Below, in pieces: positions 1 to 64,000 of a stretch of DNA of 64,000 nt; within the stretch, counting starts at the first letter, position 1, and every line of letters starts with the position of its first letter. This DNA comes from an uncultured Pseudomonadota bacterium. Lineage in GTDB: Bacteria > Pseudomonadota > Gammaproteobacteria > Burkholderiales > Methylophilaceae. The translations under genes and the position numbers were made by a program. The notes under the pieces are model-generated. The model was not told the DNA's origin and did no database searches. It worked only from the letters and a program-made list of their open reading frames with translations. The stretch is taken from positions 1-64,000 of the forward strand of contig CAILXF010000031.1 of the NCBI GenBank assembly GCA_903838125.1. Reading direction: 5' to 3'.

Positions 1-833
1 AAATGACTCCACATGATGAGTGGGATTATGATGGTATTAATGAAGTAATCTTGTTTGACAAAGGTGGTAAAACATACGCATGGCATCATGACCGTAACGG
101 TTTTGCGTACACTTGGAATGCTGCAAACGGTACATTAGTTGCTGCTGAAAAAGTACACCCATTTGTTAACTGGGCAACTGGCGTTGATTTGAAAACAGGC
201 GTTCCTGCTAAAGTAGGTACAGCTTCAACTCACCAAGACTACAATGCTAAAGGCGTTTGCCCAGCTGCATTGGGTACTAAAGATCAACAACCAGCTGCTT
301 ACTCACCAAAAACTGGTTTAGTTTACACTCCATTGAATCACGTATGTATGACATACGAGCCAGTTGAGTCTAAATATGTTGCAGGTCAACCATGGGTTGG
401 CGCTACATTAACTATGTTTGCAGGTCCAGACGGTGTTATGGGTGGCTTCGGCGCTTATGATCCTATGACCAACAAAAAAGTATGGTACAACAAAGAGAAA
501 TTCTCTGCTTGGGGTGGTGCTTTAACTACTGCTTCAGATCTAGTGTTCTACGGTACTCTTGATCGTTGGTTCAAGGCTGTTGATGCACAATCAGGTAAAG
601 AACTTTGGAAATTCCAAGTTGGTTCTGGCGTGATTGGTAATGCATTCACATACGGTCACAAAGGTAAACAATACGTTGGTACACTATCAGGTATCGGTGG
701 TTGGGCTGGCGTTGCAATGAACCTTGGTATGACTAACGACACAGACGCACTTGGTGCTGCTGGTGGTTATAAAGAGTTAACTAAATACAACGCGGCTCCT
801 GGCGGCGGTGCATTAACAGTATTCAGCCTATAA
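1..833 (+). CDS. xoxF: PQQ-dependent (lanthanide-type) methanol dehydrogenase XoxF, C-terminal part; 5' end outside window
   Basis: Protein contains TPHDEWDYDGINE, GGWAGVAMNLG and C-terminal GGALTVFSL typical of quinoprotein MDH; XoxF rather than MxaF inferred from these motifs and adjacent xoxJ. Confidence 0.88.
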   Translation, partial: MTPHDEWDYDGINEVILFDKGGKTYAWHHDRNGFAYTWNAANGTLVAAEKVHPFVNWATGVDLKTGVPAKVGTASTHQDYNAKGVCPAALGTKDQQPAAYSPKTGLVYTPLNHVCMTYEPVESKYVAGQPWVGATLTMFAGPDGVMGGFGAYDPMTNKKVWYNKEKFSAWGGALTTASDLVFYGTLDRWFKAVDAQSGKELWKFQVGSGVIGNAFTYGHKGKQYVGTLSGIGGWAGVAMNLGMTNDTDALGAAGGYKELTKYNAAPGGGALTVFSL

Positions 834-892
834 TTTATTGTTGAAAAACATAAGTTATTAGCTAACTACTAAAGTTAGTTCGAAGTAAAAAT

Positions 893-923
893 AAAACACC
901 CCGATTCGTCGGGGTGTTTTTTT
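893..923 (+). terminator. Rho-independent terminator after xoxF
   Basis: AAAACACCCCGATTCGTCGGGGTGTTTTTTT: GC-rich hairpin followed by T run. Confidence 0.9.
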
Positions 924-1135
924 ATATAAAATCAATCTATGTTGCTTAACTTTGGCGTAAACACTAGGATTGTCCTTATATAATCTTCATGCGTAGCTGT
1001 AAAGTCGTTACAATACATGGTGTTTAAAAACACGTGTGTAGACATTAACCCTACATAAAGAACTTTTTTTAATACGAGTACTCTATAGAATATAGCGGCG
1101 TTTCAGGCCGTAAATTTGTTGATAAGGAACGTGTA

Positions 1136-2038
1136 ATGTTGAAATATTTAAAACTATCAAGCCTGTTAGCCTGTCTGATTCTTGCAGCCAATGTATATGC
1201 TGCGGATCCAGATATTCCAACACTTAATCCGGATGAAGGTCGTATCGGTGAGATTCGCCGTGTGGTCGATGAGTCAGAATTTAAAGTGTGTGCAGACCCT
1301 GACAATATGCCGTTCTCAAATTCTAAGCAAGAGGGCTTTGAAGATAAAATTGCTGAAGTTTTGGCTAAAGACTTAGGTAAGAAACTTACATATACCTACG
1401 CTTATAATCGGCAAGGCTTCTACAGAAACACTATTAACGCGATGCGTTGTGATGTCATTATCAGTACTACACCAGACAATGATGCTTTAAGAACATCCAA
1501 GCCATATTACCGCTCAGGTCATGTATTTGTATGGCGTAAAGACAGTAATTACGATATTACTGACTGGGCTTCACCAGATTTACATAAAGGCTTTATTGGT
1601 GTAATTGACCACAGTCCTGCTACCATTCCTATGGATGCAAATAACTTAATTGGCAATGCTCGACCTTATCGTATGCAACGCGATTTAAACTTACCACCAA
1701 GTTTTATGATTGATGACTTAGCTAAAGGTGACATTGATATTGCGATTGCTTGGGGCCCAATCGGAGGCTACTTTGCCAAACAATCTAAAGTGCCTATGGT
1801 CGTTAAACTCATTCCTGAATATGAAAGTACCAATGTTAAGGGTAAAGAGTATTGGAATATTTCAGTGGCCGTACGTAAAAAAGACAAAGATCGCATGACG
1901 ATGATTCAAGGCGCACTAGATAGAAACGTAGATAAAATCAATAAAATATTAGATGATTTTGGTATTCCGCATGTTGCAGTCGTTGATGGCGACAGCTTGG
2001 ATAAAGTGTATAAAGCAAGAACTAAAGAACTTAAGTAA
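1136..2038 (+). CDS. xoxJ: XoxJ/MxaJ-like quinoprotein dehydrogenase-associated periplasmic substrate-binding protein
   Basis: Signal peptide, FKVCADPDNMPFSN motif, position directly after xoxF. Confidence 0.88.
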   Translation: MLKYLKLSSLLACLILAANVYAADPDIPTLNPDEGRIGEIRRVVDESEFKVCADPDNMPFSNSKQEGFEDKIAEVLAKDLGKKLTYTYAYNRQGFYRNTINAMRCDVIISTTPDNDALRTSKPYYRSGHVFVWRKDSNYDITDWASPDLHKGFIGVIDHSPATIPMDANNLIGNARPYRMQRDLNLPPSFMIDDLAKGDIDIAIAWGPIGGYFAKQSKVPMVVKLIPEYESTNVKGKEYWNISVAVRKKDKDRMTMIQGALDRNVDKINKILDDFGIPHVAVVDGDSLDKVYKARTKELK

Positions 2039-2095
2039 ACTGCGTTGATGCAATTTGAAATCAGCCAATAATTAATAATGGCTGTAATACATAAG

Positions 2096-2130
2096 ACGGC
2101 TACTGTACAATTACAGTAGCCGTTTTTTAT
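2096..2130 (+). terminator. Rho-independent terminator after xoxJ
   Basis: ACGGCTACTGTACAATTACAGTAGCCGTTTTTT hairpin plus T run. Confidence 0.88.
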
Positions 2131-2190
2131 TTAATAGACTTAGCATAATAAAAACATAGAGAATTTTATTTAAAATTTTTGAGGTGTATT

Positions 2191-2715
2191 ATGAGGAACT
2201 TCAAGCTTAATTTATTTTTGCTATTCATTTTAATGCTGATAAGTGCTTGCAATAAAAATGACCAAAGTCATTCTGTTGCAAACAGTAGTAGTGGAAAAAC
2301 AATAGATTTTGTGACGACTCAAGATGGAAAGCCGTTGCCAATAGCTGAAACGTTATTTAGTACGCCTGCAGCTAAAGATTTTCTGCATACAAGTAAAAAT
2401 CCTTATATAGGCAATGCAGAAGCAATCGCCAAGGGAAAGAAAGTGTTTCAATTATACTCATGCACTCAATGCCATGGTCCTGAGGCTAAGGGCCAAGTAG
2501 GCCCTGGGTTAACCGGACCAGAATATCGCTATCCCAAAGACGCTACAAACAAAGGCATGTTTGAAACTGTTTGGCATGGCACTAATGGTGGTATGGGAGC
2601 AAAAGGAATAGGTCTAATGGATCCGACAGATCCTAATAATGGCATAACGCCAGATGATTTGCTGAAAGTCATTGCTTGGATACGTAGTATGAGTAAGATT
2701 ACTGGTAACGAGTAA
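2191..2715 (+). CDS. xoxG: Cytochrome c(L)-like electron acceptor of methanol dehydrogenase (XoxG-like), predicted lipoprotein
   Basis: One CTQCH heme motif, AKGKKVF and NKGMFETVWHGT cL-like motifs, lipobox LISAC; GAGGTG upstream of ATG at 2191. Confidence 0.82.
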   Translation: MRNFKLNLFLLFILMLISACNKNDQSHSVANSSSGKTIDFVTTQDGKPLPIAETLFSTPAAKDFLHTSKNPYIGNAEAIAKGKKVFQLYSCTQCHGPEAKGQVGPGLTGPEYRYPKDATNKGMFETVWHGTNGGMGAKGIGLMDPTDPNNGITPDDLLKVIAWIRSMSKITGNE

Positions 2716-2730
2716 TTTTAAGTATATAAA

Positions 2731-2764
2731 AAATGCCTGCTAAAAATCAGCAGGCATTTTTTAT
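2731..2764 (+). terminator. Rho-independent terminator
   Basis: AAATGCCTGCTAAAAATCAGCAGGCATTTTTTATT hairpin plus T run. Confidence 0.88.
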
Positions 2765-2794
2765 TGTTAGTTTTCTTTCACCTATGTTAAAAAA

Positions 2795-4141
2795 ATGAGA
2801 ATGCTTTTGGATCAGAACAAACAACCTCCGTTGCACCATATTGTTATCGTGGGTGGAGGTGCGGGTGGCTTAGAATTGGCTACTAAGCTTGGTGATACGC
2901 TTGGCCGTAAAGGAAAAGCCCTTATTACCTTGATTGATAAGTCAAAAACACATGTTTGGAAACCCTTGTTGCATGAGATTGCAGCTGGCAGCATGAATCC
3001 TGAAAAATATGAATTGGTCTATCTTGCGCAAGCACACTGGCATAACTTTAAGTTTAGATTAGGTAGCATGGAAAATTTGAACCGCGCAAAGCGCGAGATT
3101 TCCGTTGCGCCCTATTACGATGAGGATGGTATTGAAGTTATACCTAGTCGCACTTTCCAATATGACACACTTATTATTGCCGTTGGCAGTACTACTAATG
3201 ATTTCGGAATTAAAGGAGCTAGCGAGTATTCAATTGCATTAGATACACAGGATCAAGCAGAAAAGTTTCATCGTCGCTTACATAATGCTTTAGTGCGCGC
3301 TCAAACGCAGGAGGCCGCGTTACAGGCGGGGCAATTGGAGGTGGTAATAGTAGGTGCAGGAGCAACTGGTGTTGAACTTGCTGCAGAGCTTCACAACACG
3401 ACACGCGAACTTGCTGCATACGGATTAGACAAGATTAATCCAGATCGTGATGTAAAAATTTCATTGGTTGAAGCTAATGACCGCGTATTGCCTGCGCTAC
3501 CTCCTAAACTTTCCGACTCTGTACGTATGGAATTAAGAAAATTACGCGTACATTTATTTACAGGGGAACGTGTCACCGAGGTCACAGCACATGGTGTTTA
3601 TACCCACACAGGCCGCTTTTTACCATCAGCGTTGGTGGTATGGGCTGCCGGAATCAAGGCGCCGGATTTTTTGAATGGAATTGATGGCTTAGAAACCAAT
3701 CGTATTAATCAGTTACTGGTGGGCCGAACATTACAAACAACCTTAGACGAAAATATATTTGCCTTTGGCGATTGTGCTGCGTGCCCTTGGTCTGGACATG
3801 CTGATAGTAGCGTACCTCCTCGTGCACAGGCGGCGCATCAGCAAGCCACTATGCTGCTAAAATCAGTGAGGCAGCGTGTGGCTGGCAAAACGAATATGCC
3901 TGAGTTTAGTTATCGCGATTACGGATCATTAGTCAATTTGGGACGCTACACTACGGTGGGCAATCTGATGGGCAGCCTTTCTGGAAGTAGCATGTATATT
4001 GAAGGTTTAATTGCCCGCCTAATGTATCAATCTTTGCACAAAATGCACTTGATGGCATTGCATGGAATATGGACAGTGGCCCTACAAACCTTAGCGCGCC
4101 TCATTACTCGGCGCACCGAATCTCAGGTAAAGCTGCACTAA
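2795..4141 (+). CDS. ndh: NAD(P)/FAD-dependent oxidoreductase, type II NADH dehydrogenase-like
   Basis: IVIVGGGAGGLELATKLG and VVIVGAGATGVELAAEL dinucleotide-binding motifs; FAFGDCAA. Confidence 0.88.
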   Translation: MRMLLDQNKQPPLHHIVIVGGGAGGLELATKLGDTLGRKGKALITLIDKSKTHVWKPLLHEIAAGSMNPEKYELVYLAQAHWHNFKFRLGSMENLNRAKREISVAPYYDEDGIEVIPSRTFQYDTLIIAVGSTTNDFGIKGASEYSIALDTQDQAEKFHRRLHNALVRAQTQEAALQAGQLEVVIVGAGATGVELAAELHNTTRELAAYGLDKINPDRDVKISLVEANDRVLPALPPKLSDSVRMELRKLRVHLFTGERVTEVTAHGVYTHTGRFLPSALVVWAAGIKAPDFLNGIDGLETNRINQLLVGRTLQTTLDENIFAFGDCAACPWSGHADSSVPPRAQAAHQQATMLLKSVRQRVAGKTNMPEFSYRDYGSLVNLGRYTTVGNLMGSLSGSSMYIEGLIARLMYQSLHKMHLMALHGIWTVALQTLARLITRRTESQVKLH

Positions 4142-4145
4142 TTAA

Positions 4146-5330
4146 TTATGGGGGCGTATGCAAAGCCAATTGAATTTGGCGGCGATAAAGTCGGTTGATC
4201 ATGCTCATGGAGGTAATGACAAATAAACCAAAAATGACAACGATATGATCAATGTCTAAGCCAGCCTTTACCATCATGGTATAAGCTCCGCTTAGCAATA
4301 GGATCCCTAAGTTTTCATTAAAATTTTGCACTGCGATAGAGTGGCCAGCACCAATCAGCAAATGTCCACGGTGCTGCAATAGAGCATTAAGCGGCACCAC
4401 GAAAAATCCACTTAGTATGCCTATCACCAATAAAAGCAGTGACGCCCAGTGCCACTCGGTTGCCCACACCATTGCGATTACCAATACCCCCATCAGGATA
4501 CCAGCCGGAAGTACTTTTACAGAATTTTCAAGGGTAATAAAGCGCGCGGCAATCACAGACCCTATCGCTACACCTAATGCGACAGCTGCTGTGAGTAGTG
4601 TTGCTTGATCTAAACCAAAGCTCAATGCAGAGGCCGCCCAGGCGATGACGACTAGCCTTAAAGTGGCACCAGCACCCCAAAATAAGGTGGTGACCGAAAG
4701 TGAAACTTGCCCCTGAGGATCACGCCATAGGGCAATAAAAGATTGGTAGAAATCACGCAAAATATACAGAAGGTTTTTTTTAGGGATGCTATGGTCTATC
4801 GGTAATTTTGGAATAAACATATTAAAAATTGCGGCGACTGAATATAGCGCAGTAATTGCAATCATAGAGAACTGAGGATTGAGGCTAGCCATTTTGCCAC
4901 CAATAATGGCGCCTAAGATAATCGCAATTACAGTTGAGCCTTCCATCCATCCATTGGCACTGACTAATTTATTGGGGGGGAGAAGCTCGGTCAATATGCC
5001 ATACTTTGCTGGGGAATACGCAGCCGCGCCTATGCCAACGATGCCGTAGGCAAATAGGGGTGGCATGCCTAAGATCATGGATAAACTACCCAAAAACTTA
5101 ATGCCATTTGAAATAAACATGACCCGGCCTTTGGGGAGTGCATCGGCAAATGAACCGACAAAAGGCGCGAGTACAATGTAAGAAATGACAAAAAACTGTA
5201 ACAACAGAGGTTTATGCCAGTCTGGGGCATGCATTTGTTGAAGTAAGGCAATCGCCGTAAACAACAAAGCATTGTCAGCTAGCGCCGATAGGAACTGTGC
5301 CGTTAGTAAAGTATAGAACCCTTTACGCAT
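4146..5330 (-). CDS. lplT: MFS transporter, lysophospholipid transporter LplT-like
   Basis: FYTLLTAQFLSALADNALLFTAIALL and overall 12-TM character. Confidence 0.8.
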   Translation of the reverse strand: MRKGFYTLLTAQFLSALADNALLFTAIALLQQMHAPDWHKPLLLQFFVISYIVLAPFVGSFADALPKGRVMFISNGIKFLGSLSMILGMPPLFAYGIVGIGAAAYSPAKYGILTELLPPNKLVSANGWMEGSTVIAIILGAIIGGKMASLNPQFSMIAITALYSVAAIFNMFIPKLPIDHSIPKKNLLYILRDFYQSFIALWRDPQGQVSLSVTTLFWGAGATLRLVVIAWAASALSFGLDQATLLTAAVALGVAIGSVIAARFITLENSVKVLPAGILMGVLVIAMVWATEWHWASLLLLVIGILSGFFVVPLNALLQHRGHLLIGAGHSIAVQNFNENLGILLLSGAYTMMVKAGLDIDHIVVIFGLFVITSMSMINRLYRRQIQLALHTPP

Positions 5331-5335
5331 GCCGC

Positions 5336-6733
5336 TTACAAGGCTTCTGCAGCAAAATCAGCCAATCGTGAACGTTCACCACGCTGTAAGGTAACATGAC
5401 CATTGTGACTCCAGCCCTTAAACCTATCAACAACATAGGTGAGTCCAGAACTACCTTCAGTTAAATAAGGGGTATCAATTTGGGCAATATTGCCTAGACA
5501 AACTACTTTAGTCCCTGGGCCCGCGCGTGTAATCAGCGTTTTCATCTGTTTAGGCGTTAAGTTTTGTGCTTCATCTATGATTAAGAATTTATTTAAAAAA
5601 GTACGACCCCGCATAAAGTTTAATGATTTAACTTTAATTCGGCTTCGAATTAAGTCTTGTGTGGCGGCGCGACCCCATTCCCCGGCCTCGTCATCACCGC
5701 GATTAAGGACTTCTAAGTTATCCTCAAGTGCCCCCATCCATGGCGCCATTTTCTCTTCTTCAGTACCTGGTAGAAAGCCGATATCCTCTCCAACAGGCAC
5801 GGTTACGCGGGTCATGATGATCTCAGAATATATTTTCTTATCAAGCACTTGAGTAAGTGCAGACGCTAAGGTAAGCAAAGTCTTACCAGTACCGGCTTGA
5901 CCGAGCAAACTAACGAAATCAACTTCTGGATCCATTAGTAAGTTTAGTGCGAAGTTTTGTTCGCGATTACGTGCCGTAATACCCCATACATTATGCTTGG
6001 CCTGCAAATGATCTTTAACAATTTCTAATACCGCTGTGTTGCCCTCCACGCTACGAACAATGGCATGAAATGGTTTGTCATACTCAAAAAATACAAACTC
6101 ATTAATGAGAAATGTTTTACATAACGGCCCTGTTAGGCGGTAAAACATACGGCCTGATTCTTGCCATGATTCCATCGCTTTGCTGTGTTTATCCCAAAAA
6201 TCTACAGGCAATTCCTTCATGCCGCTGTATAAGATTTCTGAGTCTTCTAATACTTTGTCATTGAAGTAATCTTCCGCTGGCATGCCTAAAGCACGCGCTT
6301 TAATGCGGATATTGATGTCTTTGCTGACCAAGGTCACTTGGCGCTCGGGGAACCGTTTCCGTAAATCTAGCACTACGGCCAGGATTTGGTTATCTGCAAT
6401 GCTACCAGCGAGGCCTGGCAACTCAACATTAACTTGGGTGGTTTGCAGAAATAATCTGCCAGTAAGGTGGCGATTGCCATTAATTGCAAGTGGGCAACCT
6501 AGCTCAAGATTAACTAAATTAGTCCCTACAATTTCTTCTAAATAACGACTAGCCTGACGCGCATTGCGTGCGACCTCAGTCACACCTTTTTTGTTGTTGT
6601 CTAGCTCTTCTAGGGTGACCATCGGTAAGAATATGTCATGCTCCTCAAAGCGAAATAAGCTGGAAGGATCATGCATTAACACATTGGTATCAAGGACAAA
6701 AAGCTTAGCGGCGCCTTGCGGTTTTTTAGCCAT
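5336..6733 (-). CDS. PhoH family protein with N-terminal PIN domain
   Basis: KLFVLDTNVLMHDP PIN start; LLGQAGTGKTLLTLA Walker A; FLIIDEAQNLTP. Confidence 0.93.
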   Translation of the reverse strand: MAKKPQGAAKLFVLDTNVLMHDPSSLFRFEEHDIFLPMVTLEELDNNKKGVTEVARNARQASRYLEEIVGTNLVNLELGCPLAINGNRHLTGRLFLQTTQVNVELPGLAGSIADNQILAVVLDLRKRFPERQVTLVSKDINIRIKARALGMPAEDYFNDKVLEDSEILYSGMKELPVDFWDKHSKAMESWQESGRMFYRLTGPLCKTFLINEFVFFEYDKPFHAIVRSVEGNTAVLEIVKDHLQAKHNVWGITARNREQNFALNLLMDPEVDFVSLLGQAGTGKTLLTLASALTQVLDKKIYSEIIMTRVTVPVGEDIGFLPGTEEEKMAPWMGALEDNLEVLNRGDDEAGEWGRAATQDLIRSRIKVKSLNFMRGRTFLNKFLIIDEAQNLTPKQMKTLITRAGPGTKVVCLGNIAQIDTPYLTEGSSGLTYVVDRFKGWSHNGHVTLQRGERSRLADFAAEAL

Positions 6734-6765
6734 AAACTACTTTCTATAGAAGTGAAAAAATAAGG

Positions 6766-7233
6766 TTAGAGAGATTGTATGCAATTCAGGACTTCTGCAA
6801 CGTGACCTTCAACTTTAACGCCACGCCACTCTTTAATTAGGATACCGTTTTTATCTATAACAAAGGTACTGCGCTCTATACCCCTTACTTGCTTACCATA
6901 CATGTTTTTTATCTTCATAACACTAAATAAACTGCACGCCAACTCTTCACTATCGCTAAGCAATTCAAATGGGAATGTAAATTTAGCTTTAAAGTTTTCA
7001 TGTGATTTTATGCTATCACGCGATATGCCAAAAATCTCAGTGTCATGCTGTTGGAAATCTGCGTAAGCCTCTCTGAATTGAACGCCCTGTGTGGTGCAAC
7101 CTGGGGTTGAGTCTTTAGGATAAAAATAAATGACCAAATTCTTACCAAGATAATTTGAGAGTTGAAAATTCTTACCACTGGTTGCCTGTAATAGAAAATC
7201 TGGAACAGATTGATTGAGCATTGAAGTGTTCAT
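6766..7233 (-). CDS. bcp: Thioredoxin-dependent peroxiredoxin (Bcp family)
   Basis: YFYPKDSTPGCTTQGVQFR. Confidence 0.92.
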   Translation of the reverse strand: MNTSMLNQSVPDFLLQATSGKNFQLSNYLGKNLVIYFYPKDSTPGCTTQGVQFREAYADFQQHDTEIFGISRDSIKSHENFKAKFTFPFELLSDSEELACSLFSVMKIKNMYGKQVRGIERSTFVIDKNGILIKEWRGVKVEGHVAEVLNCIQSL

Positions 7234-7337
7234 TACTTTCTAAATTAAGTGCTTATGTCATTGTTGATAAAAAGCCTGATTAAGGCAATAGCATATCGCA
7301 TGAATATGACAATATTTATTTATTGGATGTCAGGCAG

Positions 7338-8027
7338 TTATTCCAATTTGAATGGAATCGGCACTGTAATGCTGAAGCTGCTTGCACGAAGTGCCTCTGG
7401 CGGTGATGGGAATGGAGCAGCCTTATCAATCATTTCTAATGCTTGTTTATCAAGTACCTCGTAACCGCTACTGGTGAGGATTTTTTTTGATTTGAGTTTG
7501 CCATTACCATCAAGTAGCAACTCCACAATAACCTCACCTTGCCAACCACGCATCTGTGCAATTTTCGGATATTGCTTGTACTTGCCAATCTTTCCCCATA
7601 ACGCATTGTTATAGCCATTAAGTGCAGCATTGATTTCGGCTTGGCTAGGCACTATCGGTTTTGGCGGCTCTGGTACCATAACAGGGACTGGAGGTGATGG
7701 TGATACATCAACCTTGGGCGCTACTGCCAATACTTCAGTTTGCACTGTTGGAGGAGGAGGTGGCACTTCTGTGCTTCGAGTAGGCTTGGTTAAGGTTTTA
7801 ATGGTTGGCTGTGATTTAATCTCTGGATGTTTAGGCGCTGGTGGGATTATTGCAGGTGGTTCTGGAGCTTTGACCAGCTCAATATTTAATACCTGACGTA
7901 ATTTAACTTTCTCAAAGTTTAGATTGGGAATCACTACCACTAAAAAAGCGTGCAAAAGCATTGAGCAAATAATGGCCCAAATTAACTTGCTTTCATTAGC
8001 GGGAGAGTGTTTCACTGCGAGATTCAA
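7338..8027 (-). CDS. tonB: Energy transducer TonB family protein
   Basis: N-terminal TM, Pro-rich linker, YPKIAQMRGWQGEVIVELLLDGNGKLKS C-terminal TonB domain. Confidence 0.85.
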   Translation of the reverse strand: MNLAVKHSPANESKLIWAIICSMLLHAFLVVVIPNLNFEKVKLRQVLNIELVKAPEPPAIIPPAPKHPEIKSQPTIKTLTKPTRSTEVPPPPPTVQTEVLAVAPKVDVSPSPPVPVMVPEPPKPIVPSQAEINAALNGYNNALWGKIGKYKQYPKIAQMRGWQGEVIVELLLDGNGKLKSKKILTSSGYEVLDKQALEMIDKAAPFPSPPEALRASSFSITVPIPFKLE

Positions 8028-8117
8028 AGAACAATAACCTAAATGATAAAAAGTTTTTTACGGGTGAATTAGAGCAAAATTATACAACAAGGTGGCTCAG
8101 ATGTTGTGCAGACAATG

Positions 8118-9398
8118 CTAAACAAGGCCATCTAATACTTGCACCTGTACGATGGTTCCTGCACTCAAGTTGCCTGTAGCTTCATCTAGCACAATAAAAC
8201 AATTGGCGAGTGACATTGAGCTGAGAATTGCCGAACCTTGAGCGCCAGTGGGCTTAACCTTCCAAATACCATCTTTATCAGCAAATAACACGCCACGTTG
8301 AAACTCTGTGCGACCGGTCATTTTTTTGATATTTTCAGTACACTCGACATTAAACACGGGCAGTTGCGTTGGTTGGGGTTGTCCCATTAGCACCAACATC
8401 GCTTCGCGCACGAATTGATAAAATGTGACCATGACGGCTACTGGGTTGCCGGGCAAGCCGAAGTAATGAGCATTACCAACTTTGCCGTAGGCCAGTGGTC
8501 TGCCTGGCTTCATCGCTATTTTCCAAAACACTACTTGCCCATGCCTAGTTAATAAAAGTTTCATATAATCGGCTTCACCGACAGAAACGCCACCGCTAGA
8601 AATCACCACATCTGCTAGCTGAGAGGCAGTCAGCAAAGTGCTTTGCAGTAAATCTGGATTATCTGGAATTGCCCCCATATCAATCACTTCAACGCCCATG
8701 CGTGTCAACATTCCATGCAAGGTATAACGATTACTATCGTAAACCTGTCCGGTTTCCAGTGACTGTCCCACGCTTGCCAGCTCATCGCCAGTTGAGAAAA
8801 ATGCCACTTTCAATTTGCGATAGACTGGAATTTTTGCTATACCTAATGAGGCAAGCAGGCCTAAATCTGCGGCACGCATCAAATGCCCGCTTGTAAGTAC
8901 GACTTGTCCCAACCTTAAGTCTTCTCCGGCATACCGCACGTTCATCGTGCGTTTAGGTGCCTCAGTAAAGCTAATAATATTGGCTTCACATTGGGCGCGC
9001 TCTTGCATAATGACAGTATCAGCCCCCTTGGGCATGGCACCACCAGTCATAATACGCACGCACTCTCCGGCTGCAAGTGTGCCATCAAAAGCTTTGCCAG
9101 CAAAGACGGTAGCGATGATCGTTAACTCCGTAGATACATTGGGTGTAATATCATCTGCATTAAAAGCGTAGCCATCCATGGCAGAGTTGTCGTAGTTGGG
9201 CACATTGGCTGGCGATAATATATCTGTTGCCAATATGCAGCCTAGTGAACTACGTAAATCTACAAGCTCGCTCTCAGTGATAGGATTTAAATAGTTGCGT
9301 ATATGTAGTCTTGCCTTTGCCACGGACATCGAGTTCGGGTCGTAATCATCCATGCCATGCATGCCACTAATAAGGTTACTAATGGAATTGGTTGTCAT
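8118..9398 (-). CDS. moeA: Molybdopterin molybdotransferase MoeA
   Basis: NSAMDGYAF, MTGGAMPKGADTVIMQE, FFSTGDELA, GLPGNPVAVMV. Confidence 0.97.
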   Translation of the reverse strand: MTTNSISNLISGMHGMDDYDPNSMSVAKARLHIRNYLNPITESELVDLRSSLGCILATDILSPANVPNYDNSAMDGYAFNADDITPNVSTELTIIATVFAGKAFDGTLAAGECVRIMTGGAMPKGADTVIMQERAQCEANIISFTEAPKRTMNVRYAGEDLRLGQVVLTSGHLMRAADLGLLASLGIAKIPVYRKLKVAFFSTGDELASVGQSLETGQVYDSNRYTLHGMLTRMGVEVIDMGAIPDNPDLLQSTLLTASQLADVVISSGGVSVGEADYMKLLLTRHGQVVFWKIAMKPGRPLAYGKVGNAHYFGLPGNPVAVMVTFYQFVREAMLVLMGQPQPTQLPVFNVECTENIKKMTGRTEFQRGVLFADKDGIWKVKPTGAQGSAILSSMSLANCFIVLDEATGNLSAGTIVQVQVLDGLV

Positions 9399-9970
9399 TG
9401 GTTTTCTACAGGGGCTTGATTGCGAGGTAGCCAGTTTAAGATAAATTCAACCAGCATAGGCACATTATTAAGGTCTAACGTCGGTAGAGATGTTCTGACT
9501 GCGCCATCACAAGCAATGGCGATAATGCTTGGGTCACTGTCAGCAAGCAATAACTGATTGACGCTAGCACGGTAGATTTCAATCTTAGGTATAGGTTCAT
9601 GCCTGAAGCCTTCCACTAGAATTAAATCAATTAAACTTTGGTCTAACTGTTCCAGCAATTCATTAAGGCTAATGTCTAGGTTGGTATCTCTCTCAGCAAT
9701 ACGATCAAGCTCGGTGATTAGGGCCCATCGCTTGCGAGATCCGAGGAGCATTTGTACAGCTCCGGCCTCTCTCAATAGAAAGCTATCTTTACCTACATGA
9801 TCAATATCAAAGCTGTGATGCGCATGCTTTATCACTGAGATACGCAGTCCTTGGGCGACTAGTAATGGAATCAGTTGGGTAAGCAGAGTGGTTTTTCCGA
9901 TGCCACTCACTGCAGCACAAAACGCTAAAATAGGTTTATTGGCTATGATCATGTGTGGCTTCAAGGGCAA
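9395..9970 (-). CDS. mobB: Molybdopterin-guanine dinucleotide biosynthesis protein MobB
   Basis: SGIGKTTLLTQLIPLL P-loop, VIKHAHHSFDIDHVGKDS; upstream of moeA on the same strand. Confidence 0.95.
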   Translation of the reverse strand: MPLKPHMIIANKPILAFCAAVSGIGKTTLLTQLIPLLVAQGLRISVIKHAHHSFDIDHVGKDSFLLREAGAVQMLLGSRKRWALITELDRIAERDTNLDISLNELLEQLDQSLIDLILVEGFRHEPIPKIEIYRASVNQLLLADSDPSIIAIACDGAVRTSLPTLDLNNVPMLVEFILNWLPRNQAPVENQ

Positions 9971-10547
9971 TTAAATCTGCCGGTGTGTTAATGTTGGCAA
10001 AAGCATTGGGATTGTCATCAAAAGTCACCTCAACACACTTAAGGCTTGCATACCAGGCATCAAACTTACGGCCTCCTGTTTGCAAATAGTTTTCTAGATG
10101 AGGTAACAAGTTTTTTTTGCAAATACAAAATACTGGATGCACTTGTGTGCCTGTTTTAGCTATCGCAATGTCGGCGGCGTTGGCAATCAGGGCTGACAAT
10201 AATCTTTCTGCCAAATCAAGTGCCAGTAAAGGAGAGTCACATGGAGCCGTTAATACATAAGGGTTGTGGGCTGCTTGCATGCCTGCATGCAAGCCTGCCA
10301 GAGGGCCTGCGTAATCAGGAATATTGTCTGTAATCACTGAGTAGCCTAGGGCTGCATAAGACGAAATATGCTTATTGGCATTAATGAAGACTTGGCTGAC
10401 TTGAGGCGCTAAACGATGCGCGACATGTGCGACCATAGGCTGTCCTAAAAAGTGGACTAAACCCTTTTCAATGGCTTGCTGTGAAACGTCACCAGCCATG
10501 CGTCGACCTTGCCCGCCCGCTAGAATAACACCAGTAATGGCTGTCAT
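9936..10547 (-). CDS. mobA: Molybdenum cofactor guanylyltransferase MobA
   Basis: TGVILAGGQGRRMAG, DYAGPLAGLHAGM, PCDSPLL. Confidence 0.95.
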   Translation of the reverse strand: MTAITGVILAGGQGRRMAGDVSQQAIEKGLVHFLGQPMVAHVAHRLAPQVSQVFINANKHISSYAALGYSVITDNIPDYAGPLAGLHAGMQAAHNPYVLTAPCDSPLLALDLAERLLSALIANAADIAIAKTGTQVHPVFCICKKNLLPHLENYLQTGGRKFDAWYASLKCVEVTFDDNPNAFANINTPADLIALEATHDHSQ

Positions 10548-11585
10548 TTATCCGCCAGTATGTGACATAAAGCGAATGATTGATGGTTGCGCGCGACTCA
10601 AATCAAAATCATGGCCTTTGGGTTTAATCTGCATGCTGGCTAAAATTGCGTCAATCAAAGGTTGATCGTCATGTGGATGGTTGCGCAATAGAGGCATTAA
10701 ATCTATCTTACTTTCTTGACCCAAACATAAGTACAACTCACCTTTACAAGTAATACGTACTCGGTTGCAAGATTCACAAAAATTATGACTATGCGGCGAA
10801 ATAAACCCAACTCTTGTCGAGGTGTTGGGTACGCGCCAGTAACGAGCTGGCCCGCCAGTCGTTTCTGTGCTTGAAATCAACTCGTATTTGGATTGTAATT
10901 GTTTTAAGGTGTCATGATTGCTGACAAAAGTGGAACCACGCACGTGATCCACATCACCAAGCGGCATCTCTTCAATAAAGGAGATGTCAATTTCCTGTTG
11001 AATAGCAAATTCAAGCAGGTTGAGGGCTTCATCCTCATTAAAGCCCCGCATCAGCACGGTGTTAATTTTGATGCTTTCAAAGCCAGCAATTTTTGCGGCT
11101 TGTATGCCACGTAATACTTTAGCGAGTTCGCCAGTGCGGGTAATGGTTTTGAAGCGTTCAGCATCTAGGCTATCAATGCTAATATTGATGCGTTTCACGC
11201 CTGCATTTTTTAAGTCTTGCGCTTGAAATTCCAACTGACTTCCATTGGTAGTAAGCACTAACTCTTGCAGGCCCTCAAGTTGGCCAATGGCTGAAAATAG
11301 CCATAATGCATTTTTACGCACCAAAGGTTCTCCACCAGTAATACGTACTTTGCTTACGCCCAACGCCACAAATACCCTTACTAGACGAGCACATTCCTCT
11401 AAGCTTAGTACTTCTGTACGCGGTAAAAATGTCATGGACTCGGCCATGCAATATACGCAACGGAAATCACAGCGATCGGTAATGGACAGGCGAATATAAT
11501 CAACCCGTCGACCATGCTGATCAATGAGCAGTTTGGGGGCGGTTGACATCTTATTTTTTGCGCTGGGGGGCACTTTCAAAATCAT
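10548..11585 (-). CDS. moaA: GTP 3',8-cyclase MoaA (radical SAM)
   Basis: DYIRLSITDRCDFRCVYCM radical-SAM cluster motif, RITGGEPL, C-terminal FCESCNRVRIT. Confidence 0.97.
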   Translation of the reverse strand: MILKVPPSAKNKMSTAPKLLIDQHGRRVDYIRLSITDRCDFRCVYCMAESMTFLPRTEVLSLEECARLVRVFVALGVSKVRITGGEPLVRKNALWLFSAIGQLEGLQELVLTTNGSQLEFQAQDLKNAGVKRINISIDSLDAERFKTITRTGELAKVLRGIQAAKIAGFESIKINTVLMRGFNEDEALNLLEFAIQQEIDISFIEEMPLGDVDHVRGSTFVSNHDTLKQLQSKYELISSTETTGGPARYWRVPNTSTRVGFISPHSHNFCESCNRVRITCKGELYLCLGQESKIDLMPLLRNHPHDDQPLIDAILASMQIKPKGHDFDLSRAQPSIIRFMSHTGG

Positions 11586-11695
11586 GAATTGTCGTACACA
11601 AAGTTATATTCAATCAGTGTAATATACCATTTTGTATACAGCTAGATTTTTAGTCAAAATATTATCGGCAGTAATGGTCGTTTTGGAGAGTTAAC

Positions 11696-12157
11696 TTGCA
11701 AGATTTGCCAATAAAAATAGATGCCTTGATTGCTAAGCATCAACACTTACCAGGGGCATTGTTGCCCCTGCTGCACGCAATTCAAGATGAGGTAGGCTAT
11801 GTGCCAGAGTCTTCCTATAAGCCTATTGCTAAAGGGTTAAATTTATCAGTTGCTGAAGTGCATGGGGTAGTGACTTTTTATCATCACTTCCGCAACCATA
11901 AGCCAGGCAGACATACGCTGCAAATTTGCCGTGCAGAATCATGTCAAGCGATGGGATCTGTAGCATTAGAAGCGCATGCGAAGAAATGTTTGAATATTGA
12001 TTATCATCAAACCACAAAAGACGATGCCATCAGTTTAGAGCCGGTGTATTGCTTGGGCAATTGCGCGCTTTCACCTGCGGTAATGATGGATGATGAAATT
12101 TACGGACGTGTCTCCGTCGCTGACTTGGATGCTTTAGTTGCGGAGGCCACGGTTTAG
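11696..12157 (+). CDS. fdsG: NAD-dependent formate dehydrogenase gamma subunit (NuoE-like)
   Basis: TTG start preceded by [36 protein letters not shown] 2Fe-2S motifs. Confidence 0.93.
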
Positions 12158-12158
12158 T

Positions 12159-13709
12159 ATGACGATTAAAATATACATCCCTAGAGATTCAAGCGCTCTG
12201 TCGATGGGCGCACAAAAGGTGGCCTTAGCCATCGGCAATGAGGCGAAAAAACGTGGTTTAGACGTGCACATTATTCGCAATGGTTCCCGTGGCCTATATT
12301 GGCTGGAAACCATGGTGGAAGTATCAACAGCGTCTGGACGCGTAGCCTATGGCCCCGTTAAAGTGCGAGATGTGCCGTCATTATTTGATGCAGATTTCGT
12401 GAATGGAAAAGCCCATGCATTGAATCTGGGTCTAACAGAAGAGTTGCCTTGGCTTAAAAAACAACAGCGCTTAACTTTTGCTAGAGTTGGGATTACTGAC
12501 CCGATTTCACTGGCTGATTACATTGCTCATGAAGGTTACCAAGGACTTAAAAATGCATTGAGCTTGTCGGCTAGCGAGATAGTAAAAATTGTCACTGACT
12601 CCGGTTTACGTGGCCGTGGTGGTGCAGCTTTTCCTACTGGCATTAAATGGAACACAGTGCTTGGTTGTCAGTCCGAGCAAAAATACATCGTATGTAATGC
12701 CGATGAGGGGGACTCAGGTACATATTCAGATCGCATGATTATGGAAGGTGATCCTTTTGTTTTAATCGAAGGCATGACCATCGCTGCCATTGCAGTAGGC
12801 GCAACACAAGGTTACATCTATTTACGTTCTGAATATCCACACGCATTAGTGACACTGAATGCGGCGATAGAGGCAGCCAACCTGGCAGGTTACTTAGGTG
12901 CTGATATTTTAGGAAGTGGCAGAGCATTTCATTTAGAGGTAAGACGTGCTGCCGGCGCCTATGTTTGTGGTGAAGAAACTTCATTATTAGAAAGCTTGGA
13001 GGGTAAGCGCGGTCAAGTACGCTTTAAACCACCACTGCCAGCAATTGAGGGTTTATTTGGTAAGCCTACCGTAGTCAATAATGTGATTTCATTAGCAACA
13101 GTGCCCATTATTCTGCATAAAGGTTCCCAGTACTATGCGGACTATGGCATGGGTCGCTCACGCGGTACTTTGCCGATTCAGCTGGCTGGGAATATCAAAC
13201 AAGGTGGGCTAGTAGAATTAGCGTTTGGCGCGACCTTGCGTGAGTTGCTTTACGATTTTGGCGGTGGGTCAGCCACAGGTCGACCTATTCGTGCGGTCCA
13301 AGTCGGCGGCCCACTAGGCGCTTTTTTGCCGGAAAGTCAATTTGACACGCCTTTGGATTACGAGGCTTTTAGTCAGTTGTGGGCGGTGCTCGGTCATGGT
13401 GGTATTGTTGCGTTTGACGACTCTGTGGATATGGCAGTAATGGCGCGTTACGCCTTTGAGTTTTGCGCGATTGAGTCTTGCGGTAAGTGCACGCCATGCC
13501 GAATAGGCTCTACTCGTGGCGCCGAGGTGATGGGACAAATTATCGCTGGTAAAGATACCGTAAAAAACATTAAATTAGTGCGCGACCTAAGTGACACCAT
13601 GCTTAATGGATCACTATGTGCATTGGGTGGCATGACGCCATACCCAGTATTAAGCGCAATGAACCATTTCCCTGAAGATTTTGAGACTAAGAAAGCGAGC
13701 GCCGCCTAA
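12159..13709 (+). CDS. fdsB: NAD-dependent formate dehydrogenase beta subunit (NuoF-like)
   Basis: GLRGRGGAAFPTGIKW, CNADEGDSGTYSDR, ESCGKCTPCRIG. Confidence 0.96.
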   Translation: MTIKIYIPRDSSALSMGAQKVALAIGNEAKKRGLDVHIIRNGSRGLYWLETMVEVSTASGRVAYGPVKVRDVPSLFDADFVNGKAHALNLGLTEELPWLKKQQRLTFARVGITDPISLADYIAHEGYQGLKNALSLSASEIVKIVTDSGLRGRGGAAFPTGIKWNTVLGCQSEQKYIVCNADEGDSGTYSDRMIMEGDPFVLIEGMTIAAIAVGATQGYIYLRSEYPHALVTLNAAIEAANLAGYLGADILGSGRAFHLEVRRAAGAYVCGEETSLLESLEGKRGQVRFKPPLPAIEGLFGKPTVVNNVISLATVPIILHKGSQYYADYGMGRSRGTLPIQLAGNIKQGGLVELAFGATLRELLYDFGGGSATGRPIRAVQVGGPLGAFLPESQFDTPLDYEAFSQLWAVLGHGGIVAFDDSVDMAVMARYAFEFCAIESCGKCTPCRIGSTRGAEVMGQIIAGKDTVKNIKLVRDLSDTMLNGSLCALGGMTPYPVLSAMNHFPEDFETKKASAA

Positions 13710-13715
13710 GCTCAC

Positions 13716-16643
13716 GTGGGCAAGCGGTTGGAGACACTGAATATGGACGATATTAAATATAGCAAGCCAACGCAAGAGCATAGCCGAACTAGCTTTGATG
13801 ATCAGTTGGATTATGGTACTCCAGCGCGCACATCAGATGTGCTGGTGACGTTGACCATTGACGATAGAGAAGTGACGGTGCCTGAAGGCACCTCGATTAT
13901 GCGCGCATCAATATTAGCTGGCATTAATGTGCCTAAGTTATGTGCCACAGATAGCTTAGAGCCATTTGGATCATGCCGTCTTTGCATCGTGGAAATTGAA
14001 GGTAGGCGAGGTTATCCCGCCTCATGCACTACACCAGTTGCCTCAGGCCTTAAAGTGCATACACAAACGCCCAAGCTTGCGGATATACGCCGAGGTACTA
14101 TGGAGCTATACATTTCAGACCATCCTTTGGATTGTTTGACTTGCGCCGCTAATGGCGATTGTGAGTTGCAAGATATGGCAGGAGCTGTGGGTCTTCGAGA
14201 AGTGCGTTATGACGATAAAGGTGAAAATCACCTTAAAGCAGTTAAAGATGAATCTAACCCGTACTTCACTTTTGATCCTAGTAAATGTATCGTGTGCTCA
14301 CGTTGCGTCCGTGCATGTGAAGAAACGCAGGGAACTTACGCACTGACTATTTCTGGCCGTGGCTTTGAGTCTAAGGTGGCTGCGGGCATTAATAATTTCA
14401 TGGAATCGGAATGTGTTTCTTGTGGCGCTTGTGTGCAAGCTTGTCCAACTGCAACGTTAATGGAAAAAACTGTGATTGAAGCGGGGACTCCCGGGCACAG
14501 CGTGACGACTACTTGCGCCTATTGTGGTGTGGGTTGTTCGTTTAATGCTGAAATGAAAGGCGAAGAAGTGGTTCGGATGACTCCGAATAAAAACGGCGGT
14601 GCTAACCATGGTCACTCCTGCGTTAAAGGTCGTTTTGCATGGGGTTATGCGACGCACCAAGATCGTATTACCACACCGATGATACGTAAGAACATTAGCG
14701 ATCCTTGGCAGACCGTGAGCTGGGATGAAGCTATTAATTATGCAGCAAGTGAATTAAATCGAATTAAAAACCAATATGGTAAGGATGCAATTGGGGGCAT
14801 AACTTCATCACGTTGCACCAATGAAGAGGTTTATGTAACGCAAAAATTAGTGCGCGCAGCCATTGGAGTCAATAACGTTGATACCTGTGCTCGGGTCTGC
14901 CATTCCCCTACGGGTTACGGTTTAAAACAAACTTTGGGCGAATCTGCCGGTACGCAAACATTTGACTCCGTCATGGCTGCCGACGTTATATTTGTCATTG
15001 GGGCGAACCCAACTGATGGACATCCTGTATTTGCGTCACAAATGAAACGCCGTTTACGCGCTGGTGCTAAATTAATCATTGCTGATCCGCGTGAGATTGA
15101 TTTAGTGGATAACTCACCGCACATTCGCGCTGACTATCATTTAAAGCTCCGCCCAGGTACCAACGTGGCCCTGATCTCAGCTTTAGGGCATGTGATTGTG
15201 ACTGAAGGTTTAGTAGATGAGGCTTTTGTAAAAGAGCGTTGCGAGTGGGATTCCTTTGTGGCATGGCGCGACTTTGTAGCGCATGCTGATAACTCACCGG
15301 AAGCTTTGGCTGAAGTAATTGGTGTAGATGCCGCAAGCTTGCGCGCTGCAGCAAGGTTATATGCAACTGGCGGCAATGCAGCGATTTATTATGGCTTAGG
15401 CGTCACCGAACATAGCCAAGGTTCTACTATGGTCATGGGTATTGCTAATTTAGCGATGGCGACCGCGAATGTTGGCCGTGAGGGTGTGGGCGTGAATCCA
15501 TTGCGCGGGCAAAATAATGTGCAGGGCTCTTGTGACATGGGTTCTATGCCACATGAGTATCCAGGGTATCGTCACGTTTCTGATGAGGCTACGCGGGCCC
15601 TATTTGAATCTGCATGGGGCAGGCCCTTAAGTGCAGAGCCAGGTCTGCGTATTCCCAATATGTTAGATTATGCAATCGAGGGTAGTTTTAAAGCCCTATA
15701 CTGCGTGGGCGAAGATATTGCCCAATCTGATCCTGATACGCAACATGTAACCCATGCCTTAGAGTCTATGGAATGCGTCATCGTGCAGGATCTATTCTTA
15801 AATGAAACGGCAATGTACGCACACGTATTTTTCCCAGGCGCTTCCTTCCTCGAAAAAAGCGGTACCTTTACCAATGCTGAACGTAGGATTTCACCTGTGC
15901 GACGCGTGATGGCGCCGAAAAATGGTTTTGAAGATTGGGAAATCACCGCTAAGCTTTCCGCGGCCATGGGTTATGAAATGAAATATAACCATGCTTCAGA
16001 AATTATGGATGAGATTGCGGCGTTGACCCCTACTTTTAGTGGCGTAAGCTTCAAAAAACTTGATGAACTTGGTAGTATCCAATGGCCTTGTAATGACGAG
16101 CATCCAGAGGGAACGCCGACGATGCACGTAGATGAATTTGTACGTGGTAAGGGTAAATTCTTTGTGACCGACTACGTGCCGACTACAGAAAAAGTGACTG
16201 CTAAATACCCACTGATTCTAACCACTGGCCGCATACTTTCGCAATACAATGTAGGTGCGCAAACTCGTCGTACTAAAAATGTGAGTTGGCATCACGAAGA
16301 CTTGGTTGAAATCCATCCACACGATGCAGAAGAGCGCGGCGTTAAAGAGGGGGACTGGGTAGGCATCAACAGCCGTGCAGGAGAAACCGTGTTGCGTGTC
16401 AAAATTACAGATCGAGTGCAACCGGGCGTTATTTACACCACCTTTCACCATCCGGAATCTGGTGCCAATGTGATTACTACAGACAACTCTGACTGGGCAA
16501 CTAACTGCCCAGAGTTTAAGGTAACTGCAGTGCAGGTGACTCGCGTCAATCAGCTTTCTGATTGGCAGCAACATTACAAAACATTCAGTGAAGCGCAGTT
16601 AGCTTTTGCCGGCAAAGATCAAGATGCGGCCCGTATAGAGTAA
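13716..16643 (+). CDS. fdsA: NAD-dependent formate dehydrogenase alpha subunit (Mo-bisMGD catalytic, NuoG-like N-terminus); start may be ATG 13743
   Basis: N-terminal Fe-S motifs, TTCAYCGVGCSF, NNVDTCARVCHSPTGYG active-site Cys, GANPTDGHPV. Confidence 0.96.
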   Translation: MGKRLETLNMDDIKYSKPTQEHSRTSFDDQLDYGTPARTSDVLVTLTIDDREVTVPEGTSIMRASILAGINVPKLCATDSLEPFGSCRLCIVEIEGRRGYPASCTTPVASGLKVHTQTPKLADIRRGTMELYISDHPLDCLTCAANGDCELQDMAGAVGLREVRYDDKGENHLKAVKDESNPYFTFDPSKCIVCSRCVRACEETQGTYALTISGRGFESKVAAGINNFMESECVSCGACVQACPTATLMEKTVIEAGTPGHSVTTTCAYCGVGCSFNAEMKGEEVVRMTPNKNGGANHGHSCVKGRFAWGYATHQDRITTPMIRKNISDPWQTVSWDEAINYAASELNRIKNQYGKDAIGGITSSRCTNEEVYVTQKLVRAAIGVNNVDTCARVCHSPTGYGLKQTLGESAGTQTFDSVMAADVIFVIGANPTDGHPVFASQMKRRLRAGAKLIIADPREIDLVDNSPHIRADYHLKLRPGTNVALISALGHVIVTEGLVDEAFVKERCEWDSFVAWRDFVAHADNSPEALAEVIGVDAASLRAAARLYATGGNAAIYYGLGVTEHSQGSTMVMGIANLAMATANVGREGVGVNPLRGQNNVQGSCDMGSMPHEYPGYRHVSDEATRALFESAWGRPLSAEPGLRIPNMLDYAIEGSFKALYCVGEDIAQSDPDTQHVTHALESMECVIVQDLFLNETAMYAHVFFPGASFLEKSGTFTNAERRISPVRRVMAPKNGFEDWEITAKLSAAMGYEMKYNHASEIMDEIAALTPTFSGVSFKKLDELGSIQWPCNDEHPEGTPTMHVDEFVRGKGKFFVTDYVPTTEKVTAKYPLILTTGRILSQYNVGAQTRRTKNVSWHHEDLVEIHPHDAEERGVKEGDWVGINSRAGETVLRVKITDRVQPGVIYTTFHHPESGANVITTDNSDWATNCPEFKVTAVQVTRVNQLSDWQQHYKTFSEAQLAFAGKDQDAARIE

Positions 16644-16649
16644 TCAGGC

Positions 16650-17516
16650 ATGCAATGCTCGTTAGATGACAGCCTTGGTGTTGCTGATACGGAGGAAGTA
16701 ATTACCGCAACTGAATCCTTAGCGTGCTTTGAGGTGACTAGATCGCGCGATGGGAATGAGTGCCACGAACAAGACCAGTTGGCCGAAGAAACTCCAATTG
16801 CCTTAATTTACAATGGCATTTCGCATGCGGTGATGTTGGCGACACCGCAAGATTTAGAAGACTTTGCTTTAGGATTTTCTCTATCTGAAGGCGTCGTGTT
16901 GGATAAGAGTGAGTTGTATAGCATTGAAATTCAGGTGCAGAAAAATGGTATAGAGGTACATTGTGAGATTGCGAGCGAGCGCTTTGCTGAACTGAAAAAT
17001 CATAGGCGCACGCTAGCTGGCAAAACCGGTTGTGGTTTGTGTGGTGCAGAAAGCCTAGCACAAGCGATGCGCTACCCGCCAAAGTTACAGTCCCCCGTAG
17101 TGTTCCAGCGCAGCGCAATTTTGGGCGCATTACAAGTACTACCTTTGCATCAAAAGCTACAGCAACAAACCGGCGCCACGCATGCTAGTGGTTGGGTCTT
17201 GGCTGACGGTACTGTCACCGTGGTGCGCGAAGATGTGGGTCGGCATAATGCGTTGGATAAGCTGATTGGTGCACTAGCAAAGCTTGAGCGACGGGGTGAG
17301 GGCTTTATTGTGACCAGCAGTCGCGCTAGTTATGAAATGGTACAAAAAACCGCAAGTGCAGGTGTGAATATGCTGGTGGCTATTTCCGCGCCAACAGGAC
17401 TAGCCGTGAGAATTGCCGAGCAATGTGGTTTAACGCTAGTGGGATTTGCACGCAATAAGGCTTATGTGGTGTACAGTCACCCAGAACAAATAATTTCCAC
17501 ATTAATTAAAAATTAA
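16650..17516 (+). CDS. fdhD: Formate dehydrogenase accessory sulfurtransferase FdhD
   Basis: KTGCGLCGAESL, REDVGRHNALDKLIG, SRASYEMVQKTA. Confidence 0.96.
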   Translation: MQCSLDDSLGVADTEEVITATESLACFEVTRSRDGNECHEQDQLAEETPIALIYNGISHAVMLATPQDLEDFALGFSLSEGVVLDKSELYSIEIQVQKNGIEVHCEIASERFAELKNHRRTLAGKTGCGLCGAESLAQAMRYPPKLQSPVVFQRSAILGALQVLPLHQKLQQQTGATHASGWVLADGTVTVVREDVGRHNALDKLIGALAKLERRGEGFIVTSSRASYEMVQKTASAGVNMLVAISAPTGLAVRIAEQCGLTLVGFARNKAYVVYSHPEQIISTLIKN

Positions 17517-17530
17517 AAGACTCAGCACGT

Positions 17531-17746
17531 ATGCAGATAGAACATTTAATTACTATGGCCAATCAAATTGGCGATTTTTTCAAATCTTTTCCTGATAAAG
17601 AGCAGGCAAAAAAAGACATTGCCAAGCATTTGACCAACTTTTGGGCGCGTAATATGCGACTTCAGATTATGGCGCATGTCGCAGAAAAGAATGGTGTTGG
17701 CTTAGAGGATATTGTACGCGATGCCATTAAAGAACATCTGCATTAG
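17531..17746 (+). CDS. fdsD: Formate dehydrogenase delta subunit FdsD
   Basis: Small protein MANQIGDFF...HLTNFWARNMR at the fdsD position. Confidence 0.92.
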   Translation: MQIEHLITMANQIGDFFKSFPDKEQAKKDIAKHLTNFWARNMRLQIMAHVAEKNGVGLEDIVRDAIKEHLH

Positions 17747-17772
17747 TATTGCTATTTAGTCTGTAGCGCATT

Positions 17773-18516
17773 ATGCCTAGTGCCGAAATCTATTTTCTAG
17801 TGCCGCTAATATTTTTGGCGGCCCTTATTTTTTCAGCAGTAGGCCATGGGGGCGCTTCAGGATATCTAGCCGCAATGGCCTTGATGAATGTTGCACCGGA
17901 GTCCATGCGCCCAGCAGCCTTAGTCCTTAATATCTTTGTGGCTAGCATCGCAATCTATAAGTTTTACGGCATAGGGGCATTCTCATGGCGCATATTTATT
18001 CCTCTAGCCATCGCCTCTGTGCCAATGGCATATGTGGGCGGTCTCATTAGTTTGCCTAATCATTTTTACAAACCCATTGTAGGGGTAGTCCTTATATTTT
18101 CGGCGATACACATTTTTACGCAAGCAAAAAAAGACTACCAATTAAACCCAGTGCTGGCTTCTAGATCTTTATTGCTGGGCATAGGCGCGATATTAGGGTT
18201 GCTAGCAGGCCTCACGGGAATTGGTGGTGGCGTGCTTTTGAGCCCTCTATTGATATTTTTTAAATGGGCTGAGACCAAAGTGATTTCTGGCGTAGCTGCG
18301 GCTTTTATTTTAGCTAACTCAATATCAGGTTTGATTGGAGTTTTAACTAAACAGTCCGTGATGCCTGGCGCGCTTCCATACTGGATTATTGCGGCGGTTT
18401 TAGGTGGATTAATTGGAGCTGATTACGGTAGTCGTCGCTTAGGTAATCCAGCTATTAAAAAGCTATTATCCTTAGTCTTGCTTCTAGCTGGGAGTAAGAT
18501 GCTGTTAGCACTTTAA
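17773..18516 (+). CDS. TauE/SafE family permease
   Basis: Multi-TM protein, LAGLTGIGGGVLLSPLLI motif. Confidence 0.88.
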   Translation: MPSAEIYFLVPLIFLAALIFSAVGHGGASGYLAAMALMNVAPESMRPAALVLNIFVASIAIYKFYGIGAFSWRIFIPLAIASVPMAYVGGLISLPNHFYKPIVGVVLIFSAIHIFTQAKKDYQLNPVLASRSLLLGIGAILGLLAGLTGIGGGVLLSPLLIFFKWAETKVISGVAAAFILANSISGLIGVLTKQSVMPGALPYWIIAAVLGGLIGADYGSRRLGNPAIKKLLSLVLLLAGSKMLLAL

Positions 18517-18530
18517 GTGGTCTGATGCAG

Positions 18531-20183
18531 TCAGCGCTTATTTTGATATAAGCTAAAGCTTTCTTTTCTATCTGCAGCTCGCTTTCCTCTCCAAATCAAT
18601 TTAGCATCTTGCTCAGGCTTAACATTACTCGTGCTTCGAGTCGTTTGTATTAAATATAAGTCACAGCTTAACTGCTTTAAGTTTGTCACTGGCTTTAGCG
18701 TGATGTCAGTGTAATAGTTGACTAGTAAACGTTGTGGCTGGCCTAGATGCAGACTGTTAATGCAATTGTAATGTTTAGGGATCGCCTGTTGCATACCAGT
18801 AAATACAGGTTGATAGCTTCTTGCAGAGTCGAGTAATGGTAGCCAGAGCGTCATCAGCAAACTCCAGCCGAAGGTCATGCCTACTGCCCAGTTGCTGACT
18901 GTTGATCGGTTGGTTTGTTTAGCTCGAACGCAAACTACGAACCAAATAATAGAGATAACTACCGCAACTAAAAATATAAGCCAATTGAAACTGGTGCTAT
19001 AGGCACCAGATAAAAACTGCAAACGCTCTTTAATTTTAGGAGGGTATCCAGTGATCATCGCAATCCACCCTAGCCAAATTAAAAATCCAATTAAGCCGAA
19101 TAAGATGATGCCAAACCAATTAAGTGCTGATGCAGCACCACGCTTAAGATGCTCAACACTGCCTGCAGCCAAGGCGACCAAGGGGATAAGTAATGGCAAG
19201 GCACTAGTGTCCTTGGCGCCCGCACTAAATCCAAGAAAGATTAGGCCGCATAAGAAGAAGCTAATAATTAGCTGGAACTTAGGTTTAGATAGTAATTGCA
19301 GGCGGTAACGCCATAAACTCCAAAGTGCTAGGGGGAGCGCTGGCCAGGCATACCAAACTAAAATTTTCAGAAAATATTGATGATTGTGGAAATGAAATAT
19401 GTTGAGGTTCATTTGCCACCATTTGCCGAACAGGAGTGGCTGATTATAATGAAGCATGAATAACCAACTGGCAATGAAGGGCGTTGCTATTAAGGTGGCA
19501 GTCATGATTACTTTAGCAAAGCTTAATGTGCGCCAAGGCTTAAACAGTAAGCCTAGCATCAATGCAGTGCTAATTAAGATTATTAATGGCATGAGGCCAT
19601 AGCTTAAAAATCCTAGGCCAAGCGCTAAGCCTAATAGCCCACTTGCTCGCCAAGGTCTGCGTTTACAAAGCGCTAAGGCATAGAATCCGCTAGCAAAGCT
19701 TGCAAGGCCAGCTACATCAGCGCCTAGACTATGTGCGCTAACGATTAGACCGATTGTACCAATCATGATTAGCGTCGCATGGCGACCTACCCCGCGACCC
19801 CACAATTCTCGCCCAGTCATGCCTACCATTAGCAATATGATCGTTAGCCATAAGATATTGATTAAGCGAGCCCCGTCATGTAGCGCAAGCATGGGGCTGA
19901 GCAATTCTGCACTCGCCGCTGCACTTAAGTAATAGAGAGGGGGTAGTTCTAGCGAAGTTTCACCATTAGCCAAAGGCGCAATCAAGCTGCCACCGTCAAC
20001 TATCATCTTTACAATGCTGATGCCAGTAGTTTCAAGTGGTTTCCATGGGGCATGACCAATTAGACCGAGCGCGATCCATATGGCGCATAGCAATAGTAGC
20101 AGCTGTGTTTTAACTCCCTCGCCCACGTGCGCGCGAGGTTTTGACATGTTGCCTTGCCAGTCGTGATCAAGTTGAAAGCGCAT
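18531..20183 (-). CDS. ArnT/PMT-like glycosyltransferase, integral membrane
   Basis: Multi-TM protein with PWKPLETTG...MIVDGG and PPLYYLSAA N-terminal loop. Confidence 0.7.
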   Translation of the reverse strand: MRFQLDHDWQGNMSKPRAHVGEGVKTQLLLLLCAIWIALGLIGHAPWKPLETTGISIVKMIVDGGSLIAPLANGETSLELPPLYYLSAAASAELLSPMLALHDGARLINILWLTIILLMVGMTGRELWGRGVGRHATLIMIGTIGLIVSAHSLGADVAGLASFASGFYALALCKRRPWRASGLLGLALGLGFLSYGLMPLIILISTALMLGLLFKPWRTLSFAKVIMTATLIATPFIASWLFMLHYNQPLLFGKWWQMNLNIFHFHNHQYFLKILVWYAWPALPLALWSLWRYRLQLLSKPKFQLIISFFLCGLIFLGFSAGAKDTSALPLLIPLVALAAGSVEHLKRGAASALNWFGIILFGLIGFLIWLGWIAMITGYPPKIKERLQFLSGAYSTSFNWLIFLVAVVISIIWFVVCVRAKQTNRSTVSNWAVGMTFGWSLLMTLWLPLLDSARSYQPVFTGMQQAIPKHYNCINSLHLGQPQRLLVNYYTDITLKPVTNLKQLSCDLYLIQTTRSTSNVKPEQDAKLIWRGKRAADRKESFSLYQNKR

Positions 20184-20290
20184 AGGTTGACTTATGGGAT
20201 AGTGTTTAACTTAGAGCGTAATTTTAACTGAATGTCACCGATAAAATAGTTTTATAAGGATTTTGTCGTGATTGATGATGAATCGATAAA

Positions 20291-20314
20291 TAAAAAGGCA
20301 GCCTAAGCTGCCTT
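20291..20314 (-). terminator. Rho-independent terminator of rpmE2
   Basis: AAAGGCAGCTTAGGCTGCCTTTTTATTT on minus strand. Confidence 0.85.
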
Positions 20315-20353
20315 TGTTGTGATTATTATTATAGCGTTAGCTAGAAATAATAA

Positions 20354-20596
20354 TTACATACCGTATTTCTTACGGAATTTATCAACACGACCAGCCGTAT
20401 CTAAAATCATTTGTTTACCAGTGTAGAACGGGTGTGATTTTGATGAAACTTCGATTTTAACAAGAGGATACTCTTTACCGTCAGTCCATTTAATAGTGTC
20501 TCTAGCTGCAATAGTAGAGCGTGTCATAAAAGTAAAATCTGCACCGATGTCTTGAAAAATAACGTCGCGGTATTCTGGATGTATTCCATCTTTCAT
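20354..20596 (-). CDS. rpmE2: 50S ribosomal protein L31 type B
   Basis: [28 protein letters not shown]; lacks the zinc-binding Cys of type A; start placed at the ATG encoding MKDGIHP. Confidence 0.95.
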
Positions 20597-20810
20597 AATA
20601 TATAGCCTCAATATAGCCGCTTTAAACGGCACTTAAATATATGTATGCGCATTTGAGCGCGCATGAATTTGTAGTAACCCAACATTATATTTGCATTTAG
20701 CAACCTATGCAAGGTCAAATTTTATCTGGAAGATACTTTATTATTGCAAAAATAAAAGGATTGCTTTAGACTGAATTTTGTTATAAAAACAATGTCAATG
20801 CAATATGAAT

Positions 20811-20835
20811 TATGTTCAAAAATTGAACATATGTT
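20811..20835. promoter_or_regulatory. Palindromic candidate operator upstream of cytochrome cL-like gene
   Basis: TATGTTCAA-AAA-TTGAACATA (9-bp perfect arms) followed by an overlapping third half-site TATGTT. Confidence 0.6.
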
Positions 20836-20903
20836 TGGATGTGCAGTGTAAATAAGACGTTGCATACATTAGTATATTCGTATAAAAAAGATTAGGAGAT
20901 AGC

Positions 20904-21461
20904 ATGTTTAGCAATAAAGCATTAAGATCAACTTTAATTATTTCTATGTTGACATTGGTAGGCCTTACATTTTCATTTCAAGCAAGGGCCGCGTGTGATT
21001 TTGTTTCAACAAAAGACAATAGCGCATTCGTAATCAAAGGAACTGATACTGATACTCCAGAAGTAAAGGAATTTTTAGCAACTTGCAAGAATCCATACAC
21101 AGCAAAATATGTAACAGATGCTGAATCAGCAAAACAAGGTAAAAAAGTACTTTCATATAACGGATGTACGGGCTGTCATGGTGGTAATTTAGGTGGTCTA
21201 ATGGCGCCTTCTCTTGTTAAGAACGGTGGTGTTGGTGCATTCGATACAAGATGGGTTTATGCAAAAAATGGTACGGATAAGGGTATGTTTGAAACTATTG
21301 CTAACGGTACACCAGGGATTTCTGGCGGCACTATGTTTATCTGGCACAATCAGCTAGAAGGGCATACAGGTGATGGTTTAACGACAGATGAAATCCTTAA
21401 GGCTATTGCTTATATTCGTACAGTATATAAAGGTACGGACGAAAAAACCTGGTTAAAATAA
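20904..21461 (+). CDS. Second cytochrome c(L)-like protein, predicted soluble periplasmic
   Basis: Signal peptide ...FQARA|A, CTGCH heme motif, VKEFLATCKNPY and DKGMFETIANGT shared with the 2191-2715 product. Confidence 0.8.
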   Translation: MFSNKALRSTLIISMLTLVGLTFSFQARAACDFVSTKDNSAFVIKGTDTDTPEVKEFLATCKNPYTAKYVTDAESAKQGKKVLSYNGCTGCHGGNLGGLMAPSLVKNGGVGAFDTRWVYAKNGTDKGMFETIANGTPGISGGTMFIWHNQLEGHTGDGLTTDEILKAIAYIRTVYKGTDEKTWLK

Positions 21462-21514
21462 ATGTGAGAATGGCGAACAGCCCTTTTTATTATTCACTAA
21501 AGATGGAGTATTAA

Positions 21515-21958
21515 ATGAAGAGTTTCAATATCGTTTTATTGGCATTACTAAGCTTAAGTGCAGCTTCTGCAAATGCGAATGTGGCTAATGCAGAAAAGTT
21601 AGTCTCTATTTATAGTGCTATTGCTAAGCACGATAACCCAGAGTACGTAGGCCCTACGGCTGCTGATGGCAAGTTCTTTTTCAATCGTAAGATTAAACTC
21701 GGCAATGGTAAAGAAACGGCTTGCGCTTCATGCCATACAGCCAACCCTGCGGACGAAGGCAAACATTCAGTAACAGGAAAGGCCATTCGTCCTCTATCTC
21801 CAGTTGTGAACGCCAAGCGTTTTGAAGACTTTGAAAAAGTACAAGGAAAGTTCACTCAACACTGCAAAGAGGTTATCGGAAGCGACTGTACTTCAGCAGA
21901 AAAAGCGAGCTACATCACCTATGTATTAACAGAAAAAACACCTACTGCTACTAAGTGA
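21515..21958 (+). CDS. DUF1924 / SHP-like monoheme cytochrome c
   Basis: Signal peptide, CASCHTANPADEGKHSVTGKAIRPLSP...RFEDFEKV. Confidence 0.82.
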   Translation: MKSFNIVLLALLSLSAASANANVANAEKLVSIYSAIAKHDNPEYVGPTAADGKFFFNRKIKLGNGKETACASCHTANPADEGKHSVTGKAIRPLSPVVNAKRFEDFEKVQGKFTQHCKEVIGSDCTSAEKASYITYVLTEKTPTATK

Positions 21959-22003
21959 TTTAAGCCAGTGGTACGCTGTTGATGTATAAAAGATGAAATG
22001 ATG

Positions 22004-22034
22004 AGGGGCTGGAGTAATTTCCAGCCCTTTTTAT
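22004..22034 (+). terminator. Rho-independent terminator
   Basis: GGGCTGGAGTAATTTCCAGCCCTTTTTATTTTT. Confidence 0.9.
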
Positions 22035-22088
22035 TTTTGAGTGACTGCTTAGCAATAGCGTCATTAATAAGCTATTAGCCTGTTTAGG

Positions 22089-22736
22089 ATGGAGATAAGA
22101 AGTAATAAAATGAAAAACTTTATAGTGCTATTATGGATTTTTTATTCACTCATTACATCAAATGCTGCTATGGCTATTGAAGAACCAAATTTTAATCTAA
22201 TTGTAAAAGAAAACGCTTTTGAGCTTCGCGCGTACCAACCAAAAATTATTGCCGAAGTATCCATTGATGCTGATATGAGTGAGTCATCTAGTAAAGGTTT
22301 TAGATTAATTGCTGACTTCATATTTGGAAACAATACTTCACGGGAAGGTGGAAGTGAAAAAATCAGTATGACTGCGCCAGTATCAGTTTATGAAAAATCT
22401 GAGCAAATATCCATGACTGCACCCGTAGGTGTTCAACAAGTTAAGGATGGATGGAAAGTTTATTTTGTAATGCCAAGCAAATACACCTTAGACAGCATCC
22501 CCAAGCCTAACAATGCTCAAGTGAGTATCAAGCAGATTCCTGCAAAGAAAATTGCAGTTATTAGATTCTCTGGTCTTGTTGACGAAGAAAAGATGAATAA
22601 GAAAGTTAAGGATTTAAATGAGTGGATTGTTAGTAAGAATCTCAAGGCAATGAGCATCCCTGAGCTAGCTAGATATAATCCACCTTGGACTCTGCCATTT
22701 TTAAGGCGAAACGAAGTGATGATAGAAGTTGACTAG
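22089..22736 (+). CDS. SOUL family heme-binding protein
   Basis: FELRAYQPKIIAEV, ISMTAPV repeated, YFVMPSKYTLDSIPKPNN; start may be ATG 22110. Confidence 0.92.
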   Translation: MEIRSNKMKNFIVLLWIFYSLITSNAAMAIEEPNFNLIVKENAFELRAYQPKIIAEVSIDADMSESSSKGFRLIADFIFGNNTSREGGSEKISMTAPVSVYEKSEQISMTAPVGVQQVKDGWKVYFVMPSKYTLDSIPKPNNAQVSIKQIPAKKIAVIRFSGLVDEEKMNKKVKDLNEWIVSKNLKAMSIPELARYNPPWTLPFLRRNEVMIEVD

Positions 22737-22812
22737 CCTACGTAACCTGTTTTAAAAGCACTTAAATATAATAGAACAGCAAAAATTTTTGCTTAATGTA
22801 TAGGAGAATATT

Positions 22813-23202
22813 ATGGATTTTCACCTCACGTCACTTATCACAACATTCACATTAATTTTACTTTTTGGAGTAGCTTTCAACGTTGGTAAGGCTAGGGCAA
22901 AGTACAAAATTGACGCCCCAGCCACAACAGGGCACCCGAAATTTGAGCTGGTTTATCGTGTACAGATGAATACAGTAGAAAATGCCGTGGCTTTTATTCC
23001 TGCACTTTGGCTATTTTCATATTACGTTAGTGTGATTTATGGCGCAGTGCTTGGTGTGGCATGGCTCGTCGGTAGAATCTGGTATGCCGTGGCCTATTGT
23101 GAGGATGCAAAAAAACGTGGGGGTGGATTTGGTTTATCACTCCTGTCTTTTTTAATACTGACTACTGGTGCTTTAATTGCGATCATAAGGCAAATGGTTT
23201 AA
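22813..23202 (+). CDS. MAPEG family membrane protein
   Basis: FNVGKARAKYKIDAPATTGHPKFELVYRVQMNTVENAVAF. Confidence 0.9.
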   Translation: MDFHLTSLITTFTLILLFGVAFNVGKARAKYKIDAPATTGHPKFELVYRVQMNTVENAVAFIPALWLFSYYVSVIYGAVLGVAWLVGRIWYAVAYCEDAKKRGGGFGLSLLSFLILTTGALIAIIRQMV

Positions 23203-23340
23203 ATCAACATAATTTGTAGACGCAAAGTCACCTATTGATTTGTACTGATGACTATTTTTGTGATGTCTATAAATTCGAAATCCAATGACTGCTAGATGTA
23301 TGGCGTATTACTTTTAAGATATAAATTCCCGCGTTTAATT

Positions 23341-23362
23341 GAAAAAGGCGCCTAAGCGCCTT
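23341..23362 (-). terminator. Rho-independent terminator downstream of rho
   Basis: AAGGCGCTTAGGCGCCTTTTTC on minus strand. Confidence 0.85.
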
Positions 23363-23388
23363 GTTCATGGTTTAAATTTATTAATGGC

Positions 23389-24648
23389 TTAGCCTCTACG
23401 CATACTGTCAAAAAAGTCTGCATTGTTTTTAGTGGCTTTGATTTTATCTAATAAGAATTCCATCGCCTCTATATCATCCATAGGATAAAGCAGTTTGCGA
23501 AGTACCCATATTTTCTGTAACACGTCTTTTTCTATCAACAGTTCTTCACGACGGGTGCCTGATTTATTTACATTAATTGCTGGATATTGGCGTTTCTCAG
23601 CCATTTTACGGTCAAGATGAATTTCCATATTGCCGGTACCTTTAAACTCTTCATAGATGACATCATCCATGCGTGAGCCGGTATCTACTAGCGCAGTTGC
23701 AATAATAGTTAGAGAGCCGCCTTCTTCAATATTACGTGCGGCACCGAAGAAACGTTTTGGTCGTTGTAAAGCATTGGCATCTACACCGCCGGTGAGTACC
23801 TTGCCTGATGAAGGAATAACAGTGTTGTATGCACGGGCTAGGCGAGTAATCGAGTCAAGTAAAATGACCACATCTTTTTTGTGTTCGACCAAGCGCTTGG
23901 CTTTTTCCAAGACCATTTCAGCCACTTGTACGTGGCGTGTAGCTGGTTCATCAAAGGTAGAGGCAACTACTTCACCTTTCACAGAGCGTGTCATTTCCGT
24001 CACTTCTTCTGGACGCTCATCAATTAATAGTACGATCAAAATCACATCAGGATGGTTCGCGGTAATGGCGTGGGCAATATTCTGCATCATCACTGTTTTA
24101 CCACTTTTCGGGCTGGCAACTAGCAGGCCACGTTGGCCCTTACCAATTGGTGCGATCATGTCAATCACACGGCTGGTAATATTTTCAGCACCTTTGATAT
24201 CGCGCTCTAGTGTGAGTGGGATTGTAGGAAATAGTGGGGTTAAATTTTCAAATAATATTTTGTGTTTGGTATTTTCTGGCGTTTCACCATTAACCATATC
24301 TACTTTAACTAGCGCAAAATAACGCTCGCCATCTTTAGGAATGCGCACTTCACCTTTAATGGTATCGCCCGTATGTAGATTAAAGCGTCGAATTTGTGAA
24401 GGTGAAACATAAACATCATCTGGTCCAGCTAAATATGAGCTGTCAGGTGAGCGAAGAAAGCCAAAGCCGTCTTGTAAAACCTCAAGCGTACCGTCGCCAA
24501 ATATACTGTCGCCTTTTTTGGCTTTGTTTTTTAGAATTGCAAAAATCAAATCTTGCTTGCGCATGCGGCTAGCATTTTCAATTTCATTGGCAATAGCCAT
24601 ATCAACTAACTCGGTAACGGGTAGATGCTTAAGGTCTGATAAGTGCAT
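23389..24648 (-). CDS. rho: Transcription termination factor Rho
   Basis: [65 protein letters not shown]. Confidence 0.99.
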
Positions 24649-24838
24649 GGAGGCTCACTAAAACAAGATGTAGATGGGGTAGGGTGAATCGCAAGAGGGT
24701 TGGAACTAATGGGTTGTGCTTAAATTAAGCTTATTGCTGAATTGCTTAGTACTTCAGTGTTGCTTAGATATGACTGTTTGATCGTTTAAGACTTAATCAA
24801 ACACTCATATTTTTTGAAGTTTACTAAGCGTAATAGGT

Positions 24839-25165
24839 TTAGATGTTGCTGTCAATAAATGCAGTTAATTGTGATTTTGATAATGCGCCGACTTTGGTCG
24901 CTTCTACATTGCCATTTTTGAACAACATTAAAGTTGGAATGCCGCGGATTCCATATTTAGGAGGCGTCGCTTGGTTGTCGTCGATATTCAGTTTTGCTAC
25001 TTTCAGGCGACCTGCGTATTCTTTAGAGATTTCATCTAAAATAGGTGCAATCATCTTGCATGGACCACACCACTCCGCCCAATAGTCAACTAATACGGGA
25101 AGTTGTGATTGTAAAACGTCTAGCTCAAAACTTGCGTCGCTAAGGTGTGTGATATGCTCGCTCAT
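24839..25165 (-). CDS. trxA: Thioredoxin
   Basis: [18 protein letters not shown]. Confidence 0.97.
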
Positions 25166-25458
25166 GTAAACCTCTATTTGAATTTTGCTTTATGGTAAGT
25201 GTGTATCGTAACGAAAAAAAACGTTTTAGTGAAGCGCCAAATATTAAAAAAGGCTCTAAAACTTAAGTTCGGTTTGCATTAATTATTGGCGTTAATTATA
25301 CGCTATTGTTAATCGCTACGTTGCTGCAAAAAATCCGGGTTTACTTATTTGAAATTGCAGGTTGGGTCCATTACTCAATATAAATCCTAATGTAGACTTG
25401 TTGAAGCCTTGTGTTTAGTGACATTCTGACTATTTTTATACTGAATGAGTTTAAAATT

Positions 25459-25935
25459 TATATGCGAATATTTCTATATACCCTGTTACTCCTAACTTTA
25501 AGTCAGTTATCTTATGCTGAAACCAATTTAGTGGCTAACTTTTTGTTAAAAGATACCGCTGGTGTTAAGCATCAACTAAACAACTACAAGGGGAAATGGG
25601 TGCTGGTTAATTACTGGGCCACTTGGTGCCCGCCTTGTTTGGAAGAAGTACCTGACTTGGTGAATCTTTATGATCAGCGTAAGAATAAGGATTTAGTGGT
25701 ATTGGGGGTGGTATTTGAATACAAAAACACTCAGGAAGTGTCGGTATTTGTCGACGACATGCTTATGTCTTATCCCATCATACTTGGAACAGATTTAGTC
25801 AAGGCGCAGATCGGACCTGCCGATGTGCTACCCACCACTTTTATTTACAATCCGCAAGGCATGCTGGTGAAAGTTAAGCACGGTTTAATTACTAAGCAAT
25901 ATATTGAAAGTATCATTGGACCTATTAAGAAATAG
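25459..25935 (+). CDS. TlpA-family thiol:disulfide oxidoreductase
   Basis: N-terminal signal; LVNYWATWCPPCLEEVP; ORF can extend to 25411. Confidence 0.88.
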   Translation, partial: YMRIFLYTLLLLTLSQLSYAETNLVANFLLKDTAGVKHQLNNYKGKWVLVNYWATWCPPCLEEVPDLVNLYDQRKNKDLVVLGVVFEYKNTQEVSVFVDDMLMSYPIILGTDLVKAQIGPADVLPTTFIYNPQGMLVKVKHGLITKQYIESIIGPIKK

Positions 25936-25991
25936 GTGCGCTTGCAAGTTAGGTACCGACTTAAAATTGCCAGTGTAAAGGTTTCGTGTAT

Positions 25992-26321
25992 TTAGTAAGG
26001 CACCGCAATGCTAGCGCCTGTGCCATCAAGAATGTTCAACTGATTCTCATCTGCGAAATGCATTAATTGCGCATATCCGTCTGGATTCACGGTTTTCAAC
26101 TTCAAATCCACAGCTAAGCAACGCACACCATTGACCACTTTAGGCTTGAGGTAAGGTGAATATTTGAGTTTACGGTCTTCGCCAAAAGTTGCATAGGTGC
26201 TACACATACGATCAACCCAGTCACTTGGGCGAAACGGTTTGCCTTCACGTGTATTGCCTTCAATGATAATTTCGGCAATGATGGGATTGCTAGTTGTTGC
26301 GACTGCTGGTTCTTTAGTCAT
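25992..26321 (-). CDS. DUF3579 family protein
   Basis: EIIIEGNTREGKPFRPSDWVDRMCSTYATFG. Confidence 0.78.
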   Translation of the reverse strand: MTKEPAVATTSNPIIAEIIIEGNTREGKPFRPSDWVDRMCSTYATFGEDRKLKYSPYLKPKVVNGVRCLAVDLKLKTVNPDGYAQLMHFADENQLNILDGTGASIAVPY

Positions 26322-26421
26322 TTATATTTATACCGGTATTATTAGGTGCGATAGTTGAGCCGTAAATAGCGAGGCAATGTAACAGCGCAAGTGAAATTGC
26401 CTGCGCTGTTGGGGCTGGATA

Positions 26422-27024
26422 CTAAGGCATGTATTCAAAAACTTTAACCACTTTAGACACACCGTGGGTATTGCGTGCAATATCTACAGCAGCCTCAGCC
26501 TCTTTTTGTGTCACATAACCCATTAGATAGACGACGGTATTTTCAGTGACGACTTTGACCAAGTTAGCTTGGAAGCGATTTTCTGACAGGAATTGTGTCT
26601 TAATTTTTGAGGTTAAATAGGCATCATTGGCACGTGAGCTTATTGAAGTTTTTTCGCCTATCACTAGCTCATTATTGATGTTAGTGACGTTTTCTATCGC
26701 CTTGATTAAGCTTTCTGTTTTGGCTTTTGTGCCGTTGTCTGCGACTTCCCCAGTCAACAATACATTGCCCTTGTAGCTAGTAATATTGATGTGTGCGCTA
26801 TCTGGCAGGTTGGCTGAAATTTTTTGTGCTGCTTTGAGTTCAATGTTTTGATCTTCGACGTAAACGCCAGTAGTACGTCTATCAGCAGCCATTGCTCCAC
26901 CAGCAGCTGCACCACCAACCACCACTGGAACGCATGCAGATATTTGGGTAGCTAGTGCAATAGCCGCCAGTAATTTAAATGGGAGCGACATATTCATAAC
27001 GGGCATTAATTTCATCGTGAACAT
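26422..27024 (-). CDS. dolP: BON-domain lipoprotein (DolP/YraP-like)
   Basis: Lipobox-like QISAC, two BON repeats (VLLTGEVADNGTK..., VVYLMGYVTQKEAEAAVDIAR). Confidence 0.85.
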   Translation of the reverse strand: MFTMKLMPVMNMSLPFKLLAAIALATQISACVPVVVGGAAAGGAMAADRRTTGVYVEDQNIELKAAQKISANLPDSAHINITSYKGNVLLTGEVADNGTKAKTESLIKAIENVTNINNELVIGEKTSISSRANDAYLTSKIKTQFLSENRFQANLVKVVTENTVVYLMGYVTQKEAEAAVDIARNTHGVSKVVKVFEYMP

Positions 27025-27326
27025 CCTTTATATAAAGTATTAGTGATTAAAATTCTAACGCAACGACTGGTGCGGTTTATTTTTTGCCTTGCTAGAAAGC
27101 ATCCTGTAGGCATTCTACTGCGTTTACACCTGTTTTTTCATTAAATGGCGTTGCTTGGCAGGCGTACTTTAACAAAAATCAGTGTATGGCTGTCGAGCAT
27201 AATTAAATTTATTTCAGGCTAGCATTTGCCATTCAGCAATATTAAGCCCCTTTTGTTGCAAAAGTATTGCAGTCAGACCTTCAGTAGCTATAACTTGCTG
27301 CAAATATTCAGATTAGTGAATTAATC

Positions 27327-29009
27327 TCATTTTTCCAACACTACACCTTGGTCGGTAAATTTTGCAACAGATAGTTGTCGCTGAATTTGACCACTATGAT
27401 CGAGTGAGAGTTTACCTGTTAAGCCTTCAATGACGAGGTCATTGCCCATAAGGCCGGTTGTAAGTATCTGCAGATAGTCAACGCCCAAGGCAAAGTAGCG
27501 TTTTAACTCATTGTTCTTTAAAGCGGCGCTGGGCTCGCGGTAATCAGTAAATTGTGAATTATTCGGAGCTAATAAAAATGGTATGTCAACAAAATATATC
27601 GCATTAAGTGCGATGTTGGCATTGGCATCACTATCTAGCATGTTGATGTCGGAAAATGACATGGTGGGCATACTGATATCAAGATAAGGCCGCACGTTTT
27701 TGACCTCCGGACCTGACATTGCCAAAAGCAACATATCTTGTGCCTGTAAGGCAATGTTAGCTTTTAAATCCATTAGTTGGTTTAAATCAAAACTGCCCTT
27801 AACACCAACTGCACTGGGTATTAGGCTGATGATTTTTAGCGAAAACCCCCGTTCGGTTTGCCAGGCCTGGACGAAGCTTTGAAGCATTTGGCTGGCGGGT
27901 TCGTTGGCTGTGGTCAATACTAAGATATTTTGCATGGCATTGCGGGTTGCAAACTCCGCAATTCGATGCGCCTCATCCTGAAGCGACAGATCTGCCTGCT
28001 TCCTGCTGATATTAGCGTTTAATGAAACGACAGAAACGGGGTTTGGACCGGTTAAGTTTATGCCGAAATTAGGCGCAATCGCGTAGTCAGCCCCCTCACT
28101 TTTTGCGAGTGAATATTGCGTATTAATGTCCTCTAAATCATTTGCGCGAGTATAGGATTTAATTTCATTTGGCATATTTCTTTTACTTAATGCTGCCTGT
28201 AAGCCGAGTTTAAACGCCGCAACTCTCTCGGAGATGCCTTCGTGGACTGGAGGCAATATTAAGGCAATATTGCCATTAATAACTGCTGGCGCGGTTGACG
28301 GCTCAGGTGCCGTCGTTGCTAGTGTTTTTGCGAATGCTGAAGCAATATGATCTGGATAACTGTTGCTCCAAGTACTTAAGCTGGTGGCGACATCTTGATT
28401 TCTTGTAGCCAAACTTAAATCAATCCAGCCTTGTATTGTGGTGTCCGCGCTTTCACCGCGCATGGCAATTAAATCGGCTGGGGTTTGTGTTGAGAGCAGT
28501 TTCCAAACGCGTTGCTGGTTATGGCTAATCGCTTGCGCGTCCACTAAATAAGGATGTCTTCGCACTAATTGCTCTATGGCGCTTGCAATATCGCCTTGTT
28601 TTTCGTAGGCATCACTTAAACTTGCATGTAAACTAGCGATCGCAGTTTGGTTCAAATCAAGGTTGGACTGCAAAGGGAGTAGCAGTATAAATGTGCGTTC
28701 AAATTCTGCATTTTTAGCGGCGATGTTGCCAGCTAACAACTTCGCGTAAGGGGAGCTCGGTGGAATGCGCGTTAGACTGAGTGCAGCTAACTCCAAGTCT
28801 GCTTGTTCTATATATTGTTGTCCTTGCATAAAAGCTTGTTCGGCGTTTATTGTCTTGTCAGTAACGTCGTTTGCCCAGCTACTTGAGCTTATCGCGATGA
28901 TGCCAACCAAGCAGTATCGTAATAGCTGTAATAAGCCTTTAAAATGAGAAGCTGTGAACAAGTTTTTTAAGTGGTAGTAATGATTCATAAAGACTTTGTA
29001 ATCTAACAA
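27327..29009 (-). CDS. lpoA: Penicillin-binding protein activator LpoA family
   Basis: IALILPPVHEGISERVAAFKLGLQAAL; divergent to rsmI as in the yraL/yraM locus. Confidence 0.82.
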   Translation of the reverse strand: MLDYKVFMNHYYHLKNLFTASHFKGLLQLLRYCLVGIIAISSSSWANDVTDKTINAEQAFMQGQQYIEQADLELAALSLTRIPPSSPYAKLLAGNIAAKNAEFERTFILLLPLQSNLDLNQTAIASLHASLSDAYEKQGDIASAIEQLVRRHPYLVDAQAISHNQQRVWKLLSTQTPADLIAMRGESADTTIQGWIDLSLATRNQDVATSLSTWSNSYPDHIASAFAKTLATTAPEPSTAPAVINGNIALILPPVHEGISERVAAFKLGLQAALSKRNMPNEIKSYTRANDLEDINTQYSLAKSEGADYAIAPNFGINLTGPNPVSVVSLNANISRKQADLSLQDEAHRIAEFATRNAMQNILVLTTANEPASQMLQSFVQAWQTERGFSLKIISLIPSAVGVKGSFDLNQLMDLKANIALQAQDMLLLAMSGPEVKNVRPYLDISMPTMSFSDINMLDSDANANIALNAIYFVDIPFLLAPNNSQFTDYREPSAALKNNELKRYFALGVDYLQILTTGLMGNDLVIEGLTGKLSLDHSGQIQRQLSVAKFTDQGVVLEK

Positions 29010-29035
29010 TTCTAACTAGAATGTGATGCCAATGA

Positions 29036-29884
29036 ATGACAAGTAATGGCTTATTATATGTGGTAGCAACGCCAATTGGCAATTTGAGTGATATCACTCT
29101 ACGCGCCTTGGAAATACTCAAAAGTGTAGATGCAATTGCGGCAGAGGATACGCGGCATACTTCGGGCCTATTGTCCCATTTTGGTATTGCTAAAAAATTA
29201 ATTGCGGTGCATGAGCATAATGAGCATCAGTCAGCAGAAAAGCTATTAGCGTTATTGCTAGCAGGGCAAAACATTGCCTTAGTCACTGATGCAGGAACCC
29301 CGGCCGTCAGCGATCCTGGCGCAATCGTGGTTGACTTGGTACGTAAGGCTGGCATTAAAGTGGTGCCTATCCCTGGGGCTAGTGCGGTAATTGCCGCATT
29401 ATCTGCTTCGGGCATCGCACAAAACGGATTCTTATTTTATGGTTTTCTGCCAGCAAGTGGTTCGGCTCGCCGTAAAGCCTTAGAAACACTTAAAGCGCAA
29501 ACCGTTACGCTGGTTTTTTATGAGGCGCCACATCGGATTATTGAGAGTGTTGTGGATATGGCTGCTGTCTTGGGCGCTGACCGCCGCATTACCATTGCAC
29601 GTGAAATCACCAAGACTTTTGAAACGATTTATAGTTGCGAGTTGAGTAAAGCTGAAGCTTGGTTGCAGGCAGATGCAAATCAGCAACGTGGCGAATTTGT
29701 ATTGTTGGTGGAAGCTGCGGCCACTAAAGATGCGGCAGAAATACCGGAAGACACGGTGCGTGTTTTAAAATTATTGTTGGCAGACTTGCCGCTGAAGCAG
29801 GCCGTGCAATTAACTACTGAAATTACGGGTGAAAAAAAGAATGTACTTTACGAGCTAGCCCTTTCATTAAAATCTGATCAATAA
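29036..29884 (+). CDS. rsmI: 16S rRNA 2'-O-methyltransferase RsmI
   Basis: GLLYVVATPIGNLSDITLRALE, EDTRHTSGLL, VTDAGTPAVSDPG. Confidence 0.98.
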   Translation: MTSNGLLYVVATPIGNLSDITLRALEILKSVDAIAAEDTRHTSGLLSHFGIAKKLIAVHEHNEHQSAEKLLALLLAGQNIALVTDAGTPAVSDPGAIVVDLVRKAGIKVVPIPGASAVIAALSASGIAQNGFLFYGFLPASGSARRKALETLKAQTVTLVFYEAPHRIIESVVDMAAVLGADRRITIAREITKTFETIYSCELSKAEAWLQADANQQRGEFVLLVEAAATKDAAEIPEDTVRVLKLLLADLPLKQAVQLTTEITGEKKNVLYELALSLKSDQ

Positions 29885-29902
29885 CCTAACATCAATTAAA
29901 TC

Positions 29903-30943
29903 ATGAAAACTATTACACTTACCCGTCCAGACGACTGGCATCTTCACCTTAGAGATGGCGCAGCATTGCACGCGGTATTGCCAGATACAGCGCGTCAATT
30001 TGCACGCGCGATTGTGATGCCTAATTTGCGACCACCTGTGACCACGGCCGCGCTAGCGTTAACTTATATGCAGCGTATTGTTGCGGCCTTACCAGCAGGC
30101 TCAAAATTTACACCGCTAATGACTTTGTATTTGACTGATAACACGAGTGCTGACGATATAGTTGAAGCTAAGGCTAGTGGCATCGTACACGGGGTTAAAC
30201 TTTATCCGGCTGGCGCCACCACCAACTCTGATTCTGGAGTGACTAATTTAGGGAATTGCAGCAAGGCTTTGTCGGCTATGGAGAAGTTAGGCATGCCGTT
30301 GTTAGTGCATGCAGAAGTGACGGATGCTGAAGTGGATGTATTTGATCGTGAGCGCGTATTTATTGAGCGCAATATGCTACCACTTCTGAAAAACTATCCT
30401 GCGCTCAAAGTGGTGTTCGAACACATTACGACTAAAGATGCAGCTGATTTTGTTTTAGCAGCGCCTAGTAATGTTGCCGCGACCATTACTGCGCATCATT
30501 TGCTGCTTAATCGTAATGATATGTTTAAAGGTGGAATTTTGCCTCACCATTATTGTTTGCCTATCTTAAAGCGCGAGCAGCATCGATTGGCCTTGGTGGA
30601 GGCGGCCACCTCAGGCAATGCTAAATTTTTCTTAGGCACTGATAGCGCACCACATGCAAAATCTACCAAGGAAAACGCTTGTGGTTGTGCGGGTATGTAC
30701 ACCGCCCATACGGCGCTTGAGCTTTATGCTGAAGCGTTCGATCGAGCCGGTGCGTTGGATAAGCTGGAAGGGTTTGCGAGTTTTTACGGTGCAGATTTTT
30801 ACGGATTAGCACGTAATACTGAACAAATTAACCTAGTAAAAGAAAGTTGGACTGTACCAACTAGTTTGCCGTTTGCCGATGACGCCTTGGTGCCTCTTTG
30901 GGCGGGGCAGACTTTGCACTGGAAATTATCTAGTCTTCACTAG
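29903..30943 (+). CDS. pyrC: Dihydroorotase PyrC
   Basis: [32 protein letters not shown]. Confidence 0.98.
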
Positions 30944-31031
30944 CGCCTCATGCCCGAGCTTGAATCGGGGAAATGAAGCTTGTTTGAAGATTGAGCTCAG
31001 CTAAGGCTTTGTAGCGTGTTAAAATATGCTT

Positions 31032-31364
31032 GAAGCTGGCTAGACAGTCGCCGCCTAGCAATAGGGGGAGGAAAGTCCGGGCTGCATAGAGCGGGATGAC
31101 GGCTAACGGCCGTACGTTGAAAGCCGCAAGGTATAAGGCGCGGAATAGGGCCACAGAGACGAGCGTATTAAGTTACGGTGAAACGCGGTAACCTCCATTC
31201 GCAGCAAGACCAAATAGGCTGGCATTTTTACGCAAGTAAATAAGGCGTGGCTCGCGCTGCCAGCGGGTAGGTTGCTTGAGCGCATAAGTAATTATGCGCC
31301 TAGATGAATGACTGTCAGCTTTAGTAATAAAGCCTACAGAACCCGGCTTATCGGCCAGCTTCAC
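31032..31364 (+). ncRNA. rnpB: RNase P RNA (type A)
   Basis: GAAGCTGGCTAGACAGTCGCCGCC...GGGGGAGGAAAGTCCGGGCTGCATAGAGC...GCAGCAAGACCAAATAGG...TAGATGAATGACTGTC...ACAGAACCCGGCTTATCGGCCAGCTTCACT. Confidence 0.96.
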
Positions 31365-31654
31365 TCTTTAAACATGCTCTCTAAAATGCTGCTGCAAGGA
31401 TGCCCTTTGCAGTTATTACAGTTTTAGCCCCTCCCGCCGCTTCAAATCTAGTGCAACTCCTTCAGTTTCCTTTTACTTCCCTGGCAGAATTTTTACTATC
31501 ATTATTGCGCCAACTACAATTCAAAAGCTTTCGTAACTATTCTAATAATCTACATTCACATAATTTTGTATGTGCTTAATTTATAACGACTTTATTTTTA
31601 GCACTAAAATACGCTAAGTCATTGACCTATATAGAAAAAATAGTAAAAAAGGGC

Positions 31655-31683
31655 TTGCATTAAGCGACACTTTTATCTATAGT
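31655..31683 (+). promoter_or_regulatory. Putative sigma70 promoter of the dcw cluster
   Basis: TTGCAT - 17 bp - TATAGT, immediately before MraZ boxes. Confidence 0.7.
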
Positions 31684-31691
31684 GCAGATTA

Positions 31692-31717
31692 GTGGGAGAA
31701 AGTGGGTTTTTGTGGGA
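31692..31717 (+). promoter_or_regulatory. MraZ operator (three MraZ boxes)
   Basis: GTGGGA at 31692, GTGGGT at 31702, GTGGGA at 31712; exact 10-bp spacing upstream of mraZ. Confidence 0.92.
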
Positions 31718-31825
31718 AATTTGTTGTTAAGTGGCTTAGTTTTTTTGCTGCTAAAAATTGACCCGAATAACGCTTTATAAAATCCCTGATTTAGACATAT
31801 AGAATTTAGGAAAAATAACGGGCTT

Positions 31826-32272
31826 ATGTTTCGCGGCGCTACCTCATTAAGTTTAGATGCCAAAAGCAGACTTGCTGTGCCTACCAAGCACAGGGAGGCT
31901 TTGCAGCTTGAGTGTGCTGGCAACTTGGTGCTGACTGCGCACCCACATCGTTGCTTGTTATTGTATCCACAGCCTGCATGGGAGCCGATCCAGACTAAGA
32001 TGATGGCGCTATCTTCATTTGATAAACAATCTAGTGCATTACAGCGTTTGCTAGTAGGTTTTGCTGAAGATGTAGTTCTTGATGGTGCTGGGCGCATGTT
32101 GGTGTCCCCGGTACTTCGTGAATTTGCAGGCTTAGATAAGGAAGTGATGCTAGTAGGACAAGGCAGTCACTTTGAATTATGGGATATGGAGGCTTGGCGT
32201 GCGCAGTTGGCGCAGGTTGTCCACGGTGGTGACTTTGAAATGCCGGCTGAACTAGAGGGCTTCTCTCTGTGA
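31826..32272 (+). CDS. mraZ: Division/cell wall cluster transcriptional repressor MraZ
   Basis: MFRGATSLSLDAKSRLAVPTKHRE. Confidence 0.98.
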   Translation: MFRGATSLSLDAKSRLAVPTKHREALQLECAGNLVLTAHPHRCLLLYPQPAWEPIQTKMMALSSFDKQSSALQRLLVGFAEDVVLDGAGRMLVSPVLREFAGLDKEVMLVGQGSHFELWDMEAWRAQLAQVVHGGDFEMPAELEGFSL

Positions 32273-33342
32273 TCAAGGGCGTGAATCGCACGCCCACGCA
32301 AGCTTCAGTGACTTTAAAATCAGCGACTGTCAAACAGGCGCATATCTCAGAAAAACAATTAGCAGAAACGTCCTTAGCCAGCATGTCGTCAACAGCCTCT
32401 CAGTCCAGTTCAGAAAAATTGCATACTACGGTTTTGCTCGAAGAGGCTGTGCACGCGTTAGCAATTAAGCCTAGCGGTGTTTATGTAGACGCGACCTTCG
32501 GTCGCGGTGGACACTCAAGAAAAATATTAGAAAAATTAGATGGCAATGGCCGTCTGATTGCGTTTGATCGCGACCTAAGCGCGCTTGAATCCAGCAAGTC
32601 TATCCAAGACCAACGTTTCTTGATGGTACATAGTCATTTTGCGGCCATGCAAACACGCTTGGCCGAGATGGGTATAAATCAGGTGGATGGCATTTTGCTA
32701 GATCTAGGCATTTCATCACCACAAATTGATGATGCAAGCCGTGGCTTTAGTTTTAGGTACGATGCACCTTTAGATATGCGTATGGATCAAAGCAGCGGCC
32801 AAACCGTTGCAGAATTTTTGAGCCATACAACAGAACAACATTTGGCAGAGGTTATAAAAAATTATGGTGAAGAACGGTTTGCTAAGCAGATTGCAAGGGC
32901 GATTATTACGGAGCGCAATGACGGGCGCCCGATTACCACTACTGGGGAGCTTGCCAAGATCGTGGCAAGTACAGTCACGCGCTTCGAGCCAGGGCAGAAC
33001 CCAGCAACGCGCACATTTCAAGCTTTACGGATTTACGTCAATCAGGAGCTTGAGGAGCTTGCGCTAACCATGCCGCAATGCTTGGCCTTGTTAGCACCGC
33101 AAGGCCGATTAGCCGTGATTAGTTTTCATTCGTTGGAAGATCGTATCGTGAAGCAATTTGTGCGTGATCAAGCTAACCGCGATGATTTTCCACCTAACTT
33201 TCCAGTACGAGCTGCTGATTTGCCTCAGCCTAAATTAAAGGGTGTGGGCAAAACCATCAAGCCTAGCGCTAAGGAAGTAAAGGCCAACCCCCGTTCACGT
33301 AGTGCAGTACTTCGGGTTGCCGAGAGGACTGAGATCGTATGA
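32269..33342 (+). CDS. rsmH: 16S rRNA m4C1402 methyltransferase RsmH; GTG start or ATG 32383
   Basis: HTTVLLEEAV, VDATFGRGGHSRKIL, GILLDLGISSPQID, FHSLEDRIVK. Confidence 0.97.
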   Translation: MIKGVNRTPTQASVTLKSATVKQAHISEKQLAETSLASMSSTASQSSSEKLHTTVLLEEAVHALAIKPSGVYVDATFGRGGHSRKILEKLDGNGRLIAFDRDLSALESSKSIQDQRFLMVHSHFAAMQTRLAEMGINQVDGILLDLGISSPQIDDASRGFSFRYDAPLDMRMDQSSGQTVAEFLSHTTEQHLAEVIKNYGEERFAKQIARAIITERNDGRPITTTGELAKIVASTVTRFEPGQNPATRTFQALRIYVNQELEELALTMPQCLALLAPQGRLAVISFHSLEDRIVKQFVRDQANRDDFPPNFPVRAADLPQPKLKGVGKTIKPSAKEVKANPRSRSAVLRVAERTEIV

Positions 33343-33656
33343 CACGGCTTAATCTTATACTTTTTTGCGCACTGATATTTTCTTCACTAGGGCTAGTGAA
33401 TGCACAACATAAAGCACGTAAGCTTTATATTGAGTTGGAACAAATAAACCAGCAAGCTAAACAGTCCAATCAAGAATATGGGCAATTGCAGTTAGAGCAA
33501 AGCACTTGGGCGATGCATTCGCGAGTAGAAATGATTGCTGCGCAACAATTGCAAATGCAGGTGCCAGATGCTAAGCGTGTGCAAGTGGTTGCAATTAAAG
33601 GTCCAGTTAGCAAGCAAGTCAATGTTGAAAAAAATGCCAATGGAGCAACGCAATAA
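33339..33656 (+). CDS. ftsL: Cell division protein FtsL
   Basis: Small single-TM protein between rsmH and ftsI. Confidence 0.92.
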   Translation: MTRLNLILFCALIFSSLGLVNAQHKARKLYIELEQINQQAKQSNQEYGQLQLEQSTWAMHSRVEMIAAQQLQMQVPDAKRVQVVAIKGPVSKQVNVEKNANGATQ

Positions 33657-35395
33657 TGGCAATGAATATGCCTAATGTGGTCAAGCTGCCAGCATGGCGT
33701 AGACGGCTATTATTGGTGGTTGTATTGTCAGGCTTTGCTGCTTTATTAGGGCGTGGCATTTATTTGCAAAGTTACCATAAGAGTTTCTTACAAGAGAAAG
33801 GTGACGCACGCTATAGCCGCACGCTAGTCCTGTCAGCTCAGCGCGGAAAAATAACTGACCGTAATGGCGAGTTGTTAGCGATTAGTTCGCCAGTAGAGTC
33901 TGTATGGGCTAATCCCTCAGATGTAAAGATTGATGCTCAGCAGACTAAAAAAATTGCAGATTTATTACAGCTGAGTGCTGAGTTTATTAATAAAAAATTA
34001 GCCAATGAAGAGCGTGAGTTTGTGTACTTAAAGCGTCGCATCTCCCCAGAACTGGCGGCGCAAGTAATGAAGCTTGGCGTTTCTGGCATCTATCTACAAC
34101 GTGAATATAAGCGTTACTACCCAGCAGGTGATGTGACAGCGCATTTGGTCGGTTTTAACGGTATAGAGGATAAGGGCCAAGAGGGCTTTGAGTACGCAAT
34201 GGATAAGGCTTTGTCCGGAAAAGCAGGAAGCCGCCGTGTTATTAAGGATAGATCAGGCCATATTATTGAAGATTTGGTTGCAGTAAAAGTGCCGCAAGAT
34301 GGGCATGACGTTGTCTTATCAATTGATCGCAGAATTCAGTATTTGGCGCACCGTGAATTGGTAAAAGCAGTTGAGTTGCATCATGCGCTAGCTGGCGCTG
34401 CCATTGTATTGGATGCGCGCACGGGTGAAGTGTTGGCCATGGTCAATGTGCCTACTTATAACCCAAATAATCCAGTTAACATTCAAGGAAAGTCTCGTAA
34501 TCGTGCCATTGTTGATATTTTTGAGCCAGGTTCAACCATGAAGCCGATGACGGTGTCAGCAGGTCTTGAGTCTGGTCTGTATCGGCCTGATACTAAAATT
34601 CAAACTTCACCAGGTTTTATGAAAATCGGCCCAGCTACTATCCATGACTCACATGCCCATGGTGTGTTGACGGTCGCGGAAGTGATTCAAAAGTCATCTA
34701 ATGTAGGGGCTTCCAAAATTGCCCTGTCGCTAGATCCAAAATACATGTGGAGTATGTTTAATCAAATGGGTTTTGGCGCAAAGACTAATATCGGCTTTCC
34801 TGGCGAGGCCGCTGGCCGTGTGCGCGACTATAAAACATGGCGCCCAATTGAGCAGGCCACTATGTCGTTTGGTAATGGTATTAGTGTGACTTTGCTCCAG
34901 TTGGCGCGCGCTTATACAGCATTTGCCAATGACGGTGAGTTAAAGCCAGTTTCACTATTAAAACTACAAGAAGCCCCAGTGGGTGTGCAGGTATTTAGTG
35001 CTCGTACCGCACAAAGTATGAAAGATATGTTGGAGATGGTGGTGTTGCCAGGAGGTACCGCATTAAAGGCGCAAGTATTGGGTTATCGTATTGCCGGAAA
35101 AACTGGAACTACGCATAAGTTAGGGCCGCATGGCTATGAAAAAAATAAGTACGTAGCCTCTTTCGTGGGTATTGCGCCTGCGTCTAATCCGCGATTAATT
35201 ATGGCGGTCATGATCGACGAGCCTAATATCGCCAATGATCAGTATTACGGCGGGGTAGCGGCAGCTCCAGTATTTAGTTCAGTTATGGCTGATACATTAA
35301 GGTTGCTAGCGATACCGCAAGATGCGCCATACAGAAATGTAGTAATTCCGAGTGGCGCTTCCGATAGCGTAGATGATGTGAAAGAAAGTATATGA
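33656..35395 (+). CDS. ftsI: Peptidoglycan transpeptidase FtsI (PBP3)
   Basis: RGKITDRNGELLA, EPGSTMKPMTV, KSSNVGASKIA, AGKTGTT. Confidence 0.98.
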   Translation: MAMNMPNVVKLPAWRRRLLLVVVLSGFAALLGRGIYLQSYHKSFLQEKGDARYSRTLVLSAQRGKITDRNGELLAISSPVESVWANPSDVKIDAQQTKKIADLLQLSAEFINKKLANEEREFVYLKRRISPELAAQVMKLGVSGIYLQREYKRYYPAGDVTAHLVGFNGIEDKGQEGFEYAMDKALSGKAGSRRVIKDRSGHIIEDLVAVKVPQDGHDVVLSIDRRIQYLAHRELVKAVELHHALAGAAIVLDARTGEVLAMVNVPTYNPNNPVNIQGKSRNRAIVDIFEPGSTMKPMTVSAGLESGLYRPDTKIQTSPGFMKIGPATIHDSHAHGVLTVAEVIQKSSNVGASKIALSLDPKYMWSMFNQMGFGAKTNIGFPGEAAGRVRDYKTWRPIEQATMSFGNGISVTLLQLARAYTAFANDGELKPVSLLKLQEAPVGVQVFSARTAQSMKDMLEMVVLPGGTALKAQVLGYRIAGKTGTTHKLGPHGYEKNKYVASFVGIAPASNPRLIMAVMIDEPNIANDQYYGGVAAAPVFSSVMADTLRLLAIPQDAPYRNVVIPSGASDSVDDVKESI

Positions 35396-36867
35396 GTCTA
35401 CTTTCCAAGCTAGGTCTTATGCAATCATTTACCAGCATCACTGCGGATAGCCGCCAAGTGGTGCCGGGCGCTTTGTTCTTAGCCTACCCAGGTGTGCATG
35501 GTGATGGTCGTGACTATATTGCGCAGGCGATTACAGCTGGCGCTAGCGCTGTACTTTGGGAGCAAGATGGTTTTAGTTGGCCTACCAATTACGATATAGC
35601 TAATGTTGCTATTGCTGATTTAAAGCAACAAGTTGGACAAATAGCGGCTGATTTTTATGGGCGGCCTTCACAGAAATTGACCATAATTGGTATTACCGGC
35701 ACCAATGGCAAGACTTCAGTCAGCCTATGGGTTGCGCAGTGCTTAAGTCTGTTGGGTCAAAAAAGTGCAGTATTGGGTACGATCGGTAATGGCATGGTGA
35801 CGGCATCAAATACATCATTAGCTGTATCCAGTAATACCACCCCAGACGCTATATTATTACAAGCAATGTTGGCCAACTTTGCATCCCAAAATGCAAAAGC
35901 GGCAGTCATGGAAGTATCCTCGCATGGCCTAGATCAAGGGCGAGTTAATGGCGTTGATTTTGATATTGCAGTTCTGACTAACTTAAGTCGGGACCATCTG
36001 GATTATCACCAAACGATGGAAGCTTACGCTGATGCGAAGCAAGCCTTGTTTGCGTGGCCTAGTTTGGCTTGTGCCGTTGTAAATGCAGATGACTCATTTG
36101 GCAAAGAAGTAGCAGCCAAGCTAATGACTCAGCATAAACCGCTACTCACCTATGGCCTAGATGCTGGAGATGTGCGTGGGAGTGATTTGCAACTGCAACA
36201 ACAAGGGATAAGCATGATGGTAACAACCCCACAAGGTGTTGCTCAGGTCAGTGCGCCAGTGCTGGGACGTTTTAATGCCTATAATCTGTTAGCAGTATTG
36301 GCGACATTACTGGCCTTAGATATTAGTCTAGCGGACGCAGTTGCAGTTATTAAAAAAATCAAACCTGTGCTTGGACGTATGCAGCAATTAGGGGGCGCAG
36401 AATTACCATTGGTGGTGATTGATTATGCCCATACACCAGATGCTTTAGAAAAAGTATTAGCCACGCTACGTGAGCAAATGGAACCCAGCAGCAAGCTTAT
36501 CTGTGTATTTGGTTGTGGTGGTGAGCGTGATACAGGTAAGCGCCCACTGATGGGTGCCATTGCTACTGCGTTAGCTGATGAAGTCATCGTCACTGCAGAT
36601 AATCCACGTAACGAAGACTCAGCATCCATCATTCATCAGATTGTGACGGGCTTAAATGGCTTTTATCGGATTGAGCTAGACCGAAATGCAGCTATTCATT
36701 TGGGGGTAGCCACGGCGCATGCCGGGGATATCGTTCTAGTGGCGGGTAAGGGGCATGAGGATTATCAAGAAATCGCAGGTGTAAAGCTTCCATTTAGTGA
36801 TGTTGCAGTCGCGAAAATGGCACTTGCGCAGTACAAACCAGCAAGCGTGGTGGGAGTGCTGCAATGA
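35392..36867 (+). CDS. murE: UDP-MurNAc-tripeptide synthetase MurE
   Basis: TADSRQVVPGALFLA, ITGTNGKTSV, TADNPRNE. Confidence 0.98.
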   Translation: MSLLSKLGLMQSFTSITADSRQVVPGALFLAYPGVHGDGRDYIAQAITAGASAVLWEQDGFSWPTNYDIANVAIADLKQQVGQIAADFYGRPSQKLTIIGITGTNGKTSVSLWVAQCLSLLGQKSAVLGTIGNGMVTASNTSLAVSSNTTPDAILLQAMLANFASQNAKAAVMEVSSHGLDQGRVNGVDFDIAVLTNLSRDHLDYHQTMEAYADAKQALFAWPSLACAVVNADDSFGKEVAAKLMTQHKPLLTYGLDAGDVRGSDLQLQQQGISMMVTTPQGVAQVSAPVLGRFNAYNLLAVLATLLALDISLADAVAVIKKIKPVLGRMQQLGGAELPLVVIDYAHTPDALEKVLATLREQMEPSSKLICVFGCGGERDTGKRPLMGAIATALADEVIVTADNPRNEDSASIIHQIVTGLNGFYRIELDRNAAIHLGVATAHAGDIVLVAGKGHEDYQEIAGVKLPFSDVAVAKMALAQYKPASVVGVLQ

Positions 36868-38234
36868 TGTTATCCATAGCAGCTAACACTACGCAAGCTA
36901 AGTTAATTGGCGCTGACGCCATTTTCAGTACAGTTGGTATAGATAGTCGTCATGTGGTACCTGGGCAATTGTTTGTGGCATTAAAAGGTGAGCATTTTGA
37001 TGGACATGATTTTGCTCAGCAAGCCATTGCAGAGGGCGCAGTAGCCGTACTTGTTAATCATGAAATTCAAGGCGCTACACCAGCGCTAGTGGTGAAAGAT
37101 ACTTATCAAGCGCTAGGCGAACTAGCGGCCTATCAACGTAGCCAAATGAATCTTCCGTTGGTGGCAATTACTGGTAGCAATGGCAAAACCACAGTAAAAG
37201 AAATGCTTGCATCAATATTAAGAGCCTCTTGCCAACATCCAGAACAAGTGCTCGCCACACAGGGTAACCTTAATAATCATATTGGTCTGCCACTGACTTT
37301 ACTTAAACTGCAGCCTCAACATCGTTATGCAGTTGCTGAAATGGGTATGAACCATAGCGGTGAAATCAGTTACCTAAGCCATATTGCTAAACCTAATGTT
37401 GCCGTCATTAACAATGCAGCCAGTGCGCATATTGGTGAATTGGGATCATTGCTAGCGATAGCGAATGCCAAAGCCGAAATATTTGACGGACTTGCCGCTG
37501 ACGGCGTGGCGATAATTAACGTGGATGATGATTTTGCTCCGCTATGGAAAGCTGCTGCTACCAGTCACAAAGTAATTAGTTTTGGGCTGAAAAATAAGGC
37601 CGATGTAAGTGCGTACTATCGCCTAGAAGCTAATGCTAGCCTTCTTGAAATCAAAATACCAGATGTTGAGTTTGAAGTGAATTTGCCAGTGCCCGGTCTG
37701 CACAATGTAAGCAATGCTTTAGCTGCTACTGCAGCTGCCCTAGCGTTAGGGATAACGCAAACGGCAATCGTCCAAGGCTTAGAAAATTACATGGGTGTTC
37801 CAGGTCGTTTGCAACATTTCACAGGCCTTAACGGCGCCCTGGTGATTGATGATAGCTATAACGCCAACCCCGCCTCTATGAAGGCTGCCATCGATGTTTT
37901 GACGGTGCAGATGGGCGAGAAAATATTGGTGTTAGGTGATATGGGTGAAATGGGCGATGGCGCTGACGCGCTGCATGCCGATATTGGCCGCTACGCTAAA
38001 GCCGTTGGCATTAACACCTTACTTACCTTAGGTACGTTAAGCGCACATATAACACAGGCCTTTGGTAGCGGTGCGCGTCATTTTGCATCGGCTGAAGATT
38101 TAAGTGCAGATTTGGTGACGCACATGACAGCAAATACTGCGGTTTTGGTCAAAGGGTCACGCTTTATGAAGATGGAGCGAATTGTTAAAGCCATCACAAT
38201 GACCCATGACAAACAAAATAATGGAGGGCATTAA
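36864..38234 (+). CDS. murF: UDP-MurNAc-tripeptide-D-Ala-D-Ala ligase MurF
   Basis: GIDSRHVVPGQLFVALKGEHFDGHDF, ITGSNGKTTVKEML, DDSYNANPASM. Confidence 0.98.
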   Translation: MMLSIAANTTQAKLIGADAIFSTVGIDSRHVVPGQLFVALKGEHFDGHDFAQQAIAEGAVAVLVNHEIQGATPALVVKDTYQALGELAAYQRSQMNLPLVAITGSNGKTTVKEMLASILRASCQHPEQVLATQGNLNNHIGLPLTLLKLQPQHRYAVAEMGMNHSGEISYLSHIAKPNVAVINNAASAHIGELGSLLAIANAKAEIFDGLAADGVAIINVDDDFAPLWKAAATSHKVISFGLKNKADVSAYYRLEANASLLEIKIPDVEFEVNLPVPGLHNVSNALAATAAALALGITQTAIVQGLENYMGVPGRLQHFTGLNGALVIDDSYNANPASMKAAIDVLTVQMGEKILVLGDMGEMGDGADALHADIGRYAKAVGINTLLTLGTLSAHITQAFGSGARHFASAEDLSADLVTHMTANTAVLVKGSRFMKMERIVKAITMTHDKQNNGGH

Positions 38235-39338
38235 ATGTTACTTGCACTAGCACAATGGCTGGCCCACGATATTCGTGGTTTTCATGTGTTTAATTACATT
38301 ACCTTGCGCGCGGTGCTGGCTACGTTGACAGCGCTGACTATTTCTTTTGTAGTCGGTCCCACTTTAATTCGCAAGCTAACTCACTACAAAGTGGGGCAAT
38401 CGGTACGTGATGATGGGCCACAAACACACTTGATCAAAGCAGGCACCCCCACGATGGGTGGCGCGCTAATCTTGGTCGCCATTGCGATATCTACACTGCT
38501 ATGGGCAGACTTAAGTAATAAGTTCGTTTGGGTAGTGTTATTTACGACTTTAGGATTTGGCATTATTGGTTGGGTGGATGATTGGCGCAAAGTAGTTCAC
38601 CGCAACCCCAAAGGATTGTCTGCAAAAGAGAAGTACTTTTGGCAGTCTGTAGTTGGATTTAGTGTGGCGTTATTTTTGCAACACACCGCATCGACACCAG
38701 CCGAGACCACACTATTGATTCCGTTCTTTAAGAGTTTAGCCATTCCACTTAGTGCGTTTGGGTTTATCGTCCTGACTTATTTAGTGGTGGTCGGTAGTAG
38801 TAATGCGGTCAATCTGACCGATGGTCTAGATGGTTTGGCGATTATGCCAACTGTCATGGTGGCGGGCGCATTGGCATTATTCGCTTATGTCACTGGCCAC
38901 TTTTACTTTTCTAAGTATTTGGGGATACCGTTTGTGCCTGGTGTAGGAGAGTTGGCTGTATTTTGCTCTGCCATGGTAGGGGCCGGATTAGGATTTTTGT
39001 GGTTCAACGCCTATCCAGCTGAAGTATTTATGGGTGACGTCGGCGCATTAGCATTAGGCGCGGCCTTAGGCATTGTCGCAGTCATCGTGCGTCAGGAAAT
39101 CGTGCTGTTCATCATGGGTGGGGTGTTTGTGATTGAAACCTTCTCAGTTGCAGCGCAGGTGATTTATTTTAAATATACCAAGAAACGTTATGGGGTTGGC
39201 CGACGTATATTTTTAATGGCGCCACTACATCACCATTATGAACAAAAAGGCTGGAAAGAAACGCAGGTCGTAGTGCGTTTTTGGATCATTAGCATGATGC
39301 TAGTGTTGGTGGGATTGTCCACTTTGAAATTAAGATAA
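38235..39338 (+). CDS. mraY: Phospho-MurNAc-pentapeptide-transferase MraY
   Basis: [34 protein letters not shown]. Confidence 0.99.
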
Positions 39339-39349
39339 GACAAAAACTG

Positions 39350-40726
39350 ATGCCTATAGCGCTTAAAAATAAACGTGTGCTTGTACTGGGACTGGGTGAA
39401 ACCGGGCTCTCTGCATTACGTTGGCTCAGCACACAAGGTGCAGTAGTATCAGTTGCCGATAGCCGCGAGCATCCACCGTCAATGGCAGAAGTGCAAGTAC
39501 AGTATCCGCAAGTCAGCATTTATAGTGGCGCTTTCCAAGAAAGTACGTTTGCCAACGTTGATTTAATTGTAGTGAGTCCAGGTGTCGCTTTATCAGAACC
39601 ACAAATTCAGGCATCAATACAGCGTGGTATTAGCGTGGTTGGTGATGTGGAGCTGTTTGCGCAATATCGCCCAAGCAGCGCAAAATTAATCGCAATCACT
39701 GGCGCTAACGGAAAAACAACTGTGACCTCATTAGTAGGTGAAATGTGTAAAGCTGCTGGTTTAAAAACTATCGTTGCAGGCAACATAGGATTACCAGTAT
39801 TAGAAGCTTTGGCCTTAGATACCCCTGATGTTTACGTGCTTGAATTGTCTAGCTTTCAATTGGAAACCACTACGAGCTTGCAAATTGATGCAGCCACCAT
39901 GCTTAATTTGTCTGAAGATCACATGGATCGATATGCCAGTCTGCAGGATTACGCTATTGCTAAAGCCCATATTTTTTACCAAGCAAAACTACAAGTGCTA
40001 AACCGTGATGACGCTTGGAGCATGATGATGGCAAGACCAAAATTAGCGCAAGTGACATTCGGTTTATCCGACGATGATGCTGATGCGCAAAGTTTTGGTT
40101 TGCGTCAGGTGTCTGGTGAAACATGGTTAGTTGAGGGCAAAAAAGAGCTTATTAATATGCAGGATCTGAAAATTGCTGGCTTACATAACGCGGCGAATGC
40201 ATTAGCTGCAGTAGCGCTTTGTCGAGGTATAGGCTTAGATTATGTGCCGATAATTCAAACGCTTTATAACTTCAAAGGCTTGCCACACCGGGTTGAGTGG
40301 GTCGCTAATATTAATGAAGTAGATTATTACGATGATTCTAAAGGCACTAATGTTGGCGCTACCTGTGCTGCCATTGCTGGCCTTTATAAAAAGGGCCAAC
40401 CACAAAAAGTGGTGCTGATTGCTGGCGGGGAAGGTAAGGGTCAAGATTTCACACCATTACAAGCCGCGGTGGCAAGTAATGGGCGTGCAGTAGTATTGAT
40501 CGGCCGTGATGCGGGCATCATCGAAGCAGCACTCATTGCTGTTGAGGTGCCTATCTACCGCGCGGCAGATATGGGCGAAGCCGTCACCATCGCGAAGAAA
40601 ATGGCTCGCCCTGGCGACGCGGTGTTGCTATCTCCAGCTTGTGCCAGTTTTGATATGTTTAAAAATTATGAGCATAGAGCTGCGGTGTTTGTGAGTTGTG
40701 TGCATGGTTTGCAGGAGGCTGCATGA
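39350..40726 (+). CDS. murD: UDP-MurNAc-L-Ala-D-Glu ligase MurD
   Basis: [39 protein letters not shown]. Confidence 0.98.
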
Positions 40727-41886
40727 TTACCAACATACTTAATCGTGAGCGCATCAATTCTTCACCTTATGATCAAGGCCTCCTATGGACGGTACTTATA
40801 TTGTTGGGCATTGGCTTGGTGATGGTGTATTCGGCCTCAATTGCAATTGCAGAAGCAGATAAAGCGGTGGGCCATAACAGTCACTATTACTTAGTGCGTC
40901 AGGCCATATTTATCGTGATCAGTTTGTCAGCAGCGCTAGTGGTGTTCAACATCCCAATCTCTTGGTGGCAAAAAATGGCGCCCTACTTATTCTTATTTGG
41001 CTTAGCGTTATTAGTATTGGTGCTCATTCCAGGTATCGGCCGTGTCGTAGGAGGTAGCCGTCGTTGGTTGTCATTGTTCGTGATCAACTTGCAGCCCTCA
41101 GAACTAATGAAGCTTTTTTCCGCCATGTATGTGGCTGATTACACCGTACGCAAAGCTGCGTTAATGAATAGTTTTACACGGGGCTTCTTGCCAATGTTGG
41201 TGGTGATGCTATTGGTAGGTGGTTTGTTGCTACGTGAACCTGATTTCGGCGCCTTTGCCGTGATTGCAGCGATTTCAATTTCTATACTGTGGCTAGGTGG
41301 CATTAATGGCCGTATCTTTGCTGGGCTACTCGTGTTGTTGGTAGTCGGATTCATTTTCCTGATTTGGAGTTCACCATACCGATTAGAACGCGTGATTGGC
41401 TTTATGGACCCGTGGGCTGATCCATATGGAAAAGGGTATCAGTTGTCGCATGCTCTGATTGCTTTTGGTCGCGGCGAGTGGTTTGGTGTGGGTTTAGGTG
41501 CCAGTGTTGAAAAACTACTATATTTACCAGAGGCACATACCGACTTCTTATTGGCGGTAATCGCTGAAGAGCTTGGATTTATTGGCGTGTTGGCAGTAGT
41601 TGGTTTATTTGTATGGATCGTTCTGCGCTCCTTTGCGATTGCCAAAGAAGCGATAGCCAATGAACGATATTTTGCGGCCCTGTTATCCCAAGGCTTAGGC
41701 GTATGGATAGGCGTGCAAGGCATTATTAATATGGGCGTCAATATGGGTGTGTTGCCGACCAAGGGGTTGACATTACCTTTATTGTCGTTTGGAGGCAGTG
41801 GTATTTTAGCCAACTGCATAGGCATGGCAATATTAATGCGCATCGACTTTGAAAATAGACGTTTACAAAAAGGCATCCCGGCATGA
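40723..41886 (+). CDS. ftsW: Peptidoglycan glycosyltransferase FtsW
   Basis: [48 protein letters not shown]. Confidence 0.98.
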
Positions 41887-42956
41887 CCGCGACCACTAAA
41901 ACTTTATTAGTGATGGCCGGTGGAACTGGCGGACATGTCTACCCAGCAATGGCTGTGGCTGATCATTTGCAAGCTAAGGGCTGGAATATTGTTTGGTTAT
42001 GCACCGTAGGTGGTATGGAAAACCGTTTATTAGCCAATAAAAATTACCAAAAAGCAATGATGACCATGCGTGGCGTGCGAGGTAAAGGTTTAATGGGCTG
42101 GTTATTGCTACCAATAAAATTAAGTCTTGCCTTGGCTCAGGCGTACTCGGCTATTGCAAAATTTAAACCAAATCTTGTGCTTGGCATGGGAGGTTTTGCG
42201 GCTTTCCCTGGTGGATTGATGGCCTATATTATGAGAAAGCCTTTGCTGATTCATGAACAAAACTCTGTGGCAGGATTAACAAATAAGACCTTGTCTCATT
42301 TTGCCAGTCGGGTGTTATCGGCGTTTCCAGCTGCATTTGGCACAAAGGCCACGCTGGTAGGTAATCCAGTACGTACAGAGATTACACAAGTGGTTGCACC
42401 AGAAGCCAGAATGCAAACACGAAGTGGACCGCTACGCCTGTTAGTCGTCGGCGGCAGTTTGGGTGCGCAAGCCTTAAACCAGGTACTCCCAACAGCATTA
42501 GCAACCATAGCGATGGCGCAACGTCCGCAAGTTGTGCACCAAGCCGGTGAAAAACATATCAATTCATTAAAAGCGCAATACGAACAAGCTGGCGTAAAAG
42601 CAGAGGCCATGGCCTATATTGAGGATATGGCCGCCATGTATAGCTGGGCTGATGTTGTGATTTGCCGTGCGGGGGCATTGACCATCGCCGAATTGTCAGC
42701 GGCCGGTGTGGCTAGTGTATTGGTGCCGTTCCCATATGCCGTGGATGACCACCAAACAACTAATGCCCGTTATTTAGCAGATGCAGACGCAGCCATATTG
42801 GTCTCGCAATCTACATTTACAGCCGACAAAATTGCAGGATTAATTCAAAACTTAAGCCGTGAGCAATGTTTAAGCATGGCTATTAAAGCGCGCGCTTTAG
42901 GTAAACCTGAAGCGACTGCATCGGTAGCCAATATTTGTATGGAGCTTGCCGCATGA
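41883..42956 (+). CDS. murG: UDP-GlcNAc:lipid I transferase MurG
   Basis: [52 protein letters not shown]. Confidence 0.99.
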
Positions 42957-44371
42957 AACATAAAGTAAAAAATATTCATTTCATTGGCATTGCTGGCTCT
43001 GGCATGAGCGGTATAGCAGAAGTGTTACTGAATCTAGACTTTAGCGTCAGCGGCTCAGACTTGCTCGTTAATGCTACGACCAAACGTCTAACGGATTTTG
43101 GCGCAACCGTGTATCAAGGGCATGCCGCAGAAAATCTAGGTGCTGCCGATGTGGTAGTAGTCTCTAGTGCAGTCAATGAGCAAAATCCAGAAGTGATTGC
43201 TGCACGCCAAAAAAATATTCCAGTGGTACCGCGTGCGCTAATGCTCGCTGAATTGATGCGTTTCAGACAGGGCATTGCAGTCGCTGGCACGCATGGAAAA
43301 ACAACGACCACCAGCTTAATTGCCAGCATTTTGGCCGAAGCAGGGATGGATCCAACATTTGTCATTGGTGGCAAGTTGGAAGCGGCTAACGCCAACGCTA
43401 AGTTAGGTACAGGTGAATATATTGTGGCTGAGGCTGATGAATCTGATGCTTCATTCTTGCACCTAACGCCCGTGATGGCGGTGGTGACCAATATCGATCA
43501 AGACCATATGGAAACCTATGAGCATAGCTTCGATAAACTCAAAAGCGCTTTTGTAGAATTTTTACAGCAATTGCCATTTTGGGGTATGGCTGTGGTTTGT
43601 ATAGATGACGCTAATATTCGTGAGATTTTACCGCGGGTGACTAAGCCTGTTATGACCTATGGTTTTAGTGAAGATGCGCGTATACGCGCCAAGAATGTAC
43701 GTGCTGATGATGGAAAAATGCACTTTACGGTGCAGAGAATTAATGGCGTGACCACCGAATTCGATGTGACGCTAAATCTGCCAGGTAATCACTACGTATT
43801 AAATGCGTTAGCGGCGATTGCGATTGCCAGTGAACTGAATGTACCTGACGTTGCAATCATTAAGGCTTTAAAAGAATTCAAAGGTGTGGGTCGCCGCTTT
43901 GAGCGTTATGGTGAAGTTGCCGCCAAGAATGGCGGTAGTTTCACCCTGATTGATGATTACGGACATCATCCAGTTGAAATACAAGCGGTCATTGCCGCCG
44001 CACGTGCGGCATTCCCAGAACGCCGTTTAGTGCTTGCGTTCCAACCCCACCGCTATACACGAACTCGTGACTGCTTTGAAGATTTTGTTCATGTGATCTC
44101 CAGTGCCGATGCAGTCGTACTTACCGAAGTTTATGCCGCGGGAGAAGCGCCGATAGTGGCTGCTGATACGCGATCACTGATTCGTGCGATTCGTGTGGCA
44201 GGCAAAGTGGAGCCTCTTTTTGTAGAAAGCACGGACGGTTTGCCACAGGCTATTTTAGGCCTAGCGCAGAACCATGATGTGGTCATTGTTATGGGTGCGG
44301 GTTCTATCGGCCAGGTGGCGAGCCAAACTAAATGTTTAGCTGACACCATAGACAGAGTAAGGCTCAATTGA
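42953..44371 (+). CDS. murC: UDP-MurNAc-L-Ala ligase MurC
   Basis: [39 protein letters not shown]. Confidence 0.99.
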
Positions 44372-45270
44372 TGATGAACGCTGTTCAAAACGAAATTGGA
44401 AAACTGTTGTTTAACGAGCCTATGGCGCGCTATACCAGTTGGCGCGTAGGCGGCAAGGCTGATCGTCTATATATCCCGTCAAGCTTGGATGATCTATGCA
44501 GGTTCTTGGTAGGTGTATCGATGAATGAACCTATTTATTTTATAGGCTTAGGTTCTAATCTTCTCGTACGTGATGGTGGCATTCGCGGCACGGTAATCCT
44601 AATGCATAACGTACTGACTGAATTAAGAATGGAAGCTGGCCTAGTGTATGTGGAGGCTGGGGTGACCTGCGCCAAGCTGGCTAAATTCTGCGCTAAAGAA
44701 GCGAAAGAAGGAGCTGAATTTTTTGCAGGGATTCCCGGCACGCTTGGCGGAGCACTGGCCATGAACGCAGGTTGTTATGGCGGCGAAACTTGGGGTGTGG
44801 TGAGCCGCGTGGTGACTGTAGACAGACAAGGCCAACTGCATACGCGTGAGGCGTCGGAATTTAAAGCCAGTTACCGGCACGTCGATATGCCAGTAGCAAG
44901 CGAATGGTTTGTAGGCGCATGGCTAAAGTTAGGTGCTGGAGGAGCGCATGAAGCCACACAAAAGATTAAAGATTTATTGGCAAGACGCTTAGCTTCGCAG
45001 CCACTAAATTTACCGAATGCAGGGTCTACCTTTAGAAACCCAGTGGGAGATCATGCAGCCAGACTAATCGAAGCGAGCGGATTAAAGGGTTACCTGATAG
45101 GAGGCGCACAAGTTTCAGAAAAGCATGCCAATTTTATTGTGAATATCGGCGAAGCTAATGCACTCGATATTGAGTTGTTAATTAAACATATGCGTGAAAC
45201 CGTATTGGCAAAATTTGGTGTGGCCTTGCAGCAAGAAGTGAAAGTGATTGGTGAATATGAAGTTAGATAA
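44371..45270 (+). CDS. murB: UDP-N-acetylenolpyruvoylglucosamine reductase MurB
   Basis: [43 protein letters not shown]. Confidence 0.98.
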
Positions 45271-46186
45271 AAAATTCGGGAAAGTCGCGGTATTGATGGG
45301 CGGTCGCTCAGGCGAGCGCGAAGTCTCGCTTAAAAGTGGGGCTGCTGTGCTACGCGCATTGCAGGTACAAGGCGTAGATGCGCACGGTTTTGATCCGCGT
45401 GAGCAACCACTGCATGACTTGGAGAGTTTTGATCGCGTATTTATTAATCTGCATGGTCGTTTTGGTGAGGATGGTTGTATTCAAGGCGCGTTGGAGATGT
45501 TGGAAATTCCTTATACCGGAAGTGGTGTGATGGCCTCAGCTATTGGTATGGATAAATGGCGCACCAAGTTGTTGTGGCGGGCTTTAAATATTGTGACCCC
45601 TGATTTTGAATTGGTCACGGCTAATAGTAATTTTGCGGCAATAGAAGCCAAAATAGGTTTACCGATGTTTGTGAAGCCAGCCAATGAAGGCTCTAGCATC
45701 GGTATTAGCAAGGTTAAGGAAGTGGGTGGTTTAAAAGCGGCTTATGAGTTGGCGGCTCAGGCTGATCCTTTGGTGATAGCTGAAGCATTCGTCGGCGGTG
45801 GAGAATATACGGTTGGCATTATTGGCGATGGTGCTGATGGTTATAGTGCGCTACCAATTATTCGTATTGTGCCTAAAAATGAGTTTTATGATTTTGAAGC
45901 CAAATACTTGCGTAATGACACTGAGTACTTATGTCCATGCGGACTAAGTGCTGAAAAAGAAGTTGAAATACAACAGCAAGCTTTGCAAGCATTTAGTGCG
46001 GTAGGTTGCAAAGGTTGGGGTCGAGTGGATTTCTTAATGGATGAAGCTGGGCAACATTATTTCTTGGAAATTAATACTAGCCCAGGTATGACTGATCATA
46101 GCCTAGTGCCAATGGCGGCTAAAGCTGCAGGCATCTGTTTTGAAGAATTAGTAGTACGTATTCTGGAGTTGGCTGATGTGGGATAA
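45257..46186 (+). CDS. ddl: D-alanine-D-alanine ligase
   Basis: [56 protein letters not shown]. Confidence 0.98.
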
Positions 46187-46931
46187 GCCTCGATTATTGA
46201 ATTGGGTCGCCAATTTTCTATTTGCCCTGTGTGTGTTGGGTATGCTTTATGCGGCGCTATTCGCCGTGGTGCATTTACCTATTTTCCCGTTACGTGAAGT
46301 GAAGGTGGAAGGGCAATTAAATCATGTCAGCCGTGAGCAGATTCAGTTAATTGTAGCTAAACATTTAAAAGGTAATTTCTTCACCTTAGATTTGATTAAA
46401 GCGCGTGATGCATTTCAGAAGTTACCGTGGGCACGTAATGTCAGTCTCCGAAGACGTTGGCCAGATAAGTTGGAAGTGTCAATTGAAGAGCATCAAGCGT
46501 TGGCGCGGTGGGGCAGCATTGCCTTAGTGAACACGCATGGCGAATTATTTCATGCCGCCTCTGGTAGTGACTTACCGATATTTTATGGACCCGGAGATGG
46601 TGTGATTGAAGTGGCTTCGCAATACGCAGAATTTAGTAAAGCCTTGAAGTTGGCAAACTTAGAGATTAGTAGCCTAGCACTGACCCCGAGGCGCGCATGG
46701 CAGGTGACCACAAGTAATGGCATGGTGATGGAATTAGGTCGTGTTGAAATGCAGCTTAGATTAGAGAGATTTGCTGATGTGTACATCACCACCATCGCAG
46801 CATTAAATAAGAAAATTAGCTACGCAGATTTACGTTACCCCAATGGTTTTGCCGTACGCAGACCAACGGAAGCAATGAAAAGCAGTGATAAGAAAACAAG
46901 TAATACCACCAAAAAACAAGCCGTGAGCTAA
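46176..46931 (+). CDS. ftsQ: Cell division protein FtsQ
   Basis: POTRA-like [48 protein letters not shown]; between ddl and ftsA. Confidence 0.96.
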
Positions 46932-46949
46932 CCGCGGAGGGAGCAAGCA

Positions 46950-48188
46950 ATGAGTAGAGTTAAAGAAGATAAAAATTTAATAGTTGGACTAGATATCGGC
47001 ACCTCAAAGATTGTCGCTATTGTCGCTGAATTGCAGCCTGAGGGGACGCTAAAGGTCATCGGGTTAGGGCAGCACAGTTCTCGCGGCCTTAAAAAAGGGG
47101 TGGTGATCAACATTGAGTCGACGATGCAATCAATACAGCGAGCCCTAGAAGAGGCTGAGCTGATGGCGGATTGCAAAATTAATAACGTGTATACCGGTAT
47201 CGCTGGTAGTCATATTAAGAGCCTGAACTCACATGGCATGGTCAAAATTAAAGATGCAGAAGTGTCGCAAATGGATGTGGACCGCGTAATCGAAACAGCG
47301 CGAGCGATTGCCCTACCAGCCGATCAGCAAATCCTGCATATTTTGACTCAAGAATTTATTATCGATGGACAGGAAGACGTGCGCGAGCCACTAGGGATGA
47401 GTGGCATGAAACTTGAAGTTAAAGTGCATATCGTCACAGGAGCCGTAGCGGCTGCTCAAAATATAGTGAAGTGCATTAAGCGCTGCGGTATTGAGGTGAG
47501 TGATCTGATACTTCAGCCTTTGGCATCTAGTCTTGCGGTATTGACGGATGATGAAAAAGAATTAGGTGTCTGCTTGGTGGATATCGGTGGAGGTACGACA
47601 GATATTGCAGTATTCAAGCAAGGCGCCATTCGCCATACCGCAGTGGTGCCCATTGCTGGAGATCAAATGACAAATGATGTGGCGGTGGCATTTCGTACGC
47701 CAACCCAGTCAGCTGAAGAGATCAAAATTAAACATGGTTGCGCACTTCGCCAATTAGCTGATCCGCGTGAAGTCGTTGAAGTGCCAGGCGTTGATGGTCG
47801 TGAACCACGCCAGTTATTGGTGCAGACCTTAGCTGAAGTATTAGAACCACGTGTTGTTGAGCTATATGAGATGGTGCTGAATGAATTGCGTCGTAGTGGT
47901 ATGGAAGAAATGATTGCTTCTGGCATTGTTATAACCGGAGGCTCCGCCATGATGCGCGGGATGGTTGAACTGGGCGAAGAAATTTTTCATATGCCGGTGC
48001 GACTTGGTATGCCTAGATACGTAGGTGGATTGTCAGAAGTAGTGAGTAATCCACGCTATGCCACTGCGGTGGGCTTGGTGTTAATGGGGAAACAACAATT
48101 AGAGCGTCATTTAAGCGGGCAAATGGAATCAAATTCCTTTGCACGCATTATGGATAAGATGAAAAGTTGGTTTCAAGGTAATTTCTAA
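46950..48188 (+). CDS. ftsA: Cell division protein FtsA
   Basis: LIVGLDIGTSKIVAIVAEL, CLVDIGGGTTDIAVF. Confidence 0.98.
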   Translation: MSRVKEDKNLIVGLDIGTSKIVAIVAELQPEGTLKVIGLGQHSSRGLKKGVVINIESTMQSIQRALEEAELMADCKINNVYTGIAGSHIKSLNSHGMVKIKDAEVSQMDVDRVIETARAIALPADQQILHILTQEFIIDGQEDVREPLGMSGMKLEVKVHIVTGAVAAAQNIVKCIKRCGIEVSDLILQPLASSLAVLTDDEKELGVCLVDIGGGTTDIAVFKQGAIRHTAVVPIAGDQMTNDVAVAFRTPTQSAEEIKIKHGCALRQLADPREVVEVPGVDGREPRQLLVQTLAEVLEPRVVELYEMVLNELRRSGMEEMIASGIVITGGSAMMRGMVELGEEIFHMPVRLGMPRYVGGLSEVVSNPRYATAVGLVLMGKQQLERHLSGQMESNSFARIMDKMKSWFQGNF

Positions 48189-48324
48189 GTAGTTATTTAG
48201 GAGTTTGTGGTTGGCAGAGGTTGTTGGTTTAGAGATCTTTAGTAGGAAGTTGCGAGCATCAACTAAATACTATCGCTAAAGGCCAGCAACTATATTTAGG
48301 TAATTTAAAAAGAGGAGTTACATT

Positions 48325-49494
48325 ATGTTTGAAATTATGGAAAAAAATTCGCAGGAAGCCGTTATTAAAGTGATTGGTGTAGGTGGTTGCGGTGGAAATG
48401 CCGTAGCACACATGATAGAAAAAAGTGTAGGTGGAGTAGAGTTCATTTGCGCTAATACCGATATGCAGGCTTTGAAAAAGAGCCAAGCCAAAACTATCTT
48501 GCAAATGGGCGAAGCCATGACAAGAGGTTTGGGAGCTGGAGCAAAGCCAGAAGTGGGTCGTGATGCGGCTTTAGAAGATCGCGATGCCATTGCAGAGTTG
48601 ATTGAAGGCGCTGATATGCTATTTATTACCGCAGGTATGGGCGGTGGTACGGGTACAGGTGCAGCGCCAGTGATTGCACAAATCGCGAAAGAGATGGGAA
48701 TTTTGACCGTAGCCGTAGTCACTAAACCATTTGCATTTGAAGGTAAACGCACCAAAGTTGCAGTCGATGGTTTAGAAGAGTTGTCTAAACACGTGGACTC
48801 TTTGATCGTGATTCCTAATGAAAAGTTAATGGAAGTTTTAGGCGAAGACGTTCCGTTTTTAGAGGCATTTAGAGCAGCCAATGATGTATTACATAACGCA
48901 GTTTCTGGCATTGCTGAAATCATTAATTGTGCAGGTACTGTGAACGTTGACTTTGCCGATGTTCGCACTGTGATGAGTGAAATGGGGATGGCTATGATGG
49001 GTTCGGCTTTAGCTACTGGCCCAGATCGTGCACGAATCGCTGCCGAACAAGCTGTTGCTAGTCCATTGCTAGAAGATGTTAATCTAGCAAATGCACGTGG
49101 TGTATTGGTCAATATCACTACTTCTAGCTCATTCAAAATGAAAGAGTACTATGATGTGATGAACACGATTAAAGCCTTCACTGCGGAAGATGCTACCGTT
49201 ATTGTTGGCAATGTATTTGATGAGTCTATGGGTGATGGATTACGCGTTACGATGGTTGCAACTGGTTTAACTGGAATGACACGTCGTACACAAAAGCCAG
49301 TATTAGTGCCGCAACAGATCGTTCGTGATGGCACTACTAATCAGCCTATGTTTGTCGGTGGTGGTAGCATGATGGAGGATGAAACGCCTGCAGTATTCAC
49401 ACCAAACAATCGTCGTGCCCAAGTGGAAGCGATGAAAATGTCTGGTGTAGAAGAGTATGATATTCCTGCATTTTTACGTAAACAAGCAGATTAA
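48325..49494 (+). CDS. ftsZ: Cell division GTPase FtsZ
   Basis: GVGGCGGNAV, TAGMGGGTGTGAAPV, C-terminal EYDIPAFLRKQAD. Confidence 0.99.
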   Translation: MFEIMEKNSQEAVIKVIGVGGCGGNAVAHMIEKSVGGVEFICANTDMQALKKSQAKTILQMGEAMTRGLGAGAKPEVGRDAALEDRDAIAELIEGADMLFITAGMGGGTGTGAAPVIAQIAKEMGILTVAVVTKPFAFEGKRTKVAVDGLEELSKHVDSLIVIPNEKLMEVLGEDVPFLEAFRAANDVLHNAVSGIAEIINCAGTVNVDFADVRTVMSEMGMAMMGSALATGPDRARIAAEQAVASPLLEDVNLANARGVLVNITTSSSFKMKEYYDVMNTIKAFTAEDATVIVGNVFDESMGDGLRVTMVATGLTGMTRRTQKPVLVPQQIVRDGTTNQPMFVGGGSMMEDETPAVFTPNNRRAQVEAMKMSGVEEYDIPAFLRKQAD

Positions 49495-49727
49495 ATAGCG
49501 ACATATTTAATTAAATACAATACAGAGGTGGCTTGCCATGTGCAGGCGAAGGTGGCGTTGTTACTGGCCATTGTCTCGGTAATCATGCTAATATATGATT
49601 GATTACTAAGGGAATTTAACCGCTTAAGTTTATATTTAGTTAAAATAAAATGCGAGCACCATGCTCATAGTGCATGCATTTAAGCTGTTTAGACTGATGG
49701 TTTTAATACGGGAGTTTGTAAACATTG

Positions 49728-50657
49728 ATGTTAAAGCAACGTACATTAAAAAAAGCGATTAGCGCCACCGGCGTTGGTTTGCATAACGGCGAAAAGGTTA
49801 CTCTTACCCTACGCCCAGCTGCAGTCGACACTGGCATCGTTTTCAAGCGGGTTGATCTGCCTCAACCTAATGAAATCTTGGCGACTCCTAGTGCAGTGCA
49901 CGACACCCGTATGTGTTCTGCACTAGAAGCTAATGGCGTGCGCGTTGCTACCGTTGAACACATCATGTCGGCGCTTGCTGGCTTAGGTGTTGACAACGTC
50001 TATATTGATATTGATGCGGCTGAAATACCCATCATGGATGGTAGCTCAGGTCCCTTTGTATTTTTACTACAAGAAGCAGGTCTGCTGGAGCAAGCCGCAG
50101 CTAAGAAATTTATACGAGTTAAAAAAGTTGTAGAAGTCGTTGAGGGCGATAAATGGGTACGTTTTGAGCCATATCATGGCTTCAAAGTAGACTTTACTAT
50201 TGATTTTAACCATCCTGTTTTTGAACAGTCTGGCAATAATGTAAAGATAGATTTTGCTGTTGATTCTTATATTAAAGAAATTAGTCGTGCGCGTACTTTT
50301 GGCTTTATGCACGAAGTAGAATATTTGAGGTCTAATGGATTGGCGCGCGGTGGAAGTTTAGATAACGCCATCGTTTTAGATGAATATCGTGTGCTCAACA
50401 CAGATGGTCTGCGTTACGACGATGAGTTTGTTAAACACAAAGCACTTGATGCAATTGGTGATTTATATATGTTAGGCCACCCGATTTTAGGTGCCTTTCA
50501 AGCCTATAAATCAGGCCATGCCTTGAATAACAAATTACTACGCGCGTTGTTAGCTGATGCTGAGGCATGGGAATACATTACTTTTGATAAAGCGGAAGAT
50601 GCACCTAGCGAGTTTTTAGCGCAGAATGAGCACTTGAAGCCACAGCCTAGCTACTAA
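49728..50657 (+). CDS. lpxC: UDP-3-O-acyl-N-acetylglucosamine deacetylase LpxC
   Basis: [53 protein letters not shown]. Confidence 0.98.
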
Positions 50658-50719
50658 ACTGCTACTCAAGTTACCGACGTTATTGATCGGCTAATGTTGT
50701 TAAGGAAAAATGGCGTATT

Positions 50720-50896
50720 ATGTTAATCATTCGCCTTATACTAGTCTTACTGGTTATTGCAGCGATGCTATTGCTGGGGTTGTACTTGCTATATGAAGAT
50801 AAGAAATATCTGCTTTACTTCAAAAAAACACTCACGTACGGCTTGTTTTTGCTGTTCTTCCTCGTCGTACTTTTTATGCTACGCCGTCTACTCTAA
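50720..50896 (+). CDS. Small (58 aa) two-TM hypothetical protein
   Basis: Manual translation MLIIRLILVLLVIAAMLLLGLYLLYEDKKYLLYFKKTLTYGLFLLFFLVVLFMLRRLL*; below the ORF-track length cutoff. Confidence 0.65.
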   Translation: MLIIRLILVLLVIAAMLLLGLYLLYEDKKYLLYFKKTLTYGLFLLFFLVVLFMLRRLL

Positions 50897-50909
50897 TATT
50901 TAAGCATTT

Positions 50910-52946
50910 ATGTTTAGCCTAAGCATCCTTACTAGAAAACTACACCTAAGTTTCCACATACTAGGCCTCATCATTAGCGTGGCCATTGGGTTATTTTCGG
51001 GTCAAGCGTATGCCTTGTCGAATGAGACATTATTTCAGCATGCGCGTGATGCTTATGCAGTTAAGAATGAGACGGCTCTAACAGAAGATACCAAGCAGTT
51101 GCATGCGCAACAATACGTCTTAGCACCTTATGCCGACTATTGGTTGATGTTGCTTAAATTAGAGCAAGCACGTGATGAAGACGTACAGAACTTTTTAGCA
51201 AAATATATTGACCTGCCTTTTACTGAGCGTTTGCGCGGTGAATGGATGAAAAAGCTGGCTAAGCAAGGTAATTGGCAACCTTTCTTTGAAGAGTATGCGG
51301 ATTTTCAGCGTGATGACGTGACGTTGCAGTGCTATGCCTTACTCGGCCATGCCCAAATTGGGGATGTTGATGTAACAGAGGCTAGTCGCAACTTATGGAT
51401 GACGACGGTAGATTTACCATCAAACTGCAATGCCCTATTTGATTTATTGCAAAAAACTGGGGCACTGTCCACCGATGATATTTGGGCGCGTTTTAGGCTA
51501 GCATTACTCGATGGCAAGCCAAGTCTTGCTAGGGCTATCGCGAGCCGTTTAAACAATATTGATACCAATGAACTCAAGTGGCTGGAGATTGCTAACCAAA
51601 CACCGCAGGTCATATTAGAAGTCCAAGCGAATGGTAAGCAAGGCAATAATAAAAAAGATGTAGATAAAGCGATGCTTAAAACGCGGTTTGGTAATGAGCT
51701 TTATCTATTTGCACTTGATCGCCTTGCGCGCACAAAATTAGAAGATGCGATTAGTCTCTACAGCACCTCACAAGGGCCATTGCCAGAGCGAGAACGTGCT
51801 TATGGTTGGGGGCGTATCGCATATCATGCGGCGCGCGCACATCATCCGCAGGCACTTGAATTTTATGCTTTGGCAGCTGGGGCTAATTTGGAAAAAGAAC
51901 AACTCGCCTGGCAAGTGCGTGCTGCCCTACGCGCTGAAGACTGGCCTAGAGTATTAACAGCAATTGCTGCTATGCCTGCTAAGCAAATGGATGAAAGTAG
52001 TTGGCGTTATTGGAGGGCGCGCGCCTTAAAGGCGACAGCACCTAAAAATAGTAGCCAGCAAGTCGAGGCGAATGTACTGTTTAGTCGCTTATCTACAGAG
52101 CGGCATTATTATGGTTGGCTAGCAGCTGATGAGCTAGATTCGGCTTTAAGTAATGCAGAGCAAAATTATGTGTATAGTGAGCTTGAAGTCACAGCCGTTG
52201 CTAATCATCCAGCAATTAAGCGTGCGATAGAGTTTCAACGTTCGGACATGCGCTGGGAGGCGAAGTCAGAATGGGTATGGGCCACACGAAATTTTGATGA
52301 TCAGCAGTTATTAGCTGCTGCTGAGTTTGCTTCGCGCCAGAAGTGGTATGACATTGCTATTAGCACTGCCGACAACACGCGTCAGTTGCATGATTATAAG
52401 TTGCGCTACCCAACCCCTTACCGCGATTTAATTCACACTTCGGCTAACAATGCGCAAGTGGACGAGGCTTGGGTGTATGGCTTAACGCGGCAAGAAAGCC
52501 GGTTTATGCACTATGCAAAATCCAATGTTGGGGCTTCTGGTCTGATGCAGTTGATGCCTGCCACAGCTAAATGGGCGGCGCATCGTATGGGCATGCACGG
52601 CTATCATGCGGATATGATTCATAATCTAGGTACCAATATAGACATTGGTACCTACTATATGCGTCACACATTAAATTTAATGGATGGACAAGTTGTGATG
52701 GCGACGGCAGCCTACAATGCAGGACCTAGCCGAGCAAAGCAATGGATGGCTAAACAGCCCTTAGAAGCCGCTATTTATATTGAAACTATCCCTTTTTTCG
52801 AAACTAGAAACTATGTGCAGAAAGTGATGGCCAACGCCAATTTCTATGCGCCGCGATTAGGTACTAAAATACAAACACTGAAATCACGTTTGGGAATCAT
52901 TCCTGCCAGAGCGAAAGCTGAAATCATGACAGCGGAAATTGAATAA
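50910..52946 (+). CDS. slt: Soluble lytic murein transglycosylase
   Basis: YGLTRQESRFMHYAKSNVGASGLMQLMPATAKW, AAYNAGPSRAKQW. Confidence 0.96.
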   Translation: MFSLSILTRKLHLSFHILGLIISVAIGLFSGQAYALSNETLFQHARDAYAVKNETALTEDTKQLHAQQYVLAPYADYWLMLLKLEQARDEDVQNFLAKYIDLPFTERLRGEWMKKLAKQGNWQPFFEEYADFQRDDVTLQCYALLGHAQIGDVDVTEASRNLWMTTVDLPSNCNALFDLLQKTGALSTDDIWARFRLALLDGKPSLARAIASRLNNIDTNELKWLEIANQTPQVILEVQANGKQGNNKKDVDKAMLKTRFGNELYLFALDRLARTKLEDAISLYSTSQGPLPERERAYGWGRIAYHAARAHHPQALEFYALAAGANLEKEQLAWQVRAALRAEDWPRVLTAIAAMPAKQMDESSWRYWRARALKATAPKNSSQQVEANVLFSRLSTERHYYGWLAADELDSALSNAEQNYVYSELEVTAVANHPAIKRAIEFQRSDMRWEAKSEWVWATRNFDDQQLLAAAEFASRQKWYDIAISTADNTRQLHDYKLRYPTPYRDLIHTSANNAQVDEAWVYGLTRQESRFMHYAKSNVGASGLMQLMPATAKWAAHRMGMHGYHADMIHNLGTNIDIGTYYMRHTLNLMDGQVVMATAAYNAGPSRAKQWMAKQPLEAAIYIETIPFFETRNYVQKVMANANFYAPRLGTKIQTLKSRLGIIPARAKAEIMTAEIE

Positions 52947-52965
52947 TTTACATACAGGGCATTAC

Positions 52966-53928
52966 ATGCAATTAAAAGAAATATGTGTCATAGGCGGTTC
53001 AGGTTTTGTTGGTAGCGCAGTCGTTACAAAATTAGACGCGGCAGGTTATCAAGTTAAAGTGCTCACACGGAGACGTGAAGCGGCCAAGCATCTATTGCTG
53101 CTGCCTCATGTTGAAGTGTTGGAATGCAATATACTCGACAATGAAGCACTACGTAAGGGTATTAGCGGCTCAGATGCTGTTATTAACTTAATCGGCATTT
53201 TGCACCAAACTCGGCGAAGTAGTTTTGATTTGATGCACCATCAGTTTCCTGCTCGCCTAGCCAAAACCTGCATGGAACTAGGGATCACTCGCCTATTGCA
53301 TATGAGTAGTTTGCGCGCAGGCAAACATGCGCCTAGTCAGTATTTGCGTTCTAAAGGCGCGGGTGAAGCGGCATTGTTAGCTTTGGTAGAAAAATCTCAT
53401 TTATCAAAATTAAACCTGACCATATTTAAGCCATCAGTCATTTTTGGGCGTGGTGATCGTTTTATTAATCTCTTTGCCACCCTTATTAAAGTGATGCCGG
53501 TGTTGATGTTGGCAAAGCCTCAGGCTAAATTTCAACCTGTCTGGGTAGAAGATGTCGCAACGTGTTTTGTGCTTAGTCTGCAGAATCAAACTAGTTACGG
53601 ACAAATATACGAATTGGCTGGCCCTAAGGTGTATACCTTTCGCGAGTTAGTCAAAGCGGTGATGACGACTTTAGGCATACATCGTCGGATTATAGGATTG
53701 AATGATTCTTTATCTTACATCCAAGCTGCCCTGATGGAACTCATGCCAGTTAAACTCATGTCACGCGACAATGTGCGCTCAATGGCTGTGGATAGCATTA
53801 GTAGCACACCATTTCCGGTAGTGTTTGGACTTGAACCAACTGCCTTGGAGGCAGTGATTCCTGATTACTTGGTCGATGCAAATACGCGTGGTGCTTACGA
53901 TCGTTTTCGCAGTTTAGCCGCTAGATAA
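52966..53928 (+). CDS. NDUFA9-like NAD(P)-binding (SDR) protein
   Basis: ICVIGGSGFVGSAVVTKL; NLIGIL; ORF extends upstream to 52939. Confidence 0.85.
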   Translation: MQLKEICVIGGSGFVGSAVVTKLDAAGYQVKVLTRRREAAKHLLLLPHVEVLECNILDNEALRKGISGSDAVINLIGILHQTRRSSFDLMHHQFPARLAKTCMELGITRLLHMSSLRAGKHAPSQYLRSKGAGEAALLALVEKSHLSKLNLTIFKPSVIFGRGDRFINLFATLIKVMPVLMLAKPQAKFQPVWVEDVATCFVLSLQNQTSYGQIYELAGPKVYTFRELVKAVMTTLGIHRRIIGLNDSLSYIQAALMELMPVKLMSRDNVRSMAVDSISSTPFPVVFGLEPTALEAVIPDYLVDANTRGAYDRFRSLAAR

Positions 53929-53938
53929 ATCCCAATTC

Positions 53939-55153
53939 ATGCAAACTTATTTAGTTGGCGGTGCAGTACGCGATGAGTTGCTTGGTTTCGCCGTGCAGGA
54001 TAAGGACTATGTGGTGGTTGGCGCTACCCCAGAGGAGATGGAGTCTGCCGGCTACCGACCAGTAGGTAAAGACTTTCCAGTATTTTTGCATCCCCATACC
54101 CATGATGAGTACGCTTTAGCTCGGACTGAGCGCAAAACTGCCAAGGGTTACAAAGGATTTAGTGTGCATGCCTCTCCCGAGGTTACGTTGGAGCAAGATT
54201 TAGCTCGCAGAGATTTAACGATTAATGCAATTGCTAAGTCCAGTGAAGGTCAGTTGATTGATCCTTATCATGGATTGCGCGATATCCAATCTAAAACCCT
54301 GCGACATGTAAGTGAGGCCTTTGCAGAAGATCCGGTACGTATACTTCGCGCAGCTCGCTTCTCGGCACGTTTGTCTGAGTTTAGCGTAGCCCCAGAAACC
54401 ATTGCATTAATGCAGCAAATGGTTGTAGCTGGAGAGGTGGATGCATTGGTCGCTGAGCGCGTTTGGCAGGAACTGGCAAAAGGCCTAATGGAGAGCCAGC
54501 CATCGCGTATGTTTGAGGTGTTGCGTGCTTGTGGTGCATTGCAAAAGATAATGCCAGAGCTAGATCGATTATGGGGAGTACCGCAACCGGAACAACATCA
54601 TCCAGAGATTGATTGTGGTGTGCATGTGATGTTGGTCATTGATTACGCTGCTAGCCAACAGTATTCTTTAGCCGTACGTTTTGCCGCACTGTTGCACGAT
54701 GTTGGTAAAGGGCTGACACCAACAGAGATATTGCCGCGACATATTGGCCATGAGCAACGTGGCGTTGATCTGGTCAAAACGCTCTGTTTAAGATTAAAAG
54801 TACCTAATGATTGTCGCGAACTTGCGCTGATAGTGACAAAATTCCATGGCAAGCTTTATCAAGCTCCATTGATGAAAGCACCAGCACTCCTTAATTTCTT
54901 AATTGAACTTGATGCCATACGCCAACCGTCTAGATTTAAAGATTTTCTGCAGGCTTGTGAAGCAGATGCTAGGGGGCGAACTGGAAAGGAGGCCTGCCAA
55001 ACACCAGCAGCAGACTTAATGAAGAAAGCGTTAGAGGCGTCACTGAGTGTGAATGCTGGTGAGGTAGCTAGCGCGTATAGTGAACCTGAGAAAATCAAGC
55101 TGGCAGTGTATGCTGCCAGACTAGATGCACTTAATTTAGCATTATTCCCTTAG
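53939..55153 (+). CDS. cca: CCA-adding enzyme with HD domain
   Basis: MQTYLVGGAVRDELLG, RRDLTINAIA, ALLHDVGKG. Confidence 0.97.
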   Translation: MQTYLVGGAVRDELLGFAVQDKDYVVVGATPEEMESAGYRPVGKDFPVFLHPHTHDEYALARTERKTAKGYKGFSVHASPEVTLEQDLARRDLTINAIAKSSEGQLIDPYHGLRDIQSKTLRHVSEAFAEDPVRILRAARFSARLSEFSVAPETIALMQQMVVAGEVDALVAERVWQELAKGLMESQPSRMFEVLRACGALQKIMPELDRLWGVPQPEQHHPEIDCGVHVMLVIDYAASQQYSLAVRFAALLHDVGKGLTPTEILPRHIGHEQRGVDLVKTLCLRLKVPNDCRELALIVTKFHGKLYQAPLMKAPALLNFLIELDAIRQPSRFKDFLQACEADARGRTGKEACQTPAADLMKKALEASLSVNAGEVASAYSEPEKIKLAVYAARLDALNLALFP

Positions 55154-55162
55154 GATAGTAGC

Positions 55163-55387
55163 TTACTGAATGCCAAGTTTATATTGAATAAAATATTTGG
55201 CAATATAACCTACCATACCAAAAGACAGACCTAGGTAAAGTGCAAAAGTACCAAATTTACCAGCTTTAGATTCCCACGCTAAGTGGCCAATAATAAAAAG
55301 CATCAATAGCATTAGTCCAGCTATGCCATAAGTTGTGCCAAACTCGGCAATCTGCGCCTCTGTAAAACCTAATATTGTATTTTCCAA
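55163..55387 (-). CDS. DUF2788 family small membrane protein
   Basis: FTEAQIAEFGTTYGIAGLMLLMLFIIGHLAWESKAGKFGT. Confidence 0.75.
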   Translation of the reverse strand: MENTILGFTEAQIAEFGTTYGIAGLMLLMLFIIGHLAWESKAGKFGTFALYLGLSFGMVGYIAKYFIQYKLGIQ

Positions 55388-55521
55388 AAATCTTCTCCAT
55401 TACTATTTTGTGAGGTGTTGTGGGCAGCACCCACCATAAATTCTGTTAGTTCAGACCGCGCTTAGTATTCAGGGTTCGAATTATTTTTCCCAAGTACGTG
55501 GTCCATATCAAAGTCTGATAC

Positions 55522-56088
55522 TTAATGTGCATTAAGTAGCATATTGATTTGTTGTTGAATAAACTCCGATGGTTTACGTTTAAAGCCACTTTTTGCGAAT
55601 TGCTGCCAGCGACCTGCCACGAAACATACCATTAAGTTCGCCTGTGCCTCTGCATCGCTTTGCGATTCGGATTGTGCTTTTGCAATGCGCAGGCTCTGCT
55701 TTAAGGTTACTTCTATACGATCATAAAGTTGGTTCATGCGTATTTGTAATCTTTCATCCTCGTTAACTAGTGCATCACCAATCAGCACGCGCGTCATACC
55801 AGGATTCTTTTCAGCAAACACTAATAGCATTGTAATGATGCGTTGGACTTGGCGAAGACCGTCAGTTTCTTCGCTGCTAATTTTATTAATTAAGCCAAAA
55901 ATGGTTTCTTCAATAAATACAATCAGGCCTTCAAACATTTGCGCTTTATTAGCAAAATGTCTATACAGCGCAGCTTCACTAACATCCAGTCTAGCGGCAA
56001 GTAAGGCTGTAGTGATTTTCTCACGCTTAGGCGCTTCTAGCATTTTAGCGAGGGTTTCTAAGATCTGTTGCTTACGTTCTCCGGCCAT
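55522..56088 (-). CDS. slmA: Nucleoid occlusion factor SlmA (TetR family)
   Basis: KITTALLAARLDVSEAALYRHFANKAQMFEGLIVFIEE. Confidence 0.94.
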   Translation of the reverse strand: MAGERKQQILETLAKMLEAPKREKITTALLAARLDVSEAALYRHFANKAQMFEGLIVFIEETIFGLINKISSEETDGLRQVQRIITMLLVFAEKNPGMTRVLIGDALVNEDERLQIRMNQLYDRIEVTLKQSLRIAKAQSESQSDAEAQANLMVCFVAGRWQQFAKSGFKRKPSEFIQQQINMLLNAH

Positions 56089-56115
56089 ACTCTTCCCCTT
56101 ACATTGTTGCAGTCA

Positions 56116-56760
56116 TTATAGCTTAAGGTGAGTAAGTGCTAACACTTTGTGTAATCGATAATCAACAAAATTTGGTTTTTTGAGCTCTTTTGATACCCAT
56201 ATGGTTTTCATGCCTAGACGTTTAGCTGTCATCAGCGCTGGCAAATTGTCTTCCAATAGGATGCAGTTTTGGGCCGGCGTCTTAATGGCTTTGAGTAGCA
56301 TTTGAAAACCTCGTACTGAGGGTTTCGCATGAAAGCGCGCGGATTCAACGCTAAATACGAATTCAAAACAATCCCTAATACCTAGTATATCTAGCACGCG
56401 TAAAGCATAGTTACGTGGAGCGTTGGTAAAGATGACTTTGCGCCCAGTTAGATTTTTTAGCATATGGCGAAGCCCGCTAGCTTGCACGACCATTTCGGGT
56501 AGTTGTGGAAAGCTGTGGGTTTGCTCTAAAAAATGATAGGGGCAAAAGTAACTAGGATGCCCACTATGATGACGGATTAAGCCTTTAAGTGTTGCGCCAT
56601 AAATGTGCCAGTAATGTTTGCGTAAACGATGGGCTTCACTTTCAGCTAAATCTAGGGACGCCATCATATATTCAGTCATGATTTGATTCATTACTGGGAA
56701 AATATGGGCTGAAGCATTGTGTAGCGTATCGTCTAAATCAAATATCCAAACTTTAGACAT
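56116..56760 (-). CDS. Pyrimidine 5'-nucleotidase (HAD superfamily)
   Basis: WIFDLDDTLHNASAHIFPVMNQIMTEYM, IFTNAPRNYA. Confidence 0.92.
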   Translation of the reverse strand: MSKVWIFDLDDTLHNASAHIFPVMNQIMTEYMMASLDLAESEAHRLRKHYWHIYGATLKGLIRHHSGHPSYFCPYHFLEQTHSFPQLPEMVVQASGLRHMLKNLTGRKVIFTNAPRNYALRVLDILGIRDCFEFVFSVESARFHAKPSVRGFQMLLKAIKTPAQNCILLEDNLPALMTAKRLGMKTIWVSKELKKPNFVDYRLHKVLALTHLKL

Positions 56761-56776
56761 GTAGTTGTGCTTCAGG

Positions 56777-57694
<918 letters not shown>

Positions 57695-57722
57695 TTAGGT
57701 TTATGTCATTGTATCTAAAAAA

Positions 57723-59333
57723 TCAAAGTGTTTTGATGAAAACCTTAGATTTGCGTTGAAAGTTATACAGCTTTTGTCTTTCCGCTGGTAGTTTTTCTAC
57801 ATTCTGCTCCATAAAACCACGTTCTATAAACCAGTGCTCGGTATGTGTGGTGAGGCAAAATAATTGTTTAAGACCTCTAGCTTTGGCCTCGTTGGCACAG
57901 AAATAGAACAACCTATCACCACGTCCGGCACCTCTAAATGCCGGGTCTATAGCTAAGCATGCAAATTCAGCAGTTTTTTCGGCAACAAATGGATACAGGG
58001 CAGCGCAACCGATGATGCGGTTCCCGTGCTCCAATACATAAAAATGCTCGATTTCCATTTCTATTCTCTCACGCCCGCGCCTTACTAGCACACCCTCTTC
58101 CTCTAGCGGTTCAATCAGCTTTAAGATGCCGCCGACATCATCTATATCAGCTTGACGCATGCTTTCTAGGCTAAGCTCGGTCACCATGGTGCCTATCCCG
58201 TCTAAGGTAAAGAGCTCTTGAATAATTGCACCGTCAATATGGCGGCTAATTAAATGCGTCCGCGCAACGCCATGTTCGCAGGCACGCACGGCGGCTGGCA
58301 AATAGTAGTTAATGTCTTCTGAGATGTTAATGGCTTGCTCACTTTTGGCCACAGACTCCAAAAGGTTTTTGGCTTTCTCTGCGGTCATTTCACGTAAGAG
58401 CTCACCGCGCAAATTATGCACTCCAGCACTATCCATTAAGAAAATCAACTTATCCGCATCTAGTGCAATGGCTGTGCTGACGGCGGCATCTTCCAAGCTA
58501 AGGTTGAATGCTGCCCCTGTGGGTGAATAGCCCAAAGGTGATAGCAATACCAATTCGCCGTCATCAAGCCGCTTTTGGATGCCTACGGCATCCACTCTTC
58601 TTACTTCACCGGTATGCTGCAAATCAACACCATCACGAATGCCTAGCGGTTTGGCAGTTATGAAGTTGCCACTAGCCACTCTAATGTCAGATCCAGCCAT
58701 GGGAGAATTGACCAACCCCATGGAAAGTAAGGCTTCTATTTCAACCCGAATGGCGCCGTTAGCTTCTTTGACTGCCTCCATCGCTTGGTCATCAGTCACA
58801 CGAAGGCCGTTAACAAATTTAGGGGTGATTTTATCTCGTTTTAAACGCCGCTCAATTTGCGGACGTGCCCCATGCACGAGTACGAGTCTAACTTCTAAGC
58901 TAGCGAGTAAATTAAGGTCATGGGATAATGCTACAAATTGCTTTTCATCGACCACTTCGCCACCAAATGCGATGACAAAAGTACGTCCTCCAAAGGCATG
59001 GATAAACGGGGTAGCTGAGCGAAACCATTGTACAAAGTCTTGCGCCTGAGGTTTGTTGCGAGAGAGGTCTTCACCAGAGGCCCCCGTAGCGAAACCAGTT
59101 CTATGTTCCGTACTGACCAATTCTGCTAATGCAACATCACTTTGGGCATATAGATAAGCGGGTGTGCAGCTTAACGCTTGTGCAATTTTCCGAAGCATCG
59201 CTTCGGAAGCGCCTAATTCACCTCTTTCTATGCGCGACAAATTACCCGCATCAGCACTAATGGCCTGCGCTAGGGTTTGTAATGTAATATTCAGCGACTT
59301 CCGCTGCTTGCGTATGGATAAACCGAGTGACAT
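57723..59333 (-). CDS. argA: N-acetylglutamate synthase (AAK + GNAT) with N-terminal XRE-type HTH domain
   Basis: Uninterrupted 536-aa ORF: residues 1-65 LGLSIRKQRKSLNITLQTLAQAISADAGNLSRIERGELGASEAMLRKIAQAL; then FVQWFRSATPFIHAFGGRTFVIAFGGEVV and LVHGARPQIERRL; C-terminal GNAT IDPAFRGAGRGDRLF. Confidence 0.93.
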   Translation of the reverse strand: MSLGLSIRKQRKSLNITLQTLAQAISADAGNLSRIERGELGASEAMLRKIAQALSCTPAYLYAQSDVALAELVSTEHRTGFATGASGEDLSRNKPQAQDFVQWFRSATPFIHAFGGRTFVIAFGGEVVDEKQFVALSHDLNLLASLEVRLVLVHGARPQIERRLKRDKITPKFVNGLRVTDDQAMEAVKEANGAIRVEIEALLSMGLVNSPMAGSDIRVASGNFITAKPLGIRDGVDLQHTGEVRRVDAVGIQKRLDDGELVLLSPLGYSPTGAAFNLSLEDAAVSTAIALDADKLIFLMDSAGVHNLRGELLREMTAEKAKNLLESVAKSEQAINISEDINYYLPAAVRACEHGVARTHLISRHIDGAIIQELFTLDGIGTMVTELSLESMRQADIDDVGGILKLIEPLEEEGVLVRRGRERIEMEIEHFYVLEHGNRIIGCAALYPFVAEKTAEFACLAIDPAFRGAGRGDRLFYFCANEAKARGLKQLFCLTTHTEHWFIERGFMEQNVEKLPAERQKLYNFQRKSKVFIKTL

Positions 59334-59355
59334 GGTTGAATTACCACCCTATAAA

Positions 59356-59400
59356 ATGTAATATTTACATAATATTAAAACATTTATGTATTTAATGCAA
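59356..59400 (-). promoter_or_regulatory. Putative promoter with two dyad candidate operators upstream of HTH-argA
   Basis: Minus strand TTGCAT-17 bp-TAATAT; dyad ATGTAA-TAT-TTACAT (59356-59370) and ACAT-TT-ATGT (59380-59389) with ATTAAA/TTTAAT flanks. Confidence 0.6.
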
Positions 59401-59438
59401 ATTATTATGCAGTACTTCCTTCCATCGGTAGGCGTTAA

Positions 59439-60209
59439 TTAAAAATCACCCCATAAAGTCTGTAACGCAGCAATGGTGGCAAGCGCAGCTGTTTCTGTGC
59501 GCAATACCCGTCCGCCTAGCTGTATGGTTTGAAAGCCATGATGCAAGGATAAAGCGATTTCTTCATCGCTAAGTCCACCTTCGGCGCCGATGAGAAGGTA
59601 AATGTGTCCGCTAGGTTTGTTGAGACTTTTTAACTGTTGAGTGGCATCGGGCGCCAAAGTAATTTTGCAGTCATTGGCATGTAAATTTGTGGCTAGATGC
59701 GCAAATAAATGCACCATATTCAATGGGGCGCTGACCACGGGTACAATACTTCTGCCTGATTGCTCGCAGGCAGAGATGGCAATATTCTGCCAATGTTCTG
59801 TGCGTTTTTCTGCACGTTCAGCTGACAGCTTAACTAAGCTGCGCTGACTGGCGAACGGCTGTATAGCATTGACGCCGAGTTCAACGGCTTTTTGTATGGT
59901 GAAATCCATGCGATCGCCACTGGAAATGGCTTGCAGTAGTGTTATTTTTAGCGGTGATTCATTGAGGACTGCATACGCGTTCGTAATGTTGGCAAATACT
60001 GCATTTTTCTTCACGGCAGTGAGCGTACATTCGTAATTAAAGCCGTCACCATTAAATAAGGTCGCGTTGTCGCCCACCTCAAGCCGTAATGCACGCGTAG
60101 CGTGAGCGGCTGCGCTGTCTGATAGTTGAACTGTGGCGCCCAAAGCTAGTGGGGTGTTGGTATAAAAGCGCAGATTAGCCACAGATTTATCGTCTCTAAA
60201 TGAAAGCAA
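59439..60209 (-). CDS. rsmE: 16S rRNA m3U1498 methyltransferase RsmE
   Basis: RFYTNTPL...HATRALRLEVGD, IGAEGGLSDEEI, LGGRVLRTETA. Confidence 0.96.
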   Translation of the reverse strand: MLSFRDDKSVANLRFYTNTPLALGATVQLSDSAAAHATRALRLEVGDNATLFNGDGFNYECTLTAVKKNAVFANITNAYAVLNESPLKITLLQAISSGDRMDFTIQKAVELGVNAIQPFASQRSLVKLSAERAEKRTEHWQNIAISACEQSGRSIVPVVSAPLNMVHLFAHLATNLHANDCKITLAPDATQQLKSLNKPSGHIYLLIGAEGGLSDEEIALSLHHGFQTIQLGGRVLRTETAALATIAALQTLWGDF

Positions 60210-60284
60210 AAGTGATAGTATAAAGACTGTGCTATAAAAAAACTAATCTGACTAAAGTCGGTGTAATGTAACGAGGAGCAGAAA

Positions 60285-60851
60285 ATGGTGAGCTTAAACC
60301 CCCCAGTTTGTAATTTTGGTCAACGCGCTACTGATTTCAACTTGCTTGGTGTTGATGGTAATCGTTATAACTTAGCTAATAGCGTGGGTAAAAATGGATT
60401 GTTGGTGATGTTTATCAGCAATCACTGCCCTTACGTTAAAGCCATTAAGCCGAGGCTGGTGGCTGATTGCCATGAGCTGTTGCAATATGGCATCAAGACC
60501 ATTGCTATTCAAAGTAATGACACTGAAAATTATCCTGATGATTCGTATGAAAGAATGCGGGAAGAGGCGAAGTTGTTTAATTTTTCATTTCCCTATGTGT
60601 TGGATGATACGCAAGAGGTGGCTAAAGCTTACGGAGCAGTTTGTACCCCAGATTTTTTTGGATTTAACGCCAAACTAGAGTTGCAATATCGTGGACGTTT
60701 TGATGCTGCTGGACGTGGTGAGCCACCAGTAGATAATCCACGAGACTTGTTTCATGCTATGAAGCGGATTGCAGAAACGCAAAAGGGGCCTCAACATCAA
60801 GCGCCAAGTATTGGTTGCAGTATTAAATGGTTTCCTCAAGAGTCAATTTAA
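60285..60851 (+). CDS. Thioredoxin-fold peroxiredoxin-like protein
   Basis: LLVMFISNHCPYVKAIKPRL, CTPDFFGFN. Confidence 0.88.
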   Translation: MVSLNPPVCNFGQRATDFNLLGVDGNRYNLANSVGKNGLLVMFISNHCPYVKAIKPRLVADCHELLQYGIKTIAIQSNDTENYPDDSYERMREEAKLFNFSFPYVLDDTQEVAKAYGAVCTPDFFGFNAKLELQYRGRFDAAGRGEPPVDNPRDLFHAMKRIAETQKGPQHQAPSIGCSIKWFPQESI

Positions 60852-60860
60852 TCGGCATTC

Positions 60861-61922
60861 ATGAACGCTGCACAAAAAAAACTAAAATGGGGCATTCTAG
60901 GCGCGGCGCGCGTTAATGAGCGCTTACTGCCAGCCATCATTGAAGCATCAAATGCTGAGTTAGTGGGTATTGCAAGTCGCCGTCCTGGCGCGGCTAAAGC
61001 GACCTTAGAAAAATATGCGCCAGGTTGTAGTGATGTGAATTGCTACGATGATTTGGATGCGTTACTTGCAGATACGCATGTGCAAGCTGTTTATTGCCCT
61101 ATGGCCAATCAAGAGCATGTGCAATGGGCGCTAAAGGCAATCCATGCGGGTAAGCATGTATTAATTGAAAAACCTATGGCGCTGACCGTGGCTGACATTG
61201 AAACGATTGAGCAGGCAGCAATTAAAAACAAGGTCAAAGTGATGGAAGGTTTCATGTACCGCTTCCATCCTCAGCATTCCCGAGTCAAAGAAATAGTCGA
61301 ATCAGGTTTGGTAGGAGATGTGTTGTCAGTTCGCGCCAGCTATTCGTTTTTAATGAAGCCGGCACGTATGTATCGTATTGCTAGCGGCTTTGAGCAGGGT
61401 GGCGGTGCTATGTGGGATATTGGGCCATATGCCATCCACTCCCTAAGGTGGTGCTTAGGTTTAATGAATAAACTTCAAAATACGCCATTTAGTGAACCTC
61501 AGTCAGTCATTGCCCACGCCAAATTTAACGAAGTAGGTGCGGATATAGTTACCAGCGGAGTCCTTGATTTTGGGTTGGATGCAGAAGGTCGTGCCAGATT
61601 CGGCCATTTTGATGTCAGCTTTGAGCGTTCACGAAAATCAGAATATGAAATTATCGGCACTAAAGGGTGGGTCAAATGCCACGCTGCTTGGGTATTTCAG
61701 AATGACACGCCTGTGATTAGTTGGGCGCTAGAAGATGGCACTTTTACTGAAGAGCGCTTCGCCCCTAGCAACCACTTTAATTTAGAAATTGAACATTTTA
61801 GTGATTGCGTTTTGAACGATAAGACACCGTTATTAGGTTTTGTGGATGCTAAAGCTAACTGCAAAGTCATCGCAGCGGTCCTAGAGTCAGCCAAGAATAA
61901 TCGGTTGGTTCATATAGGCTAG
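60861..61922 (+). CDS. Gfo/Idh/MocA family oxidoreductase
   Basis: KWGILGAARVNERLLPAI, GKHVLIEKPMALT, MEGFMYRFHPQH. Confidence 0.94.
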   Translation: MNAAQKKLKWGILGAARVNERLLPAIIEASNAELVGIASRRPGAAKATLEKYAPGCSDVNCYDDLDALLADTHVQAVYCPMANQEHVQWALKAIHAGKHVLIEKPMALTVADIETIEQAAIKNKVKVMEGFMYRFHPQHSRVKEIVESGLVGDVLSVRASYSFLMKPARMYRIASGFEQGGGAMWDIGPYAIHSLRWCLGLMNKLQNTPFSEPQSVIAHAKFNEVGADIVTSGVLDFGLDAEGRARFGHFDVSFERSRKSEYEIIGTKGWVKCHAAWVFQNDTPVISWALEDGTFTEERFAPSNHFNLEIEHFSDCVLNDKTPLLGFVDAKANCKVIAAVLESAKNNRLVHIG

Positions 61923-62184
61923 GCTAGGCCATCTGGGTGATGCCAATATGGATGCTGCCCAAAATAAGCCAAATTCGTCAAATCATGTCAGCCCTGAAGG
62001 AGATTTACAGGCTAAGCACTTGCTGAAAAAGGGTATTTAAGCAATAATTTGACCTTTGTAAAAAAGCGGTTAAAAACTCGGCTTTTTTTAGAATTCAATC
62101 AAGGTTTTGTATGATTATCTATAAGACATGCCAAATGTCTGAGATGAATCGTTCAAGCCCCAGCTAATTATTAGGGAGAAATCA

Positions 62185-64000
62185 ATGGCAACACGTAAAG
62201 ATCTAGCCAACGCTATCCGTGCGTTATCGATGGATGCGGTACAAAAAGCAAACTCTGGCCACCCAGGCGCGCCTATGGGCATGGCAGAAATTGCAGAAGA
62301 GCTTTGGAATCACCATTTAAGCCACAATCCAAAAAACCCTAGCTGGGCAAACCGTGATCGCTTCGTGCTTTCTAATGGTCATGGTTCAATGTTGATCTAC
62401 TCATTGTTGCATCTAACAGGTTATGCATTGCCGATGGATGAGCTTAAAACATTCCGTCAGTTGCATTCAAAATGTGCTGGTCACCCTGAGTATGGCTATG
62501 CCCCAGGCGTTGAAACAACAACTGGCCCATTAGGCCAAGGTATTGCCAACGGCGTAGGTTTTGCCATGGCTGAAAAATTACTTGCTGACCAATTCAATAA
62601 ACAAGGCCATTTCGATGGTTTCAATCAAGCAATTGATTACAATATCGTTGACCACAACACTTACGTGTTCTTGGGTGACGGCTGTATGATGGAAGGTGTA
62701 TCTCATGAAGCTTGTGCCTTAGCTGGTACTTGGGGCTTGGGTAAATTAACCGCATTCTGGGATGACAACGGTATTTCTATCGACGGTCACATTGAAGGTT
62801 GGTACACAGACGATACGGCTAAACGTTTTGAATCATACGGCTGGCACGTTCAATCTGTAGATGGTCACGATGTTGCTGCTATTGGTAAAGCAATTGAAGC
62901 AGCTAAAAAAGTTACAGACAAACCATCATTGATCTGCTGTAAAACGGTCATTGGTATGGGTTCACCAAACAAATCAGGTTCACATGATTGCCACGGTTCA
63001 GCATTAGGTTTAGAAGAAGTTGCTGCAACTCGCGCTAACATCGGTTGGGCACATGAGCCATTTGTCATTCCAGCTGACGTATATGCTGGTTGGGATGCGA
63101 CTGACAAAGGTGCTGCTGCTGAAGCGGCTTGGAATGCTAAATTTGCAACCTATAAAGCAGCTTTCCCAGCTGACGCGGCAGAGTTCTCTCGTCGTATGGG
63201 CGGTGAATTGCCAGCTAACTGGAAGTCAGCTACTGATGCAATGATCGCTGCAACTAACGATAAAGCTGAAACTGTTGCAACACGTAAAGCTTCACAAAAT
63301 GTAATCGGCGCGTTAGCACCTTTACTCCCTGAGTTCTTGGGTGGTTCAGCTGACTTAACCGGTTCTAACTTAACTTCATGCAGTAGCTTCGTGCATGTTG
63401 ATGCGAAAAAACCAGGTAACTATATTTCATACGGCGTACGTGAATTTGGTATGTTTTCAATTATGAATGGTATGGCATTGCATGGTGGCTTAATACCATT
63501 CGGCGGTACATTCCATATGTTCTCAGACTATGCGAAAAGTGCACTACGTATGGCTGCATTGATGAAACAACGTACGATTGCTGTTTTGACGCATGACTCT
63601 ATCGGTCAAGGTGAAGATGGTCCTACGCATCAACCAATTGAAAATACTTCTGGTTTGCGTTTAATTCCAAATATGGATGTATGGCGTCCAGGTAACTCAA
63701 CTGAAACTGCTGTTGCTTGGGTAGCCGCGGTTGAGCGTAAAAATGGTCCATCTAGCTTAGTATTAAGCCGTCAAAATGTGCCAGGCATGAAACATGATGC
63801 TGCACAGTTTGATTTAATGCGTAAAGGTGGTTATGTGTTATCTGATGTATCAGGTAAAGCAGATGTGATTATTATTGCCAATGGTTCAGAACTTGAATTA
63901 GCAGTTAAAGCAGCTGCAGAGTTGAATGCAGCCGGTACTAAAGTACGCGTAGTTTCTATGCCTTCAACCAATGTATTTGATCGTCAAGATAAAGCTTATA
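62185..64000 (+). CDS. tkt: Transketolase, 5' part (continues beyond window; absent from ORF track)
   Basis: Manual translation [38 protein letters not shown]...; GGGAGAA RBS; open to window end. Confidence 0.96.

Follow-up and report, generated by a model that had tools for sequence, protein, structure and literature searches.

A putative autorepressor built into N-acetylglutamate synthase: paired operators at the HTH-argA promoter of Methylophilaceae

We analysed a stretch of DNA of 64,000 nucleotides (the window) from an uncultured member of the Methylophilaceae, a family whose members feed on methanol and methylamine; the source genome has a size of 1.6 Mb on 61 contigs and is 86% complete. 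The minus strand carries, in this order, rsmE, argA, argB, a gene for what we take to be a HAD-like hydrolase (a label assigned by reading the sequence, not by a search), and slmA (Table 1). ArgA is the first enzyme of arginine synthesis. The argA ORF starts at 59333, and the named relatives of its product, which has 536 residues, belong to Methylotenera and other Methylophilaceae. Sixty-one bp separate argA from argB on the same strand, and argB lies directly downstream of argA in 81 of 103 testable relatives; the two genes are probably co-transcribed. From argB onwards, the presumed hydrolase gene and slmA (nucleoid occlusion factor) follow on the same strand (55522-57661), and argB, the hydrolase gene and slmA are possibly a single operon driven by the argA promoter.

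Table 1. Genes and promoter features around HTH-argA in the window.
Feature	Position	Strand	Remarks
rsmE	59439..60209	-	Upstream neighbour of argA, same strand; NCBIfam
Operator 1 (op1), TTGCATTAAATACAT	59386..59400	-	WTGYN7RCAW; pairs with a second copy at 30 bp here and in most relatives
Spacer dyad, ACATAAATGT (ACAT-AA-ATGT)	59380..59389	-	The ACAT half forms the right arm of op1
-10 element, TAATAT	59372..59377	-	TAnnnT kept at the same place in aligned relatives
Operator 2 (op2), ATGTAAATATTACAT	59356..59370	-	WTGYN7RCAW, family-conserved; covers the expected start site
HTH-argA	57723..59333	-	Xre/Cro-type HTH and N-acetylglutamate synthase; Pfam, NCBIfam
argB, acetylglutamate kinase	56777..57661	-	NCBIfam TIGR00761

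The argA product consists of a helix-turn-helix (HTH) domain (residues 1-76), a flexible linker (~69-101) and the N-acetylglutamate synthase (NAGS) part (~94-536). Pfam HTH_3 matches residues 7-61 with 32.1 bits (gathering score 23), and the NAGS part is complete and of the classical bacterial type (PRK05279, 682 bits against a cut-off of 344; TIGR01890, 570 against 203). The AlphaFold model (mean pLDDT 82.9) has five HTH helices (2-13, 18-24, 29-36, 44-53, 58-76), a linker of ~30 residues with pLDDT <50, and the next helix at 98-114. Its best full-length fold match by TM-score is the arginine-bound NAGS of Neisseria gonorrhoeae (3d2p, TM-score 0.89), while the HTH is weakly similar to ClgR (3f51) and to models of RstR and DicA; from homology to 2r8v and 3d2p we infer that HTH-ArgA is hexameric. 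An HTH precedes NAGS in all 24 Methylophilaceae genera with a readable argA and is diverged in two reduced-genome genera. R11, N31, L32, S33 and E36 are invariant in 37 diverse HTH-ArgA members, the last four of these residues belonging to the recognition helix; in reduced-genome genus g15 the HTH is strongly diverged, and its recognition-helix residues are nonetheless invariant. No HTH-NAGS was found outside the Methylophilaceae among the matches listed for the order and a 370-genome sample of the class, where non-Methylophilaceae alignments start at the NAGS domain.

Upstream of argA, on the minus strand, TTGCAT (59400-59395) is followed after 17 bp by TAATAT (59377-59372) and, one base further, by ATGTAAATATTACAT (59370-59356). 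A sequence-only reading of this region had described the two hexamers and two dyads, all of which are in the sequence as it gave them. One of its dyads, ATGTAA-ATA-TTACAT with perfect 6-bp arms, is op2, and footprinting shows op2 to be conserved among relatives in which the HTH fusion is retained. The other, ACATAAATGT in the spacer, had been proposed as an operator too; among 57 aligned blocks, 4 contain it, and only those of the window and its sister L076 (98% identical) have it at this position; it is probably incidental. The ATTAAA/TTTAAT flanks ascribed to it are real, but their centre is offset by half a base from that of the ACAT..ATGT core, which rules them out as arms of that dyad. 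The conserved upstream site is instead op1, a palindrome where no dyad had been seen, whose left arm is also the -35 element TTGCAT. Op1 and op2 are instances of the same 15-bp palindrome, WTGYN7RCAW, 30 bp apart from centre to centre, with a TAnnnT -10 box between them. The earlier proposal of an autorepressed HTH-argA promoter thus holds in its main idea and in op2, with its second operator mis-drawn. A consensus scan found no canonical sigma-70 promoter upstream of argA, and TTGCAT is a poor -35 element (3/6 match only), so that the promoter call rests on the conservation of TAnnnT in relatives. When 50 distinct blocks are aligned at a spacing of 30 bp, its letters are kept in 94-96% of them (T 47/50, A 47/50, T 48/50), and TAnnnT played no part in the choice of blocks, whereas the essential invariance of TG and CA in both sites is expected since the blocks were chosen by the motif. 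The operator flanks are near background conservation in these blocks.

At a spacing of 29-30 bp, the operator pair scores 16/16 in 54 of 110 relatives, a score that no dinucleotide shuffle reached. Outside the two reduced genera, 72 of 80 HTH-argA upstream regions (90%) score at least 15/16, counts that come from related rows and are not independent tests. One representative each of 19 other genera scores 12-16 (11/19 at 15-16), which indicates that the motif is weaker or has drifted in some genera. The single palindrome was not enriched over its mirror control. For the pair, a mirrored-pattern control is imperfect because reversal alters codon-like letters; AT-matched windows from the same loci served in its place, and 4 of 2118 (0.19%) scored at least 15 and none 16. 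The argA regions of 20 HTH-less outgroup members have best scores of 11-13, with one of 15 in 701 bp, values that are lowered by the outgroup being less AT-rich. A lone short dyad in the AT-rich rsmE-argA gap would be unremarkable; the paired putative operator occurs family-wide in Methylophilaceae.

With spacings of 25-59 bp allowed, 96 best pairs reach a score of 15 or more, and 75 of them fall at 29-32 bp; the others lie mostly at 41-42 and 50-52 bp, intermediate values being rare. The longer spacings are those of the reduced-genome genera g13 and g15. From the steps of ~10-11 bp, about whole helical turns, it seems that the two sites keep to the same face of the helix; independent spacing shifts are few. 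In g15 (L105-L126), op2 is shifted onto or beside the start codon, and some op1 copies look degraded. In the overlapping form (TTGTAnnnnATGCAA), the Met-Gln start of the protein doubles as an operator arm. That reduced genomes had lost the HTH and so offered a natural knock-out, as first suggested for G065, was considered and rejected: the HTH is there in diverged form, and the operators remain. Two Methylopumilus-like loci (L059 and L165) have a possible third operator (TTGCGTTTAACACAA / TTGCGATTAACGCAA) 31 bp upstream of op1.

Of 45 same-genus genomes searched, 35 have the strict 30-bp pair at argA; in the others, argA is unreadable or the pair is off by a base or in spacing, and none of 28 outgroup genomes has it at argA. 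Paired hits away from argA are scattered, GC-rich and coding-like. The window's own genome has no palindrome site beside another arg gene, and motif scans of this genome and its relatives did not find the regulon at other arg genes that had been envisaged earlier. The pair is essentially argA-only, and the switch thus looks local to argA, plus argB where argB follows. The commonest recurrent second single site is at the metX-metW boundary, in the start region of metW and within coding sequence: ATGTAAATATTACAA recurs in the metX-metW overlap (several of L081-L095) and encodes NNVNIT, a conserved coding stretch that mimics the operator, and was rejected as a regulon member. Another palindrome, TTGTAATGATTACAT, is identical in two genomes (L033, at G000:C1:57996-58010, and L100), where it is flanked by genes for a LysR-type regulator and an electron-transfer flavoprotein-like protein and is probably a site for the neighbouring LysR regulator. 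The upstream neighbour rsmE does not belong to the switch: the operators are kept at loci with another neighbour (e.g. L021, L027, L043-L045) and so go with argA. The arginine repressor model (Arg_repressor, PF01316) matches none of 91 relatives including the window's genome, and the DNA-binding domain of the argA product is HTH_3, not PF01316.

Taken together, we consider it very probable that ArgA acts both as enzyme and as repressor of its own transcription, through its N-terminal Xre-type HTH on the paired argA operators. Association and geometry make a strong case that the fused HTH would bind these operators. Xre-type HTH dimers would occupy the two palindromes flanking the argA promoter core, and with op1 covering the -35 element and op2 the start site, the bound state would shut out RNA polymerase. 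As the ~30-bp spacing places the sites on nearly the same helical face, two HTH dimers may bind together, either from one NAGS hexamer or from two adjacent hexamers; we infer that HTH-ArgA would repress in a cooperative manner. HTH residues 29 and 40 covary with operator position 5: in 78 of 80 rows, either A29 and L40 go with TTGTA-type half-sites or S/T29 and Q40 with TTGC(G/T)-type half-sites, and these rows represent 1-2 independent changes. These are too few for the covariation to prove which protein binds, and it was rejected as such proof.

The arginine-site motif E-(L/I)-(F/M)-(T/S)-x-x-G-x-G-T is present as ELFTLDGIGT (373-382), and the key Lys and Glu are K295 and E373, which align with K201 and E270 of gonococcal NAGS. 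In the latter enzyme, arginine shifts the N-terminal helix and the ring becomes ~10 A wider (PMC4490483). The arginine site of HTH-ArgA sits at the join with the N-terminal helix of NAGS, a helix that comes directly after the HTH linker. With the arginine-site residues intact the repressor is probably tuned by arginine, and the position of the site makes a circuit in which arginine acts on both enzyme and HTH the likeliest one: arginine would inhibit the enzyme and alter the HTH geometry, turning argA(B) transcription off when arginine is plentiful. We lean slightly towards such arginine dependence of repression. A fuller version, which we offer tentatively and hold a little below even, is that a single polypeptide specific to Methylophilaceae, assembled as the NAGS hexamer, senses arginine, is feedback-inhibited as an enzyme and represses by arginine-dependent DNA binding, with the widening of the ring by arginine setting the fit of two HTH dimers to operators whole turns apart.

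Autogenous repression could also do without arginine sensing, ArgA merely limiting its own amount; this is a sub-version of the autorepressor reading, compatible with its main claim, and we regard it as a serious possibility on the doubtful side. Many Xre proteins autoregulate without a ligand, and the flexible linker of ~30 residues with its low pLDDT could uncouple the HTH from arginine-driven movement. The intact arginine-site residues and the sensing helix (98-114) that comes straight after the linker speak against it.

The operators could be real and bound by a separate Xre-type regulator, with the HTH of ArgA tethering the enzyme or serving oligomerisation. Xre-type palindromes of similar kind are widespread. 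Such a regulator would nevertheless have to act at a paired operator that is essentially confined to the HTH-encoding gene, is missing at argA genes without the HTH and outlasts changes of upstream neighbour. The invariance of N31, L32, S33 and E36 in the recognition helix and the joint shift of operator letters and HTH residues on the tree, though in few events, also argue for the fused HTH as binder, and we judge the separate regulator improbable. HTH-ArgA as an activator or anti-silencer is very unlikely, given the polymerase-excluding geometry of a -35 element inside op1 and of op2 over the expected start site. That the dyads are chance palindromes of an AT-rich promoter region, as the gap is and as ACATAAATGT exemplifies, is hardly credible for op1 and op2, since it is refuted by the dinucleotide shuffles and AT-matched windows and by TG and CA letters that are invariant amid unconserved flanks.

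Methylophilaceae and surrounding families are without ArgR, and the literature searched seems to say nothing on how they control arginine synthesis; nor did it yield a description of the HTH-NAGS fusion or of the way Methylophilaceae regulate arginine, which is weak evidence as the search covered open-licence papers only. If the autorepressor reading is true, the first committed enzyme of arginine synthesis became its own repressor by fusion, so that a single arginine site would serve allosteric feedback as well as transcriptional control. The family would then offer a compact, testable case of an enzyme turned regulator, with natural spacing variants of ~30, 41 and 51 bp, and annotation of such argA genes should include a transcription factor role.

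Among known systems, the Xre/Cro autorepressors ClgR, DicA and RstR share the HTH_3 fold, and paired palindromic operators over the promoter are typical of this group; in HTH-ArgA, the HTH is fused to a metabolic enzyme and the sole target appears to be its own operon. In enteric bacteria, PutA uses a DNA-binding domain fused to the enzyme to repress its own gene, but this is a ribbon-helix-helix domain on a catabolic enzyme that acts at intergenic put operators. ArgR/AhrC is a hexameric arginine sensor that controls arginine synthesis genes, as proposed here for HTH-ArgA, yet it is a separate protein with a winged HTH that uses ARG boxes at many target genes rather than one. The core ArgR regulon of gammaproteobacteria includes argA (PMC5343134). 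The classical hexameric NAGS of N. gonorrhoeae (2r8v/3d2p) is homologous over residues 92-533 and has the same arginine motif; it is without an HTH, and a review (PMC4490483) treats it purely as an enzyme. The group II biotin protein ligases (BirA) are biosynthetic enzymes with an N-terminal HTH and repress genes of their own pathway (PMC4016012). In BirA, as proposed for HTH-ArgA, the enzyme domain receives the small-molecule signal; the HTH is winged and not of Xre type, the target is the bio operon and the enzyme fold is another, and no homology is claimed. Self-repressing enzymes are already known from BirA and PutA, and what is new here is the enzyme, the type of HTH and the target.
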